Source: a virus | Length of the DNA stretch: 48,487 nt | IMG/VR virus record: IMGVR_UViG_3300031962_000005 | Span: 1-48,487 of that record | Reading direction: 5' to 3' (one strand) | Shown: piece by piece, positions 1 to 48,487 of the stretch | Layout: each line of letters opens with the position of its first letter | Numbering within the stretch: the stretch's first letter is position 1 | Notes under the pieces: generated by a model | What the model was told of the DNA's origin: nothing | Databases searched by the model: none | The model's input: only the letters and a program-made list of their open reading frames with translations | Translations under genes and position numbers: made by a program

Positions 1-127
1 GCGCCAGGGCATGCGGCGTCTTGAGGGGCTGGGATTTCTTGACGAGGACACTGACCATAGATTCTCCTTTACGCTGGTGCTTCGGGTATGGGTTGTTGCG
101 GTTTACGCGGCGTCTTGATCCCCAAGA
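1..127. repeat. Terminal direct repeat, left copy (contig closure)
   Basis: These 127 bases are identical to 48361-48487. The repeat carries the first 58 bases of the minus-strand 451-aa gene (the start codon complement is at 56-58), its ribosome binding site, and the 3' end of the 125-aa membrane gene, so a gene boundary is duplicated rather than a special end structure. A length of 127 equals a common assembler k-mer. I therefore read it as the overlap of a circular assembly rather than a physical terminal repeat; a short true terminal redundancy cannot be excluded. Confidence 0.95.
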
Positions 128-446
128 TGACTTCGTTCGTGACCATGAGCGCCGTCAGCTTCATGCTCATCGCGGTCATGGCGTCCGTGGCCCGGTGGCT
201 GGTCTCGCGCTGATAGTCCGACAGCTCCTTGATCTGCTGGCGCAAGTCGGTCCTCAGGCTCTCGATCTTGCGGTCGAGCTCGCTCACCGTCTTGTCCATT
301 TCGGCGCGCGTGATGAATTCGTTGCCGGGGTTGATCGGCTTGAAAAACAGGGCCTTGATGGCCACGGCCAGACCGAACATTCCTCCCAGGAGAGCGATGA
401 TGGCGGTCAGGCCGACTACCACCGTCGTCGCTGCCTCGGTCTTCAT
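69..446 (-). CDS. Single-TM coiled-coil membrane protein, possible lysis protein
   Basis: 125 aa. Residues about 6-36 form one strong hydrophobic segment (VVVGLTAIIALLGG...). A charged heptad-like region follows (about 48-85) and then a Pro/Gln-rich tail. One N-terminal anchor plus a coiled coil is seen in small phage holin, spanin or inner-membrane proteins, but no family motif was recognised, so the lysis role is only inferred. The start ATG at 446 has a GAGGAGA ribosome site about 10 bases upstream. The gene precedes the 451-aa gene across the contig join. Confidence 0.75.
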   Translation of the reverse strand: MKTEAATTVVVGLTAIIALLGGMFGLAVAIKALFFKPINPGNEFITRAEMDKTVSELDRKIESLRTDLRQQIKELSDYQRETSHRATDAMTAMSMKLTALMVTNEVILGIKTPRKPQQPIPEAPA

Positions 447-481
447 GTCGATAGGTCACTCTCCTCTGTTCCCGTTCGTTG

Positions 482-772
482 TTAATGGCCTTTTATGACC
501 CCGCGCAAAGCGGCCTCTTGCTGGGCCGCCATCATCATCTGCTGCGCCTGCTGCTGCGCCACCACCTGTATCGCACCTATCTTCATGTGCTGCGTCCACA
601 GCTTCGCCATTTCGAGAATGCCCAGGATGAACTCGAAGGTCTTGAACTGGGCCGGGTCGAACTTGAGAGCCACGGCCTGCGTGGCCGGGTTATACTGGAT
701 CACGATATCCTGGGTGATCCCCTGAACTTCCGCGTCCCGGACGCCATGGTTGATGTCGCCGTTCTTTGGCAT
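482..772 (-). CDS. Hypothetical protein, Gln/Met-rich C-terminus
   Basis: 96 aa, not recognised. The N-terminal half reads as a small beta-rich domain (DIVIQYNPATQAVALKFDP). The C-terminal half is a predicted helix rich in Gln, Ala and Met (VVAQQQAQQMMMAAQQ). Start ATG at 772 has AAAGGA upstream. It lies just after the tandem palindromic repeat at 801-917 in the direction of transcription. Confidence 0.7.
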   Translation of the reverse strand: MPKNGDINHGVRDAEVQGITQDIVIQYNPATQAVALKFDPAQFKTFEFILGILEMAKLWTQHMKIGAIQVVAQQQAQQMMMAAQQEAALRGVIKGH

Positions 773-800
773 GTGCCTTGGTCCTTTCTTGAAAATAGCG

Positions 801-917
801 CTTTTCCCTGGGATTTAGAGGGGCCGCGCGCCAAATGGCGCGCCGACCCTACTTTTCCCTGGGATTTAAGCGCGCCGCGCGCCATTTGGCGCGCCGACCT
901 CACTTTTCCCTGGGATC
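801..917. repeat. Palindromic element, two tandem 51-bp units plus a partial third
   Basis: Units begin at 801, 852 and 903 with CTTTTCCCTGGGAT, an exact 51-bp period. The first two carry a GC-rich palindrome (GCGCGCCAAATGGCGCGCC at about 827-845; GCGCGCCATTTGGCGCGCC at about 877-895). The central AAA or TTT is inverted between the two, as if the stem had flipped. Related copies lie at 33355-33420, 35180-35250 and, inside a gene, 13074-13115. No gene fits this stretch on either strand. The stems could form strong hairpins in late-operon RNA or be protein-binding sites. Confidence 0.9.
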
Positions 918-926
918 GGCGCGTGT

Positions 927-1286
927 TTAACCGTCGCCGTAGCCGCCGCTGTTGTCGTGCCACCCCATCGACTTTAAGAACGCGCGCCGCTGTCCCCTGC
1001 TCGTGAACTTGGGCCGGCCGCCGCCCCCTTCCCCGTCGTCAGGCGTGTATTCTATGTCAAGGCCGTGCAGCTTGTCCCTGGCCATGGCCTCCGGGATTTG
1101 CTTGACATGCACGGCGGCCGCATCCGAAACCACCGGCCGGTGCCAGGCGATGAGCCCCGATCCGTCCCCCACCGCTTCCGTGAAAGACTTCTCCGGGAAG
1201 GCGGCGTCAAACTCCTCTTTTGACACGTCCTTGCCGTCTATCACGTAGCGTGTCTTAGAGCCCGTGCCTATGATCCTGCCTGTCAT
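927..1286 (-). CDS. Hypothetical phage protein
   Basis: 119 aa. The N-terminus has an IDGKDVSKEEFDAAFP motif of a kind found in short phage proteins of unknown role. The C-terminus is rich in Arg, Gly and Ser (FTSRGQRRAFLKSMGWHD). The ATG at 1286 overlaps the TGA of the 20-aa ORF at 1283-1345 (ATGA), so translation is probably coupled, and CGGAG lies about 10 bases upstream. It lies in the portal-proximal part of the late operon. Function unknown. Confidence 0.75.
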   Translation of the reverse strand: MTGRIIGTGSKTRYVIDGKDVSKEEFDAAFPEKSFTEAVGDGSGLIAWHRPVVSDAAAVHVKQIPEAMARDKLHGLDIEYTPDDGEGGGGRPKFTSRGQRRAFLKSMGWHDNSGGYGDG

Positions 1287-1345
1287 ACGTCAGGCTCCGA
1301 TTTTCCGCAGTTGGAGCACGTCTGAGTGCCGTTGTCATTCCACAT
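1283..1345 (-). CDS. 20-aa micro-ORF with one CxxC knuckle
   Basis: Reads MWNDNGTQTCSNCGKSEPDV and stops. It has a GTGAGGA ribosome site about 8 bases before the ATG, and its stop overlaps the next start as ATGA. It carries a single zinc-knuckle-like CSNCGK half-site, which would need a partner or dimer to bind metal. It may be a real micro-protein or a coupling peptide for the gene at 927-1286. Tight packing and a good ribosome site are the only support. Confidence 0.5.
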   Translation of the reverse strand: MWNDNGTQTCSNCGKSEPDV

Positions 1346-1355
1346 TGACTATTCC

Positions 1356-1616
1356 TCACTTCCCAGCAGGTCGTTTATCCAAGCCCTTTTCCTTCAAGAT
1401 GGCGGCGAGGTCATCGATGTGCAGGCAGTCGCAAAGGCAAGCCCCGGTCGGCACCGTTTGAGTCGGCGCGATGCCGCCGTTGCAATGATCACTGCCAGGC
1501 TGCGCGTCAAAGAGAACGCCAACGGCAACGATATTAGCGCCGCTGCCGTAGCCACCAAGCTGGATAACCTTGTCCCCGTTCTTTGCCTCACGGCCGTTTC
1601 GGTAGTGCATGGTCAA
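1356..1616 (-). CDS. Hypothetical small phage protein, Gly/Cys-rich
   Basis: 86 aa. The N-terminus MHYRNGREAKNGDKVI resembles short phage proteins with an SH3-like or beta-barrel beginning. A CLCDCLH cluster lies near residues 60-66. Start ATG at 1616 has TGGAGATTGACC upstream. It sits between the portal-proximal zinc protein and the 119-aa gene. Function unknown. Confidence 0.7.
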   Translation of the reverse strand: MTMHYRNGREAKNGDKVIQLGGYGSGANIVAVGVLFDAQPGSDHCNGGIAPTQTVPTGACLCDCLHIDDLAAILKEKGLDKRPAGK

Positions 1617-1640
1617 TCTCCATTAAATTGTTTCGTTTCC

Positions 1641-1805
1641 TCAGTCCTCTCTCCAGTCCCCACGATGCGGCCGACCATCTCGTGTCTCCTTCGGAAAAGG
1701 TGGCAAGCGGCCAATGACCTTTTTACACTTGGGACAAACGCGGATGCGTACCCTATCCGGGCTGAAGAAGCTGTGCTCATCCCCCGGGCCTAAGCACCTG
1801 ACCAT
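1641..1805 (-). CDS. 54-aa protein with CxxC zinc knuckle, overlaps portal 3' end
   Basis: Reads from ATG at 1805 (MVRCLGPGDEHSFF...), overlapping the last 29 bases of the portal gene in another frame. It has an RVCPKCKKVIG zinc-ribbon half-site and a Pro/Arg-rich tail. The same frame stays open upstream, but that part is only the shadow of the portal gene. It fills an otherwise empty gap before the 86-aa gene. The ribosome site (GGCGGGA) is weak. Confidence 0.5.
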   Translation of the reverse strand: MVRCLGPGDEHSFFSPDRVRIRVCPKCKKVIGRLPPFPKETRDGRPHRGDWRED

Positions 1806-3630
1806 TCCCGCCGCCCGCTTGACCATTGGGCTTCGCTCCTGCCTGCAAGCGCTGCAGAATCTGATTGCGGTCGCCCTGCTGGCCCATGCTCCTCCGCGTA
1901 TACTCCCGCGTTGTCGTCGCCGGCTTCGGGCCGCCCGCATCTTGGCCGGCACCGCCACCCCCTGTCTCTTGCGGCGGCTCTTGCACGGTCAGGATATCCT
2001 GCAAATCCGGGTCATCCATGTACTTGCCCACCTTTTGCAAATAGACGTTGAAGTCGAGAGAGACGCCCTGCTGTTGCGCTAACTGCGCCATGGGCAGGTA
2101 GGTCTGCTGCACAATTTGGTTGAGCATGGCCAGCCGCTGTTGCGGCGTCAAATGAGGCATGCTGTACGGATCGACCCGGATGTCCATATCCTCGTAGCCG
2201 TGATCCCTGGCCAGCCTCTTCCCCCCCATCGGCCCGCGCCCCTTGCCCTGCGGATGCACGTGTCGCACCACACTCATCCCCTGAAGTCCAGGCGCGCTGT
2301 ACTCGCTGCGCATCACGGCCGTGGGGTGATGATGCCAGTACCAACACAAGGCCGATATGACTGAGGAGGAGAAGTCAACCGTGCGTTGCTGCATCTCGTC
2401 GATGGCGGCCGAAGAATTGCTGTTAAGGAGCTTCTCCTGAGTCGCGGTGTCGCCCTGCGGAGAGAGCCCGCCCATCACGTCGAGGTTGCCCGCCAGCCAA
2501 CTGAATAGCTGCTTCATGGCCTCGAACAACATGTAGTTCTGCTGGTTGGGGCCGTTGAAGCTGACCATCTTGATCTTGTCGGGGTTGTCGCACCGTATCA
2601 ATTCCATGTCGTTGGCGCGGATCACGCGGTCGCCGTCTTCGGTGGCTCCCCCCTGCACCATGCCCACGTCTTTCTGGTTCTCGGCCTGGCGCAACAACTT
2701 TCTCAGGATGCGGTTGACCGAGTCGTCGAGGTCGTAGAGATCTTGGACCGGGGCCTTGGGCAGGCAGTTGCCGGGGACCTTGCCAAAGCCGGCGATGTGG
2801 TAAGGGCCCTGATCCGGGCCGATATACTTCTGAATGCGCAGGGCCTTGCCGAAGCTGGGATGACGCGCCCCTTCCTCGCTGGCCGCTCCTGAGAGCTGAT
2901 CGTCCCTTAAGGTCAGCACAACCTTATGACGCGGCAGGTAGACCTCCCACAAGTCAACGTGGTCCTCAAACTCCTCCTCGCCGGCGAGGGTCGTGCGCCC
3001 AAGCAAGCCGATCCGCTCATCCCCCTCCATGTTGTAAATCTGGTCGCTGGAGGCCGAGAGGTCCTTGCGGGCCTTCGAGTAGAGCTTCGAGTCCTTGATG
3101 GCGGCCATGGGGACGCGGTAGCGGTGTCCCATGAAGCCGCACTCGCTGAAACGCTTGGCATGTACGTCGAAAACGAAGTCGTCAAGATCCACCACCTCGG
3201 CGAACGGCGTCCCGGCTTTCAGCTTCCACCCCATGAGGGCCGCATCGCCAGGCGTGGCCAGGGCGACCTTACAAACCCCCACCGAGAAGAGGGCATCAAC
3301 GACGCACTCCCCGAGCGTGTCCACCAGGTTGATGCGTTCGATTTCCTTGTTGGCCCAGTCCTGCATGGCGCTGACCACGGGGCGGGCTTTCTTGCTCCAG
3401 GTCGTGAGCATCACGCGCGGGTTGTGGGCGATGAGCTTGCGGCCGACGATGGTGACGTACTGGGCGATGAGGTTGCAGGGGCGGATTTTGGCGGACCCTT
3501 CTTCCGACCACCTGCGGCCCACGAAGTGGCGGACAGCGTCATAGCGCAGCTGGCGCGGGGCCCTCAGGACCAGGCGGGCCCGCTGCATGGCCGAACAGAG
3601 GCGACTGATGTCGACGTCTAATTTAGCCAA
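1777..3630 (-). CDS. Portal protein (head-tail connector)
   Basis: 617 aa. The portal forms the dodecameric ring at one capsid vertex through which DNA is packaged and ejected. N-terminal helices (MQRARLVLRAP), a conserved ARPVVSAMQDWANKEI helix, central acidic beta segments (EDHVDLWEVYLP) and a Gln-rich C-terminal half with a disordered Gly/Gln tail fit the large portals of P22/T7-like podoviruses. It lies next to the terminase block. The apparent start is TTG (complement at 3628-3630). An upstream ATG in another frame encodes only MPLG before a stop that overlaps this region, so initiation may be coupled. An alternative start is Met15. Confidence 0.88.
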   Translation of the reverse strand: MAKLDVDISRLCSAMQRARLVLRAPRQLRYDAVRHFVGRRWSEEGSAKIRPCNLIAQYVTIVGRKLIAHNPRVMLTTWSKKARPVVSAMQDWANKEIERINLVDTLGECVVDALFSVGVCKVALATPGDAALMGWKLKAGTPFAEVVDLDDFVFDVHAKRFSECGFMGHRYRVPMAAIKDSKLYSKARKDLSASSDQIYNMEGDERIGLLGRTTLAGEEEFEDHVDLWEVYLPRHKVVLTLRDDQLSGAASEEGARHPSFGKALRIQKYIGPDQGPYHIAGFGKVPGNCLPKAPVQDLYDLDDSVNRILRKLLRQAENQKDVGMVQGGATEDGDRVIRANDMELIRCDNPDKIKMVSFNGPNQQNYMLFEAMKQLFSWLAGNLDVMGGLSPQGDTATQEKLLNSNSSAAIDEMQQRTVDFSSSVISALCWYWHHHPTAVMRSEYSAPGLQGMSVVRHVHPQGKGRGPMGGKRLARDHGYEDMDIRVDPYSMPHLTPQQRLAMLNQIVQQTYLPMAQLAQQQGVSLDFNVYLQKVGKYMDDPDLQDILTVQEPPQETGGGGAGQDAGGPKPATTTREYTRRSMGQQGDRNQILQRLQAGAKPNGQAGGGNGQVLRPGG

Positions 3631-3660
3631 GTGGCATTGTGTGCTTCCGCCTTGGTCGAG

Positions 3661-3873
3661 TTACCACGTAGAGAACGGGGGGTGTGTAAGGTTCGGCGCC
3701 ATCCCCAGAAGCGACAGAGCGAAGTAGAGGATCATCACCACCACCAGGACCACCACCAGCTTGTTGATGAGGGCCAATATCCACGGCTCGATAAAGCCGG
3801 CCAGGAGGTAATTCATCGCCCAGACCACGACGCCCAGGACGATGAGCCACACGATGAGCTGGATAAAGGGCAT
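3661..3873 (-). CDS. Small two-TM membrane protein, holin candidate
   Basis: 70 aa, almost all hydrophobic. TM1 is about residues 4-24 (IQLIVWLIVLGVVVWAMNYL) and TM2 about 33-57 (ALINKLVVVLVVVMILYF), followed by a short polar tail. It resembles a widespread family of phage membrane proteins starting MPFIQLIVxLIVLGVV that is often annotated as a putative holin. Start ATG at 3873 has GAGGAG upstream. It sits between portal and terminase, next to the inserted HNH gene. The lysis role is inference. Confidence 0.75.
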   Translation of the reverse strand: MPFIQLIVWLIVLGVVVWAMNYLLAGFIEPWILALINKLVVVLVVVMILYFALSLLGMAPNLTHPPFSTW

Positions 3874-3913
3874 CAGGCGTACTCCTCTTCGCGCTCGCGC
3901 TTCCTAAAATACA

Positions 3914-3947
3914 AGGAGCCACCCATGTTGTACCATGGTTGGCTCCT
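3914..3947 (-). terminator. Terminator-like hairpin beside the inserted HNH gene
   Basis: AGGAGCCA pairs with TGGCTCCT and, after one mismatch, CCATG with CATGG, around the six-base loop TTGTAC. Read on the minus strand the stem is followed by TTGTATTTTAGG, giving a moderately T-rich tract. It could stop or attenuate terminase-side transcription before the two-TM and portal genes, or insulate the plus-strand HNH gene that begins 33 bp away. Confidence 0.45.
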
Positions 3948-3979
3948 CTTAACAATGACCCACTGAAAAGGAGCGGGGC

Positions 3980-4447
3980 ATGTCTCGGGACGATCTTATC
4001 GGAAACACGTACAGCCGGAAACATGGCTGCGCCTCGCCTGGACGCAGGACCGTCGAGTACCAAGCATGGCTCAGCATGAAAGGCCGTTGCCTTAATCCCA
4101 GGAATAAAAACTACGCCTCTTGGGGTGGACGAGGCATCAAGATTTGCGAGCGCTGGACTAACTCCTTTGAAACGTTTTTGAAAGACATAGGGCTGCGTCC
4201 ATCGAGAAAGCACAGCCTTCATCGGAAGGACAACGACGGCAATTACGAGCCCAACAACTGCCAGTGGGCCACCGCTAAGCAGCAAGCAAGGTCGCGACGA
4301 AACAACCGCCTCTTAACTTTTGACGGGAAGACAATGCCGATGAGTGCCTGGGCCGACAGCCTCTTGATCTCAAAAGGAACGCTTTACCGGCGTCTGCAAA
4401 AGTGGCCATTAAGCCGGGCCTTGACGGAACCGTTGCGTCCGTATTAA
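3980..4447 (+). CDS. Free-standing HNH homing endonuclease
   Basis: 155 aa. It has an N-terminal recognition region with the AP2-like motif YASWGGRGIKICERW (about 45-59), a nuclease core HSLHRKDNDGNYEPNNCQWAT (about 78-98) in which NYEPxNCxWAT marks the phage HNH family, and a C-terminal HTH-like segment (about 120-150). It would nick or cut DNA at a related site and spread by repair. It runs opposite to its late neighbours, has AAAAGGAG upstream, and its TAA overlaps the large-terminase stop by 4 bp. Homologous remains lie at 40290-40546 and 45721-45868. Confidence 0.9.
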   Translation: MSRDDLIGNTYSRKHGCASPGRRTVEYQAWLSMKGRCLNPRNKNYASWGGRGIKICERWTNSFETFLKDIGLRPSRKHSLHRKDNDGNYEPNNCQWATAKQQARSRRNNRLLTFDGKTMPMSAWADSLLISKGTLYRRLQKWPLSRALTEPLRPY

Positions 4448-6303
4448 GCAGACGCCTCTTCTCTTGCCAACCGGTCGTGATATTGGCGGCGCCATTGCAA
4501 GGAAAGAACCGGGATTGTCTCGTCAGGTTTCTTGGGCTTCGAAAGGCCGAACGTTTTGGCGCATTTCCAGCTCAGCGCATCGGCTATGACAACGTCCGCG
4601 TGATTGACTCGCGCACCAGATGGGTCATTGGTCGAAGTCTCAGCGCTATGCTCAATGTACCCGCGCTTGTCATAGCGAAACGCCAAGCAATCGCCCAATG
4701 CCTCCCGAGAGCGATTAAGGAACTGCCGACTGTGCAAGGCAGCACGGTAATCTTCGAGCAAGGCCCGCTTGTTGTTCGGGCTCGCGTACCAGCCCGGAGC
4801 CTCGGAGGCGTCGGCGAACTCCTTGAACTCGTCGGTCTTGAAGTAGACGTTCCGGTACCCCAGCTCCATGAATCGCTTCCCGAAGGTGTAGCCCGGTCCA
4901 GGCACTTCCCAGGCAACCAGGGCCGGCTCGCCATGATCGGTCGAGAACAGCCAGCCCAGGGCCGCGACCAGGACCGCGAACTTCTCGGGGAGGATATGCG
5001 GGTTCCGGTACTCCATGACCTTCTCGCCCGTCGAGCCGCAGGTAACCGAAGCGCAGGAAGGCGTGGCGCCCGAGCCGGTCGAGATGTCGCAGCCGATGCC
5101 GTAATTATCCCGCCTCGGACGCGGGCCATGGAAGGAAGAGCCGTCGCCCCCCTGGTCCGTGAGGGTGCACCACAGCTTAAGTGCACCACCCTTTGTCGGG
5201 ACAAGGGAGAGGGGGCGGCCAGAATCCCGGTCGAAATGAATGTCCCCCTCCCAGTACGGCTCGGCGGCGAAGGTGGTTTGCAAGGTGAGGATCATAAGCC
5301 GGTCGAAGAACTGACTAACCGATCCCTTGGGATCAATATCCAGATCCATGGCAATGGCACGCGCAGAGCCCTTACGCCGGCACTGCTCGTCGTACCAAGG
5401 GCTGCGAACCCCCGGGAAGGGGCCGCCGGTCGGGCTGCCGTCCATGACAAACCGGTAGTCAGCAGGATATACGAACGACTTGTCAAGAGCCGTAACCTTG
5501 CCTGCCTCGGGGTCATAGCGGTAAAGCCCCTTTCGCTTGTCGGGATGACTCGTCCAGTGCATCACCAGCTTGCGCATGTCTACGCGCTGCGTTATTTCAT
5601 AGGCGGCTGTAGCCAGGCCCGTATGAGTGAAATTAAAGATGCGGCATCCAGTCGTGTCCGACGTTCGATGCAGGACTTCAAAATCCTCTTCGATTTGGCT
5701 GAACTCGTCAATTCCCATTGCCGTAGCGCGGCCGCCAACGCCAGCCTTTCCCGTTGACGCCTGTCCTGTCGCGACCGATCGATTGGTGATGTTGCCACGG
5801 TACATTTTCTTTTTTTTGAGCCTGGGTTTCATCCAGTCCGGCAAGTTCTCAAATATGAAGTCCCACTTCCAAAGCAAGCTGTCCGGATCGTCCGACTCGA
5901 CCGCCTCGGCATTACGGCTGATAAACAAAAACTTGTTCCAGCCGTGAAAGAGCCAGAGCCAGAAGAAGACGATCACCAGCATCCACGAAGCGCCCATCTC
6001 CCTTGACTTCTCGATGCACAGGTCCTCGTCCTCCTCTATCGAGTCGAGCATCACCCGGAAGGCGTCGTCCTGAAAGTCCCAGGGAATGAAAGGCCCGACC
6101 TGCCCTATCCCCTTCTTCCTGGGGTTGAACTGCCAGACAAAGATGGCCACGAAGAAGATGAGGTCCTGACGGCACATCTCGAACAGGCCGCGCTGTAGCA
6201 ACCGATCGGTAAGGCAGGCCTTGAGGATCGCCACCCGCCACTCAGCCACATTCTTCCGGGGCCAGCGCGGCACCAGGGCGTGCCACTTACCAGGAGATAA
6301 CAT
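4444..6303 (-). CDS. terL: Terminase large subunit
   Basis: 619 aa. This is the packaging motor ATPase and headful or end-cutting nuclease, acting at the portal. The N-terminal ATPase has EKSREMGASW (98-107) in the adenine-binding/Walker A position and a Walker B MGIDEFS with D199-E200. A Lys/Arg-rich stretch is at 160-175. The RNase H-like nuclease domain begins at YGIGCDIS (D406), followed by VAWEVPG (E466) and NHADVVIADAL (D570, D575), the usual acidic triad. Start ATG at 6303 has GGAGGAAG and overlaps the 58-aa zinc gene by 17 bp. The C-terminal stop overlaps the inserted HNH gene. Confidence 0.95.
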   Translation of the reverse strand: MLSPGKWHALVPRWPRKNVAEWRVAILKACLTDRLLQRGLFEMCRQDLIFFVAIFVWQFNPRKKGIGQVGPFIPWDFQDDAFRVMLDSIEEDEDLCIEKSREMGASWMLVIVFFWLWLFHGWNKFLFISRNAEAVESDDPDSLLWKWDFIFENLPDWMKPRLKKKKMYRGNITNRSVATGQASTGKAGVGGRATAMGIDEFSQIEEDFEVLHRTSDTTGCRIFNFTHTGLATAAYEITQRVDMRKLVMHWTSHPDKRKGLYRYDPEAGKVTALDKSFVYPADYRFVMDGSPTGGPFPGVRSPWYDEQCRRKGSARAIAMDLDIDPKGSVSQFFDRLMILTLQTTFAAEPYWEGDIHFDRDSGRPLSLVPTKGGALKLWCTLTDQGGDGSSFHGPRPRRDNYGIGCDISTGSGATPSCASVTCGSTGEKVMEYRNPHILPEKFAVLVAALGWLFSTDHGEPALVAWEVPGPGYTFGKRFMELGYRNVYFKTDEFKEFADASEAPGWYASPNNKRALLEDYRAALHSRQFLNRSREALGDCLAFRYDKRGYIEHSAETSTNDPSGARVNHADVVIADALSWKCAKTFGLSKPKKPDETIPVLSLQWRRQYHDRLAREEASA

Positions 6304-6463
6304 CGGGCCTCACTTCCTCCTCCAGTACGGGCCCATAAGCGGGACAGCGAACGTAGTCACGCAACGGTGCCACCTCGCCAGGGAACGCATGGCAAGGGCA
6401 CGGCCTGCTGCGGTGCCACTCCCAGCCGCCGCACCGCTCACACGTTTCAGGATGCCTCGCCAT
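6287..6463 (-). CDS. 58-aa Cys-rich protein between the terminase genes
   Basis: Reads from ATG at 6463 to TAA at 6287. It overlaps the end of the upstream gene and the start of terL by 17 bp each, so the three genes form one coupled unit. It holds CERCGGWEWH, then CPCH and a later Cys, a plausible small zinc-binding fold, and ends EEEVRPDVISW. GGAGG lies 11 bases before the ATG. It could be a terminase cofactor or DNA-binding accessory; this rests on position and the Cys pattern only. Confidence 0.7.
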   Translation of the reverse strand: MARHPETCERCGGWEWHRSRPCPCHAFPGEVAPLRDYVRCPAYGPVLEEEVRPDVISW

Positions 6464-6836
6464 TCCTCAACCCCTCCAAAAACCTATCCGCATGCGCCAA
6501 CGCCGCCGCCGTCCCTACATCCTCCTTAACCTCCCCCTCCACCTTCACCGGCTCCCGCGCCTTCTGAAAGTCGGCGTACTTCGCCATGAACGTCCCACGA
6601 CTCTCCTTGAGCCACTCCCGCGCCACTTCTTGCATCGGCTTAGTGTCATAACTCTTCGGCAACGCCAAAACATGACACATCGCCTCATACAAGTCAGGCT
6701 CCTCCTCGTACCCCTCCGGGTACTCACCCCGCGCCGCCGCCTCCCGCTGTAGCTTCAACTTGGCCCGAATCTCCGCAGCGTGAGCCCGTTTCTTCTTAGT
6801 CGCCTCGCTAACCGGTTCATTAGATTCCTTCGCCAT
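6447..6836 (-). CDS. Candidate terminase small subunit
   Basis: 129 aa from ATG at 6836 (MAKESNEPVSEATKKK), which has GGCGGAG upstream; the frame is open further but that extension has no ribosome site. It is highly charged and helical, with a Lys/Arg-rich N-terminus and a central EPDLYEAMCHVLALPKS segment. As the first late gene, just upstream of terL, it is the natural candidate for the pac-recognising small subunit, but no HTH or family motif was recognised. The assignment is by position. Confidence 0.6.
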   Translation of the reverse strand: MAKESNEPVSEATKKKRAHAAEIRAKLKLQREAAARGEYPEGYEEEPDLYEAMCHVLALPKSYDTKPMQEVAREWLKESRGTFMAKYADFQKAREPVKVEGEVKEDVGTAAALAHADRFLEGLRNGEAS

Positions 6837-6843
6837 GCTCCGC

Positions 6844-6872
6844 CTTATACCCCATCCACCACCAAAACACAA
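6844..6872 (-). promoter_or_regulatory. Possible late promoter, minus strand
   Basis: On the minus strand TTGTGT (6867-6872) and TATAAG (6844-6849) are separated by 17 bases, close to sigma70 boxes. Initiation would fall at or next to the small-terminase ATG at 6836, giving a nearly leaderless mRNA. The ribosome site GGCGGAG lies between the -10 box and the ATG, so this promoter may be fortuitous or may not be the main one. Confidence 0.3.
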
Positions 6873-7161
6873 GCCGCCTCATGGTGCCAGACAGGGCCTA
6901 CCCTTGACGTAACCCCTTGAGGCGCAAGAGGGGATTAAGTCTTACCACCCTACCCGGTGCAAGGGGTGGGGGGGCGGCTCAAGCCTGGCCATGAGGCCCT
7001 GCCGGCCCTCCTGCCCCCCAGGCACACTAAAAGGCACGCCTGCCGCAACCTCTTGATCTTTAATGAGATCGGGATTTCATTGAACATAACAGTTATTATC
7101 GGACGCAGCCAATTACCAGGCGGACGGGGACGGGGATAGTAGCGCAGATATTCTTGGGGGC
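6873..7161. other. Divergent control region, left part, no gene
   Basis: No convincing gene on either strand. An imperfect hairpin (CCCCTTG...CAAGAGGGG, 6914-6934) is followed by very GC-rich sequence. An AT-rich island at about 7055-7100 contains the 11-bp palindrome ATAACAGTTAT at 7086-7096. Together with the iterons at 7162-7205 this is where early and late transcription diverge, and it is a reasonable place for an origin or operators. That role is inferred from position and composition. Confidence 0.5.
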
Positions 7162-7205
7162 CAGTGGGACGACAGTGGGCCGCTGGGACGCGAGCTGGGA
7201 CGCGA
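7162..7205. repeat. Iteron-like short direct repeats
   Basis: Four adjacent units with period 10-12: CAGTGGGACGA (7162), CAGTGGGCCG (7173), CTGGGACGCGA (7183) and CTGGGACGCGA (7195). The last two are identical. They abut the first early transcription unit and follow an AT-rich stretch, a pattern seen in replication origins and operator arrays. The binding protein is unknown; the ParB-like HTH protein at 12695-13612 is one candidate. Confidence 0.55.
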
Positions 7206-7246
7206 TTTGACAGCGTTTTGGGGGATATGTCATGCTTCGTTCGAGT

Positions 7247-7274
7247 TTGGTGACGTTCACTGGGCTCTTATGAT
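7247..7274 (+). promoter_or_regulatory. Possible early promoter upstream of the 77-aa gene
   Basis: TTGGTG (7247-7252) and TATGAT (7269-7274) are 16 bases apart and lie 26 bp before the ATG at 7300. A separate TTGACA at 7207-7212 lies in a 12-bp string, GATTTGACAGCG, that is repeated at 7776-7787 in the strong promoter of the next unit, but it lacks a good -10 box at standard spacing. Either could start the first early transcript. Confidence 0.35.
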
Positions 7275-7299
7275 GTCTTTACCTCTATGGAGTGTGTCG

Positions 7300-7533
7300 A
7301 TGAAAGTCTTCACCCGGTTGGTCACTAGGTTTCTGCGTCCCCGTGGCATCTCTTTGGATCGGCTGCGCCGGTTCGCCCGCGCTGACCTTGAGAGGTCCTC
7401 GGGCTCGTTCTCCTGGACGGCGGCGGAATTACGCATGATGGCGCAGACCGAGAAATTGGCGTCCGTGTCGCGGCGCGTCATCAGGACTGACTCCGCGCAT
7501 TCCCTGCCCGCCCGCAATGGGGTGGCGTCATGA
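7300..7533 (+). CDS. Hypothetical early protein, Arg-rich
   Basis: 77 aa from ATG at 7300 (MKVFTRLVTRFLRPRG), which has TGGAG upstream; the frame is open back to 7207 but a start there would fall in control sequence. It is basic (pI clearly high) and Ser/Arg-rich with a short helical start. Its TGA overlaps the next ATG as ATGA. No family recognised. Confidence 0.6.
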   Translation: MKVFTRLVTRFLRPRGISLDRLRRFARADLERSSGSFSWTAAELRMMAQTEKLASVSRRVIRTDSAHSLPARNGVAS

Positions 7534-7781
7534 TCGGAGTTACACGACGCCTACAGCGCCTCACGCCCGCCTCGATTCACTCGGGAGGCAGGCGCCGCGC
7601 TATCATCGTCGAGATGAGCCCGGGCATGGAAGGGAAACCAGGCCCCGGGTTCATTGGCTTCAGGCTGCACGGCACCAGGACGACGTACTATCTCCCGGTG
7701 GATTGGTGCTTCCGCGAGGCCTGCAAGGCTGAGCTTCAGAGAGCGCGGGCGGAACGCCGCGCCAAAAGAAAAGGGATTTGA
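7530..7781 (+). CDS. Hypothetical early phage protein
   Basis: 83 aa. The core GFRLHGTRTTYYLPVDWCFREA and the basic tail RARAERRAKRKGI match a short phage protein type in which a beta region precedes a helical Arg/Lys tail, suggesting nucleic-acid contact. It is coupled to the preceding gene by an ATGA overlap, and GGGGTGG is upstream. The stop lies inside the promoter of the following unit at 7778-7807. Confidence 0.7.
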   Translation: MIGVTRRLQRLTPASIHSGGRRRAIIVEMSPGMEGKPGPGFIGFRLHGTRTTYYLPVDWCFREACKAELQRARAERRAKRKGI

Positions 7782-7807
7782 CAGCGCGATGCAGCGCATG
7801 GTATTAT
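7778..7807 (+). promoter_or_regulatory. Strong sigma70-type early promoter
   Basis: TTGACA (7778-7783), 18-base spacer, TATTAT (7802-7807). Transcription would begin near 7814, two bases before the first stem strand of the structured leader at 7816-7904. This is the best consensus promoter noticed in the window. Confidence 0.75.
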
Positions 7808-7815
7808 TGCGAAGT

Positions 7816-7904
7816 CCTGGCAGGGACACCCAGCAAAACTTAACTCACTCACCGGCGCCCAGCGCTCCTCTAACCCTGCCAGGCGAATAGCCTGGGGGCC
7901 GGTG
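7816..7904 (+). promoter_or_regulatory. Structured 5' leader 1 with interleaved stems (predicted pseudoknot)
   Basis: Stem A is CCTGGCAGGG (7816-7825) with CCCTGCCAGG (7874-7883), 10 of 10 pairs. Stem B is CACCGGCgCCCAG (7850-7862) with CTGGGgGCCGGTG (7892-7904), 12 pairs around one G-G mismatch. The order 5'A-5'B-3'A-3'B is a pseudoknot topology. A competing hairpin CCAGGC/GCCTGG (7879-7895) would exclude parts of both stems, so a switch is possible. An unstructured stretch and AAGGAG follow before the ATG at 7938. The same layout recurs at 9798-9893 and 10816-10901. Confidence 0.7.
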
Positions 7905-7937
7905 ATCTTTAGCCCCTGGTCCAAAAAGGAGAAAGCC

Positions 7938-8267
7938 ATGACAAGCGAACAGGCCGTCCAGATTTACGCTGCTGAGGCCCAGGCCGCCGAACAGCTACGT
8001 CAGGATGCGGCGAGAGTGATAGCTGCTGGCGATAAATATTTGGCCGACGGCGCGCTGGCCACAAGCGCAGAGGCCAACGCGGCCGCCGAACGTGAGGACG
8101 CGCTGACCGAGATGCGCATCCACCACGACGCTATCTGTCGCCGGCCAGAGCGCGCCGCGTCCAAGGCGTACCGCGAATGGCTGGAAACGCATCCCGGCGA
8201 TCACGACGGCGCAAACGATGCCAGTTATGCTGCGTACCAACGACGGGCAGCTGGGGACGCATCATGA
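7938..8267 (+). CDS. Hypothetical early protein behind structured leader 1
   Basis: 109 aa from ATG at 7938, which has AAAAAGGAG; an in-frame start at 7902 would lie inside the leader stem. Ala/Glu-rich and largely helical (EAQAAEQLRQDAARVIAA...). The end contains LETHPGDHDGANDASYAAYQRR. No family recognised. Its strong promoter and pseudoknotted leader suggest high, controlled expression early in infection. The stop overlaps the next ATG (ATGA). Confidence 0.75.
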   Translation: MTSEQAVQIYAAEAQAAEQLRQDAARVIAAGDKYLADGALATSAEANAAAEREDALTEMRIHHDAICRRPERAASKAYREWLETHPGDHDGANDASYAAYQRRAAGDAS

Positions 8268-8491
8268 ATTTCCTAGATAACGCCATGGGCCATTTTCTCG
8301 ATGATTTCAGGCTGCTCCTGCGCGTGGAAAAAATCTTCGCGCGCTACGTCGCGGAAGGCAAGAGGCCAACGCGCGACGAGGCCAAAGCCTGGCTCGAATC
8401 GCTCGGCTGGAAACCGCATCCGCTGGCCAATATGCTGCGCCAGTGGGGGTATGAGGAACCACCAACCCCGCCCCAAGGGGCGGAAATCTGA
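8264..8491 (+). CDS. Hypothetical early protein
   Basis: 75 aa from ATG at 8264, coupled by ATGA to the preceding gene, with GGGGA upstream. A helical start (MNFLDNAMGHFLDDFRLLLR) is followed by RPTRDEAKAWLESLGWKPHPLANMLRQWGY, which resembles a small helical domain, and a Pro-rich tail. Function unknown. Confidence 0.7.
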   Translation: MNFLDNAMGHFLDDFRLLLRVEKIFARYVAEGKRPTRDEAKAWLESLGWKPHPLANMLRQWGYEEPPTPPQGAEI

Positions 8492-8505
8492 AAGGGGAAA
8501 ATGCG

Positions 8506-8748
8506 ATGACCACGAAATTCGACCTCTACGAGGTCAAAAGCCACGAGCGACACAACACCCCGGATGCTCGTCAAAAGGTCATGACCGGAACTGCCGAAGA
8601 GGTCCTGAAATACTACCAGGAATTAGGACACACTCTCCGTGTGGATCGCGGGTGGCTGGTGTGTGACGCGGGAGCCGACTCCGATACGTGCGTCGGCGTC
8701 ATGTCATGGATGGACGGCCTACCTTCTAGCGTTCTGGAGTCGTTCTAA
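8506..8748 (+). CDS. Hypothetical early protein
   Basis: 80 aa with AAAGGGGAAAA before the ATG. The motif ARQKVMTGTAEEVLKYYQELGH and the later RGWLVCDAGADSDTCVGVMSW suggest a compact alpha/beta fold. No family recognised. It stands alone between short intergenic spacers in the early block. Confidence 0.65.
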   Translation: MTTKFDLYEVKSHERHNTPDARQKVMTGTAEEVLKYYQELGHTLRVDRGWLVCDAGADSDTCVGVMSWMDGLPSSVLESF

Positions 8749-8782
8749 CGTCGGCCTGGGAAAAAATAAAAAGGGGATTACG

Positions 8783-9217
8783 ATGGCGACCAAAACAACT
8801 TTCAGCGGCACGGTGTACGGCAGCATTCAGGACCCGCGAACGGCGGACTCTTTCCTGAAAGTTATGGGATGCCAGGACGGCTCTATTGTCGTCGCGTGGG
8901 GTAACGCGCTGGAAAGTGCGGAAGAAGGCGATGAAATCGTATTTGGTGGAGGCGGCGATGGGGAAAACGGCTACGAAGTCATGATCGATGCTGATACGGT
9001 TCAGGTCGCCGGCCGCTACATCGTCGAATCGTTTTTCGAGACTCTGGACAGCAGCGAGTGGCAATTCCGAGAAAACGGCGACGTGTTCGCGGGCCTGACT
9101 CAAATCGGACATATTGGTGACGACGGCACGGTCAGCACGACTAGCGCTCTGGATGAATGCGGCGTGACCTGGGACGTAATAAATGACCTGATTCAGCGCG
9201 TGAAAGGTGCGGTGTAA
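8783..9217 (+). CDS. Hypothetical acidic early protein
   Basis: 144 aa from ATG at 8783, which has AAAGGGGATTACG upstream; the open frame extends back to 8639 but only as a shadow of the preceding gene. Strongly acidic with a Gly-rich centre (EIVFGGGGDGENGYEVM) and probably beta-rich, the kind of composition seen in small phage inhibitors and DNA mimics. That comparison is by charge only. Confidence 0.7.
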   Translation: MATKTTFSGTVYGSIQDPRTADSFLKVMGCQDGSIVVAWGNALESAEEGDEIVFGGGGDGENGYEVMIDADTVQVAGRYIVESFFETLDSSEWQFRENGDVFAGLTQIGHIGDDGTVSTTSALDECGVTWDVINDLIQRVKGAV

Positions 9218-9419
9218 CATAAAAACCGAACCAGAAATCTTCGCCGAACGCAACGCGCTTCTCTCAGATTTAGCCACACCATGCACCTGCACGACTGCGA
9301 AAACACGCGCGGCGTGTGCACGGAAGCGGAGGGACATTGCGGCAGCCGCCGTGGCCCTGACGTGGGTAATAGATCGGCACGGCGAAAAGTTGCCGAGAAC
9401 ACAGGAGAAACAGAAATGA
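9207..9419 (+). CDS. Hypothetical small protein, Ala/Arg-rich
   Basis: 70 aa from GTG at 9207, overlapping the end of the preceding gene by 11 bp. It has a CTCTTAKTRAACARKRR segment followed by an Ala-rich helix and a basic tail. The ribosome site is very close to the start, so the true start is uncertain. The TGA overlaps the ATG of the 12-codon ORF at 9416-9454, which supports translation. Confidence 0.5.
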   Translation: MRCNIKTEPEIFAERNALLSDLATPCTCTTAKTRAACARKRRDIAAAAVALTWVIDRHGEKLPRTQEKQK

Positions 9420-9454
9420 ACGAAAGCGGACCCAAAGCGCCCAGGAGGGAATGA
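9416..9454 (+). CDS. 12-aa leader peptide candidate
   Basis: MNESGPKAPRRE and stop, with AGGAG upstream and an ATGA overlap with the preceding gene. Its own 3' end contains the AGGAGG that serves the GTG start of the next gene at 9458, three bases after this stop. This would couple translation of the downstream gene to reading of the peptide. No independent evidence that it is translated. Confidence 0.35.
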   Translation: MNESGPKAPRRE

Positions 9455-9457
9455 GCT

Positions 9458-9664
9458 GTGCCTGAGTATTACCTATTATCGCACGGAGTACGATTTTGCC
9501 GGTTTGCCTCCCTGGAGGAGGCCAAAGCGGCGGCTCTCAAGTGGGGGTGCCAGATTGGCACCTACACTTACGAAGAAATTGCGTGGCTAGACTCTCCGGA
9601 GCGAGAGTCACAATTGCGTGAGGCCAGCAATTTTTACTCGATCCCGTGCCGATTTACGCCGTGA
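9458..9664 (+). CDS. Hypothetical early protein
   Basis: 68 aa from GTG at 9458 with a strong CAGGAGGG ribosome site. The sequence MPEYYLLSHGVRFCRFASLEEAKAAALKWG suggests a small alpha/beta domain (a strand pair followed by an EEAKAAA helix) of a type often seen in short phage proteins. Function unknown. It ends this transcription unit; the next 254 bp hold a promoter and leader 2. Confidence 0.7.
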   Translation: MPEYYLLSHGVRFCRFASLEEAKAAALKWGCQIGTYTYEEIAWLDSPERESQLREASNFYSIPCRFTP

Positions 9665-9750
9665 CATCCCTCCGCACGTCACGATGGGGACGCGCCCCGC
9701 GATATATCCCGACCGCGTGTGAAATTTTGGAAAATATTCCGCAACCGGTC

Positions 9751-9778
9751 TTGACGTTTTAAAGCGCCGTGGTAATCT
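9751..9778 (+). promoter_or_regulatory. Early promoter upstream of structured leader 2
   Basis: TTGACG (9751-9756), 16-base spacer, TAATCT (9773-9778). The start would fall near 9785, thirteen bases before the first strand of stem A in leader 2. The preceding stretch 9665-9750 holds only a short GC hairpin (GGGGACGCGCCCC) and AT-rich sequence. Confidence 0.6.
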
Positions 9779-9797
9779 TTCTTTCGTTCTCCAAGCC

Positions 9798-9893
9798 GCA
9801 CCCGGAGAAGCAAACAGATTTACAACCGAAGCCACGACCGCCGCCCCGGCAATTCTTGTCCGGGTGCAAATGGAGCTGACCGGGGGGCGGTCG
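9798..9893 (+). promoter_or_regulatory. Structured 5' leader 2 with interleaved stems (predicted pseudoknot)
   Basis: Stem A is GCACCCGG (9798-9805) with CCGGGTGC (9860-9867), 8 of 8 pairs. Stem B is CGACCGCCgCCCCGG (9835-9849) with CCGGGGGGCGGTCG (9880-9893), 14 pairs around a single bulged G. The strands interleave as in leader 1, and again stem B is the longer one with a G defect between its two halves. An A-rich loop joins A and B. Then a pyrimidine/purine tract with AAGGAGGGG precedes the ATG at 9919. Confidence 0.7.
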
Positions 9894-9918
9894 CTTAAAA
9901 CCCCCAAGGAGGGGCCGC

Positions 9919-10413
9919 ATGCCTGACCAACTCGGCGACCTCAAACAAGCGCTCGCCAAGGAATTCTCTGATCTAACCCCCCTCAAGGCGAAGGAGCTGG
10001 GCCTTTGCCTTCATTGCCGGCAACCGGCGCTGGCGCGCTGCCGCACCGACGCGGGCAAGCGCGAATACCAAATCAGCGCCCTCTGTGAAGTCTGCTTCGA
10101 CCAGATCACCAGCGAAGATTACGAGCCGCCCCTTCCCTTCGAGCTACAGCCCGAGGGGTGCCGCCTGCCGGGGAATTTACTGTTCGCGCTGCGCCGCTAT
10201 GTGCGCTACCAGCACCCACCCGGATATTTCCTGCTCGCGTGCCTCCAGAACGACCTGGCTGCCGCGTGTCAGCGCGCCGATGCGCAGTCGATCGAGTGCT
10301 TGTGCGAGGTAATGTTGTTCATTTACAAATTGCCGGAGCGATGCTGGGGGGACGCGGAGAAGGTAAAGCGCTGGCTCATCGCCCACGAGCCGGCCCGGGA
10401 GTCGGAGCGCTAG
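9919..10413 (+). CDS. Phage protein with paired zinc knuckles and a conserved helical domain
   Basis: 164 aa. CLHC (residues about 30-33) and CEVC (about 56-59) form a probable treble-clef or zinc-ribbon site. The second half, RRYVRYQHPPGYFLLACLQNDL through RCWGDAEKVKRWL, matches a pattern I know from many phages (GRYVxxGxPTGxFLxAVLxNDL ... CWGSxxKxxxW), for which no function is established to my knowledge. Strong AAGGAGGGG ribosome site; translation is likely governed by leader 2. Confidence 0.8.
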   Translation: MPDQLGDLKQALAKEFSDLTPLKAKELGLCLHCRQPALARCRTDAGKREYQISALCEVCFDQITSEDYEPPLPFELQPEGCRLPGNLLFALRRYVRYQHPPGYFLLACLQNDLAAACQRADAQSIECLCEVMLFIYKLPERCWGDAEKVKRWLIAHEPARESER

Positions 10414-10464
10414 GATTCAGCCCGGGGCTTGTCGCCCTGGAATTCTCTAATGGGGAGTAAACTC

Positions 10465-10806
10465 ATGAAACTGCTTGGAGTTGGATTGGTGCTGGCGCTG
10501 GCTATCACGGCCTTCGCCACCGATGTAAAGGCCGGCCTTCTGTTTCACCATCGCCGCAGCGCCAGTGCCGCCTGCGCCGTCCCGGCCGTGAGTTGCGCCG
10601 GCAGCGCCGTCATCGTGCAAAAGGAAATGATCCCGCCCCCGCCAGGAGCCATGGCCGCGCCTGTCGTGGTCGCCGCGCCCGTGGCTGCTTGCACGGGGGC
10701 CGTGGCGGCTTGCAGCGGAGCGCGCGTTCGCGCTGCCGGCTGTTCGGGGCGGGCTGGACTGTTTCGCGGGGGCCTGTTCCGCGGCCGTCGCGCTTGCGGC
10801 GGTTAA
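10465..10806 (+). CDS. Small secreted Ala/Cys-rich protein, planctomycete-like
   Basis: 113 aa from ATG at 10465 with TGGGGAG upstream. A clear signal peptide is seen (MKLLGVGLVLALAITAFATD, likely cut after VKAG near residue 24). The mature part is low-complexity, rich in Ala, Val, Cys and Pro, and ends LFRGGLFRGRRACGG. Short secreted proteins with such GRRxCGG ends are, to my knowledge, frequent in Planctomycetes. It may be a gene acquired from the host, acting in the periplasm or at the surface. No phage family recognised. Confidence 0.75.
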   Translation: MKLLGVGLVLALAITAFATDVKAGLLFHHRRSASAACAVPAVSCAGSAVIVQKEMIPPPPGAMAAPVVVAAPVAACTGAVAACSGARVRAAGCSGRAGLFRGGLFRGRRACGG

Positions 10807-10815
10807 GTCTCGTAC

Positions 10816-10901
10816 GTACTTGGCCGGGAACGTGAGTCCGTACATCGCTCACTGGTCCCAGGGATCGGGCTCCCGGCCAAGTGCTTCTTATCCCCGGTCC
10901 C
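10816..10901 (+). promoter_or_regulatory. Structured 5' leader 3 with interleaved stems (predicted pseudoknot)
   Basis: Stem A is ACTTGGCCGGGA (10818-10829) with TCCCGGCCAAGT (10871-10882), 12 of 12 pairs, extendable to 10816/10884 through a T-G pair. Inside it lie a small hairpin GTGAG/CTCAC (10832-10852) and the 5' strand of stem B, GGGATCGGG (10861-10869). B pairs beyond A with CCCGGTCCC (10893-10901), 9 pairs with one wobble. No clear promoter precedes it, so it may act within an operon. The Sak4-like start is 19 bases after stem B. Confidence 0.7.
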
Positions 10902-10919
10902 AACCAAGAAAGGAAACCA

Positions 10920-11840
10920 ATGGCTGCCACCGTAATCCAGCCCCACGAAGGCATCGAAGTAAAACACATTTGCGCCCTGATCTACGGCCAGCCCGGGGCG
11001 CGCAAATCCTCATTGTGCCAGACCGCCGACAATCCGATAACGCTGGCATTCGATCAGGGCATCTACCGCGCCTTCTCCAGAAAGACGGCCGTGCTGTTCG
11101 ATTCGTGGGCCGATGTAATCTCCTTTGACCTCCGGCCATACCGAACGATCGTCGTCGATACGATTGGGATGGCGCTCGAGAAACTGATGGCCACGATCAT
11201 CGCCGCCTCCCCCAAGAACGGCAACCGCATGGGAGGGATGAGCCTGCCTGGCTACGGCATCCTCAAAACTCAATTCGCGTCCTGGGTCAGCTCGATCCGG
11301 GAATTGGGAATCGACCTCGTCTTCACCGCGCACGAGAAGGGCGAAAAGCTGGGCGACGAGACCTATCACTGCCCGGAGATTGTCGGGGGCTCGTACGCGA
11401 CGGTGATGAATGTCTGCGATGTCGTGGGTTACTGCCATTTCGAGGGCGGGAAAAGAGTGATCGACTTCGCCCCGAGTGACCGCTTTATGGCCAAAACTCC
11501 ACCGTGCGGCTGGACACAGCTCCTCCTCCCTGACTTCGCCTCAAGCCCTGACTTCCTGGCAAAATTACTCGCCGACGCCAAAGCGTCGATGGGCAGAGTG
11601 AGTGAAGAGTCGGCCAAAATAGCGGGACTGGTCGAAAGCTGGAGAGAGTGGCTGGCGTCCGATCCATCGTTGGCGCAGGTCAATGCACGCATCACGGCCG
11701 AATTCCCGAACATGGACAAGACGGCAAAACCGCAAGTCTGGAAGCTGGTAACCGAGACCATGACCAGGGCCGGGGTGTTGTGGGACGCGCAAGCGAAAGC
11801 GTTCAAGGCCCCAACGGTTCCTTTGGGGGCATCGGCATGA
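10920..11840 (+). CDS. Sak4-like RecA-fold ATPase (single-strand annealing recombinase)
   Basis: 306 aa from ATG at 10920, with AAAGGAAA upstream. Walker A is GQPGARKSS (23-31), Walker B is TIVVDT (76-81), and VFTAHEKGEK resembles the sensor region of RecA-like phage recombinases. Sak4 proteins bind ssDNA and anneal it during phage replication and repair, usually beside an SSB or exonuclease. Here a zinc-ribbon gene and a RecB-like nuclease follow, each overlapping by 4 bp. Structured leader 3 lies directly upstream, suggesting translational control, perhaps autogenous. Confidence 0.87.
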   Translation: MAATVIQPHEGIEVKHICALIYGQPGARKSSLCQTADNPITLAFDQGIYRAFSRKTAVLFDSWADVISFDLRPYRTIVVDTIGMALEKLMATIIAASPKNGNRMGGMSLPGYGILKTQFASWVSSIRELGIDLVFTAHEKGEKLGDETYHCPEIVGGSYATVMNVCDVVGYCHFEGGKRVIDFAPSDRFMAKTPPCGWTQLLLPDFASSPDFLAKLLADAKASMGRVSEESAKIAGLVESWREWLASDPSLAQVNARITAEFPNMDKTAKPQVWKLVTETMTRAGVLWDAQAKAFKAPTVPLGASA

Positions 11841-12040
11841 GCTGCCCTACCTGTGACCATACGATGCAGGGACTTCTACCGGCTCAGGCCAGTGAGTTTA
11901 GACAATTCTTCTGGTGCCCGCGTTGCGGCACTCTCAAGACTTCGGACGGGGAGCGTGAAGAGATTGAGTCTCCCCTGTTGGTGGAACTTGCCGAGAGCAT
12001 TATTAATGCCCTGCATAAAGTGCAAAGGATTCTCAAGTGA
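11837..12040 (+). CDS. Zinc-ribbon protein in the recombination operon
   Basis: 67 aa from ATG at 11837 (ATGA overlap with the Sak4-like gene). CPTCDHTMQ (3-11) and FWCPRCGTLK (about 29-38) make a four-Cys zinc ribbon, followed by an acidic helix. Proteins with this CPxCxHTMQ ... FWCPRCGTLK pattern are common in phages and have no known role to my knowledge. The position suggests a cofactor of recombination or repair. Confidence 0.8.
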   Translation: MSCPTCDHTMQGLLPAQASEFRQFFWCPRCGTLKTSDGEREEIESPLLVELAESIINALHKVQRILK

Positions 12041-12663
12041 TCCGCATCAGCACCACCCAAATCGAAAGCTACCGCCGCATCGTCCAGACCGACTATGGCT
12101 CCGAGGAGGAATTGATTGCCCAAATCATGGGCAAGCCGTTCGCGCCCAGCCATGCCATGCAGGCCGGATCGGCATGGCACTTCATGCTTGAGCACAGCGA
12201 CACTTACAACGTGGTCAACAACCTTGTCTTCCGGCAGGACGACGTAGACAAAGCAATCGAGTTTATTGGCCCGGGAGTGTGGGAAGTCAAGGCGACGAAA
12301 ACTTATGACCTTCCCGGGCAACCGGTCACCGTCGTAGCGCAGGCCGACCACGTTCACGGCAAGGTTATCACCGACAACAAGCTGTCTTTGTCCGGCCTGG
12401 ACTTAAAACGCTACGAGCCGTCTCTTCAATGGCGGCTGTATCTCGACATCCACCAGGCCTACAAGTTCATCTATAACCGCTGGTATTTCACTGAACCCCA
12501 AGAATGCTCCTTCGTGCTCAAGGAAGTGATGAGCAGCTCGTTTTCCCCGTATCCCGGCCTCGAGCGCGATTGCCGGCACTGGATAGCAGACTTCCTGGGC
12601 TGGGCGGCGTCCAAGAACCTTTGGAGTTACCTCGAGCGCACGGGCAGCTCGGTTTCCGCGTGA
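12037..12663 (+). CDS. RecB/Cas4-like PD-(D/E)XK nuclease
   Basis: 208 aa from GTG at 12037 (GTGA overlap). GSAWHFMLE (44-52) gives the RecB-family His; ADHVHGKVITDNKL (103-116) supplies D104 and the D113-x-K115 pair (the usual DxK or ExK appears as DNK); LQWRLYL (130-136) gives the QxxxY motif. It is expected to be a 5'-3' exonuclease or single-strand nuclease that feeds the Sak4-like recombinase. The order ATPase, zinc ribbon, nuclease is typical of phage recombination modules. Confidence 0.83.
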   Translation: MIRISTTQIESYRRIVQTDYGSEEELIAQIMGKPFAPSHAMQAGSAWHFMLEHSDTYNVVNNLVFRQDDVDKAIEFIGPGVWEVKATKTYDLPGQPVTVVAQADHVHGKVITDNKLSLSGLDLKRYEPSLQWRLYLDIHQAYKFIYNRWYFTEPQECSFVLKEVMSSSFSPYPGLERDCRHWIADFLGWAASKNLWSYLERTGSSVSA

Positions 12664-12694
12664 TCGCCAAGCAGAAAGCGCAGGAGTCCCGCGC

Positions 12695-13612
12695 ATGAAA
12701 TGGAATCGTTTCGCCGAGCGCTTCCCGATGCTGGTCGGGGAGGAGTGGAAGACTTTCAAGGCCTCGATTGCCGCCACCAAGGGCAACATCGAGCCCGTCG
12801 TCTACCGCATGGTGAAGGGCAGGCGCGAGGGGATCGACGGCCGCAACCGCTTTTTGGCGTGCCAGGATCTCAAACTTAAGTGCAAATTGCGCCAGATCGC
12901 CCTGCGCGACGACGAAGTCAAGGCTTACATCATCGTCCGCAACCTGACGCGCCGGCACCTCACGCCCGAATTCCGCCAGGAGCTGGTCGCCGAGCTCCAC
13001 GCCGACGGCAAGACCCTCCGGGAAATCGCCGCCGTCCTGGGCATATCGACCGGCACCGTGCAAAGGGACCTGGGCGCGCCAAATGGCGCGCGCACCGCGC
13101 AGAACCCAGGGAAAACTGGATCGTCAAAAACCTATTGCCCCCATTGTCAGACGCTCCTGCGCAAAGGGCTCCCGCCCAAGAAAAACTGTCCCATGTGCCG
13201 TGAGGAAAACACAGGACCAAAGAAGAAGAAGCGTAAGGGCGCCCGCGAAGTGCCGGTCGATGCCGCCGGGAGCGAGGTCCCGCCGCGCTGCCGCGATGCT
13301 TTCTGCGATCCCTGGGTGCAGTCCTCCATCGACTTTCTCGGGACCACGCTGGCCTCTTTCTGGCAGGAGCGCCTGGCGGACGGCATGGCCAAGCGCAAGA
13401 AACATTTCCCGTTCTTCGAGGTAAAAGACTTCACGGATGGAGTCGGGTTCGCCGGCAATTACCTTGAGCAAATCCTGGAGCACCTGAAAGCCAACAGGCC
13501 CGCCTTTGTCTGTCCCTTGTGCGCCGGCCGTGGCTGCCCGACGTGTCGGATGTCGGGCCTCGTCCCCAGGGACCTTTTTAAGAAGCTGGAGAAGGCCCAT
13601 GCCCATACCTGA
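12695..13612 (+). CDS. ParB-like protein with HTH, zinc ribbon and an inserted palindromic element
   Basis: 305 aa. N-terminal ParB/Spo0J-type segment with GIDGRNRFLACQDL (about 46-59) and YIIVRNLTRRHLT; HTH at about 105-126 (KTLREIAAVLGISTGTVQRD); zinc ribbon CPHC ... CPMC (about 148-171); a Lys-rich linker; a C-terminal domain with CPLCAGRGCPTC. Residues 127-140 (GAPNGARTAQNPGK) are encoded exactly by a 42-bp dispersed palindromic element, between HTH and ribbon. Likely a DNA-binding replication or transcription regulator. AGGAG before the ATG; the end overlaps the helicase gene by 14 bp. Confidence 0.8.
   Translation: MKWNRFAERFPMLVGEEWKTFKASIAATKGNIEPVVYRMVKGRREGIDGRNRFLACQDLKLKCKLRQIALRDDEVKAYIIVRNLTRRHLTPEFRQELVAELHADGKTLREIAAVLGISTGTVQRDLGAPNGARTAQNPGKTGSSKTYCPHCQTLLRKGLPPKKNCPMCREENTGPKKKKRKGAREVPVDAAGSEVPPRCRDAFCDPWVQSSIDFLGTTLASFWQERLADGMAKRKKHFPFFEVKDFTDGVGFAGNYLEQILEHLKANRPAFVCPLCAGRGCPTCRMSGLVPRDLFKKLEKAHAHT
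13074..13115 (-). repeat. Palindromic element inserted in frame in the ParB-like gene
   Basis: The reverse complement of these 42 bp is identical to 35181-35222, 22 kb away in the late block. It contains the same GCGCGCC-AAA/TTT-GGCGCGC palindrome and TTTTCCCTGGG end as the copies at 801-917 and 33355-33420. It adds 14 codons without a frameshift, in a likely linker. Confidence 0.9.
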
Positions 13613-15062
13613 CCTTCACCCTTTTCAGCGCGACCTGGTCGAGAAGATCGTGGCCTCGGTGGCGGCCGGCAACCGCATTATCGCCGTCCAGCTCGCCACC
13701 GGGGGCGGCAAGACCACCGTCATGTGCCATTTGGCCAAGCGCGCGAGCGCCAAGGGCAAGACATCGCTGTTCCTGGTTCACCGCCGCCGCCTGGTCGATC
13801 AAATCAGCGGCAGGCTAGAGGAGTTCGAGACCGATCACGGCATCATCATGCGCGGCGAGCGCACCCGCGCCGCCGCCCTGGTCCAGGTCGCCAGCCGCGA
13901 CACCATCGTCTCGCGCTGCTTCACCCACGAATGGAGAGGGCTCCCAGGCGCCCAGGTGATCTTCAACGACGAGGCCCATCATGCCATCCCCGAAGATTCG
14001 GAATACCGCCGCATCCTCTCCAACTATCCCGAGGCGGTGATCCTCCTTTTCAGCGCCACCCCGGTTGCGCCCGATGGCCAGGGGCCCGGGCCCTGGGCCC
14101 ACGACCTTGTGTGCGCCGCGCCGACTTCAGCACTGGTCGCCTCGGGCTTCCTGGTGCCGGTCAAATGTTATGCCCCCGACCGTAAACGTGGTCGAGGGGG
14201 CAAATATAAGCGCGGCGTGGCCGGCGACCTGGTCGAGTCGTGGAAGACCTACGCCGAGGGCCTGCCGACCGTGCTCTTCTGCTCCCGCGTGCAGCACAGC
14301 CGCGATGCCGTCCTGGCTTTCCAGGAAGCCGGCATCAGCGCCGCCCACGTCGATGCCGACACCTCGGACTATGACCGCGACCGCTGGTATGAGGGGCTCG
14401 GGGACGGGTCGGTGCAGGTGGTCTCGAACGTCGGCATCGTCAAAGAGGGGGTGGATATTCCTTGCCTGGGGTGCTGCCAGATTTATATGGAGATGAGCGG
14501 GCGCGTCGCCTTCCTGCAAGCCTGCGGCCGCATCATGAGACCCTTCCCGGGCAAGAGCCACGCTGTCTTAATCGATCACGCCGGCGCCGTTTTCCGCCAT
14601 GGCTTCCCGGACGAGGACACCGATTGGACGCTCTCGGGCAACGTCGATGAGCTATACCGGAAGAAGCACGACGGCGAGCTTACGCCCAGGGTCTATTACT
14701 GCAAGGCGTGCGAGCTGCTTTACCACGACCGCCTTAGCTGCCCCGAGTGCGGCAAGGTCCCGTCGAAGCCCCCCCGGTCGATCTTCGCGCCGCCCCCCCT
14801 CGAAACTACCAGCGAGCTTTTAATCGAGGCCGAGAGAGAGGGAGGAGCCGGCGTGTTCGCGCGCGAGGTCAAGGTCCAGCACTGGCTCAGGTGCCTGGCG
14901 GTCGCGGCCAATCGGAATGGCACGTTCGGGATGGCGAGCCAGATGTACCGGCGCAAATACGCCGAATGGCCGCCCCGCGACTTCCCGTGCGTGCAAGGTC
15001 CGGGCGGGCACGTGCGCAAGGTGGCCGACGTTTATCCGAAGTTCAGAAAGAAAAGGGCATAG
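13599..15062 (+). CDS. SF2 DEAH-type DNA helicase with zinc ribbon
   Basis: 487 aa from ATG at 13599 with GGAGAAGG upstream. Motif Q/I: PFQRDLV and ATGGGKTT (33-40); motif Ia VHRRRLVDQ; motif II DEAH (124-127); motif III FSATP (151-155); motif VI QACGRIMR (307-314). A four-Cys ribbon (C368, C371, C381, C384) follows the helicase core, then a basic C-terminus. Similar phage helicases of the UvsW/RadD-like type unwind branched DNA during replication and recombination. It overlaps the ParB-like gene and ends at GGAGGTGA, the ribosome site of the next gene. Confidence 0.9.
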   Translation: MPIPDLHPFQRDLVEKIVASVAAGNRIIAVQLATGGGKTTVMCHLAKRASAKGKTSLFLVHRRRLVDQISGRLEEFETDHGIIMRGERTRAAALVQVASRDTIVSRCFTHEWRGLPGAQVIFNDEAHHAIPEDSEYRRILSNYPEAVILLFSATPVAPDGQGPGPWAHDLVCAAPTSALVASGFLVPVKCYAPDRKRGRGGKYKRGVAGDLVESWKTYAEGLPTVLFCSRVQHSRDAVLAFQEAGISAAHVDADTSDYDRDRWYEGLGDGSVQVVSNVGIVKEGVDIPCLGCCQIYMEMSGRVAFLQACGRIMRPFPGKSHAVLIDHAGAVFRHGFPDEDTDWTLSGNVDELYRKKHDGELTPRVYYCKACELLYHDRLSCPECGKVPSKPPRSIFAPPPLETTSELLIEAEREGGAGVFAREVKVQHWLRCLAVAANRNGTFGMASQMYRRKYAEWPPRDFPCVQGPGGHVRKVADVYPKFRKKRA

Positions 15063-15072
15063 GAGGTGAACC

Positions 15073-15318
15073 ATGCCACTCATAACGTGGCAGCGCTTTA
15101 TCGAATTGGCGCGCAAGCGCGTGAGCGCCATGGATGAGGCTGATAAGGAACGAGGGGCGCCGACTCTCAAAGCCCTTGAGCTTGTACAAACCTGCCAGAT
15201 GGCTCTGGAAGCTGGCTTTAACACCGGCAGCTGGAAATGCGTAGGCGATGCCTGGGTGATGCTGGATCAACTAGTCGGCAAGCTGTCGGGAGGCACGGAT
15301 GCAGCGGTCAGACAATGA
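15073..15318 (+). CDS. Hypothetical early protein
   Basis: 81 aa with a near-perfect GGAGGTGA ribosome site. Mostly helical (FIELARKRVSAMDEADKERG ... LELVQTCQMALEAG) with no recognised motif. It overlaps the next gene by 20 bp, suggesting coupled translation. Such small helical proteins behind a helicase are often accessory, but nothing in the sequence fixes a role. Confidence 0.7.
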   Translation: MPLITWQRFIELARKRVSAMDEADKERGAPTLKALELVQTCQMALEAGFNTGSWKCVGDAWVMLDQLVGKLSGGTDAAVRQ

Positions 15319-15529
15319 ATGGCTCTATGAATTCAGGGCGATCATGCTCGCCGGCTATTTCTCGAAAGGGACAGCCGCCGAGAAGCTTTTGGAGATAGAG
15401 CACGCCGACGCCAAATTGCGGCAAGCCCTGTCTCAATTCCGGGCCGATATCCTGGGGACCTGGCAAGGACCCGGAGCCTTGAAGACGCCAGGACCCAAAC
15501 CTTGTCCCGAAACCGCAAAGAAGGTGTGA
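15299..15529 (+). CDS. Hypothetical early protein
   Basis: 76 aa from ATG at 15299 with GGGAGG upstream, starting inside the previous gene. Helical first half (NEWLYEFRAIMLAGYFSKGT) and a Pro/Lys-rich tail. No family recognised. Confidence 0.65.
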   Translation: MQRSDNEWLYEFRAIMLAGYFSKGTAAEKLLEIEHADAKLRQALSQFRADILGTWQGPGALKTPGPKPCPETAKKV

Positions 15530-15532
15530 ACC

Positions 15533-16213
15533 ATGAACCCAACCTACGTCGGTTATCGGCCGAACCTCGATGCGCCAAGCGAGCGCATCCGCAAGCTACC
15601 GATCGTTCGGGGCTATCCTGTGCCATGGTTCGTGGCCTGGATCAACGTTCCATCAGGCGAATCTCAGGGCGTGAAGGCGGTTCCCGAATTCAGGGCCATG
15701 GACATCCAGAAGTTCGCCCAGGCCATTAACCAAAAGTTGTGCTGGGTGTGCGGCGAAAACCTGGGGCGATTTATGACGTTCGTGGCCGGGCCGATGTGCG
15801 GCATCAATCGCACCTCGGCCGAGCCCCCGAGTCATATCGACTGCGCCCAATGGTCGGTGCGCAATTGCCCTTTCCTCTCGGACCCCGAGTTTGACCGTCG
15901 CGAGCTGGGCATGGAGGACTCGGTTTCGCCCGCCGGGCACATGATCCGTCGGAACCCGGGCGTAAGCCTCCTCTGGACGTGCCGGGAATACACACTATTT
16001 GACGACGGCCGCGGCGGCGCCCTCCTGCATCTGGGCGATCCCGCGAGCATCGAATGGTGGTGCCGGAAAAGGAAGGCGACCAGGGCCGAAGTCGAGGAGT
16101 CGATCCGCACCGGCCTACCTACTCTTGAGAAGCTGGCCGACGAGCAGGAAGGAGCCATGGAGGAGCTGGCGGCGATGGTGAGAGCGTTCAGAAAACACCT
16201 GCCCAAGGAGTAG
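15533..16213 (+). CDS. Conserved phage protein with Cys motif (CWVCG)
   Basis: 226 aa. The centre, KLCWVCGENLGRFMTFVAGPMCGINRTSAEPPSHIDCAQW followed by SVRNCPFL, has the Cys spacing CxxC ... C ... C and matches a protein type I have seen repeatedly in phages of Gram-negative bacteria without known function. A metal site is likely. The C-terminal 80 residues are helical and acidic. AAGGTGTGAACC precedes the ATG. It ends 3 bp before the HNH gene. Confidence 0.75.
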   Translation: MNPTYVGYRPNLDAPSERIRKLPIVRGYPVPWFVAWINVPSGESQGVKAVPEFRAMDIQKFAQAINQKLCWVCGENLGRFMTFVAGPMCGINRTSAEPPSHIDCAQWSVRNCPFLSDPEFDRRELGMEDSVSPAGHMIRRNPGVSLLWTCREYTLFDDGRGGALLHLGDPASIEWWCRKRKATRAEVEESIRTGLPTLEKLADEQEGAMEELAAMVRAFRKHLPKE

Positions 16214-16216
16214 GCC

Positions 16217-16561
16217 GTGATAATCATCGACAACGCCCTCTTGCGGACAGCGCGCTCCCTGCGCTGCGAATACTGTGACCGGCTCTGCGGCTACCCGACC
16301 GAAAGACACCACATAGTTCCCCGGGGCATGGGGGGAGGGAATAGGCTCGATGTCGCGGAGAACCTGGTGGACCTCGGGGGAGCTTTCGATTGCCGGTGCC
16401 ACGAGGACGCGCAGAAGGGAGTCATCACCAAGAAGGAATTGTTTTGCGCCGCGGGGCGGAGATTGGGTCAATCTGGGTTGAAGTGCAAGAACAAGGTAAA
16501 CAAGCTTTTGAGAGCACCGAAAGGAACGTCATGCAAGTCCAGCTTGAAAGCACGACGGTAA
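16217..16561 (+). CDS. HNH nuclease
   Basis: 114 aa from GTG at 16217 with AAGGAG upstream. CEYCDRLCGYPTERHHIVPRG (17-37) and the later NLVDL ... CRCHED (49-64) give a classic HNH core with a zinc-binding CxxC. Unlike the AP2-type genes on the late block, it is co-directional with its operon and may be a recombination or packaging nuclease rather than a homing one. The last 25 residues are Lys-rich and poorly conserved-looking, and the stop is followed in frame by a methyltransferase fragment. Confidence 0.83.
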   Translation: MIIIDNALLRTARSLRCEYCDRLCGYPTERHHIVPRGMGGGNRLDVAENLVDLGGAFDCRCHEDAQKGVITKKELFCAAGRRLGQSGLKCKNKVNKLLRAPKGTSCKSSLKARR

Positions 16562-16762
16562 CAATCCGCTCGGGCGCAATCCATCCTTGACCCTTTCATG
16601 GGTTCCGGAACCACGCTCCGCGCAGCCAAGGACCTGGGCCGCCGCGCGATCGGTATTGAGATTGATGAGAGTTATTGCGAGATAGCAGCTAAGCGTATGG
16701 CCCAAGGCGTGTTTACTTTCGACGCTTACCCTAATGCCGAAAAGGACCCAAGAGATTCATGA
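16562..16762 (+). pseudogene. Truncated DNA methyltransferase, C-terminal fragment
   Basis: In frame directly after the HNH stop. Reads [20 protein letters not shown] then [19 protein letters not shown], the motif I (DPFMGSGTT) and following region of N4/N6-adenine or cytosine-N4 methyltransferases, which lie at the C-terminus in the beta class. The catalytic (D/N/S)PP(Y/F/W) motif and the rest of the protein are absent. The TGA overlaps the next ATG as ATGA. It could start at the internal Met of MGSGTT. Most likely a decayed or deleted methyltransferase. Confidence 0.8.
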
Positions 16763-17142
16763 GAGCCCTCGTTATTAGCGATCAAATCAAGGCAAAAATC
16801 CGTGCTCAAGTTGAATGGGCAGAACGCCCAGAAAACTGGTATTGGCCCATGAAGGACGCGAAGCCTCCCGGTGACGACCTGGATTTCGTGACGCTTCTCG
16901 ACCACGGTTTCAGGGTAGTCTACTCTCATACGGTGATGCCCGATTCCAAACACTTCCGCCACCTTTCAGTCTCCGTCGAAGGCAGCAAATACCCGCACCA
17001 GATGGCGGTTTTCACTCTGGCCACTATGTTCGGTTTCAGCGGTGGACGGATCGTTGAAGACGTCACAATAGAGCCCGGACCGTGGATAATCGAGGTGAAA
17101 AAGCATGATAGGTGTATTGTACTTGCGGAGTTATTTAAGTGA
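16759..17142 (+). CDS. Conserved hypothetical phage protein
   Basis: 127 aa. The core [20 protein letters not shown] ... [28 protein letters not shown] matches a protein family I recognise from phages and prophages, with no known function to my knowledge. It starts at the ATGA overlap with the methyltransferase fragment and is followed by a GTG start (17139) with a 4-bp overlap. Confidence 0.78.
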
Positions 17143-17381
17143 CGCAACTTGTCTATCGAGGACGACTAATGCTACCCGAAAACTTGAGCGACCGTGACAA
17201 ATTCTGGGCCTTCAAACGAATGGCTGCGAACATGGCGGCAATGATTGACTGGCCTTCGGAAGAGAAAATGGAGCGTGCATCTGGTCTGTGCGTGTGCGCG
17301 AAGTGTGGTCTTAACTATTACGACCATCCCACGGAAAACGGATTAACGCTGACGTGCGACGGGAGGCTTTGGCACCTATGA
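17139..17381 (+). CDS. Small zinc-knuckle-like protein
   Basis: 80 aa from GTG at 17139 with CGGAG 8 bases upstream. A second good start, ATG at 17169 with GAGG, would remove ten residues. The C-terminal CVCAKCGLNYYDHPTENGLTL ... CDGRLWHL contains CxC/CxxC plus a later Cys and His, a possible metal site. No function known. Couples to the 35-aa ORF by ATGA. Confidence 0.68.
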   Translation: MTQLVYRGRLMLPENLSDRDKFWAFKRMAANMAAMIDWPSEEKMERASGLCVCAKCGLNYYDHPTENGLTLTCDGRLWHL

Positions 17382-17485
17382 AAAGAGATTTTTGCATTCG
17401 ATTGACCGCGAGCGACAAGAGCGCCGCAAAAGCGGCCACATTGGATTCGCGTCAAGGTATTATCCGGCGCGACGGAACTTTCTGA
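17378..17485 (+). CDS. 35-aa ORF, function unknown
   Basis: Reads MKRDFCIRLTASDKSAAKAA and 15 more residues, with GGGAGG 11 bases upstream and an ATGA overlap with the preceding gene. It may be a small protein or the truncated start of a longer gene broken when the radical SAM segment was inserted just downstream. Confidence 0.5.
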   Translation: MKRDFCIRLTASDKSAAKAATLDSRQGIIRRDGTF

Positions 17486-17513
17486 CGTTTCGAGAAATGG
17501 TACGGGCTGCCCA

Positions 17514-18410
17514 ATGACCCACCAAGAACTAATCGACCTGGATGGAAAGATGGTCCTCCGCGTCTTTCCAGGGCGCACGAAAGCGACCCCAGACGACGAA
17601 GGCGCTCGCTTTGGACCTCCCGGACTATTCGAGGAGGCTGACGAAATCCATATCTCTGTGACATTTACTTGGCACAGGGAATTGGCGGAGCAACTGGGCG
17701 CCGCATGGGAGAGGATAGCGCCGGTCAAGATTGGCGGGGTCGGCTGGAGAACGAAGGAGCAACCCTTCGGCGATCCGGGGGCCGAGTTTGTCCCCGGTCG
17801 TTATGTGAAGCGCGGCTATGTGTTCACCAGTCGCGGCTGTCCGAGAAAATGCAAGTTCTGCTCGGTACCACTGCGAGACCCATTAGTAAGGCTACTACCT
17901 ATCGTGGATGGCTGGAACATCCTGGACGATAACCTTTTAGCCTGCCCACGCCGCCACGTCGAAGCCGTGTTCTCCATGCTCAAGAGGCAAAAGCGACGAG
18001 TGGAATTCACGGGTGGCCTAGAGGCTAAATCTCTGAAGGATTACCAGGTTGGCCTTCTCGCTGACCTCAGTCCGCCACCGTCGATGTTCTGGGCTTACGA
18101 TCCGGGCGACCCTTTCGAGACATTGAAGAGCGCGGCTGACCGTATGTGGGCGGCCGGATTGTCGAAGAAAACACATCGGGTGCGATGTTACGTGCTGATC
18201 GGGTTCCCGGCCGAAGTATCTGAAGACGAACGTCCGGACACGTTTGAAGCTGCCGAGAGGCGATTAGAGCAAATGGTGTCTATCGGCTTCACCCCAATGG
18301 CCATGCTTTACCGGCCAGAGATTGCCGGGAATTGGCGGCCCGACCCGGAATGGCGGAGATTTCAGAGGCGTTGGGCGCGCCCGGCAATCATTCATGCGAG
18401 ACAAGTGTGA
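17514..18410 (+). CDS. Radical SAM protein
   Basis: 298 aa. SRGCPRKCKFCSVP (106-119) holds the CxxxCxxC cluster ligands C109, C113 and C116 for the 4Fe-4S/SAM site. GWNILDDNLLAC, VEFTGGLEA and RCYVLIGFP are conserved features of a radical SAM subfamily found in bacteria and phages. The substrate is not known; nucleotide, tRNA or protein modification are all possible. Residues 1-10 (MTHQELIDLD) come from a 27-bp repeat shared with the next gene. The native start is probably Met13 (17550, MVLRVFPGRTKATP). The stop overlaps the next GTG. Confidence 0.85.
   Translation: MTHQELIDLDGKMVLRVFPGRTKATPDDEGARFGPPGLFEEADEIHISVTFTWHRELAEQLGAAWERIAPVKIGGVGWRTKEQPFGDPGAEFVPGRYVKRGYVFTSRGCPRKCKFCSVPLRDPLVRLLPIVDGWNILDDNLLACPRRHVEAVFSMLKRQKRRVEFTGGLEAKSLKDYQVGLLADLSPPPSMFWAYDPGDPFETLKSAADRMWAAGLSKKTHRVRCYVLIGFPAEVSEDERPDTFEAAERRLEQMVSIGFTPMAMLYRPEIAGNWRPDPEWRRFQRRWARPAIIHARQV
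17515..17541 (+). repeat. Direct repeat, copy 1, at the start of the radical SAM gene
   Basis: TGACCCACCAAGAACTAATC plus GACCTGG, 27 bp. It differs from 18408-18434 at one base (C versus G at position 8). It encodes THQELIDL just after the ATG. Two near-identical copies 893 bp apart flank the radical SAM gene. Confidence 0.9.
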
Positions 18411-18919
18411 CCCAGCAAGAACTAATCGACCTGGCCCACCAGCGTGGCGGCAAAGTCGGCAAGAGCATGGCGGAAGCCATGGAGGAAGGCGGGGCCGTCC
18501 ACGGGACCTCCTGCCCGGTTGTCGCCGGCAGTGGCACCTCGGCGGCACGCGGACGGTCCCGCCACACTCCAGGCCCCAAAGCACGAGCCCGCCCTGTACG
18601 CCATGAACCGGGGCGCATGAACAAGACCGAAGCGGCGCACGCCCGCTGGCTCGACTTTCAAATTCAACTTGGAGAGGTGACGGCCTATTGGTTCGAGTCG
18701 GTCAAGTTGCGGTTGGCGGATAAGACGTGGCTTGTCCCCGATTTTCTCGTAATGCTTGCCAACGGCACGCTTCAGTTTGAGGAAGTGAAAGGCGGCTTCG
18801 TCCGTGAAGACTCGATTATAAAGCTCAAGGTTGCCGCCTCAATGTATCCTCTCTTTCGTTTTGTCCTTTGCCAGAAGAGCAAGAGCGGCTGGACCTACAG
18901 CACCGTCTCTGCCAAATGA
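18407..18919 (+). CDS. PD-(D/E)XK endonuclease-like protein (DUF1064-type)
   Basis: 170 aa from GTG at 18407 (GTGA overlap). N-terminal 70 residues are Gly/Ser/Arg-rich and look disordered. The C-terminal domain, EAAHARWLDFQIQLGEVTAYWFE then LVPDFLVMLANGTLQFEEVKGG, has the E ... PDF ... ExK arrangement of the DUF1064/endonuclease-I-like family of phage Holliday-junction or branched-DNA nucleases. A start at Met70 (MNKTEAAHAR) would give the bare domain. It would resolve replication intermediates with the SF2 helicase and recombinase. Confidence 0.8.
   Translation: MTQQELIDLAHQRGGKVGKSMAEAMEEGGAVHGTSCPVVAGSGTSAARGRSRHTPGPKARARPVRHEPGRMNKTEAAHARWLDFQIQLGEVTAYWFESVKLRLADKTWLVPDFLVMLANGTLQFEEVKGGFVREDSIIKLKVAASMYPLFRFVLCQKSKSGWTYSTVSAK
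18408..18434 (+). repeat. Direct repeat, copy 2, at the start of the DUF1064-like gene
   Basis: Matches 17515-17541 in 26 of 27 bases and occupies the same position relative to the start codon (GTG here, ATG there). It encodes TQQELIDL. The pattern suggests that the radical SAM segment entered at, and duplicated, the 5' end of this gene. Confidence 0.9.
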
Positions 18920-18926
18920 GGCCTCC

Positions 18927-19169
18927 ATGGTTTTGCCTGACTTGCCCGTAATCCCAGGCGTTGTTATCGATCACGTCCCCGGCGCCACTGGCTACGCAGC
19001 CGCGACGGATGGCACGATCTGGTCTTGCCTTGGGTTAGGGCCGCGATTCAAGAATCTCCAGCCCTGGAGAATGCTGGCGGCCAACCATGCGCAGTTAGCA
19101 CGGGACTACGGCGTCTCGACGATGATGATCTACTTCATTGGGACCGGCAAGAACTGGAGAGCCTCATGA
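18927..19169 (+). CDS. Internally deleted homing-endonuclease-like protein (NUMOD4 plus HTH, no HNH)
   Basis: 80 aa. The N-terminus VIDHVPGATGYAAATDGTIW matches NUMOD4-type domains (IPGYxGYxVSxxGxVWS) of phage HNH endonucleases. The C-terminus HAQLARDYGVSTMMIYFIGT followed by GKNWR resembles the HTH that ends such enzymes. The HNH core that normally lies between, about 60-80 residues, is absent. It may be a DNA-binding remnant or a domesticated regulator. ATG at 18927; the stop overlaps the next ATG. Confidence 0.65.
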   Translation: MVLPDLPVIPGVVIDHVPGATGYAAATDGTIWSCLGLGPRFKNLQPWRMLAANHAQLARDYGVSTMMIYFIGTGKNWRAS

Positions 19170-19372
19170 AAACCGAACTGCGTCTTGCCCCGCACTCCCA
19201 GATACACGGCGCCAACGTCGTCGAACTCTGGCACGAGGGGAAACTGATCGGCACCGTCACGGGCGCCGACGGTCCGGGCTGCCGGGTGATCTCGAAATTT
19301 CCCTTGGGTTATTTGCTCTTTCACGATTGTGGAGAGCCGTCTGTCCTGGAAGTGGATATAAAGGTCAGGTAG
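19166..19372 (+). CDS. Hypothetical early protein
   Basis: 68 aa from ATG at 19166 (ATGA overlap). Beta-rich (VVELWHEGKLIGTVTGADGPGCRVISK), reminiscent of short phage proteins with an antiparallel sheet. No family recognised. It is the last gene before the large non-coding structured stretch. Confidence 0.65.
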   Translation: MKTELRLAPHSQIHGANVVELWHEGKLIGTVTGADGPGCRVISKFPLGYLLFHDCGEPSVLEVDIKVR

Positions 19373-19380
19373 GAAAGCAA

Positions 19381-19405
19381 GCAGCCGGGGTGTAGCCCCG
19401 GCTGC
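19381..19405 (+). terminator. Perfect 10-bp hairpin after the 68-aa gene
   Basis: GCAGCCGGGG pairs with CCCCGGCTGC around TGTAG. It lies 8 bases after the stop codon, as a terminator would, but no T-tract follows. It may instead be the first stem of the structured region beginning here. Confidence 0.5.
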
Positions 19406-19950
19406 AAGCCCGATATCGAACGCTTGATTAAGCACATTCTATCGGGCTTCCCCGAAAAAATCAAGACTCCCCCATGAAGGGGGTTATACCCAACGTTGGG
19501 AAACGTCCTGCTCCGTGGAGACAGGTGCCTAACCCCTAGTGGTCACTCCGACAGGGACCGATGCAGAACACACGGCCCGGAAGTGTGACATGGCCCGGCA
19601 AGCGCTGCCGGCTGAAATACGCCGGAGGGGTTGCCTGGAAGGCCCGCACACTCGCGAAGGAAGGCAAAGTTAGTCCGCCGGCCGATTCATGGAGTAGGCG
19701 CGTAGGCGCCCAAGCCGGCGGCGATGGCTGAGGAACCCGGAGCCGCAAGCTCCGGCAGGGACCGTTCCGAGGGCCACAGACCTGGACTGGCAACCCCGTG
19801 CCCGCTCCGGCCGACATGGGGCTCCAGGCGAAAGCCCGGAAGGGATGGTTCGGCGTCTCCCAACTGGTGACGCCTACTGCGGGCCACCGATACCAAAAAC
19901 TCGCGGGGTACCTTAACCCCCGGTGCGCGCCCACCGCCTCGGGAGACGAA
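19406..19950 (+). ncRNA. Candidate large structured non-coding RNA
   Basis: About 545 bp without a convincing gene, crowded with stems: AAGCCCGATA/TATCGGGCTT (19406/19440), palindrome CCCAACGTTGGG (19489), CCTGCTC/GAGaCAGG (19507), AACCCCT/AGGGGTT (19531/19626) enclosing GGTC/GACC, CACAC/GTGTG and CCGGCA/TGCCGG, CCGCCGGC/GCCGGCGG (19675/19714) enclosing GGCGC/GCGCC, GGAAC/GTTCC (19732/19764) enclosing CCGGAGC/GCTCCGG, GGCGTC/GACGCC (19852/19869), CACCG/CGGTG (19885/19921) enclosing CGGGG/CCCCG. CAGGGACCG occurs twice (19552, 19756). Size and multi-branched layout recall phage-borne giant RNAs such as GOLLD and ROOL, or a catalytic intron; no family was matched. Confidence 0.65.
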
Positions 19951-19953
19951 GAA

Positions 19954-20223
19954 ATGCCCAAGAAAGACCAAAGACGGGACTATGACGGTCGCTACCAGAA
20001 GAAGCCAAGCTATGCCGGGAAGAACCTGCGCCAGGGCAAAATCACCCCGGCAGAGGTAGAGAACTTCTCTCGCCGTAGGAGGCCGGAGAGAGAAGCCCTG
20101 GTGCAGTGCTGGCGATGCAACAGGGTGATGCTCCTTGATCCGGACCGAGGCATGCTGCGGATGTCGTGCCGGTCGTGTGGCGGTAACGTGGAAGTGTTGA
20201 CAATCGACGGCATTCCTCAGTGA
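19954..20223 (+). CDS. Zinc-ribbon protein with basic N-terminus
   Basis: 89 aa from ATG at 19954 with GGGAG upstream. A Lys/Arg-rich N-terminal half is followed by CWRCNRVMLLD ... MSCRSCGGNVEVL, a four-Cys ribbon (about residues 52-75). Probably a nucleic-acid-binding protein. It is the first gene after the structured region, which could be its leader. Confidence 0.7.
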   Translation: MPKKDQRRDYDGRYQKKPSYAGKNLRQGKITPAEVENFSRRRRPEREALVQCWRCNRVMLLDPDRGMLRMSCRSCGGNVEVLTIDGIPQ

Positions 20224-20243
20224 GTGCCCGGCAGGAGAGAGCC

Positions 20244-20369
20244 ATGCGCCGAGAGGATTACGAGAGGATGGGGGCGCCTTGGCATGTGGTGCGTAACGAG
20301 AGCATCACTTGTGTCGAGTCAAGAGTGCTGAAGGTGGTGACGCTCCCCGAAATAGAGTGCATACCATAA
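20244..20369 (+). CDS. 41-aa small protein
   Basis: Reads MRREDYERMGAPWHVVRNES and continues to LPEIECIP. CAGGAGAGA lies about 6 bases before the ATG at 20244. It fills the gap between the zinc-ribbon gene and the 90-aa gene without overlap. Amphipathic; no family recognised. Confidence 0.55.
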   Translation: MRREDYERMGAPWHVVRNESITCVESRVLKVVTLPEIECIP

Positions 20370-20385
20370 CCCCGAGGAAAGACCA

Positions 20386-20658
20386 ATGCTATCCGCCGAA
20401 GAAAAGGCCCTGTGGACAAGGCCGGAACTGGCCCTTGACGTGATCGAGAAAGCCGGCATCCTGTGCGACAACGAGCAATACCGGAAGCTGCCGGAACTGC
20501 CGGCACTCTGGAAAGCAATCACGGCCTGGAGAGAGTTTGTCGAGAAAGTGAAGGAGGAGCAACATGCGCAGAAGAAGAACCTGCGTGAGTCGATCAAGGA
20601 CGCGGAAAAGGATTTCTCCGCCCAGACCAGGGAAAGAGCGCCCAAGGGAGATTCGTGA
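20386..20658 (+). CDS. Hypothetical helical coiled-coil protein
   Basis: 90 aa with CGAGGAAAGACC before the ATG. The second half is a long charged helix (FVEKVKEEQHAQKKNLRESI...) suggesting a coiled coil. No motif. It leads into two small membrane genes at the end of the early block. Confidence 0.7.
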   Translation: MLSAEEKALWTRPELALDVIEKAGILCDNEQYRKLPELPALWKAITAWREFVEKVKEEQHAQKKNLRESIKDAEKDFSAQTRERAPKGDS

Positions 20659-20705
20659 GCTATGGTTGTCCTGGACAGCGCTTTGGTCTTTCGAGAGGTT
20701 TTGCA

Positions 20706-20918
20706 ATGTCTTCGGAATCGAAAACGAAAGTGACGTGGAGGGAGGTCGGGGCCGGGCTGTGCATGCTGTACAGCCTGCTCACGAGTTTCGCCTTCATCGT
20801 CTTCAATTACCAGTTCGCACAGACTCACTCCTTCTTGGAGTGGGTAGCTGCCATGATTTTCTGGCTGCCCATCAAGGCCTTCTTCTGGCCGATCTTTATC
20901 TTCCTGGGGGCCCTTTGA
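20706..20918 (+). CDS. Small two-TM membrane protein
   Basis: 70 aa from ATG at 20706 with GAGAGG upstream; the frame stays open to 20655 without a better start. TM segments are at about 14-33 (AGLCMLYSLLTSFAFIVFNY) and 42-68 (WVAAMIFWLPIKAFFWPIFI...). It overlaps the next gene (TGATG). A membrane pair at the distal end of an early operon could be superinfection-exclusion or lysis proteins; not decided by sequence. Confidence 0.7.
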   Translation: MSSESKTKVTWREVGAGLCMLYSLLTSFAFIVFNYQFAQTHSFLEWVAAMIFWLPIKAFFWPIFIFLGAL

Positions 20919-21163
20919 TGAATATCCTTCAGAAGAGGATCGCCTGGGCAGCGGTGAGCGTGCTCATTCTCATGACCTTCGTCGTGCCCTGGCGCAGAAC
21001 TGTGCAAGGAAACTCTATTCCGACCGGCTACGGCTTCATCTTCGAGCCGCGCTACGTGGATGGCACCAAGATCGCCAGCGTCGATGTCGTGCGCTGGCTG
21101 GTGCCGATGATGGTGACGGTTATCGCTGGGCTGACTGCGATCCGGCTGACTGCCGAGCGCTGA
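20918..21163 (+). CDS. Small membrane protein
   Basis: 81 aa from ATG at 20918. TM at about 10-26 (AWAAVSVLILMTFVVPW) and a second at about 59-75 (RWLVPMMVTVIAGLTAI), with a polar segment between them (GYGFIFEPRYVDG). Its end overlaps the 3' end of the 2065-aa gene on the other strand by 44 bp; early and late transcription collide here with no terminator between them. Confidence 0.68.
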   Translation: MNILQKRIAWAAVSVLILMTFVVPWRRTVQGNSIPTGYGFIFEPRYVDGTKIASVDVVRWLVPMMVTVIAGLTAIRLTAER

Positions 21164-24100
21164 TCCGCCTCACTTCCTCGAGCGCCCTTCTGGCAATGTC
21201 GCGCTGCCTGTCCCGCAACTGTTCCTGCACGTTCTCAAGAGGGGCCGGGCCAGAGATGAGGCGGTTGCCGGAAGGGCGCAATCCATTGAGAGCATGATCT
21301 ATCTGGAGCATGGCCTGGTGGGCGTGGCTCACGACCTGGTACTCCTCCTCCCTCTCGAAAGACTGCACATGCCGCAGCGCGTGCGCTCTGGGGCCGGCGA
21401 GTTCGCTGAATAGCCTGTTTACGTCATGGACGTAGCCTCCCGAGATGCGCATGCCGTAAGGCCCGGCCGCCTGGTTCAAGCTCTCTCCCCATGTCCCCTG
21501 ACGGTGCGGCTCTTGGCCAGTGAGGAGCGAGCTGACCGGGTTCCCGAGGAGGAGCGGGTTGGCGTTGCGGATGGCGGCGCGCAGGTTGAGCATCCTCTGA
21601 CTTTCTCCAGGCTCCGCTTTCTCGGCCACGTTCATGCCGATCATGTTGCGGCCCGTCAGGGTGGTGTGCGAGAAGGACACAATAGGGCCCGCTCCGACGT
21701 GCATCCAGCTATCCACGAAGTTATCGAAAGTCTTGTCGGCGATCTGTCCCGCCATTTGACCCCTCGGCAAGCCTTCCGACATAGCCATGAGCCCGAGCTG
21801 GCGCATGCCGCGGCTAAGACCGGTTAGCGACATGAGGCCAAAGGAATGGGTGTAGCCGTCCTTGTCGGTGTAAATCTTGATGTTCCCGAACGGCGTGTTG
21901 TCGTCCCCTCCCGGCCGTCCCCAGAGCAGATAATTCGTGAGCCACACTCCCCCCGTAAGCAGGGCCAAAGTCTTCCCCAGCATCTCGGCCCGCATCTGCG
22001 CCGCCGCGCGGAAGCTGGTCGCATCGGCGCCGGGGTTCATGGTGACCGCGCGTACGCCCTGAATGGCGTAGTTGCTGCCGGCCGTGGCGAAGGGTCCAAT
22101 CTGCGTGTCCCTGAGCCAGACGATGAACTTCTGCTGCGCCTTCTTCAAGTATTGCCCGAGCTGGTTCACGAAGTCGCGGCGGTTGGTCTCGGTGTTGACC
22201 ACGAGCCCTTGCCTGTCCATGCGGCTAAAGGCATCGTCAAGCGTGAGGCGCATGATCTTCTGGGCGAAGTCGAGGAACCTCCCTCCCCAGTGCAACGGGT
22301 CGAACCTCCTTAAGCCCTGGTTCGCCAGCTCCCCCATCTCGATCCCTTCCTCCTTCATGGCGCCGATCCTGGCCAGCTCAACCAGCCTCTGCGTCGCCCA
22401 GGGCTGCTTGGTGAAGACCCCGTAGACGTTGCTCACGAAATCCTGGGGCCTCACTCCCGGCTTCATGAGAGCAGTCAAGAGGTTCTTGGTGTGCGTCATG
22501 ACCTCGACGCTCGAAAGCAAGGTCGCCCTGGTGAAGATCGGTGCCAGATCGCTCACTACCGGTATCCGCGCTGGGTCTTCTAGCTGGAGCGCCTGGTGAA
22601 CTTCGGGGTAGGCGTCTTCGTGGACCGCCAGGGCGGTCTGGTTCTTCTTGGCTGCCTGGGTGAAGCGCGGCGGGCTCACGCCCGGGATGATGCGCGCGCC
22701 TTCGACCTTGGCGCCCGGCTTCTCCCAGCTCGCCACCCCGTTCTCGACGGCCGTCCGCATGAATTCCGCCTTGGCGGCCTGGGTGGTGCCGTGGACCAGG
22801 CTGTTCTCGATGATGGCCCCCAAGTCAAGATCGTAGGCGTCGGCCGTGCCCGTGGCCTGCTCGGCGAACTTAAGCTTGCCGAGCTTGACGCGCCGTAGAT
22901 CGCCGCGGGCCGTGGTGAAGACTGTCGTGGGGCCGGCGCTCTCGGCGCTGACCGGCTTTAAGTTGACCGGGGAGCCGGGAATCTGCGTGAAGCTGCTGAT
23001 GGGGTCGCTCTCTTCAAGGCCCTGCGCGCGGCGGAAGTTGTCCTCCATGGTCGGCACGAACTCTCTCTCCCAGTTGCGCAGCATCTCTTGAATCTTGGGC
23101 GACTGGAGCGCCGACCGGTAGGCGTCAAAGCTTTGGAAGGGCGAGCCTTGCTTGCCGATGATCGAGGTGACGGCCTGGGCGGCGGCCTGGTCGCCGGCCT
23201 GGCGGTAGGCTTGCTTCATGTAGCGCAAGCGCCGCTCGGTAAGGACGGCGCCGGCGATGAGCCGGTCTTGCGGACTCGCCTTGGGCCCGAGCACCTTGTC
23301 GATGAACATGGGGGTTTGCATGCGGGCGTAGACCGGCGCCGCGTTCATCCGGGTCAAGGCTTCGCCCGTCTCCCGGTCGAGGCGCGTCGTGGTAGGCGCC
23401 ATCTTGCCGGCGAGCTTCGAGAACTCTTCGCGGACATAGCGGACGTATTTTTTGAGGCGCTGGCCATGGTGAAGGGCGAACTCACGCAAGCGCTCCAGGT
23501 CGAGATGGCCGCTTTCGTCCTGGACGAAATCCTTGACTGCCTCCTTGAGCTGGGCGTCTATTCCTCCTGGTCTTGGCTCTCCTCCTCCTGGGGCGGAGTC
23601 GCGTTCGAGGTCGGCTGGATTGAACTCTCCGGGGATGGCTCTGGCTGGCTCGTGGGCATCGCCCCTGGTATCGGCGGGGCCTTGAGCTTGGGTTTGGGCC
23701 AGTTCTTGAGCAGCTTCCTCAGCCGAGCGCTGTGCGCTCTGGCTACTGCCAGCTTCGTGGCCGTCGCCTTCAGCTTTGCCAATTTGCGTTTTGGTGATTC
23801 CTGCCCGGGCAGCATCTAGGGCCTCCTTTAGTAGCTGGCGCTCAAGGCGCCTGGCCTCGTGTTCGAAGTTGTTGTTAAGGTGAGCCGCCTTCTGGCGGAT
23901 TTGCTCCAAGAGCCAGTCATGGTGATGGCTGGACTCGGGCGTCTTGATCTCTCCCGCCCTGTTCATCTCCTCGGCCAGCTCATCCATGGGCCTTTGCCCG
24001 GAGCGCAGCTTGCCATCCTTGCCAAAGCCTTTGAAGAGGCTCGGGATTTCCCTCTCGAGCGCCACCACGAACTCACGGCCATAGAGGCCGATCGCGCTTT

Positions 24101-27100
24101 GGCGATTGATGCCACCCCGGTTTTTGGCGGCCGTCAAGACGGTCTCGAGACGGGCGGCTCTGACCTTCTCCATTTTCTGTTCGGGGCTTAGCTGGTTACT
24201 GTCGGCCGGACCGCCACCGGCTGGGGCAGGTGGACCGGGCTCCCCGCCGGCTTGGGGGCTGGCCCGACGAACTTGGGCTGGCCCGGCACCCGGGCCGGAC
24301 TGCCCGCCACCCGCGACTCCTTGACCCGGAGAAGGAATTTTAAGAGCTTCAAACTCTTTCTGTAGCTTGCGGTTGAGCTCACGTCGAAAGGGTGCCTCGA
24401 CGAAGGCGAGACGTTGGGTGTCGCCGGCGATGGCATCGGATGCCTCCTTGGAAAGATTGATTAAGGTCTTGATGTTCTCTTCGCCCAGGGCGGCGGCAAG
24501 GTCGGGCAGCTCCCTGGCCACGAGTTCATGGGGATCGATGCCGCTCTCCCGCGCCATCCTCTCCATGCCCCCCACGAGCCGGGTCAGCCTGTCCACTCCC
24601 TCGGGTGTCGGGCTATCCGTGATGTCCGTCAAGACCTTGCGCATGGTCTTGACCCGCCACCCCAGCTCGAGCTCCTTCTTGCCCTTGGGGACAAGGACTC
24701 CCGATTCCGCGGCCACGTTCTTGAGGTCGCCCTGGATGCGCCGGTCCTTGGCTTGTTCGGCAAGCTTCGAGAGTGCCTGCAAGGCCTTGGCTCCCTCGCC
24801 GGCGCTATAGCCCTGGGTCGGCGCCTCACCGGTGGGCGGGGCCTGTTTGGCGCGCATGCGCTCTACGAGGCCTGGCTTGGCGGGTGGTCTGGGCTCTCCG
24901 CCTGGGGGGGGGCCGGTAGCCCCTCCTCCACCAGCCGGGCCCGGAACAGGGGCCGCTCCCAGCAGTGCTTGCGGGCCGCCAGTTGCCACGCCTCCGCCAG
25001 TTCCGGATGTTTGCGCATTGTCCCCTCCACCACCAGTAGACTGAAGCGTTTGAGGTTCTCGTGATCCTTCTCGTCCACTCTGCCCCCTTTCGGCTGCGCT
25101 GGCTGCCAAATAATAGCTCATGCTGCGCCGGGCGGCAAATTCGGCGTTGCGCTGCCACATCGCTTTGCCTTCGTCGCTCTTGTGGAGAGTGTTTTCCGGC
25201 TTTATGTCCCCGATGGCCGCATGGGCGTAATCGTACATCGCCCGCCCTGTTCCCCTGGGAGCCAAACGCTCGCCGGCCTTCCACTTGCCATGCTGCGTCT
25301 TGACGTTGACATCCCCCCTCAAAAAGCCGTCAGCACCCCTCTTGTAAGAGGCTGAGGCCACGACATCACCTTCCGCGTTCCGCACCCGCACAGCCGCGCC
25401 GCCATGCTCCCCCCATATTTCGCTGGGTTGGCGCAATTGGTGCTCTATTGTGTAGGTCCTGCCGTCCGAACCAGTGAAATCAAAACGGTTTCCGTCAGGA
25501 TTGTCCCTAAATTGGGTGCCTGTCGGCTTCCAAACCTGCTCTCCTGTCCTATTCGCCTTCTCCATGGCCGCGCCGTGAGACAACCCTGATATCCTGTGCC
25601 GGGCATACTCTTCTGCCCATGCGTGCCCTTCCGGCGGCCCCTCCGCCGCTGGCGCCACCTGTTCAGAGGGGTTTTGTCCACCTTTTGGCTCTGGACGCGA
25701 TTCCGGGCCTCCTGGGGGCTTGGCGCGTGGGTTCAGGGCGTCCAAAAAGCCGCCACCCCCCATTTTGATGATGCGGTCGGTTATCTCTTGCCTGCTTCCC
25801 CGGGTAGACAGACCCAGGTTTTGAGCAACAGACTTCACATCGTCGATATGGGCTTCGAAAGGACCGGTAAGTCGCCTTCTTTCGGGTGGCGGGGTCACCA
25901 ACGTCCTGGATTCTTGCGCTGGCGCCGCGGTACCGCGCTGACTGGGAGCGCCAAGCTGCCCTTGCTCGCCCTCTTGAGCCGTCACTTCTTGAAGGGGGAT
26001 GTGCTCAGCCAGGGTTTGGGCGTACTTTCTGAGGACCGACCCTTCGCCGGAACTATCGCCGATCCGGCCGGCGATGTCCCTGAGTTGTTCTCTGGTCAAG
26101 TTGGGGTTCGAGCGCATTTCCTCGAGGAAGTGCTGATGAACAGCGCTCAGGAGGGGACCGGCCTCCTGTGCCGACCGGCCGTGCTGCTCTTTCAAGGTCT
26201 TGAGAGCGTCGGCGAACGCTTCCATGACGGGTGGGGGGGGTGATCCGCGGCTTTCCCTTTCTGCTGCTTCGCCTTGTGTCCGGGTCAACGCTTCGCTGGG
26301 AGCGCGTTCCCTGCTTTCCGGCTTGCCCTGGTTGTGGAGCTGGGCGAAGGCGGCGAAGGTCATGGCTTGCTGCGCGGCGTGCTGTAGCGCCCTGTCATAA
26401 TTACCAGTCTCGGCGCCGTGCATGATGTCGCCGATGAGCCCGTAGCCTGTCTCAAGGCCCGCCGCGCTCAGGCCGACGTCGACGGCAGCTTGTTCGGCCA
26501 TGCCTGCCGCCACGCGCAAGGGCGTCCGCAAGGCCGCGTTCGCCAGGCCGGTCCCCGAGATGCCCAGCATCCTTTCCAGGCCGCCGGTGACCTTGCTCAG
26601 GCTCCCCAGGACCGCCAGGTTCGCCATCGACACGCCCAGGGCGGGAGGTAGTCCGTAGAGGTCGCCGGAACTGCGTCCCTCGCGCAAGTTGCGTTGCTGC
26701 CAGTCTTCGAGCATGCCCATGGCCGGCGACATGACCGCGACATGCGCTGCCGTCCTCCCGGCCACCCCAAGCAGCGCCCGGCCGCCAGCATAGGAGCTGC
26801 CCGAGAGCAAGGCGGGCGCCCCGATTCCAAGAGCCTTGAGGGCCGCCCCACCCAGCATGAACTCGGCCGCCTGACCGGGTAGGTGCATGCCCAGTTGCAC
26901 CAGGCCGCCAACCCCCTGGTTCTTGGCTGCTTCTTCGCGCTGGTGTCTCTCCATGGTGGCGATGCGCATGAGATCGTCGTCGTTGGCTTCACCGCGGCTG
27001 TAAGCCTGCTGGGAGTTGGCGAACCTTCTGTTTTCCTCCCAGTTATAGGCATGGCTCACGACCGGCAGGATGCGGGCCACGTCACGGACGGCGCGCTCCG

Positions 27101-27317
27101 GGCCCGTGTCGCCCTGGTCGTCGTCGCGCAAGCGCGCTTGCCGCAACTGCATGGCCTGGTTGTAGCGCCTCTCTAAATGGGCGGGGTCGAAGTTGGGGAA
27201 GGCACGCTGGAAGCGCTCGGACACCTCTGCCCAGGGCGGCGGTTCTTGCGGCTGCTGAGGCGCCGCTGGCTCTTCTGGCTGGGCTTGCTCTTCTTGCTGG
27301 TCAAGTTCTTCTGCCAT
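21120..27317 (-). CDS. Giant virion protein, putative DNA-ejection protein
   Basis: 2065 aa, the largest gene. Acidic Gln/Pro-rich start; a hydrophobic Gly/Ala stretch at about 135-205; helical, possibly amphipathic segments to 330; an SAP-like motif at about 490-522 (DDVKSVAQNLGLSTRGSRQE); an alpha/beta domain at about 597-735 with GTGRAMYDYAHA; long Gln/Pro/Gly linkers; a helical region with a hydrophobic stretch near the C-terminal third (LGKTLALLTGGVWLTNYLLW). Its position after the fibre genes, its size and the mix of disorder and hydrophobic helices fit the internal ejection proteins of podoviruses (T7 gp16-like role) or a polyvalent protein. No lytic transglycosylase motif seen. Confidence 0.75.
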   Translation of the reverse strand: MAEELDQQEEQAQPEEPAAPQQPQEPPPWAEVSERFQRAFPNFDPAHLERRYNQAMQLRQARLRDDDQGDTGPERAVRDVARILPVVSHAYNWEENRRFANSQQAYSRGEANDDDLMRIATMERHQREEAAKNQGVGGLVQLGMHLPGQAAEFMLGGAALKALGIGAPALLSGSSYAGGRALLGVAGRTAAHVAVMSPAMGMLEDWQQRNLREGRSSGDLYGLPPALGVSMANLAVLGSLSKVTGGLERMLGISGTGLANAALRTPLRVAAGMAEQAAVDVGLSAAGLETGYGLIGDIMHGAETGNYDRALQHAAQQAMTFAAFAQLHNQGKPESRERAPSEALTRTQGEAAERESRGSPPPPVMEAFADALKTLKEQHGRSAQEAGPLLSAVHQHFLEEMRSNPNLTREQLRDIAGRIGDSSGEGSVLRKYAQTLAEHIPLQEVTAQEGEQGQLGAPSQRGTAAPAQESRTLVTPPPERRRLTGPFEAHIDDVKSVAQNLGLSTRGSRQEITDRIIKMGGGGFLDALNPRAKPPGGPESRPEPKGGQNPSEQVAPAAEGPPEGHAWAEEYARHRISGLSHGAAMEKANRTGEQVWKPTGTQFRDNPDGNRFDFTGSDGRTYTIEHQLRQPSEIWGEHGGAAVRVRNAEGDVVASASYKRGADGFLRGDVNVKTQHGKWKAGERLAPRGTGRAMYDYAHAAIGDIKPENTLHKSDEGKAMWQRNAEFAARRSMSYYLAASAAERGQSGREGSREPQTLQSTGGGGDNAQTSGTGGGVATGGPQALLGAAPVPGPAGGGGATGPPPGGEPRPPAKPGLVERMRAKQAPPTGEAPTQGYSAGEGAKALQALSKLAEQAKDRRIQGDLKNVAAESGVLVPKGKKELELGWRVKTMRKVLTDITDSPTPEGVDRLTRLVGGMERMARESGIDPHELVARELPDLAAALGEENIKTLINLSKEASDAIAGDTQRLAFVEAPFRRELNRKLQKEFEALKIPSPGQGVAGGGQSGPGAGPAQVRRASPQAGGEPGPPAPAGGGPADSNQLSPEQKMEKVRAARLETVLTAAKNRGGINRQSAIGLYGREFVVALEREIPSLFKGFGKDGKLRSGQRPMDELAEEMNRAGEIKTPESSHHHDWLLEQIRQKAAHLNNNFEHEARRLERQLLKEALDAARAGITKTQIGKAEGDGHEAGSSQSAQRSAEEAAQELAQTQAQGPADTRGDAHEPARAIPGEFNPADLERDSAPGGGEPRPGGIDAQLKEAVKDFVQDESGHLDLERLREFALHHGQRLKKYVRYVREEFSKLAGKMAPTTTRLDRETGEALTRMNAAPVYARMQTPMFIDKVLGPKASPQDRLIAGAVLTERRLRYMKQAYRQAGDQAAAQAVTSIIGKQGSPFQSFDAYRSALQSPKIQEMLRNWEREFVPTMEDNFRRAQGLEESDPISSFTQIPGSPVNLKPVSAESAGPTTVFTTARGDLRRVKLGKLKFAEQATGTADAYDLDLGAIIENSLVHGTTQAAKAEFMRTAVENGVASWEKPGAKVEGARIIPGVSPPRFTQAAKKNQTALAVHEDAYPEVHQALQLEDPARIPVVSDLAPIFTRATLLSSVEVMTHTKNLLTALMKPGVRPQDFVSNVYGVFTKQPWATQRLVELARIGAMKEEGIEMGELANQGLRRFDPLHWGGRFLDFAQKIMRLTLDDAFSRMDRQGLVVNTETNRRDFVNQLGQYLKKAQQKFIVWLRDTQIGPFATAGSNYAIQGVRAVTMNPGADATSFRAAAQMRAEMLGKTLALLTGGVWLTNYLLWGRPGGDDNTPFGNIKIYTDKDGYTHSFGLMSLTGLSRGMRQLGLMAMSEGLPRGQMAGQIADKTFDNFVDSWMHVGAGPIVSFSHTTLTGRNMIGMNVAEKAEPGESQRMLNLRAAIRNANPLLLGNPVSSLLTGQEPHRQGTWGESLNQAAGPYGMRISGGYVHDVNRLFSELAGPRAHALRHVQSFEREEEYQVVSHAHQAMLQIDHALNGLRPSGNRLISGPAPLENVQEQLRDRQRDIARRALEEVRRISARQSAGSQSAQR

Positions 27318-27325
27318 GGTTCCCT

Positions 27326-28714
27326 CTATTCGAAGTTGGCGCCGCCGCCGAAGCCTGGAAGCATCATGCCCGAACGTTGTGCCGGACGGGGTTGCGGACT
27401 TGGCTGCGCCGCCAAGGTGGGCATGGAGATACCTTGCAGCATGCGTTCGAGCGCGTCGCGGTCTTCCTGGCTTGGGGGTGATGGCTGCGCTTGCCCTGGC
27501 TCCGTCCCCGGCCGGCCGCTCGCTTCCCGGACCGCGCGTTCAATGCGGCGCTGCCGCTCGGCCGCCTCGGCCCGCGGGTCATCTATCCAGGAGGGCCTTG
27601 GCACGCCCTGTCTTTCCCTGGACATTTCGGTTGAGACGTGGTTTGAGATGGCCAGGCGACGGTTTCGTTCGGCTGCCTCTCTCGTGGCGGCGCGATCAGC
27701 CGACTCCTGAACGTGCGGCATCGCCTCCCATCTCTGGGCGCGGTCATTCCACTGGCTCGGTGGCAAAGTCCCTCCCCGCCCGTCCGGCAAGTCGCGCCTG
27801 ATGCCATCCGCTCCCGCCGAGGCCCGCATGCGCGTCGATGTCAATTCCATGGCCGTCTGGTGGGCGTGGGCCTCCTGCGCCTGCTGTAACTGCATCTGCG
27901 CCGCCTGCGTCTGCGCCGCCTGCTGCTGCTGCCGGAGGACGCTTATCGGAATTTGCATCTGCCGGATCATCCGCCGCGCCGTCCCAGGATCGACCATGCC
28001 GCTCTGGAGTTGGGATTGCACGCGCGACCTGGCTGCTTGCAATCTCTGGAGCTGGAGTCCGTCAGACTGTGTGAACTCGGGCGGGGTAGTTGGCGGGGCT
28101 GGCGGGGCGGGCCTTTGCGCTGCCGGGATGTTCTGGCCAGGCTGCCCAGGCGCAACCGTCCCCGGCTCGAGACCGCGCCAGTTGCCGCTATTCCCCTCTA
28201 CCGGTCCCTGCGCTCCCCCTTCGCCGACTCCCTGGACAACGCCCGTGCCCGCCTCGTCGTAGGTCGGAAACTCCTCCTGGGCGGCCGGCGGCTGGCCATA
28301 GGGCTGGTCTTCGTTCTCGACATCCCTTTGCCATTGCCGCTCTTGACGGCCCTTGAGGGATGTTATCTCCCCTTCGTCCGGCGCCGCCTCCGCCGTGTTG
28401 CCCCTGATCGCATCTACCGCCTTCTGCTGGTCAAGTTCTTGAAAATAGCGGTCTATCTCCTGCTTGCCCTGGTAGAGCGCCAGAGGATCGGTTTCGCCCC
28501 CTCCCCTGCCTCCTCCTCCGCCTTGGGCGTTGGGATCGCCCGACAGCCCTCCTATCCCGCCGCCGCGCCCTCCTCCCCCCGAGCCTCCGCCCCCGCCGCC
28601 CTGACCGTAACTCCTCTGGAGGTAGGGGAGGAAGTCCTTGAGGGCCTGCGCCGCTCCGTAGGCCGTGCTGATGCCGCGGTCATAGGCGCCTGGTTGCTCG
28701 AAGGTGATTGGCAT
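27326..28714 (-). CDS. Gly- and Gln-rich internal virion protein candidate
   Basis: 462 aa with AAGGAG before the ATG. A helical start (ISTAYGAAQALKDFLPYLQR), a Gly tract (residues about 40-75), then long Gln/Ala helices (QQAAQTQAAQMQLQQAQEA) and a disordered Pro-rich tail. It lies 8 bp upstream of the giant protein gene and shares its composition, so the two are probably co-ejected virion components. No motif identifies it. Confidence 0.68.
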   Translation of the reverse strand: MPITFEQPGAYDRGISTAYGAAQALKDFLPYLQRSYGQGGGGGGSGGGGRGGGIGGLSGDPNAQGGGGGRGGGETDPLALYQGKQEIDRYFQELDQQKAVDAIRGNTAEAAPDEGEITSLKGRQERQWQRDVENEDQPYGQPPAAQEEFPTYDEAGTGVVQGVGEGGAQGPVEGNSGNWRGLEPGTVAPGQPGQNIPAAQRPAPPAPPTTPPEFTQSDGLQLQRLQAARSRVQSQLQSGMVDPGTARRMIRQMQIPISVLRQQQQAAQTQAAQMQLQQAQEAHAHQTAMELTSTRMRASAGADGIRRDLPDGRGGTLPPSQWNDRAQRWEAMPHVQESADRAATREAAERNRRLAISNHVSTEMSRERQGVPRPSWIDDPRAEAAERQRRIERAVREASGRPGTEPGQAQPSPPSQEDRDALERMLQGISMPTLAAQPSPQPRPAQRSGMMLPGFGGGANFE

Positions 28715-28717
28715 GAT

Positions 28718-28966
28718 TTAACTCCTTAGTACGGGTGCCGGATTGGCCAGGCCACTAGCCACCACGGGGACGGCGCTGATCGCCGCTACTTGCTTCTCGA
28801 GCGCCGCCACCCTGGCCAAAAGACCGGCGCCTCCGTCAGGAGGGATGAGGCCGGCCAGGAAGGCGAGTATCTCCGGGTCATTATCGGACAATTGCTCCTG
28901 GCCCGGGAACTGCGGAGCATTGAAAACGCCGTTGACGGCATGGCCTTTGTCGCGTGAGACATACAT
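28718..28966 (-). CDS. Small fibre-associated protein
   Basis: 82 aa. Begins MYVSRDKGHAVNGVFNAPQF, a start I know from short phage proteins next to fibre genes; then DPEILAFLAGL and a C-terminal helix (LLARVAALEKQVAA) with coiled-coil periodicity. The ATG directly follows the fibre stop (TAAATG) and GGGAGG lies upstream. Likely a fibre assembly or attachment protein; that role is inferred. Confidence 0.65.
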   Translation of the reverse strand: MYVSRDKGHAVNGVFNAPQFPGQEQLSDNDPEILAFLAGLIPPDGGAGLLARVAALEKQVAAISAVPVVASGLANPAPVLRS

Positions 28967-30886
28967 TTAGCTGTCCCTCCCGCGCGGGTCTATCCAGCCC
29001 AACGTCCTGATCCTGTGGCTGGTGTTGGCGTCCGAGTTCACCAGGCGCGAGCGAATCTGCGCGCTTGTGTTTGTCCACACTCCCAGGCTCGCCCCCAATC
29101 CTTCAATGGTCGTGTCTCCCGCCGCGCTCTCGATGGCATTGGCGAAGCTCACCGCCAAATCGGCCGAGTCGAGGGAGGAGACGTAACCTTGGACGTTGAT
29201 CGTCGAGGAATAGCAGTTCATGGTGACGATGGCCTTGACCTTGAGCCCGGTCGGCACGGACCCCAAGGTCCTGGTGACGGCCGCGCTGCCGGGATTGGTG
29301 ACCGTGATGTCGAGGACCGACGTGTCCCACCAGAATTCATTGCCGTACTGATGAAATGGCAGAAGGTGGTTCGAGCCGTCCGTCTTGACCGACCCCAGGC
29401 GCCGGAAATACGTATAGCCGGCGGGGATGTTGGCCGCCGAGATGCTAGTGTCGATGCCGTAATCCACCGAAAGATCAGCGTCCTTGCGAATCGCGAAGAC
29501 GTGATACCAGGTCGAAGCCGCCAGGGTGGTATTGAGGAAGTTACCGCCCGAGCCCGACCCGGCCGCCCAGGACGCGTTGCAGTTCTTGGTGAAGGCGGTG
29601 CCCTTGAGGATCGCTATGTTCGTCGAGTCGGCGCAGGTGCCGGCGGCGATATCGAGGACCGTGAGGGGCGTCACGCCGTCATTCGAGAGCACGAAGCCGT
29701 CGATCATCCCCCTGCCGATCCCGAGCAGGAACAGCTCCACGGTCCCCTTGAGGTTCGCGGCCGAGATCAGGTTGTATTCGACGAGCCAGTCTTGATAGCC
29801 GAAAGAGCTGGTCGTTGACAGCGCCGTCAGTGCCCCCAGGCTGATGACGTTCGCGGCCGAGACGGCGATTGGGGCCGTGCCGGTATAGGTCCCCGAGCCG
29901 GTGTCCTGCGTCCAGTTGATAAGGGTGGTGCCGAAAGTGATCGAGCCGAAGGTGTTGCACAGCCAGCCTGTTGAGCCGTTGACCGTGCCGTTCTGCACGA
30001 ACACGAAGGCGCCGTCGATGCCGTCCGCGGCCTGGTCGAAGTCGAGAGAGCGCGTGAGGATGGCCGTGACCGACAAGGTCCCCAGCCGCGATAGGAAGTA
30101 AATGCCGTTCTGCTTGGCGTCGGCCTGGTTCTTGACCAAGATGCGGTCATTGAGCGCCGGCGTGTACCCGTCCAGGATGAGCACCGCGGCCACGTTAAGC
30201 GTGAGCGTGGCCCCGACCCCGCTTGAGCCGTTGGCGTAAGTCGCCGCCGCCAGCGCCGTTACGGTCGCCGTTTGGCAGGACTGCTTGTTGACCTGGAGCG
30301 CCAGTTGCGTATCCACATAGTTCTTGGTGGCCGCGTCCTGGGCGCTGGCCGGATCGGTGACGTTCGTCAGCTTGTGGCTGTTAAGGCTGACATCGCCGGC
30401 CGTGGCGTTGGCCGAGGCGATGGCGTCAAGCGTGACCGCCGCGGCCAGCATGGCGACCGTCACCGCTCCCGCCGCTATCGTAGTGGCGAAGCTCCCGGCT
30501 CCAGAGCCGGTGACGTTGCCCGTGAGCGTGATCGTCTGATCCCCGGTATTCGTTCCCGAGAGATTCGAGCCCGAGACCGTCCCCGAGGCATTGACGCTTG
30601 TCGGGGTGATCGCCCCCAGGCTGATCGTGATGGCGGGCGCCGTCGTCGGATTGGCGACCGAGCCTGAGACGCCGTTGGCCGTGACCACCGAGACCGTGGT
30701 CACTGTCCCGGCCGGGTTCGAAGTGGCTGAAGTGACGCGGCCGAACTGATCGATGACCAGGTTCGGGGTCGTGTAGCCCCCGGGCACGACTCCCGAGGCC
30801 GGCAAGTCGGCGGGCGCGATCGGGCTGAAGACCAGGTGCGTCACTGATCCCTGATTGATCGTGATCGAGGAGATGAAGTTATTCAC
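28967..30886 (-). CDS. Tail fibre protein
   Basis: 639 aa from GTG at 30886. N-terminal VIDQFGRVTSATSNPAGTVT and NGVSGSVANPTTAPAITISL are phage-fibre motifs; then repetitive Ser/Thr/Asn/Gly sequence (LTGNVTGSGAGSFATT), the common DATKNYVD motif, a beta-rich centre and a distal domain ending WIDPRGRDS. It would bind the host surface as a trimer. The start overlaps the 30-aa TM gene by 8 bp. Confidence 0.85.
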   Translation of the reverse strand: MNNFISSITINQGSVTHLVFSPIAPADLPASGVVPGGYTTPNLVIDQFGRVTSATSNPAGTVTTVSVVTANGVSGSVANPTTAPAITISLGAITPTSVNASGTVSGSNLSGTNTGDQTITLTGNVTGSGAGSFATTIAAGAVTVAMLAAAVTLDAIASANATAGDVSLNSHKLTNVTDPASAQDAATKNYVDTQLALQVNKQSCQTATVTALAAATYANGSSGVGATLTLNVAAVLILDGYTPALNDRILVKNQADAKQNGIYFLSRLGTLSVTAILTRSLDFDQAADGIDGAFVFVQNGTVNGSTGWLCNTFGSITFGTTLINWTQDTGSGTYTGTAPIAVSAANVISLGALTALSTTSSFGYQDWLVEYNLISAANLKGTVELFLLGIGRGMIDGFVLSNDGVTPLTVLDIAAGTCADSTNIAILKGTAFTKNCNASWAAGSGSGGNFLNTTLAASTWYHVFAIRKDADLSVDYGIDTSISAANIPAGYTYFRRLGSVKTDGSNHLLPFHQYGNEFWWDTSVLDITVTNPGSAAVTRTLGSVPTGLKVKAIVTMNCYSSTINVQGYVSSLDSADLAVSFANAIESAAGDTTIEGLGASLGVWTNTSAQIRSRLVNSDANTSHRIRTLGWIDPRGRDS

Positions 30887-30971
30887 GTTCTACCCACCAG
30901 CGCACAATGCCCATGGCGATGCCAAAGACCGCCGTGCATGAAAGCAGGCATACCAGCTCGTTCCAGTCCAT
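30879..30971 (-). CDS. 30-aa membrane micro-protein
   Basis: Starts MDWNELVCLLSCTAVFGIAM, followed by ten more residues. GGGGAG lies upstream and the ATG follows the LamG gene stop as TAAATG; the stop overlaps the fibre start. One hydrophobic helix of about 17 residues with a charged end. Tight packing on both sides supports a real gene; role unknown. Confidence 0.6.
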   Translation of the reverse strand: MDWNELVCLLSCTAVFGIAMGIVRWWVERE

Positions 30972-32390
30972 TTAGACGCTCCCCGAGGTAAAGGTCCCGG
31001 TCAGGCCCGACGAGGTGCCGGCAAGCTTCCAGGCCGATGGCCCAGTCTGCACGATATACCCTTGCGCCACCAGCGAATTAATCATCACGGTCAAAATGTC
31101 CACGCTTCGCCGCACCGGATCGTTCCCCAAGGTTGGGTCGCGCCGTATCAAGGTTACCCCGTGTCCGCGGGCCGGCAGGGGCGGCGGCGCGGGGGGGATG
31201 CCGCCCGGATTCGTAGAGGGAGCGAGCGGCAAACGAAACCAGGGGGCCCCGAGGAGCGGCGGTCCCCCATGCACTTCGCCGGCGTAAGTCTGGGGCACGA
31301 CAACGACGGGCGCAAGCGCCGGCGCCGCTGGTGCCGGAATGACCGGCAGCCAGGGTGCTCCCTTCATTGGTGGTCCGGACTTGACCTCGGGGGCGTAGAT
31401 TTGCGCCACGGGCGGAGGGGCCGGCGCCTGGATGTGGATGGGAGGGGGGAAGTTTTTGAACCACGGCGCCCCCCTGAGCGGCGGTCCCTGCTTCACTTCG
31501 GGCGCGGTCGGTGGCGAGACGGTCGGCGCCGGCTGCAAGGGGACAACGGGTTGTGGAGGGACGAAAATCTTCCGCCACGGCGATTGAAAGGGAGGCCCGA
31601 GCCTCACTTCCGGTATCCAGGTCGGCGTGGCCACCGCCAGCGCCGGCACAATCGACAGGAGCTCTGGCTGCACGAAGTTAAGGAGCCCTGGGCAGCCTTG
31701 CGCCGAATTGTCATAAAGCTCCTTGACTTCTGTCCCTGACAAGGGCCGCCAGTAGGTCCTAATGTCGTCGAGGGAGCCTTGCCAGAACTGCGAAGCCTGG
31801 TCGTAGGTGCCCAGGTTGTAGTTGCCCCCTCCCGGCGGGTTGATGGTCGCCGCCGCCGAGCTGTCCAGGACTCCGTTCCAGTAAAGCTTGGCCGTGGTGC
31901 CGTCGTAAGTGAGGCACAAGTGCGTCCAGGTATTGACCACCAGCTTCTTGGTCGAGCTGATGAAGTTCGAGCCGACAATGCCGACATCCACGGTGCCGTC
32001 GTTCGTGCCGCCGTCCTGGGCAAACAAGAGGCCGCGCGCCGCCGTGAGTCCGCCGTAGAGGTAAGGAGTGCGGAAGCCGGTGAGGTTAGAGCTGAGGCAC
32101 CAGAAGGCGACCGAGATCGGGGCCCCCGAGCCGACGGGCAGGGAGATAGAGCTGGCCGCGACGAAGGCGGTGGTGCCGTTGAACTTGACACAGGAGCCAA
32201 ATCCACCCGGCCTGGTCGACGTCGCCCAGGTCGCCGCCGTAAAGAGGCCGGTGTTTTGCGCCAGGCCGGCGTCCGGCCATTTCTGGGTCGAGGAATAATG
32301 GGGCAGGGCGATATGCCAGGAAACAAGTCCGGAGGCCAAGAAGTGCGAGCGGTTGACTAAATCCAGGTTATTGAGAATTCCAAGTGGCAT
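30972..32390 (-). CDS. LamG-domain virion protein with Pro-rich repeats
   Basis: 472 aa. Residues about 55-235 form a concanavalin A-like/LamG fold (VKFNGTTAFVAASSISLPVG ... WTHLCLTYDGTTAKLYWNG ... GSLDDIRTYWRPLSGTEVKE). Then four repeats of about 40 residues follow, each with PEVxxGPPxxxxPW (PEVRLGPPFQSPW, PEVKQGPPLRGAPW, PEVKSGPPMKGAPW, GEVHGGPPLLGAPW). The C-terminus ends in a short beta region. LamG domains bind carbohydrate or host surface. The gene sits beside the fibre gene, so receptor binding or decoration is likely. Confidence 0.78.
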   Translation of the reverse strand: MPLGILNNLDLVNRSHFLASGLVSWHIALPHYSSTQKWPDAGLAQNTGLFTAATWATSTRPGGFGSCVKFNGTTAFVAASSISLPVGSGAPISVAFWCLSSNLTGFRTPYLYGGLTAARGLLFAQDGGTNDGTVDVGIVGSNFISSTKKLVVNTWTHLCLTYDGTTAKLYWNGVLDSSAAATINPPGGGNYNLGTYDQASQFWQGSLDDIRTYWRPLSGTEVKELYDNSAQGCPGLLNFVQPELLSIVPALAVATPTWIPEVRLGPPFQSPWRKIFVPPQPVVPLQPAPTVSPPTAPEVKQGPPLRGAPWFKNFPPPIHIQAPAPPPVAQIYAPEVKSGPPMKGAPWLPVIPAPAAPALAPVVVVPQTYAGEVHGGPPLLGAPWFRLPLAPSTNPGGIPPAPPPLPARGHGVTLIRRDPTLGNDPVRRSVDILTVMINSLVAQGYIVQTGPSAWKLAGTSSGLTGTFTSGSV

Positions 32391-32446
32391 ATGATTCTCG
32401 GTTTAACCTGGACCTCTTCTTCTCCCTCAGAGAAGCGGATTGAAAC

Positions 32447-32923
32447 TCACACGTTTTGAATCGAGATCGGTGTGACGGTCAAGACATTGTCCGTGTTGTT
32501 CGCGGTCAGCGTCTGTCCGGTGCCGTCGTTCTTTAAGAGCGCCTTCCACGAGCCGCACGGAATGAGCACGTCTTTCGAGACGACATGCGCGCCCGTGTCG
32601 CCCGTGCCGCCGTACGCATGCCCCAAGAGAGTAAGATCGGGAGGGCGCGGGGGAGCGGCGGCACTGTCCTCGAACGTGCTGCCCGCGTCTATCGACTTTA
32701 TGAACCACAGCGAGAAGCCGGTGTTGGTCGTGGGGCCGCTCTGAAACTTGAAGGTGAGCTGCACCCGGCCATAGATATACCCCAGGATGCCGGCGGTCCC
32801 TTGCACCCAGGCGAAGGCCGGGCCCAAAACAACGGCGTTGTTGGCCATGGCGTTGAGCGCCGTCCCGGTGATGACGGTCTGTGATGTCCCGAGCCCAGCC
32901 CATTCCAGGGTCGTTGTCGCCAT
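32447..32923 (-). CDS. Virion protein, function unknown
   Basis: 158 aa. Beta-rich, Gly/Thr-rich (TSQTVITGTALNAMANNAVVLGP, LTFKFQSGPTTNTGFSLWF) with a short Pro stretch. The style matches the decoration and spike-like proteins of the same cluster. It starts 2 bp from the phosphatase gene end. No family recognised. Confidence 0.65.
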   Translation of the reverse strand: MATTTLEWAGLGTSQTVITGTALNAMANNAVVLGPAFAWVQGTAGILGYIYGRVQLTFKFQSGPTTNTGFSLWFIKSIDAGSTFEDSAAAPPRPPDLTLLGHAYGGTGDTGAHVVSKDVLIPCGSWKALLKNDGTGQTLTANNTDNVLTVTPISIQNV

Positions 32924-32924
32924 A

Positions 32925-33332
32925 CTATTCTCCCAGGATCATGTCAACGAAGACCTGGTTGGTGAGGGAGCCGGGGCGCTTTTCCCGAATCAAGTCAATA
33001 GCCGCTTGCGGGGCCTGTCCCGAGGCGACCAGGTAGAGCGCGATCACGAGCCCCGAGCGGTTGTGCCCCTTGGTGCAGTGCACCAGCATCTTTCGCTCTG
33101 GCAAACTATTGGCGCGGATGAAGGAGACCGCGGCGTCGAGCCGCCAGCGCGGAGGCCGGGCCGGCACGTCCCAGAGCGCCGCCCACAGGATCACCGGTCC
33201 GTCCTGATCAAAGGCGGGCAGGCGCATGTCGGGGACTTCGCGGAGGGAGACAATGAAGTCAAAGCCCGAGGGAGCCAGGGGGAAAGGGGTCTCTCCCCCC
33301 ATCCATAAACCTTCGATTATCTCGGTTTCCAT
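32925..33332 (-). CDS. Dual-specificity/tyrosine phosphatase-like protein
   Basis: 135 aa. Begins METEIIEGLWMGGETPF, a typical start of dual-specificity phosphatases. The P-loop VHCTKGHNRSG holds Cys86 and Arg92 of the HCx5R(S/T) motif; D55 in LWDVP is a candidate general acid. All catalytic elements are present, so it is probably active, removing phosphate from host or virion protein. It lies among virion genes, which is unusual, and its 5' side is occupied by the palindromic element at 33355-33420. Confidence 0.85.
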   Translation of the reverse strand: METEIIEGLWMGGETPFPLAPSGFDFIVSLREVPDMRLPAFDQDGPVILWAALWDVPARPPRWRLDAAVSFIRANSLPERKMLVHCTKGHNRSGLVIALYLVASGQAPQAAIDLIREKRPGSLTNQVFVDMILGE

Positions 33333-33354
33333 CGCGATTCCCCAAAAAATAGCG

Positions 33355-33420
33355 CTTTTCCCTGGGATTTAAGCGCGCCGCGCGCCAAATGGCGCGCCGA
33401 CCCCGCTTTTCCCTGGGATC
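33355..33420. repeat. Palindromic element, one 51-bp unit plus partial second
   Basis: CTTTTCCCTGGGAT begins at 33355 and again at 33406, the same 51-bp period as at 801-917, with the palindrome GCGCGCCAAATGGCGCGCC. The bases before it, AAAATAGCG, also match those before 801. The repeat fills the gap between the phosphatase and the next gene; its end touches that gene's stop at 33419. Confidence 0.9.
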
Positions 33421-34159
33421 AGTTGTAACCGAAAGCCAAAAGTTGTTTCGCCGTGATCGTGTTGCTCGCGCTGTTGGTGCCCCAGGTCGCCGACAGGTTG
33501 AAGTACTGCGTCACCGAATCGTCGAGCGTCAAGGTCCAGGTCGCCGTGTCCGGAGTCGTCGGCTCCAGGGCATAGACGAACGGCGAAGCGAAGCCGCCCG
33601 GACTGGAGACGTAGCCGGCGCCTGAGAGGGTCGCGTTGCCGGCCCCCTGTCCGCCGACCGTGCACGTCAGGTCCAGCCGCAGCTCCCACCATTTGTTAGA
33701 GACGCCGCTTGAGGTGGTGATCTGTGGGGACACGCCGCACGACGTGCCCGAGAGGGTCGCGCTGCCGACCGTGGTCCCGAGCCGGCACTGAAAGATGATC
33801 GTGGGCGTCGATGTCGTGCCCAAGATGCCGCGGGCCAGGAAACCGACCGAGCGGAAAGGCTGCTGGTCGAAGAACAGGGCGGGGATCGTCGGCTGCTGGT
33901 TCTGGCCGGCGAGCAAGCTGGTTTCGCTCGCGGTCGTGTTGACGGCCGTGAAGTCGCCCTTGTTGCGGAAGAAGCATTCCGACCAGGTGCCGGTAAGGCC
34001 CGAGCACTGGATGGCGGCCAGGCGGCGCTCGAGCTGGCGGGCGCGCCTGAGGGCCAAAAAGTCGATCAGGCCGCCGGCGTCGAGGTCGGGGAGCTTGATC
34101 TTGGCAATCGGCCGAAACACCCTGGGGATAGAGCGCGGCCACTGGGGCAGGGTCAGCAT
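33419..34159 (-). CDS. Virion protein, capsid-decoration or spike type
   Basis: 246 aa with AAAGGACCC before the ATG. A basic helical start (residues 1-50) is followed by a beta-rich domain with TWTLTLDDSVTQYFNLSATW and ending NTITAKQLLAFGYN. This ending resembles phage structural proteins of unknown role. Function assigned by neighbourhood only. Confidence 0.68.
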   Translation of the reverse strand: MLTLPQWPRSIPRVFRPIAKIKLPDLDAGGLIDFLALRRARQLERRLAAIQCSGLTGTWSECFFRNKGDFTAVNTTASETSLLAGQNQQPTIPALFFDQQPFRSVGFLARGILGTTSTPTIIFQCRLGTTVGSATLSGTSCGVSPQITTSSGVSNKWWELRLDLTCTVGGQGAGNATLSGAGYVSSPGGFASPFVYALEPTTPDTATWTLTLDDSVTQYFNLSATWGTNSASNTITAKQLLAFGYN

Positions 34160-34185
34160 GGGAAGGGTCCTTTCAAAATAGGAAG

Positions 34186-35154
34186 TTAATATCCGTAGTT
34201 CTGGACAGCGGCATCGTAGGATTGCTGGGTCAGTGGAGCGCCGTCGCCTTGCGGGGTCGTGCTGGAGCCGGAGTAGCCCGGCGTGGCCTGGCCAGAGTAA
34301 TAGTCCCAGCCGACATTGGCGTTGGACTGGTCGAAGCCGTCGCCTTGAGGGGCCGCCGCTCCACCACCGCCTCCCCGTCCTCCCTGCCCGCCCCCCTGGC
34401 TGACTTGCTGTGTCGGCACGGACGCGGGGTTGAACGGTCCGGCGCCGCCGATCCCGAACCCCCCTCCGAGCCCGCCCGAGACATTGAAGCCCGCTCCGCT
34501 TCCTCCCCCGCCCCTGGCCTGGCCGTAAAGCTGCTGCGCCCTCTGGGCGTAGCCTTGCTGCAAGGCAAGCTGCCCGTAGGCCTGTGCGTTCGGGTAGGGC
34601 GAGTTGACCGAGTTCATCCAGTTGAGCTGCTGTCCCGACAGGGCGGTGTTCTGCATGTTGGCCTGGTTGGCGTAGTTGAGCCCCGCCATGCCGAGGTTGG
34701 TCTGATAGCCGGCCTGGAGCTGGGCTAACTGGTTGGCAAGGCCGGTCTGCGCTTTCTGCTCGTCCAAGAGGTTGCCCCTCTGCACCGATTGCTGGACGGT
34801 GGTGTTGCCGAGCCCTGAGTTAATCATTTGCTGGGCGGAGTTGCCGGACTGCTGGGCGTAGGCGTCCTGGATGGCTTGCGACTGTGAAGCGCCGATCCCC
34901 TGAATCCCCCCCATGACCGTGTTGTACAGGTTGCCGTAGCCCCCTTCGATCGCTTGCTGCGCGGTCTGCTGGCGGCCGGCGGTCTGCTGGTAGCCCGAGA
35001 GGATGTTGTTGTAGTTCGATTGGTTGAGGTTGAGCGCGTTCTGGTACGCCCCCATGTAATTGTTGGGGCCGACGGGCGTGCCGAAGTTGAGAGAGCCGCC
35101 GATTTGGCTCCCCTGCTGGATGTTGACATTGGCCGGGTTGGGAAGAGCACTCAT
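34186..35154 (-). CDS. Gln/Gly/Asn-rich internal virion protein
   Basis: 322 aa from ATG at 35154 with AGGAG upstream. The frame is open to 35289, but that extension is encoded by palindromic element C and is not native. Helical Gln/Asn-rich start (YQNALNLNQSNYNNILSGYQ), an Ala/Gln-rich middle, then Gly tracts and a disordered tail. Composition and position beside the nozzle suggest an ejection or tail-tube internal protein. Confidence 0.7.
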   Translation of the reverse strand: MSALPNPANVNIQQGSQIGGSLNFGTPVGPNNYMGAYQNALNLNQSNYNNILSGYQQTAGRQQTAQQAIEGGYGNLYNTVMGGIQGIGASQSQAIQDAYAQQSGNSAQQMINSGLGNTTVQQSVQRGNLLDEQKAQTGLANQLAQLQAGYQTNLGMAGLNYANQANMQNTALSGQQLNWMNSVNSPYPNAQAYGQLALQQGYAQRAQQLYGQARGGGGSGAGFNVSGGLGGGFGIGGAGPFNPASVPTQQVSQGGGQGGRGGGGGAAAPQGDGFDQSNANVGWDYYSGQATPGYSGSSTTPQGDGAPLTQQSYDAAVQNYGY

Positions 35155-35179
35155 TGACAAAGACTCCTGAGAAAGCTCA

Positions 35180-35250
35180 CTTTTCCCTGGGTTCTGCGCG
35201 GTGCGCGCGCCATTTGGCGCGCTCATTTTCCTCGGCGGCGAACTTTTCCT
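35180..35250. repeat. Palindromic element covering the end of the nozzle gene
   Basis: TTTTCCCTGGGTTCTGCGCG and the palindrome GCGCGCCATTTGGCGCGC (35205-35222); 35181-35222 is identical to the reverse complement of 13074-13115. A diverged second TTTTCCTTGGG follows at 35244, about 63 bp on. The nozzle gene ends at 35223, at the edge of the palindrome, so its last codons (RIATQGKVRRRGK) fall in this element. Confidence 0.85.
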
Positions 35251-36944
35251 TGGGTGGCGATCCGTGCCCTGATTTCTTCCATGGCCCATGGCGCCGTGGC
35301 GCTGAGCTGAATGTAGATGGCGTGGCCGGCGCGCCGGATGAAGTTCGTGAAGTTTCGGCCCGCCAGGTTCGTGGTCACCGCCCAGGTCCCCGAGGCGACC
35401 GCCGCCGACGCCAGAGCCGCTTCCGCAGTTGGGCCGACAAAGATCTGGTAACTGACGGGACCGGACGATTGAGCCAGGACGCCCTGCACGTCCTTGAGAA
35501 GCATGTCGTCCAGGTCCTCCGTGTTCAAGGGCCCAATCACGACCTGGGAGGCAATCGGATAGCCGTCGTCATCCGGCGCCGTCGGGCTCACGGCCCTCAC
35601 AAAACCGTCCCAGCTCCCGATAAGGACAACCCGGTCCCCCGGGGTGTTGCCGTCGAAGACACAGCAGCAGAGAGGATCGAGGTTTGTATTGGCGAACTGG
35701 TCTTGCCACCAGGCCCCCGTCCGCTGCTCGTAGAAGAAGTGCGTCGTCACTGCCGGCGCCGCCAAAGGAGTCACGAAGACATGGAGCCCTTGATACCTGT
35801 CGTTCCAGATGAGCCTGATCGAGTTGGCGCCGGTGTCGATATTGACCAAAAGCTGTTCGATGGCCTGGCTGATGCGCTGCGGCTGCTGACCGGGGACCAG
35901 GGAATAGATGCCGGTCTTGTTGGAGACGAAGTAGACGGTGCCGTAAGGGTCCTTGCACCACGGTATCCCCCAGGCCATGCCGATGGCGTCGGAGACCAGG
36001 TCGATTTGCCCACCGGCCATGGGGTCGCCGCGCATCATGTACAGGGTGTGGTCGCCGCCGAAGATCAAGACGTCGTCCGAATAAGGACACAACGAGGTCA
36101 CCACGTCGCCGATGAAGCCTTGCGGGGCGTTGTTGCCGGCGATGGCCTGGGCGGGGGTGATCGACAAGGGGGCGTAGTCGAAGTTTTGCGGATCGCTTAC
36201 CGCGGACATGAACCAGTTCTGTGGATCGTTGATGAGTCCGGACAGGATGATCCGGCCTCTCCAGGTAGCAATAAGGCGGGGAGCGTTTCCGAGGTTGTCG
36301 AGAGGAAGGACGCCCTTGGGCGTGCCAGGGGAACCGCCTGTATCCCCAGCCTGATAGGTTCCGATGACCCAGGGCTGTACGGTATTGATCGAGGGGTCGT
36401 AGAAGACGTAGTTGATACCATCGGCGAACCAGAGTTTTTGGTTGTTGGCGCTTGAGTAAACGAGGCCCGAGAAGTTAAGGGGGGGCGTCTCTCCCGAGTT
36501 ATTTATAGCCGGCGTCCAGACCGTGTCGCCGGCGTTGGCGACGATGACGTTGCCCTGGCTGACGGCCACGACCGTGACGATCCGCCCCGATTGACTGGTT
36601 TGCACATGACCTCCCGGCGGCGCGTAGCCGTCTCCAACGAGCAGGGCCAGTTCTTGCGCCGCCCATAAGACCCCAGCCGGCTGCGTCTGCAAATACTTCG
36701 TCAGGCCCGGCCGGGCTCCTCCGCGCCTTCTGAGGCCCGAGGGCTCGAAACCACGGACGTTAAGGGCGCGGGGAGAGGTGCGGGCATAGATCGGGGTGGC
36801 GAAGTGCTGTTCGGGACGCAAGGGCATTTGATCGACCGGGCGGTTGGGCTGACGGCAGAAGGCTTGCGACACGTCGAGCCCCGCGAGCGGGAAGTGCAGG
36901 GCCTTCATTTCGTCTTGTAGCGGTGCTTGCATGGTCTTTGTCAT
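35223..36944 (-). CDS. Tail nozzle (beta-propeller-like) protein
   Basis: 573 aa. The central part repeats beta-propeller-like strands (LWFADGINYVFYDP, RLIATWRGRIILSGLINDPQ, NWFMSAVSDPQNF, VLIFGGDHTLYMMRG, TVYFVSNKTGIYSLVPG, VLIGSWDGFVRAV). This matches the propeller nozzle proteins of podoviruses (P22 gp10/T7 gp12-like), which close the tail and gate DNA exit. It overlaps the upstream 241-aa gene by 4 bp and shares with it an FPxxGLxxxxxFxRQP and RPGL pattern near the N-terminus. The last codons lie in a palindromic element. Confidence 0.8.
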   Translation of the reverse strand: MTKTMQAPLQDEMKALHFPLAGLDVSQAFCRQPNRPVDQMPLRPEQHFATPIYARTSPRALNVRGFEPSGLRRRGGARPGLTKYLQTQPAGVLWAAQELALLVGDGYAPPGGHVQTSQSGRIVTVVAVSQGNVIVANAGDTVWTPAINNSGETPPLNFSGLVYSSANNQKLWFADGINYVFYDPSINTVQPWVIGTYQAGDTGGSPGTPKGVLPLDNLGNAPRLIATWRGRIILSGLINDPQNWFMSAVSDPQNFDYAPLSITPAQAIAGNNAPQGFIGDVVTSLCPYSDDVLIFGGDHTLYMMRGDPMAGGQIDLVSDAIGMAWGIPWCKDPYGTVYFVSNKTGIYSLVPGQQPQRISQAIEQLLVNIDTGANSIRLIWNDRYQGLHVFVTPLAAPAVTTHFFYEQRTGAWWQDQFANTNLDPLCCCVFDGNTPGDRVVLIGSWDGFVRAVSPTAPDDDGYPIASQVVIGPLNTEDLDDMLLKDVQGVLAQSSGPVSYQIFVGPTAEAALASAAVASGTWAVTTNLAGRNFTNFIRRAGHAIYIQLSATAPWAMEEIRARIATQGKVRRRGK

Positions 36945-37666
36945 GTCCCCACTCCAGGCTGGCCCGTGTAGAGGGGCGGAAGATGGACGGTGACAAAGTC
37001 GCCCGTATTGACCGTGCCGTTGTTGAAGAAATTAACGCCAATCGTGAGCATCATGTTGGCCGAGTCGGAATGGCCGTGATGCTGGGCGTCGAAGTAGCTG
37101 CGCGTCACGGCAATGCTGGCCGTGTCTCCTATGTTGGTGGGCGGAGAAGTGTAGGTCGCCAGCGAAACCCCGCTGTAGCTAATCACCATTGCCCCGGCTG
37201 GAAGGGGAATCGGGTAAACGCTCTGCCCGCCAGAAGGAGGCGTGGGTTGTCCCTTGATCTTCGTCCCATTGAGATGAATGTTGAGGCCCTTGCCCGAGCC
37301 GTGCCTTCTCACGATCCTGCCCGGGTTGCGCACGCGCCGGTTGTTGGTCGAGGGATCGTTAATGACGCCGTCCGGATCGTTGGAGTCGAAGAAGCCGCTT
37401 GTCAGCGCCGCCTCGGTCGGGTCAACAATGATGCCCAGGTGCTGAATCTTGGAGGCGAACCCCAAGACTTGCGCAGGGATGTACTCAACTAGGCCCGGCC
37501 TTGATCCGCCTCTCATCCGCTGAAGGAAGAGATCGTAGGCCCTGACGTTCTTGCCGGTCACGGTTGTTCCAGGAGGCTGGCGCTCGAACTCGGCGACGAG
37601 GTTGAGGCCGTGCATGGGGAAGCTCATGGCTTCGATGGATTCAGGCATGGCGATGGGAGGCGGCAT
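36941..37666 (-). CDS. Virion protein, N-terminal paralogue of the nozzle
   Basis: 241 aa. Residues 15-62 (FPMHGLNLVAEFERQPPGTT ... GGSRPGLVEYI) align in pattern with the start of the nozzle protein (GLDVSQAFCRQP ... GGARPGLTKYL), suggesting duplication of a tail-interacting N-domain. The rest has a beta-rich C-terminus (GDTASIAVTRSYFD ... NFFNNGTVNTGDFVTV) with no known match. ATGA overlap with the nozzle gene. Confidence 0.68.
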   Translation of the reverse strand: MPPPIAMPESIEAMSFPMHGLNLVAEFERQPPGTTVTGKNVRAYDLFLQRMRGGSRPGLVEYIPAQVLGFASKIQHLGIIVDPTEAALTSGFFDSNDPDGVINDPSTNNRRVRNPGRIVRRHGSGKGLNIHLNGTKIKGQPTPPSGGQSVYPIPLPAGAMVISYSGVSLATYTSPPTNIGDTASIAVTRSYFDAQHHGHSDSANMMLTIGVNFFNNGTVNTGDFVTVHLPPLYTGQPGVGT

Positions 37667-37829
37667 GGAATGTGCTTTGGACCTCGCGTCTGGGTTGATA
37701 CAGCCCTAGACCAAATGGGCCGCCGGCCCCCTCTCCAGTGGACCGGCGGCCTTCCTCGTCACGGAGACCAGCCGGACCGCCGCAATTAGCTGACCAAGGC
37801 CTTAGAGCTAAGCGGTCCAGCGTGGATCG
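37667..37829 (-). promoter_or_regulatory. Structured intergenic segment in the late operon
   Basis: 163 bp without a gene. GGCCGCCGG (37718-37726) pairs with CCGGCGGCC (37743-37751), 9 of 9. GGACCG (37774-37779)/CGGTCC (37813-37818) enclose TTAGCT (37786-37791)/AGCTAA (37806-37811). On the minus strand no T-tract follows the first stem, so it is not a standard terminator. The loop AAGGCCTT of the second stem can also pair with the base of the first. It could be an attenuator, RNA processing site or leader for the 241-aa and nozzle genes. Confidence 0.5.
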
Positions 37830-38516
37830 TTAAACGTGGCTGAACGGGGTCGCCAGGGTGCCGGCCCCCACGAGAGTTCCGCTTATCAGCCACTTGCCGG
37901 CGGCGATATCTTGCACGATAAACGTATCCCCAATCGCGGCGCCGCCGGTCGTCGGCGTCGTCGTGCCGATCGTCACGGTGTTCGAGTTGGAAGCGGTCTT
38001 AAACAGGGTGGGCGAGCTGGTGTTCGAGGCGTCGATGCCGACCAGGAGCGAGCCGCAAAAGATGTCGGTGGTGGGCGCCGTGTTCACAATGTAGGCACCG
38101 GTGGTGCTCAATGTGAGGACCGTGAACGCGTAAAACATGCCTGTCCCCGTCGCGGCCGGCAGGGTCGCCGTGAATCCGGCCGCCAAACTGAGGAGATTGT
38201 TGCGGCCCCCGTTCAGTAGCGCGGTCAGGCTGGTGGCGGCGGTGAGGGTGGCCAGGCCGTTGCCCCCAAGATCGCTGGGCACCCACTGACTGGAGGCGAA
38301 GGTGCCGACGTTGATGTAGAACGCCGTGCCGGCCGCTCCCTTGAAGTTGCAGAAGATGGCGCCCGGAGCGAAGCCCTGGATCGAGTTCGTGGGGACGCCG
38401 GTCGTCGCCGCCGACGACGTGCCCGGCTTGGTGGGCAGGCCGAGCATGTGCCCCTGACCGTTGACATAGAGGAAGCGGTCTTCGGCGGAATTGAGGTCCA
38501 GGCGTGAAATGCTCAT
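37830..38516 (-). CDS. Virion protein, beta-rich, conserved phage type
   Basis: 228 aa with AGGGGATACC before the ATG. NSIQGFAPGAIFCNFKGAAG then TAFYINVGTFASSQW is a motif I know in phage head-associated or decoration proteins. Ala/Thr/Gly-rich throughout, with hydrophobic C-terminal strands. Function unknown; it is adjacent to two other proteins of the same style. Confidence 0.7.
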   Translation of the reverse strand: MSISRLDLNSAEDRFLYVNGQGHMLGLPTKPGTSSAATTGVPTNSIQGFAPGAIFCNFKGAAGTAFYINVGTFASSQWVPSDLGGNGLATLTAATSLTALLNGGRNNLLSLAAGFTATLPAATGTGMFYAFTVLTLSTTGAYIVNTAPTTDIFCGSLLVGIDASNTSSPTLFKTASNSNTVTIGTTTPTTGGAAIGDTFIVQDIAAGKWLISGTLVGAGTLATPFSHV

Positions 38517-38525
38517 AGGTATCCC

Positions 38526-39005
38526 CTAAACGGCCACGGTCCAGGAAACCAAGTTGCCGTTGATCGTGATTAATGAGGCGCTGGTGACGGTGGCGGTGAA
38601 GAGCCGCGCGGTAAAGCCGGCCACGGTCGCCGTGCCGGTGACGCTGACGCCCGAGCCGGCCCCCAGGGTGATGGCGTTGGTGGTGACGACGTTGCACAGC
38701 AGGATGAGCCACGACTGGCCGACCGACAGGTTCGAGTCGGCGATCATCTGGGCGTAAGTGCGCGTGGTCAGGGTGCCCGGCGTGGCGCCCGAGTTGGCCG
38801 CGATGCAGAGCGCCGCCCCGGTCAAGTAGCCCACGGCCGCCGTCGAGGATGACAGCGCCGCCGTGTTGTACTGAACCTGGGAACCGGTGATGAAGCCGCC
38901 CGGCCCCGAGACGAGGTCGGCGATGCAGGCCATGGCCTTGATGTCGCTCAAGCGCTCCAAGAGTTCTTGAGCGTCTTTCAAGGCGCGCTGGTCGAGATTG
39001 GTCAT
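38526..39005 (-). CDS. Virion protein, beta-rich
   Basis: 159 aa with AAAGGGGGTC upstream. A helical start (LDQRALKDAQELLERLSDIKA) is followed by Gly/Thr/Ala-rich beta sequence ending TINGNLVSWTVAV. Likely a small decoration or spike component. No family recognised. 61 bp separate it from the next gene. Confidence 0.68.
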   Translation of the reverse strand: MTNLDQRALKDAQELLERLSDIKAMACIADLVSGPGGFITGSQVQYNTAALSSSTAAVGYLTGAALCIAANSGATPGTLTTRTYAQMIADSNLSVGQSWLILLCNVVTTNAITLGAGSGVSVTGTATVAGFTARLFTATVTSASLITINGNLVSWTVAV

Positions 39006-39066
39006 CTGACCCCCTTTGCAAAACCTGTCACAAAGTCGTACACTAACTTGACGTAACCCGTTGATA

Positions 39067-39687
39067 CTAGAAGACTAATGCCTCCGCCCACTCCCATTGC
39101 GCGTACACGTTGAACGTGCCGCCGGCCGATGCGGTGGGCATCTGCACCCGGATACCTTCGTTGTTCGAGAGCACCACCGGATGCTGCCCCAGACCCGTCC
39201 ACTCGTAAATAGTCTGAAGGCTGCTGATGCCGACCGTCGTCCCCGTGATGTTCATGAGCCCCGCGGCGAACGCGGCCGCGTCGTTGGTGGCGGTCTGGCC
39301 CGACATGGTCGTCACCGTGCAGATGCGCGGCCCGTTGGCCCCCATCTGACTTTGGTTCATGGTGGCGCGCATCTGGTTGGTCTTGAGCGTGGTGCTCATG
39401 TTGATCGCGGTGCTTGCGGTCGTGAAGTCGGTCGTGAAGGCGCGGGCGATGAAAGCCAGGAAGTCGAAGACGCCGGCCGTCGCGGTCGCCTGGGTCACGA
39501 TGCCGATCTTGAGCCGCATGAGGATTAGGAACGTGTTCGCCAAGGTCGGCGCCCAGCGGATCGAGGCCACATCGGCGTTGGTCGACCAGCCGGTAAGGAG
39601 GCCGGACTTCTGGGCCACGGCGTAATGCCCGAGGACAGTCTGCGACTGGTTGCCGGTGCCGATATAGGGAACGGGGACAGCGGCCAT
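39067..39687 (-). CDS. Virion protein, beta-rich
   Basis: 206 aa from ATG at 39687 (MAAVPVPYIGTGNQSQTVLG), with AAAGGAG upstream. Start chosen because the upstream extension overlaps the previous gene. Alternating beta strands and Thr/Ser-rich loops, ending in FNVYAQWEWAEALVF. It resembles the 246-aa protein at 33419 in its end region, perhaps a related fold. Function unknown. Confidence 0.68.
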   Translation of the reverse strand: MAAVPVPYIGTGNQSQTVLGHYAVAQKSGLLTGWSTNADVASIRWAPTLANTFLILMRLKIGIVTQATATAGVFDFLAFIARAFTTDFTTASTAINMSTTLKTNQMRATMNQSQMGANGPRICTVTTMSGQTATNDAAAFAAGLMNITGTTVGISSLQTIYEWTGLGQHPVVLSNNEGIRVQMPTASAGGTFNVYAQWEWAEALVF

Positions 39688-39698
39688 GGACAGCTCCT

Positions 39699-40265
39699 TT
39701 ACGCTCTGGCCCACAGGCAATTCATGCCCACGGGATCGGTTTGCTGAAAGTCAAATGAGATCAAGGTCGCCCCGCAGCCGTCCACGATGGCGAAAGCAAT
39801 CAGGTTCGTGCCCGGCCCGGTCGAAGTAACCAAACCGCAATTCCCCAGGCTCCCCTGCGTCAGGCTGATCGTGTCGCACAGGAACTCGGTGTCCTTGATG
39901 AGCCTGGTAGAACTGCCAGGCTGCGCATCCGTCGGTCCGGCCTGGTTCGAGGTTATGCAGGCGAACTCGGCCAGGAGCATCGGCACCCAGACCCACAGAC
40001 GGGAATCGGTGCCTAAGCGGCGCCAGGCATAAAGGCGCATCGAGAACATGGCGCCCTGGCCCTCGGCGTAGGGGATGAGGATGAGGCGGCCCGGGCTGAC
40101 CTGGCCTTCTGTCCCCGAGAAGATCACGAACCCATCCTTGGAGCGGTTGGGGTCGGGGGACAGGTTCGAGGGCGCCAGAGGGACAAAGGCCGTGTTCTGG
40201 CTGTTGCCGCCCGCCAGCGCCAGGTTTAAAGGTTCCGCCCGATAGTCGAGGACGACGTTCATCAT
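39699..40265 (-). CDS. Virion protein
   Basis: 188 aa. Starts with two Met in a row (40263 or 40260). Beta-rich (FVIFSGTEGQVSPGRLILIP, GAMFSMRLYAWRRLGTDSR), with Cys pairs and a hydrophobic end. The gene precedes the HNH relic and lies between adaptor and decoration genes. No family recognised. Confidence 0.65.
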   Translation of the reverse strand: MMNVVLDYRAEPLNLALAGGNSQNTAFVPLAPSNLSPDPNRSKDGFVIFSGTEGQVSPGRLILIPYAEGQGAMFSMRLYAWRRLGTDSRLWVWVPMLLAEFACITSNQAGPTDAQPGSSTRLIKDTEFLCDTISLTQGSLGNCGLVTSTGPGTNLIAFAIVDGCGATLISFDFQQTDPVGMNCLWARA

Positions 40266-40289
40266 CAGGAAAGCACCCCCAAATATTCA

Positions 40290-40546
40290 TTGAGGATGAT
40301 GCCCCGAGCGAGAGCCATGAATTGGATCGTTATCCCAATCCAAATGGCAATTACGAGCCAGGCAATTGCCGCTGGGCAACTCGCAAAGAACAATGTCGCA
40401 ACACCAGAAAAAGTCATCTCATAACCTTCCAAGGCCGCACTCAATGCCTTAAGGACTGGGCCGCTGAGTTTGGCGTCAAATACGAGACCTTCAGGCAACG
40501 GATCAAGTTTCTCCACTGGCCAATCGAGAGAGCAATGGTCCCCTAG
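40290..40546 (+). pseudogene. HNH homing endonuclease remnant
   Basis: In frame, ESHELDRYPNPNGNYEPGNC then RWATRKEQCRNTRKS match the nuclease core of the gene at 3980-4447, and the end (IKFLHWPIERAMVP) matches its C-terminal region (LQKWPLSRALTEPLRPY). The AP2-like N-terminus is missing and no ATG is available (TTG at 40322 only), so it is 5'-truncated. The TAG overlaps the adaptor-gene stop by 4 bp (CTAG). Antisense ORFs here are shadows. Confidence 0.82.
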
Positions 40547-41355
40547 CCAAAAGCTTGGCCGTTATAAGTAGGTGCCGGGCTCCACCAGTGCACGTTCTGC
40601 CGGTTCCAGCCCAGCTCATCGGAGCGGTCGTTGTTGGGGCCAAGCTTTTGCGGCTTGTTGCGCCTGTCCATCGAGATCGAGGCCAGCAGGCGCTCCTTGA
40701 ACTTGGCGGTGTGGACGCTCGTGGCGTCGTCGCGTCTCTGTTCCGCTATCGCCAGGCAGCTTTCCAGGATCGTCTCGGCGTGCGGGGCGCCGCCGTAGGC
40801 ATAAGGGAACGCTCCCGAGAGGTAATCGGGCGCGATGTAGTACTGGAACTGGAGGGTGTAATCCTGATCGGCCGCCGGGAAGAGGAGGAGCTGGAAACGC
40901 TGGCCCTGGGTGCCGGTCGTGCCCTTGAGCGGCATCTGGGCACAGAACATGGGCGGGCCGGTCATGGAGGGGTTGACCGCATACATCTCGCGAAGCGATC
41001 CTTCATTCCGCCACTCGATCTTCCAGGGCATCGCCGTGGTTGACGTGGTGAGGAGCGTCACGGGCCCTTCAAAGCCGCCGAAGTCGTCGGGGAGGAGAAC
41101 GGTCGTCGCCCCGGAGACGAAGGGACAGGAGGCGGTCGGTTTCAAGAAGCTCCAGTCATAGCTGCCGCGCTCCCCTTCAGCGGGCGGGGGGAAATAGAAC
41201 TGGCGCAGGCCCGAGGCAACGCAGAAGTCGATGTCCGAGATTTGGGCGGCGTTCCAAAGACTGTCATTGCCGTTGTCCGGGCCGCGGCCGTAGCCGAGGA
41301 ATTCCCCGACTTCGCCCTTGAGCTGGACATACTGGAGTGACAGGCTCGATTCCAA
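40543..41355 (-). CDS. Head-tail adaptor-like protein (gp4/gp11 type)
   Basis: 270 aa. Begins MESSLSLQYVQLKGEVGEFL and has SGLRQFYFPPPAEG ... YDWSFLKPTASCPF and LPDDFGGFEGPVTLL, a pattern I associate with a phage protein found beside portal and nozzle genes and predicted as head-tail adaptor. The C-terminal half is helical (ETILESCLAIAEQRRD). It would seat on the portal ring and join it to the nozzle. A HNH relic follows its 3' end. Confidence 0.65.
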   Translation of the reverse strand: MESSLSLQYVQLKGEVGEFLGYGRGPDNGNDSLWNAAQISDIDFCVASGLRQFYFPPPAEGERGSYDWSFLKPTASCPFVSGATTVLLPDDFGGFEGPVTLLTTSTTAMPWKIEWRNEGSLREMYAVNPSMTGPPMFCAQMPLKGTTGTQGQRFQLLLFPAADQDYTLQFQYYIAPDYLSGAFPYAYGGAPHAETILESCLAIAEQRRDDATSVHTAKFKERLLASISMDRRNKPQKLGPNNDRSDELGWNRQNVHWWSPAPTYNGQAFG

Positions 41356-41367
41356 GAACGCTCTCCT

Positions 41368-41589
41368 TTACTCGTAGCAGGCGTTGCCTTCCATGCCCTT
41401 GCCGCCCTCTTGCTCGCCCGACTCGTCCCCCTCGCAGCAGCAGCCGTGCTCCATGCCATATTCCTTGTTCTTGGCGTGGTGCTCGGCCGAGGCGTGCGGG
41501 TCTTTTTCCCCGGGACCGTCCACGAGGCTGGTCATGTCGTGATGCCTGATCGGGCCGGTATGGTGTCCGTGTCCCTTGTGCTTGGCCAT
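41368..41589 (-). CDS. His/Cys/Glu-rich micro-protein
   Basis: 73 aa, about one in six residues His, with GHGHHTGPIRHHD and HASAEHHAKNKEYGMEHGCCCEGDE. Polar and highly likely to bind metal ions. ATG at 41589 directly follows the stop of the 45-aa gene. It may be a small virion or chaperone component; no family known. Confidence 0.65.
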   Translation of the reverse strand: MAKHKGHGHHTGPIRHHDMTSLVDGPGEKDPHASAEHHAKNKEYGMEHGCCCEGDESGEQEGGKGMEGNACYE

Positions 41590-41590
41590 G

Positions 41591-41728
41591 TCACTTCCCT
41601 TTCTTCCGGGCTTTGGGCCTTACTCTGGCCGGCAGCTTGCCTTTATTGTCGAAGTGGTGCTTCTTCACCCAGGCGTGCCCGAACTTGGCATTGAGGAGCT
41701 TTCTCTGGGCCTGGGATTTCGCTGGCAC
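41591..41728 (-). CDS. 45-aa basic protein
   Basis: Reads MPAKSQAQRKLLNAKFGHAW then VKKHHFDNKGKLPARVRPKA and RKKGK from GTG at 41728, which has CCGGAG 9 bases upstream; an in-frame stop lies just upstream of the start region. Small Lys/Arg-rich proteins with a PAKSxAQR start occur in many phage head modules. One base (TGA-C-ATG) separates it from the His-rich gene. Upstream 41729-41808 holds no other gene. Confidence 0.7.
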   Translation of the reverse strand: MPAKSQAQRKLLNAKFGHAWVKKHHFDNKGKLPARVRPKARKKGK

Positions 41729-41808
41729 CGCTGGCACTCCGGGTATCGGCTACATTGCCGGGGGGCTTATCAAGTTTGTGTTTGCCCCTCCCCCGGACGT
41801 GGGCGGTT

Positions 41809-42822
41809 TTAGAAGCTCCCGAGCTGGGCGAAACGCACCCAGTCGAGGTAAACGGGCGCCGAGGCCGAGGCGATGTTCATGTACTGGATGACCGGGCTGT
41901 ACACCGAATTCAGGGGGAACGTCGTGGCCTGGGCGATGCCGGGATTAAGGAACTTGGGGTGCTGCTGGCCGTTGACGAAGAACTTGAGGAGCGGCTTGTA
42001 GATGGTCCCGGCCGTCTGCCCCGCGGGAGGAGTCGCTGGCGCGGCGATGGATGGGTTGCCCGGGCTCGGGTCCCAGACCATGCCGAGCTTGACGAAGTTG
42101 GTCCCCTTGCCCTTCTCGGTCGAGGCGGCGTAGGCGACCTGGTTGGCGCCGGTGACGTCGTTGAAGATCGTCGTGAGGCCGGTCGGGTAGACCGCCGTCC
42201 CGCCCGCCGGCTGATACACCACCGACCAGTCGGCCGGGCTCGTCGTCGTCCTGTTGAAAAAGCCGAACAGGTTCTTGGTCGTCGTGAGGGTGTTGCCGCC
42301 CGAGGCGATGACCGTCGTGTCCGAGCTGTTGATCTGCGAGCTGGTGTTGTCGGCCAGGCCGATGAACACTCCCTGCTGCGAAGCCGCAATCGACCCCAGA
42401 GCGATCCTGGCTTCCATCCAGAACTTGCCGCCGGTGTAGTTGAAGGCGGTCGAGGCACCCAGGAAGCGGAACATCGAGCTGATCGAGGTCAGGATGATCG
42501 ACTTGTTGGCGTCGGTCGAGCTGGAGTTGATCTTGAGGACGCCCCCTTCTTCGATGGCGTCGAGGATCGTGAGCGTCGCCGATCCGAACCAGGCCGCCCA
42601 CTTGCCGAACGAGGCCACGCCGAAAGCGTTCGAGACCTGGTTGATGGCCATCTGGCCGGCGGGGCAGAAATCATCTTCGACCAGGTAGCCGGAAGTGCCG
42701 ATGCCGCCCCCCAGGCCTTGCTGGAAGTCTTCGATGGGGCAATCAAACCAGACGCCCTGGCTCGGGCCGCGGCTGGTGTCCTGGGCGATCAGGGAAGCGT
42801 ATTGAGCGGTTTTCGTGGCCAC
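41809..42822 (-). CDS. Virion protein of 337 aa, function unknown
   Basis: Starts at GTG (42822) with AAGGAG 6 bases before it; an overlapping ATG lies in another frame. Beta-rich Gly/Thr/Ser/Ala sequence (NLFGFFNRTTTSPADWSVVY, TGANQVAYAASTEKGKGTNF) with a lectin-like appearance near the C-terminus (INSSS..., PVYLDWVRFAQLGSF). Position next to the capsid gene suggests a decoration or head-fibre role, but no motif proves it. Confidence 0.7.
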   Translation of the reverse strand: MATKTAQYASLIAQDTSRGPSQGVWFDCPIEDFQQGLGGGIGTSGYLVEDDFCPAGQMAINQVSNAFGVASFGKWAAWFGSATLTILDAIEEGGVLKINSSSTDANKSIILTSISSMFRFLGASTAFNYTGGKFWMEARIALGSIAASQQGVFIGLADNTSSQINSSDTTVIASGGNTLTTTKNLFGFFNRTTTSPADWSVVYQPAGGTAVYPTGLTTIFNDVTGANQVAYAASTEKGKGTNFVKLGMVWDPSPGNPSIAAPATPPAGQTAGTIYKPLLKFFVNGQQHPKFLNPGIAQATTFPLNSVYSPVIQYMNIASASAPVYLDWVRFAQLGSF

Positions 42823-42832
42823 GCATGGCTCC

Positions 42833-43525
42833 TTAAGTTTGTTCGCCCTGGTCTGGTTTGTGTGATCTCTTGTGCGCGACGAGGCCCTGCGCGCTCTTGG
42901 CGATGAAGCCGCACTGGTCGCACTTCACGACCGGCTCAGTCGCCAGCTCCGTTTCCATGCGATCTACTTCTTGGCGCAATAGTTCCTCGGAAGCGCTGAC
43001 CGGATGCTCCGGCTGCCGCTGACCCAGTTCGTCTTCAAGCTGGCCTATCTCTTCCTTGAGCCGCTTTTCCTGGAGCTTGCGTTCCAGCTCTTTCTTGCGG
43101 GCCTGGAGCTGGAAGAGCTGGCTTGGCTCGGGCGGGATGGCCAACTCCTCGGCCGGGCGCTCGCGCCTTCTGTAGACCCGGTCACTCACCCAGGCCTTGG
43201 CCATGTGCGTTATGCCGTGCACCACTTGCGGCCGCTCGGGATTGATGAACAGGTCGCCCTCTTGGCAGGGCTGAGAGCCGGTCACGGTCTTGAAGCCGGT
43301 GTTGAAGGGGGTGCCGTCGTTCATAGTGCGGTACAGGGGCGCGATCGGCTCAAGCGTCTTTCTGTCCGCCGTGAACCCCACCAGGTGATGGCAGTAGCCG
43401 TATTCGTCCAGTTCCTCGGCCACGCAGCCCAGGGGGCAGTAGTTGCGCGCCGTCTTCGAGAGCGCTGCGCGCGCCTCCTCGTGTGCGCTTGTGGCCCGGC
43501 CATTGATCTCGGCGAGAGCTTCCAT
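42833..43525 (-). CDS. Coiled-coil protein with C-terminal C2H2 zinc finger
   Basis: 230 aa from ATG at 43525 with AAAGGAAG upstream; the frame is open upstream but only over the capsid gene. N-terminal YCPLGCVAEELDEYGYCHHL (Cys/His cluster), a middle with long coiled-coil helices (KKELERKLQEKRLKEEIGQL), and at the C-terminus a classic C2H2 finger with C202, C205, H218 and H222 (CDQCGFIAKSAQ then GLVAHKRSH; spacing 2-12-3). C2H2 fingers are rare in bacteria and phages. A role in DNA or protein contact near the head is possible. Confidence 0.75.
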   Translation of the reverse strand: MEALAEINGRATSAHEEARAALSKTARNYCPLGCVAEELDEYGYCHHLVGFTADRKTLEPIAPLYRTMNDGTPFNTGFKTVTGSQPCQEGDLFINPERPQVVHGITHMAKAWVSDRVYRRRERPAEELAIPPEPSQLFQLQARKKELERKLQEKRLKEEIGQLEDELGQRQPEHPVSASEELLRQEVDRMETELATEPVVKCDQCGFIAKSAQGLVAHKRSHKPDQGEQT

Positions 43526-43533
43526 GACTTCCT

Positions 43534-44577
43534 TTAAGCGGGGTAGGTCGTGCCGTTCGACATGACGAAATGGCAGCGGCGGTTCTTCGAGACAAAATTG
43601 TACGTGCTGTCCATGAAGTGACTGGCGACCGTGTGTTGGCCGGGCGTGTGCGGGATATTGGTCTCCTTGAGCCACCAGCCGCGGTTGATATACGTCTTGA
43701 GCCACCCCCAGTTGAGGCCGTAGAACGGGTTGGTCGTGTCCCGTTCGAGCCAGGGCACCCAGGTCGCCGGCACCCGCCGGAACAGGACCTTGCCGTCCTG
43801 TGACGCCACATCCTTGCCCAGGTTGTCGTTCTGGCTTTCGACCGCTTCCTCAAGGGGCTGGATGACCGAGTAGTTCGTGTAGAAGCCGTATTCGTCGCCC
43901 GTGCTCGGGGTCGGGATGCCGTCCACGGGGGGCATGAAGTCGGTCTTGGTGGCCGCCTCGCGGGCGCCCCTGATAAAGTCGTCGCGCGAGACCGCGGTAT
44001 AGGGTCCCGTCCAGTTCGACCAGTTCGGGTAGGTCGTGCTTGAGAGGCCCGCCACGGTCGAGTAACCCGACAGAATGCCGCCGTTGAATCCCTTGGTGGC
44101 GTTCTTGGTCACCCAGTACGGAATGCCCAGAGGCGTCTTGGTGTCGGTGACCGCCGGGGCGCCCCAGAAATTGGCCTCCATGAGCTCGGCGAGCGAGATG
44201 AGCGCCATGATCCGCTGCTGCTTCACGTAGTCCACGATGCGGGCCGGCTCGCGGTTCATGGCCATGAGCTGCTCGATGATCATGTAGCTCGTCTGGCTGT
44301 AGCGCCAGACCGTGGAGGCCTGCACCATGCCGTCCACGAGGTTGATGTTGTCCGACTCCGCCAGGCTGACGTTGCGTGCGGCATTGCTCTGGGCAACGAG
44401 CACGTTGAACTGGATGCCGGAGCCCGATTCGAGCACCACCCGGTTCTTGCGAAGGAGCTGCTTCATCGCCGTGTGGCGCTGAATGTTCGAGCTGATATCG
44501 GTAAACTTGGGCTTGCCAAGGTCCTTGAGCGTGTCGTTGACGAAGTCAAGGACATTTTCAGCCTGGATGACGGCCAC
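43534..44577 (-). CDS. Major capsid protein
   Basis: 347 aa from GTG at 44577 with AGGAACCCC upstream. Contains QFNVLVAQSNAARNVSLAES, a spine helix (TVWRYSQTSYMIIEQLMAMN), SLAELMEANFWGAP and PFYGLNWGWLKTYI, in the arrangement of HK97-fold capsid proteins of P22/T7-like podoviruses. It lies 33 bp after the scaffold gene as expected. No N-terminal protease-cleavage domain seen. Confidence 0.85.
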   Translation of the reverse strand: MAVIQAENVLDFVNDTLKDLGKPKFTDISSNIQRHTAMKQLLRKNRVVLESGSGIQFNVLVAQSNAARNVSLAESDNINLVDGMVQASTVWRYSQTSYMIIEQLMAMNREPARIVDYVKQQRIMALISLAELMEANFWGAPAVTDTKTPLGIPYWVTKNATKGFNGGILSGYSTVAGLSSTTYPNWSNWTGPYTAVSRDDFIRGAREAATKTDFMPPVDGIPTPSTGDEYGFYTNYSVIQPLEEAVESQNDNLGKDVASQDGKVLFRRVPATWVPWLERDTTNPFYGLNWGWLKTYINRGWWLKETNIPHTPGQHTVASHFMDSTYNFVSKNRRCHFVMSNGTTYPA

Positions 44578-44609
44578 GCGGGGTTCCTATTTCTGCCTTG
44601 GTCGTTGCC

Positions 44610-45650
44610 TTATTCGGGAAAACCGTCCAGCTCTTCGGAGTCGGGAATCGTCTCGGCGTCCATGCGCGCCGCCAAATTCTTGACCGCCAGTTCCTCGCCC
44701 TTCTGCTCGCTCGACTGCCGCTGCGTCGGCCTGGCCAGGGCCGCTTCCTCCCATTCCTCGGGAGTGATCCTGGGCTTGGGCACGCCATTGGTGGGAGGTG
44801 CTGGCTGCTTGGGCGTCTTGCCGACTTCGGCGTAAGGCGCCGGGTGCTTGCCCAGGAACTTGCCGAACATCTTTTCGGCGGCCGCCTTGACCTTGGCCTT
44901 GACCTGGGCCACGGTGTGCACCCTGGGATCGGCCTGGGCCTTGGTGAGAATTGCGATCCTGTTGTCGTACTCGTCTTGCTGCGCCTGCCCCATCTCCCGG
45001 CCCGGTCCCTTGCCGACCGCTATCTCGTACTCCGCCCCCAGAGAGGCGAAAGCGGCATCAAAGACCGCGGCGGCGCGGTTGTTCTCGCGCTGCTGCTCGC
45101 GCTCGTCGCGCTTCGACAGCTCTTCCCTGAGTCCCTTGGTCTCGTCGCGCTGCTTCTTGGCCAGTGACTTGAGCGCCTTGACGACGCCGGGATGAAAGTC
45201 CTTCTCGGCCAGGGGCCTCCCCTCTTCATCGGTCCCCCAGTCGAGCTCGATATCTTCTTCGATTGCGGGAGCGGGCTGGGGGGCCCTGACCTGGCCTTCG
45301 GAGACCTGGCGGGCGCGCAACTGTTCGTCGCGGAAGCGCAGCGCCTGCTGGTTCAGGCGGTGCATCGTCTTGCCGAGGATGTGGGTCGGGGTGTCTTCGA
45401 TTTCTTCTTCGGTGTAGCCGAAAGACTTGGCTTGCTCGATAAGGTAGGCGGGATGCCTGGAAGTAGGTGGGGCTGGTTCGGCGGGGGGCGTGACTGGAGC
45501 GAAGGTGCCGTCGGGATTCCTTGGCCTGACGTCGATGACGTTGGTGGGCTTGGGCTCCGGCTTCTTCTGGGGGGGTACGTCGCCTTCTACCTGATGACCG
45601 GTATCACCGATATCGAAGGGATCGTCTTGAGGTGTTGCTTTCTCCGCCAA
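44610..45650 (-). CDS. Scaffolding protein
   Basis: 346 aa. Acidic and Pro/Gln-rich with long charged helices (LKSLAKKQRDETKGLREELS, DEREQQRENNRAAA) and a basic/helical C-terminal region (VAQVKAKVKAAAEKMFGKFL), typical of podovirus scaffolds that bind the capsid through a basic C-terminal motif. The start is TTG at 45650 with CGGAAG upstream. The HNH relic abuts the start region, so the original start may have been displaced. Confidence 0.8.
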   Translation of the reverse strand: MAEKATPQDDPFDIGDTGHQVEGDVPPQKKPEPKPTNVIDVRPRNPDGTFAPVTPPAEPAPPTSRHPAYLIEQAKSFGYTEEEIEDTPTHILGKTMHRLNQQALRFRDEQLRARQVSEGQVRAPQPAPAIEEDIELDWGTDEEGRPLAEKDFHPGVVKALKSLAKKQRDETKGLREELSKRDEREQQRENNRAAAVFDAAFASLGAEYEIAVGKGPGREMGQAQQDEYDNRIAILTKAQADPRVHTVAQVKAKVKAAAEKMFGKFLGKHPAPYAEVGKTPKQPAPPTNGVPKPRITPEEWEEAALARPTQRQSSEQKGEELAVKNLAARMDAETIPDSEELDGFPE

Positions 45651-45720
45651 CTGCTTCCGTGTTTTTCCGCCTGGTCAGCCTCTGTGCTATACGCGGCATC
45701 CTATCGGCGCCCCGTTCCAG

Positions 45721-45868
45721 AATCAAGGAGATTTTTCACGAGGCGGTTTATAATGGGCGAACCGGAGACGTGCCCAAGCACGGCCCCGGTTCTCACAAAC
45801 CTGGAAATGTACGCTGGGCGACGATGAAAGAGCAAGCCCAACACAGGCGACGCAAGGGCACGTGCTAA
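45721..45868 (+). pseudogene. HNH homing endonuclease remnant, heavily decayed
   Basis: In frame, HKPGNVRWATMKEQAQHRRR and KGTC match the end of the HNH core (EPNNCQWATAKQQARSRR at 3980-4447). Upstream sequence (KEIFHEAVYNGRTGDVPKHG) is a corrupted nuclease start; the AP2-like domain and most of the C-terminus are missing. It runs opposite to the flanking late genes, and the TAA overlaps the 123-aa gene's stop by 4 bp (CTAA). Confidence 0.68.
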
Positions 45869-46236
45869 GAAGAGACAATCATATATTCAAGTTGACATGC
45901 GGCTGTATTCGCTTGCGCCCATGGTACTACGGTTGGGTCCAAGGGACAGAAGGCGCAGTCGCCCGCCAGGAGCCTAAGAAAGACGGCGCCCGAAGCGCCG
46001 TTGAACAGCGTCAAGTAGTTGGTGGGGTCGAGGTTCTGGAAGAACGCCCAGTGCGGAGTGACCACGCTTCCTTGCGGGATCGCCAGCGCCGCCGTCGTGA
46101 CCGACATTGTGTCCTGGATGTAGAAATTGCCGGTGACGTTGCGCAAGAGCGCGGTCACCGAGCGGGCGATGGCCGAAGACATCACCGCGGGTTTGTTGAA
46201 GGTGAGTGAGGCGGTGAAGGTGATCTCGTTGGCCAT
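45865..46236 (-). CDS. Virion protein, decoration type
   Basis: 123 aa from ATG at 46236 with GGAG upstream; the frame is open further but only over sequence without a ribosome site. Beta-rich (MANEITFTASLTFNKPAVMS, LRNVTGNFYIQDTMSVTTAA) with a hydrophobic end. It resembles other small beta proteins of this block. No family known. Confidence 0.7.
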   Translation of the reverse strand: MANEITFTASLTFNKPAVMSSAIARSVTALLRNVTGNFYIQDTMSVTTAALAIPQGSVVTPHWAFFQNLDPTNYLTLFNGASGAVFLRLLAGDCAFCPLDPTVVPWAQANTAACQLEYMIVSS

Positions 46237-46362
46237 GGAGGGCTCCTGTCTTGACTCGGTCTCGAAATTCCAGTATTCCCTGAAGAAAGTCACAGGGGGT
46301 AAACGCCTCTGGGAAACCGCGAACGGGTAAACGACGCAAGGGCCACCCGGCGGCGCCCCCAA
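46237..46362 (-). promoter_or_regulatory. 126-bp gap with a repeated GTTTACCC motif
   Basis: On the minus strand GTTTACCC occurs twice, about 26 bp apart (46327-46334 and 46301-46308), upstream of the 123-aa gene. No gene fits. This could be a late promoter or regulator-binding pair, or chance; no -10 box is evident. Confidence 0.3.
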
Positions 46363-46554
46363 TCAGGTTGATCCCAGAGGCGGCAGTTTGGCCATGTGCA
46401 CAAGGGCGCGGGCCCCCCGGCACAAATCACAGCACTTCCTGAACCGCTCCATCGGCGCCGACGAGTCTTCCGTGACAATGGCCTGCGCCAAGATGTCAAA
46501 GCAGTTCTTCAAGCAGCCGGCGCAGGCCTCGTCAAAGATTTGTTCTTCGTCCAT
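46363..46554 (-). CDS. 63-aa Cys-rich protein
   Basis: CAGCLKNC near the start and KCCDLCRGARALVHMAKLPP near the end form a likely four- to six-Cys metal site between helices (FDILAQAIVTEDSSAPMERF). Small helical Cys-rich phage proteins of this type are seen next to head genes; function unknown. It lies 3 bp after the 95-aa gene; the ribosome site is weak. Confidence 0.6.
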   Translation of the reverse strand: MDEEQIFDEACAGCLKNCFDILAQAIVTEDSSAPMERFRKCCDLCRGARALVHMAKLPPLGST

Positions 46555-46557
46555 GGC

Positions 46558-46845
46558 TTAAGCACTCTGGGAAGCCTTGATCGCTTTGGCCTGCGCCGGG
46601 GTCGGGGCCGGCGCCGGCGTATTGGCCGCCACCGCCGCCGCCAGGGCCGCGCTCTTGGTATTGAGCGTCGTCACCAGGTCGGACAGGGGCTGTAACTCCG
46701 CGGCCGTGGCGCCGTTGGCGACCGCGGCGGCGACCGCGTCGGCGATCAACTTGGCGATGCCGTTTACGAGGGTGACGGCCGAGTCGATCACGTTGTCGGT
46801 CGTGGTGATCTGGGCAATCGTGGCGTCCACAATTGGGTTGGGCAT
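46558..46845 (-). CDS. 95-aa Ala-rich helical protein
   Basis: Alternating Ala/Thr/Val helices (TVDNVIDS-like start, IADAVAAAVANGATAAELQP, NTKSAALAAAVAANTPAP) and a Pro/Ala-rich C-terminus, consistent with a coiled-coil head-fibre or trimeric spike. AAGGAG lies before the ATG. It is located between the 451-aa protein and the Cys-rich protein. Confidence 0.68.
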   Translation of the reverse strand: MPNPIVDATIAQITTTDNVIDSAVTLVNGIAKLIADAVAAAVANGATAAELQPLSDLVTTLNTKSAALAAAVAANTPAPAPTPAQAKAIKASQSA

Positions 46846-46870
46846 GAAAGAATCTCCTTTTGAATTGAGG

Positions 46871-47053
46871 CTACGGTTTTTGCGCCGCCAGCGCTGCCTC
46901 TAACGCTGCCGTATGCTCTTTTAACTTTCGGGTCGCTTCCGCCAGCTTGCGATTGTCTTTGCCCAGGCCGCAGGCCAGGGCAATGGCCTCCAGCATCTCC
47001 GCGTGGGCGCGGGCGTGATGCAAGAGGTGATCGAGCTTTTCGTCTTGGGTCAT
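46871..47053 (-). CDS. 60-aa helical protein
   Basis: MTQDEKLDHLLHHARAHAEM then LEAIALACGLGKDNRKLAEA: amphipathic helices with His/Glu clusters. AAGG is upstream of the ATG. Likely a small virion or lysis-associated protein; no match. Confidence 0.62.
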   Translation of the reverse strand: MTQDEKLDHLLHHARAHAEMLEAIALACGLGKDNRKLAEATRKLKEHTAALEAALAAQKP

Positions 47054-47062
47054 GGCTGGCCT

Positions 47063-48418
47063 TCAGGGTGCGGGAGGAGTCGGGTTCAGGATGGCGATCA
47101 AGGCCGAGATGGCGGCCTGGAGCTGGGCAGCGGTCGCCGTCTTCGAGAGGATCGCGAAGAAGAGCGGCAGCCCGTAGGCGAACGCCCAGGCGAACAATGC
47201 CTGCCAGTTGAGGGTGATGGTAACCTGTTGGTGCGCGGAGGACATCGAAGCTCCTTGGATAGAACACTGGACCTGGAAGGCATCGACAATGCCGGTGCCG
47301 GTGAAAGGGTGGACGTGGGCGAAAGTGTCGGGGATCGCGATGGTGAGGACAGACCCGTCCGGCATCGGCCCCGAGCCGGTGACCCCCTTGGCAATCCAGT
47401 CCTTAAGGTCGGTCTTCTGCATCTGACCCACCGGGAAAGATATCGGGAACGTCGTCTGGCTGCCACTTCCGGAACCGCTGCCGGAACCCGAACCACTTCC
47501 TGAGCCGCTACCCGAGCCCGTGCCGCTCCCCGAACCGGAGCCAGACCCGGAGCCGCTGCTGCCCGATCCGCTCCCGCTCCCTGAACCACTCCCCGAGCCG
47601 CCCAAAGGGTAGGGGGGATTGGCCGCTCCAAAAGGGTTGTCATTTTGAAAGTTGCCGGGGCCGCCGACGGCGTGAACCGCGTTCGAGAAGTCCGCGAAAG
47701 CCTGGCTGGCCGGCTTGCCGGTGAGTGCCTGGTAGTTCGTGGCCAGGGTCCCGTCTGGCTCGCCCGCCTGCACTATCTGCGCCACCGAGAAGCCGAGCCT
47801 GGTCATCCACCAGCAATAGAGGAGAGCGCACCCCGTCGAGGGATAGTCCTGATCGCTCCCCTGGTCCTTCGATATCCAGTCCGCCCCATCCCAGGAGGGA
47901 CCGGCCGCGTAACCGACCATCGAGCCGTCCGCGCCGCCCGTGGCCACTTCAGCCAGAAACCGCGACAGTCCTTCGCCGCCCGAGCCGCCGCAGTTCCAGC
48001 CCTTGCCTTGCAGCCCCATGTAGGACTCGACGACTTCCGCCATCACCAGGCCCAAGGTGGTGCCGTTCCCGGAGAGGCTTTCGTACCAGTCCCCTCCGCC
48101 GGCGAAGTCGCAGCCGTAGTGATAGGCGCCCCCGAAGTCGGGCGCCACGATGACGTTGCCCCCCTGACCGCGCACGCCGAACACCATGTCGCAATAGGAG
48201 AACAGGGCGTCGATCTGGGTGAGGATAAACTGCGCCACGGACTGACCCGACTGACCGGTCGCGGGGTCATAGTAGACATTGACCGGCTTGCCGTCCGAGC
48301 CCGTCCATTTCGAGGTCCCGACCAGTGTGGTGGGGTAGTCGAAGCCGCCGGCGCGCCGGGGCGCCAGGGCATGCGGCGTCTTGAGGGGCTGGGATTTCTT
48401 GACGAGGACACTGACCAT
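47063..48418 (-). CDS. Peptidase-like extracellular domain with Gly-Ser linker and hydrophobic C-terminus
   Basis: 451 aa, wholly inside the window; its first 58 bases recur at 1-58. Residues about 25-250 form a globular domain: FSYCDMVFGVRGQGGNVIVA, GCDFAGGGDWYE, MAEVVESYMG, WNCGGSGGEGLSRFLAE, then STGCALLYCWWMTRLGFS and a TNYQALTGK motif. I recall this GEGLSR/GCA(V/L)L pattern from uncharacterised bacterial proteins that look zincin-like; the His of HExxH is absent here (AEVVES). A Gly-Ser linker of about 48 residues follows, then a domain ending in hydrophobic helices. Possible cell-wall or surface role. Confidence 0.62.
   Translation of the reverse strand: MVSVLVKKSQPLKTPHALAPRRAGGFDYPTTLVGTSKWTGSDGKPVNVYYDPATGQSGQSVAQFILTQIDALFSYCDMVFGVRGQGGNVIVAPDFGGAYHYGCDFAGGGDWYESLSGNGTTLGLVMAEVVESYMGLQGKGWNCGGSGGEGLSRFLAEVATGGADGSMVGYAAGPSWDGADWISKDQGSDQDYPSTGCALLYCWWMTRLGFSVAQIVQAGEPDGTLATNYQALTGKPASQAFADFSNAVHAVGGPGNFQNDNPFGAANPPYPLGGSGSGSGSGSGSGSSGSGSGSGSGSGTGSGSGSGSGSGSGSGSGSGSQTTFPISFPVGQMQKTDLKDWIAKGVTGSGPMPDGSVLTIAIPDTFAHVHPFTGTGIVDAFQVQCSIQGASMSSAHQQVTITLNWQALFAWAFAYGLPLFFAILSKTATAAQLQAAISALIAILNPTPPAP
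47460..47605 (-). repeat. Gly-Ser-coding simple repeat
   Basis: Degenerate six-base repeats (GGNAGC-type codons, minus strand) encode about 48 residues of (GS)n with rare SS and T. This is a flexible linker between the peptidase-like domain and the C-terminal domain. Such repeats change length easily and may vary between related phages. Confidence 0.9.
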
Positions 48419-48487
48419 AGATTCTCCTTTACGCTGGTGCTTCGGGTATGGGTTGTTGCGGTTTACGCGGCGTCTTGATCCCCAAGA
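48361..48487. repeat. Terminal direct repeat, right copy
   Basis: Identical to bases 1-127. Removing one copy gives a genome of 48,360 bp in which the minus-strand late operon runs unbroken from the 125-aa membrane gene at 69-446 into the 451-aa gene starting at 48418. No cos-like or pac-like motif was recognised here. Confidence 0.95.

Follow-up and report, generated by a model that had tools for sequence, protein, structure and literature searches.

Leaders with two interleaved, pseudoknot-capable stems recur ahead of early genes in unrelated phages

The DNA considered here comes from an uncultured phage (IMG/VR record IMGVR_UViG_3300031962_000005, positions 1-48,487), and the whole 48 kb stretch that was analysed is hereafter called the window. 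Three of its early genes, all on the plus strand as are the features located below, are preceded by leaders in which the strands of two inverted repeats, stems A and B, succeed each other as 5'A-5'B-3'A-3'B, the order that was examined. Three such layouts had been reported in a preliminary description of this DNA, and all were recovered at the same coordinates, here as leaders 1, 2 and 3. Leader 1 follows a sigma-70-type promoter (7778-7807; TTGACA, 18 nt, TATTAT, with TG before the -10 hexamer) that has 11 of 12 consensus matches and a score equalled by none of the 1000 random 55-mers of the contig used as background. Its stem A starts 8 nt past the -10 hexamer, at about the expected transcription start, and consists of 10 perfect base pairs between CCTGGCAGGG (7816-7825) and CCCTGCCAGG (7874-7883); stem B joins TCACCGGC-G-CCCAG (7849-7862) to CTGGG-G-GCCGGTGA (7892-7905) through 13 pairs and one G.G mismatch. 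A ribosome binding site, recognized by its sequence (AAGGAG, 7926-7931), and a gene for a 109-residue protein of no recognized family (7938-8267) follow.

Leader 2 starts approximately 18 nt past the -10 box of a promoter-like sequence (9751-9778; TTGACG, 16 nt, TAATCT), the score of which is reached by 0.5% of the random 55-mers. Stem A, formed by GCACCCGGA-G-AAG (9798-9810) and CTTGTCCGGGTGC (9855-9867), comprises 9 bp (9798-9806/9859-9867), a G.G mismatch and three further pairs to 9810/9855, while stem B, formed by CGACCGCC-G-CCCCGG (9835-9849) and CCGGGGGGCGGTCG (9880-9893), comprises 14 pairs with one bulged G. The sequence AAGGAG (9906-9911) serves as the predicted ribosome binding site of a gene (9919-10413) encoding 164 residues of no recognized family, in which CxxC/CxxC pairs suggest metal binding. 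The preliminary description had placed a G defect of stem B at the same position in leaders 1 and 2, and it is indeed found after the eighth outer pair in both.

Leader 3 sits between two genes, and a search upstream of it for a promoter-like site gave none. Its stem A (GTACTTGGCCGGGA, 10816-10829, with TCCCGGCCAAGTGC, 10871-10884) has 14 pairs including wobbles, with a Watson-Crick core of 12 bp (10818-10829/10871-10882), and its stem B (GGGATCGGG, 10861-10869, with CCCGGTCCC, 10893-10901) has nine, one of them G-U. Downstream are a ribosome binding site, assigned from its sequence (AAAGGA, 10909-10914), and the gene of a 306-residue Sak4-like ssDNA-annealing protein/RecA-like ATPase (10920-11840; phrog_124, E 1.4e-32; Pfam AAA_24, E 5.7e-28). 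The G defect is absent, the gap between the 5' strand of stem B and the 3' strand of stem A is 1 nt, and loop 1, with an A+C fraction of 0.55, is not A/C-rich and is able to form a hairpin. Leader 3 is, therefore, probably a divergent member of the set and the least certain one.

An unbiased scan of the window puts leaders 1 and 2 in the top two places among the interleaved-stem sites of the plus strand, and leader 3, by its weaker stem, in twelfth place. Dinucleotide shuffling of the whole window yields 0.43 sites per strand at the level of leader 2 and 5.4 at that of leader 3, so that in GC-rich DNA of this length (48 kb) the interleaved topology by itself is no rarity. The ensuing explanation, that the layouts arose by chance in such DNA, can draw on these roughly five sites of leader 3 strength per shuffled strand, but is contradicted when the 5' UTR of each leader is shuffled 4000 times: leader 1 is reached by none of the shuffles, leader 2 by one and leader 3 by three, and the summed energy of each of the three leaders by none. 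Recurrence of the leader in other phages and models that locate further leaders, both described below, also speak against chance, which we consider exceedingly improbable for the set; for leaders 1 and 2 the evidence already contradicts it, and for stem B of leader 3 it stays as a low-level possibility.

The same leader is present, before a ribosome site and an ATG, in two uncultured viral contigs, L020 (a 68 kb record) and L006 (a 31 kb record), whose phages resemble the window phage in no meaningful way at the protein level. The class has five known members in three unrelated phages, and three of the members share one stem A sequence: it reads CCTGGCA(A)GGG in L020 and L006 as in leader 1, the 5' strand being identical in L020 and carrying one extra A in L006, and stem B differs but is still paired. 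The G defect is found in L020 too, again after the eighth outer pair. L020 was located by pattern search rather than by an independent model. A covariance model (R1) built from leader 1 and L020 only finds L006 (E 2e-4) and, as the top other match in the window, leader 2, which was not in the model, in register at 9802-9893 (E 0.02). A stem-A model (R2), from which leader 3 was left out and which has L020 in common with R1, matches leader 3 at 10819-10881 first among the other window loci, but weakly (E 0.23). The earlier proposal that such interleaved-stem leaders form a recurring class is supported, and the search for relatives with paired changes, suggested along with it, was positive in two unrelated phages.

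Compensatory change had also been claimed from the three window leaders. By themselves they provide no evidence of it, since any alignment of their stem B sequences has to presuppose the structure; such evidence comes from two pairwise comparisons. Between leader 1 and L020, which have an identical stem A and a common stem B core, three pairs of stem B are altered on both strands (U-A/G-C, G-C/A-U and A-U/G-C) in an alignment laid out by structure, and between leaders 1 and 3 there are two paired changes in stem A. These observations bear on whether a repressor could instead be recognizing DNA, namely repeated CCTGGCARGGG half-sites at the promoter, with stem B being incidental. The (near-)identity of stem A in three phages, at the start site, would suit such an operator, but in the window phage the motif is absent from leaders 2 and 3, and the pairing of stem B is kept while its sequence changes, making this reading very unlikely.

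Searches farther afield were mostly negative. No Rfam family matched the window at the gathering score and, at a relaxed cut-off, no meaningful match was obtained up to E 10 for the leader region or up to E 5 for L020 and L024. Among isolate phages, blastn returned nothing for leader 1 and chance-level matches for L020 and L006, and R1 had no match in 357 bacterial genomes, a search that, being without a positive control, says little. Relatives sought through proteins (Sak4, terminase, helicase, the product of the leader 2 gene and the 12037 protein) were limited to L006, to a near-identical fragment of the window phage (L003/L004; three differences in 9757 bases, none in the leaders) and to a distant terminase contig without the leader (L005). 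Stem A of leader 1 occurs at 65 loci in the genome_contigs scan, where those with an interleaved partner are, as judged by eye, unlike the class. In viral scans, the stem B core occurs at 53 loci, with a clear stem A also only in leader 1 and L020, and stem A of leader 3 at 16, with a convincing stem B only in the window phage. Phage contigs of 112 kb and Paenibacillus loci with the same stem A were set aside, as a T run comes after the hairpin there, which is the arrangement of an intrinsic terminator.

The five leaders share their geometry. The element is 84-96 nt long, with stems of 9-14 bp and a loop 1 of 19-31 nt, which is 74-83% A+C in all leaders except leader 3; loop 3 measures 8, 12, 10, 8 and 7 nt, and the distance from the start of stem A to the AUG 122, 121, 102, 122 and 113 nt, in leaders 1, 2 and 3, L020 and L006, respectively, although inheritance rather than function could explain why the distance to the AUG is so constant. 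All five end 18-33 nt short of the AUG, so that the stems do not include the ribosome site, and in four a sigma-70-type promoter lies just upstream, the element being within 8-18 nt of the -10 box. Throughout the three phage records, only these five leaders pass the energy limits and the SD-start filter (two long interleaved stems within at most 115 nt), and 1.35 Mb of other loci contain 105 sites of equal strength, none of which has a loop 1 of 15-35 nt with an A+C fraction of at least 0.74.

Proximity to the start site raises the possibility that a stem at about +1 merely stabilizes the early mRNA against 5'-end-dependent decay of the RppH/RNase E or RNase J type. Stem A begins 8, 9 and 8 nt past the -10 hexamer in leader 1, L020 and L006, which would leave few unpaired 5' nucleotides, and pyrophosphohydrolases require such nucleotides (PMC3997798); stabilization would also account for the unrelated genes found downstream. 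A plain hairpin would be enough for this purpose, though, leaving the conserved second stem unexplained, and neither leader 3, with no promoter-like site, nor leader 2, some 18 nt past its -10 box, fits well, so that stabilization as the sole function appears rather improbable.

When the leaders are folded prefix by prefix, stem A is the best structure of each of the five once its 3' strand is complete. For the complete leader, nested folding prefers stem B alone in leader 1, L020 and L006, and in leader 3 it prefers stem A alone. Taken at face value, stem A alone in every 5' prefix and stem B alone in three of five complete leaders are what two mutually exclusive hairpins would produce, with a ligand, a protein or the ribosome tipping the equilibrium and thereby switching the early gene on or off; moreover, the SD region of L006 (CCAGGCAAGGGG) resembles the 5' strand of stem A, and the 3' strand could pair with it instead. 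Long pairing between a leader strand and the SD was not noticed, by eye, in the other four leaders, and the constancy of loop 3 (7-12 nt) and the A/C-rich loop 1 of four leaders fit the bridging of strands in a pseudoknot and would not be needed by a switch, which we regard as having a minor chance of being correct. We infer that a pseudoknot forms, rather than alternating hairpins, and its function is inferred likewise. Stem A (10-14 bp) would close first during transcription, keeping the 5' strand of stem B in its loop; the 3' strand of stem B would emerge 7-12 nt later and pair into that loop, the result being a pseudoknot of the H type whose loop 1 is A/C-rich. Its likeliest role would be to control how translation of early mRNAs starts, by serving as an operator or platform immediately before the ribosome site, and it would probably shield the mRNA 5' end as well. 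That the leaders are one class of cis-acting structured RNA opening phage early mRNAs, with a 5' pseudoknot controlling translation, has in our judgement an even chance of being right.

The proteins encoded after the five leaders are mutually unrelated. The autogenous control of the T4 gene 32 type envisaged in the preliminary description is, therefore, unsupported and unlikely as a general rule, although it is possible at leader 3, ahead of the Sak4-like protein. The set has the appearance of a class of phage regulatory RNA that has not been recorded before. A promoter-proximal pseudoknot class spread across unrelated phages, independent of the gene and setting early expression in cis via a host factor (the ribosome, a decay enzyme or RNA polymerase), with one phage using three copies with diverged stems, is a reading in which we place middling confidence. 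Given its occurrence before unrelated genes in unrelated phages, with three copies in a single genome, the element would amount to a portable module for early expression; the five sequences, with their natural compensatory variants, make a compact testable set, and the motif would be an addition to Rfam, which lacks such an entry.

Among known systems, the put sites of phage HK022 (putL and putR) are also cis-acting RNAs that open phage early transcripts (PMC9378689), and a nascent leader that, once bound to RNA polymerase, suppresses its pausing or termination in the early operons would fit the position at the start of early transcripts, the independence from the downstream gene and the recurrence in unrelated phages. 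The putRNA, of about 70 nt and with pairing beginning at A3 of the PL transcript, targets RNA polymerase and is made up of two stem-loops plus a minor-groove triplex, and its description mentions no pseudoknot (PMC9378689), whereas the stems here interleave. Furthermore, no convincing terminators were found in the region scanned downstream of leaders 1 and 2, and three elements in 3 kb, one of them intercistronic, are unlike put, so that such antitermination has only a slim chance of being the explanation.

Likeness in strand order extends to ribozymes and riboswitches. HDV-like ribozymes are interleaved in the same way (5'P1-5'P2-3'P1-3'P2). These nested double-pseudoknot ribozymes include the theta ribozymes of gut phages (PMC10879173). 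The leaders, by comparison, have no P3/P4-type hairpins between the strands, for which reason a ribozyme reading was dropped, and they have no Rfam match and a loop 1 of 19-31 nt. The SAM-II, preQ1-II and guanidine-III riboswitches are, as here, H-type leaders with two interleaved stems upstream of a ribosome site, but differ in their shorter stems, conserved ligand pockets and association with metabolic or transport genes.

To our knowledge, few phage leader pseudoknots have been documented, and in the best-worked one, that of T4 gene 32 and its relatives, one gene is controlled by its own product. The T4/RB69 gene 32 operator is a pseudoknot in a phage mRNA leader 5' of the ribosome site (PMC535899), a position shared by the pseudoknot-capable leaders described here, of which leader 3 alone also precedes the gene of an ssDNA-handling protein. 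The T4 pseudoknot is approximately 28 nt long and nucleates gp32 binding on UUAAA/UAAA repeats (PMC535899), whereas the leaders described here span 84-96 nt, have stems of 9-14 bp and stand ahead of five unrelated proteins.

The leaders under study sit in the plus-strand early region of the window (an IMG/VR-type virus record, 48,487 bases, G+C 62%), and the end of that region is formed by recombination and replication genes, i.e. those of a Sak4-like annealing protein, a ParB-like/HTH protein and a helicase. That three early genes carry an interleaved two-stem layout, as proposed in the preliminary description, was borne out by an unbiased scan of both strands for two interleaving stems within 110 nt, using nearest-neighbour energies, tolerating one mismatch or bulge per stem and ranking each site by its weaker stem's energy: on the plus strand, leader 1 (7816-7905) came first, leader 2 (9798-9893) second and leader 3 (10816-10901) twelfth. 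The layout by itself is not proof, because dinucleotide shuffles of the whole window also yield such sites, at 0.43 per strand for the strength of leader 2 and 5.4 per strand for that of leader 3. When each leader's own 5' UTR was shuffled, the leader was equalled or exceeded in 0 (leader 1), 1 (leader 2) and 3 (leader 3) of 4000 shuffles, and the summed stem energy of any leader was reached in none of 4000.

Relatives were found in two other phages. A 30.7 kb virus contig, brought in through a weak helicase match, gave in the same scan one site on top, a leader of the same topology immediately 5' of a ribosome site (SD) and ATG (L006); its stem A, CCTGGCAAGGG, equals that of leader 1, CCTGGCAGGG, with one A added. 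A pattern for stem A only matched 26 loci of the viral collection, among which the complete layout, followed by SD and ATG, was present in a duplicate of the window, in L006/L024 and in one more, L020, within a 68 kb contig. There, stem A is identical to that of leader 1 and stem B has, as in leader 1, one additional G following the eighth of its outer pairs. The three phages have essentially no proteins in common: all that matched was a helicase motif of 23 residues, one stretch of 75 residues that matches an HNH-like window protein at 40%, and one further match that was borderline (E 0.001). In these three phage records, sites at leader-level energy followed by SD and start are the five leaders only; 1.35 Mb of other loci contain 105 sites at such energies, 11 of them with an SD-start within 50 nt.

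Leaders 1, 2, L020 and L006 each have a promoter-like site on their 5' side, of a strength that no more than 1.4% of random segments from their contigs attain; the same scoring gave none upstream of leader 3. Stem A begins 8 nt (leader 1), 9 nt (L020) and 8 nt (L006) from the -10 box, which would place its start at about the expected transcription start, and about 18 nt past the box in leader 2. From the first base of stem A to the AUG there are 122 (leader 1), 121 (leader 2), 122 (L020), 113 (L006) and 102 nt (leader 3). Loop 1 is 74-83% A+C in leaders 1, 2, L020 and L006 and 55% in leader 3; 78% is attained by 0.3% of window 24-mers, and none of the 105 equal-energy sites in other loci combines a loop 1 length of 15-35 nt with an A+C fraction of 0.74 or more.

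The compensatory change suggested earlier is seen where leaders can be compared directly. Leader 1 and L020 are alignable through their common stem A and common stem B core, and in stem B three pairs are changed on both sides with pairing kept, none being broken except at the G defect; stem A of leader 1 differs from that of leader 3 by two changes of this kind. Over all five leaders, 99.1% of cells are paired and 20 of 27 pairs altered on both sides, totals that are biased towards the structure, the alignment having been fitted to it by hand with N padding. Prediction by covariance models, the kind of check that the preliminary description proposed, is a cleaner test than such counts (E-values are approximate): a model trained on only leader 1 and L020, with stem B as structure, found L006 (E 2e-4) and, over both strands of the whole window, ranked leader 2 highest of the other hits and in register (E 0.02); when stem A of leader 1, L020 and L006 was modelled, leader 3 came top among other loci, yet only at E 0.23. 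The structure class is highly likely to be real for leaders 1 and 2 and leader 3 is a probable member, the small membership (three phages) being the main limit of the claim.

In transcript prefixes ending at the 3' strand of stem A (A3'), stem A was the best structure in all five leaders; pseudoknot-free folding of the full leader preferred stem B in leaders 1, L020 and L006, was mixed in leader 2 and preferred stem A in leader 3. Because the folding software is unable to score pseudoknots, these results are compatible both with a switch between the stems and with a pseudoknot that would be assembled sequentially, stem A first and stem B second; the near-constant length of loop 3 and the A/C-rich loop 1 are taken to favour the pseudoknot. 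As a separate observation, the SD region of L006, CCAGGCAAGGGG (2022-2034, minus strand), repeats the 5' strand of stem A with one mismatch, so that A3' could pair with either.

Other features were noticed. In the window, TTTTCCCTGGG is dispersed in 7 exact copies and 10 with one mismatch (expected 1.1), spaced by 51 bases at 802/853/904 and 33356/33407, and is adjoined by the palindrome GGCGCGCCAAATGGCGCGC at 802-914, 13073-13115, 33356-33417 and 35181-35254; these candidate sites for a phage DNA-binding protein include one inside the ParB-like/HTH gene. The stretch that separates the minus-strand genes from the early genes of the plus strand contains, at 6876-7019, another GC-rich interleaved repeat, CCTCATGG...CCATGAGG, with a G-run/C-run stem. 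The small protein encoded at 10464-10806 begins much like a signal peptide and has stretches rich in Ala, Cys and Pro; it has no family match and is reminiscent of planctomycete proteins. A CCTGGCAAGG hairpin followed by a T run occurs in genomes of Paenibacillus and in phage contigs of 112 kb (L009 574-633, L029 750-809, L050 3548-3607, L075 5601-5660, L106 2119-2178), and its loop, CCTCCCCTG, is complementary to the next gene's SD, CAGGGGAGG. This appears to be a separate element, either a terminator or a leader that blocks the SD.

As for function, autogenous control by one gene product, as in T4 gene 32, was put forward earlier and is unlikely as a general rule, the five downstream proteins being mutually unrelated. 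Since the downstream genes and the phages differ, a cis-acting role mediated by a component that hosts share (ribosome, decay enzymes or polymerase) is most likely for the element. Translation control is favoured by the element's position immediately upstream of the ribosome site in five of five leaders, the promoterless leader 3 included, and protection of the 5' end, as a second effect, by its position at the transcript start in most of them. The leaders have no match in Rfam, and the class is not described in the available portions of the literature on phage leader pseudoknots and of structured-RNA surveys, a weak negative. On present evidence it stands outside both of its closest counterparts, the T4 gene 32 leader (PMC535899), which is the nearest worked leader pseudoknot, and HK022 put (PMC9378689), the nearest cis-acting RNA of an early transcript.

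Follow-up and report, generated by a model that had tools for sequence, protein, structure and literature searches.

A candidate small antisense RNA gene facing the early operon of related, uncultured phages

A 48,487-bp IMG/VR virus record (the window, i.e. the whole stretch of DNA analysed) carries, at the left end of a 581-nt non-coding region, a minus-strand promoter closely followed by an intrinsic terminator, and the same arrangement is seen in eight related phages. Judging from the sequence, we consider it probable (roughly 60%) that this pair is an undescribed gene for a small antisense RNA of about 57 nt, a cis-antisense unit similar to lambda OOP that would restrain early transcription. 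The proposition that the promoter and terminator form a conserved transcription unit appears well supported by the comparison of relatives; that the unit functions as a limiter of early transcription is what we infer.

In the window, early genes run rightward from approximately 7.9 to 20.9 kb and late genes run leftward. From the stop codon at 19372 to the ATG at 19954, open reading frames and codon scores yielded no credible gene, in line with the original prediction; codon scores of 19373–19760 were negative in every frame, which speaks against a protein-coding remnant there, and the longest open frame in the region, on the minus strand, also had a negative score. The genes on both sides of 19373–19953 appear complete. 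On the left is an early gene of 68 aa (19166–19372, plus strand), for which searches of Pfam and PHROG gave no match; its stop codon (19370–19372) abuts the terminator of the antisense RNA, and its kin in the related genomes G017 and G032 occupy other places within the early operon. On the right is the next early gene (19954–20223, plus strand), an open reading frame for a zinc-ribbon-like protein of 89 aa with a sub-threshold match to Anti-TRAP. The early operon further includes genes for a Holliday-junction-resolvase-like nuclease (18407–18919, plus strand; phrog_190, E = 1.6e-13) and for a radical-SAM-like protein (17514–18410; phrog_9298, E = 3e-17), the latter present in G002 too, and a second long non-coding gap of 701 bp (9218–9918) with a promoter-like TTGACG-17-TAATCT near 9752.

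The antisense promoter is of the sigma-70 type (TTGATT-17-TAGAAT, 19464–19436, minus strand, directed against the neighbouring genes), as judged by sigma-70 rules that are assumed and may not be the host's, and it is the only promoter-like site on either strand within 18900–21200. Its −35 hexamer, TTGATT (19459–19464, minus strand), aligns with TTGACG of G032 and with the promoters of other relatives, and the −10 hexamer is TAGAAT (19436–19441, minus strand); the spacer between them holds a palindrome, CGGG-4-CCCG (19443–19454), with a GAGAA-like core on the minus strand. About 30 nt downstream of the −10 begins an intrinsic terminator hairpin, GCAGCCGGGG-CTACA-CCCCGGCTGC followed by TTGCTTTCC (19381–19405, minus strand), which combines a 10-bp GC stem with a T-rich tail. 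On the early strand, no T-run follows this hairpin, and promoter-like sites are absent from its vicinity. The predicted RNA of about 57 nt (19373–19429, minus strand) follows from the promoter and terminator positions, its start being set 7 nt after the −10 and its 3′ end at the T-rich tail; a 58-nt fold of it gave z = −4.4. It would end at 19373, right past the stop codon of the 68-aa gene, and overlap no coding sequence in the window.

Dense stems had originally been described over some 570 nt. Hairpins do exist, including two perfect ones of 10 bp (19381–19390/19396–19405 and 19406–19415/19440–19449), but the excess of structure is limited to 19373–19464, the first ~90 nt. The whole 581 nt folded with z = −3.0 (plus strand) and −3.7 (minus strand); among 200-nt windows, only the first showed an excess (z = −4.8/−4.4), and those from 19423 on ranged from +0.3 to −2.1 on the plus strand and from −0.4 to −2.8 on the minus strand; the background level of the genome is about −0.3 ± 1.2, and some windows in it reach −5. 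With the first 92 nt removed, the remaining ~490 nt folded near the shuffled level (z = −1.1 for the minus and −0.9 for the plus strand); local 6-bp stems numbered 13 versus 11.4 expected (p = 0.36), and long-range 7-bp complements 27 versus 13.4 expected (p = 0.03). Two further features noticed at the outset were borne out: the 12-bp palindrome CCCAACGTTGGG is perfect, and the 9-base motif CAGGGACCG is indeed used twice, at 19552–19560 and at 19756–19764 (both plus strand), within 15-nt copies at 19546–19560 and 19750–19764. The complement of the first copy, GGTCCCTGTC, resembles by eye a GTCCCTnTC block common to G016 and G022, a resemblance that is not significant alone. The strongest fold excess in the window is at 801–1000 (z about −5 on both strands), where short repeats occur, and copies of a ~45-bp repeat are dispersed over the genome (window about 13075–13120, 35178–35225, 802–906 and 33356–33398).

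The region had been likened in scale to GOLLD, ROOL or a ribozyme or intron, with no known core motif recognized in it. The latter observation agrees with Rfam, which gave no match in the window at gathering score, including the covariance models of GOLLD, ROOL, OLE and HEARO, and only chance-level matches in 19300–20000 at E up to 10. The likeness to GOLLD and ROOL lies in the size of the non-coding interval and the phage setting; here, however, there is no Rfam match, excess structure, covariation or nearby tRNA, and an RNA of that kind is not supported. A group I or II intron likewise finds no support, as there is no Rfam match to a catalytic core and the flanking genes look complete, and an ornate RNA, ribozyme or intron of 450–570 nt is unsupported given near-chance folding outside the antisense unit and no excess covariation. 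A TIGR-Tas array was also rejected: the Tas protein is absent from the window and a tandem array from the region. The notion of an undescribed RNA at this place survives as a likely RNA gene, but one of ~57 nt, on the opposite strand and at the left end only.

Relatives were collected by terminase alignment, which gave 80 viral loci; 17 related genomes were taken first and 7 later, and a simple home-made program served to call the genes in them. No DNA-level relatives were found in phage and plasmid records, and no terminase relatives in bacterial genomes. One of the related genomes, G032, proved similar to the region at its left end: the comparison with the window over a ~105-nt unit scored 64, versus 18.4 ± 2.9 for shuffled sequences (0 of 2000), and beyond this unit there was no homology (27 vs. 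25.6). The promoter of G032 (TTGACG-18-TAAAAT) and that of the window are each the best promoter-like site of their own neighbourhood. When the gaps between genes in 18 genomes were scanned for a promoter with a strong terminator no more than 110 nt behind it, 10 matches were returned, 6 of them at the syntenic place (the window, G005, G016, G017, G018 and G032). Sequence inspection added units in G006, G022 and G024, of which those in G006 and G022 scored as well. Antisense promoter-terminator pairs were present in 8 of the 9 elements, compared with a mean of 0.3 of 9 after shuffling and 4 of 57 other gaps. The counts for nine are partly circular, since three of the units (G006, G022 and G024) came from visual inspection once the scan had been run. 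The outer 7 pairs of the terminator stem form in 63 of 63 cases, i.e. in all nine phages, with 9 different sequences (0 of 500 shuffles) and 32 cells altered on both sides; this pairing count is not independent, the stem arms having been selected by complementarity.

Conservation of the promoter extends beyond the hexamers to the spacer motif and the initial region, and the RNA body has almost no sequence common to the phages. The −10 reads TAGAAT in G005, G016, G022 and G024, TAAAAT in G017 and G032, TAACAT in G006 and GATACT in G018; the weak elements are this last one and the −35 of G022 (TAGAGG). The GAGAA-like core of the spacer is found in most relatives and is absent in G024, and the spacer is palindromic in the window, G005, G006, G022 and G032. 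Searching 18 genomes for TTGA, a GAGAA-like core in the spacer and TANAAT produced one non-coding site each in the window, G005, G016, G017 and G032, in every case the unit, and none elsewhere in the non-coding DNA of the 18; across 48 records, the matches to a related pattern were confined to four units, those of G005, G016, G017 and G032, and the reversed pattern matched nothing. Pattern matches in the AT-rich phages L154 and L156, and in the coding part of an RNA-phage replicase-like gene in L157, were judged to be chance occurrences unrelated to the unit. L154 (3970–4290, plus strand) and, equivalently, L156 (2370–2690) contain an RNA-like region of ~280 nt, bounded by a promoter-like site and a AGCCCTTCGGGGCT terminator. 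The region includes a segment resembling a T-arm (GTGGG..TTCAAAT-CCCAC), and its closing stem shows compensatory differences between L154 and L156; neither Rfam nor ARAGORN matched the region.

In the window and its eight relatives, the unit is opposed to the early operon, mostly near the far end of that operon. It lies no more than 2.4 kb downstream of the VRR-NUC gene in 7 of the 9 relatives that bear this gene, and in the window the place of VRR-NUC is taken by the Holliday-junction-resolvase-like gene. In G007 and G002, the nuclease gene is present and the unit was not found; in G024, the late operon is a long way from the unit, and the search for a VRR-NUC gene gave none. In G016 and G017, the early and late operons converge directly on the unit, as would be expected of a device that serves solely to end operons, the terminator stopping minus-strand late transcription and the promoter being incidental or a roadblock to early read-through. 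We regard such a device as quite improbable: further early genes intervene between the unit and the late operon in the window, G005, G022 and G006, and the promoter is conserved in the parts named above.

Some of the relatives carry features of interest in their own right. A TIGR02996 domain, which is typical of planctomycetes and hence a hint at the hosts of the related phages, is encoded in G002 (L006, 7049–7636) and G007 (5679–5804), and the window has none. In G032 (L129), a gene for a TIGR-Tas RNA-guided endonuclease (8965–10989, minus strand; NF052498, E = 2.6e-42) adjoins the antisense unit; an intein-like insertion separates its Tas segments, and arrays of ~18–20-nt repeats (GAGCG.A.GCCA) with variable spacers of ~8 nt lie on both sides (about 8150–8950 and 10670–11330).

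The unit is flanked by 240–790 bp of non-coding DNA in every relative; in the window, the adjoining stretch spans 19465–19953 and is no more structured than expected. Blocks of this stretch are kept between the closest relatives only (G016/G022 over ~550 nt, z = 26; G018/G022, z = 50; G005/G006, z = 33). The overall similarity of the window to the adjoining stretches of G016, G018 and G022 is not significant; by eye, the window contains look-alikes of two blocks of relatives, namely GTCCCTGTC and GCGCGCA..GGTTAAGG..CCCCGCGAGTTTT, the latter a weak match to block A of G016, G018 and G022 (19893–19932, minus strand). Scans with two of the blocks, A and C, retrieved only phages of the set that were already known. 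Global alignment of the long adjoining element was poor, and no result is based on it.

The persistence of a non-coding stretch beside the unit in all nine phages, the blocks kept between close relatives, the A-rich early strand in all nine and the mild enrichment of long-range complements in the window would suit a large structured RNA, of GOLLD/ROOL-like scale and spanning 19373–19953, that the small antisense RNA regulates in the manner of ColE1 RNA II/RNA I or hok/sok-type systems. ColE1 RNA I is a small antisense RNA whose promoter lies internally and which faces the 5′ portion of some 550 nt of non-coding sequence, and the position of the predicted RNA is similar. Unlike ColE1 RNA II, however, a long RNA here would lack a dedicated promoter on the early strand, conserved structure and a conserved G-tract: in most relatives, both strands of the adjoining stretch folded at about the level of chance (the early strand of G006, at z = −4.4, is the exception), pairwise and three-way alignments gave no excess covariation, and G-runs occur in G005 and G016 only, the G-rich tracts that an R-loop would use thus not being conserved. 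Together with the lack of an Rfam match, this makes a large regulated RNA rather unlikely.

Blocks of non-coding DNA conserved without RNA covariation, and inverted repeats on both sides of the promoter in several phages, point to another possibility, a replication origin or other DNA-level control region at which the antisense promoter regulates initiation, as pO does near ori-lambda, where an opposing promoter lies beside the origin (PMC3985674). This, too, seems unlikely: direct repeats are enriched in G022 and G024 only, DnaA-like boxes are not consistent, the window has no GC-skew turn at the region, and the unit is not always adjacent to replication genes. The adjoining 240–790 bp could have a regulatory function or serve as an origin. 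We entertain, tentatively and with considerable doubt, a single conserved control module that comprises the unit and these 240–790 bp and includes either a fast-evolving long RNA or an origin.

The closest precedent for a small antisense RNA gene in this position is lambda OOP, whose transcription starts at pO, proceeds leftward to tO and covers 52 bases of cII (PMC5869508). OOP acts by antisense pairing in a manner dependent on RNase III, and the activity of pO influences both read-through from pR and replication in the vicinity of ori-lambda (PMC3985674). Shared with OOP are a short leftward RNA of less than 100 nt, its own promoter directed against the early operon, its own intrinsic terminator and a position at an early gene's 3′ end (PMC5869508; PMC3985674). 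By contrast, the predicted RNA lies wholly beyond the stop codon, it has no Rfam family match, and no cII or O was recognized nearby; as the RNA does not, in the window, extend into the 3′ end of the coding sequence of a regulator like cII, we do not file the unit as OOP.

Under the antisense reading, host RNA polymerase would synthesize the ~57-nt RNA from 19429 to 19373, and this RNA would be complementary to, and pair with, the early transcript just past the stop codon of the 68-aa gene. The opposing polymerase would limit the read-through of early transcription, both into the non-coding stretch and into the genes that follow it, much as lambda pO-oop-tO opposes pR. That the RNA body is poorly conserved fits a cis-antisense role, since such an RNA stays complementary to the local transcript however its sequence changes, and a changing body with a retained promoter and terminator fits either cis-antisense action or transcriptional interference, neither of which needs a fixed sequence.

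These observations correct an interpretation in which a GC-rich spacer was taken for a giant RNA and suggest, in its stead, a small antisense RNA gene that is recognizable across highly diverged phages by its position, its promoter and a terminator stem whose arms are complementary in every case. The exact predicted 5′ and 3′ ends are usable for a search in existing metatranscriptomes. If the control module is real, an opposing promoter would balance early transcription against replication in this group of uncultured phages; on the antisense reading that we favour, the OOP-type arrangement described in lambda would extend to a separate group of uncultured phages.
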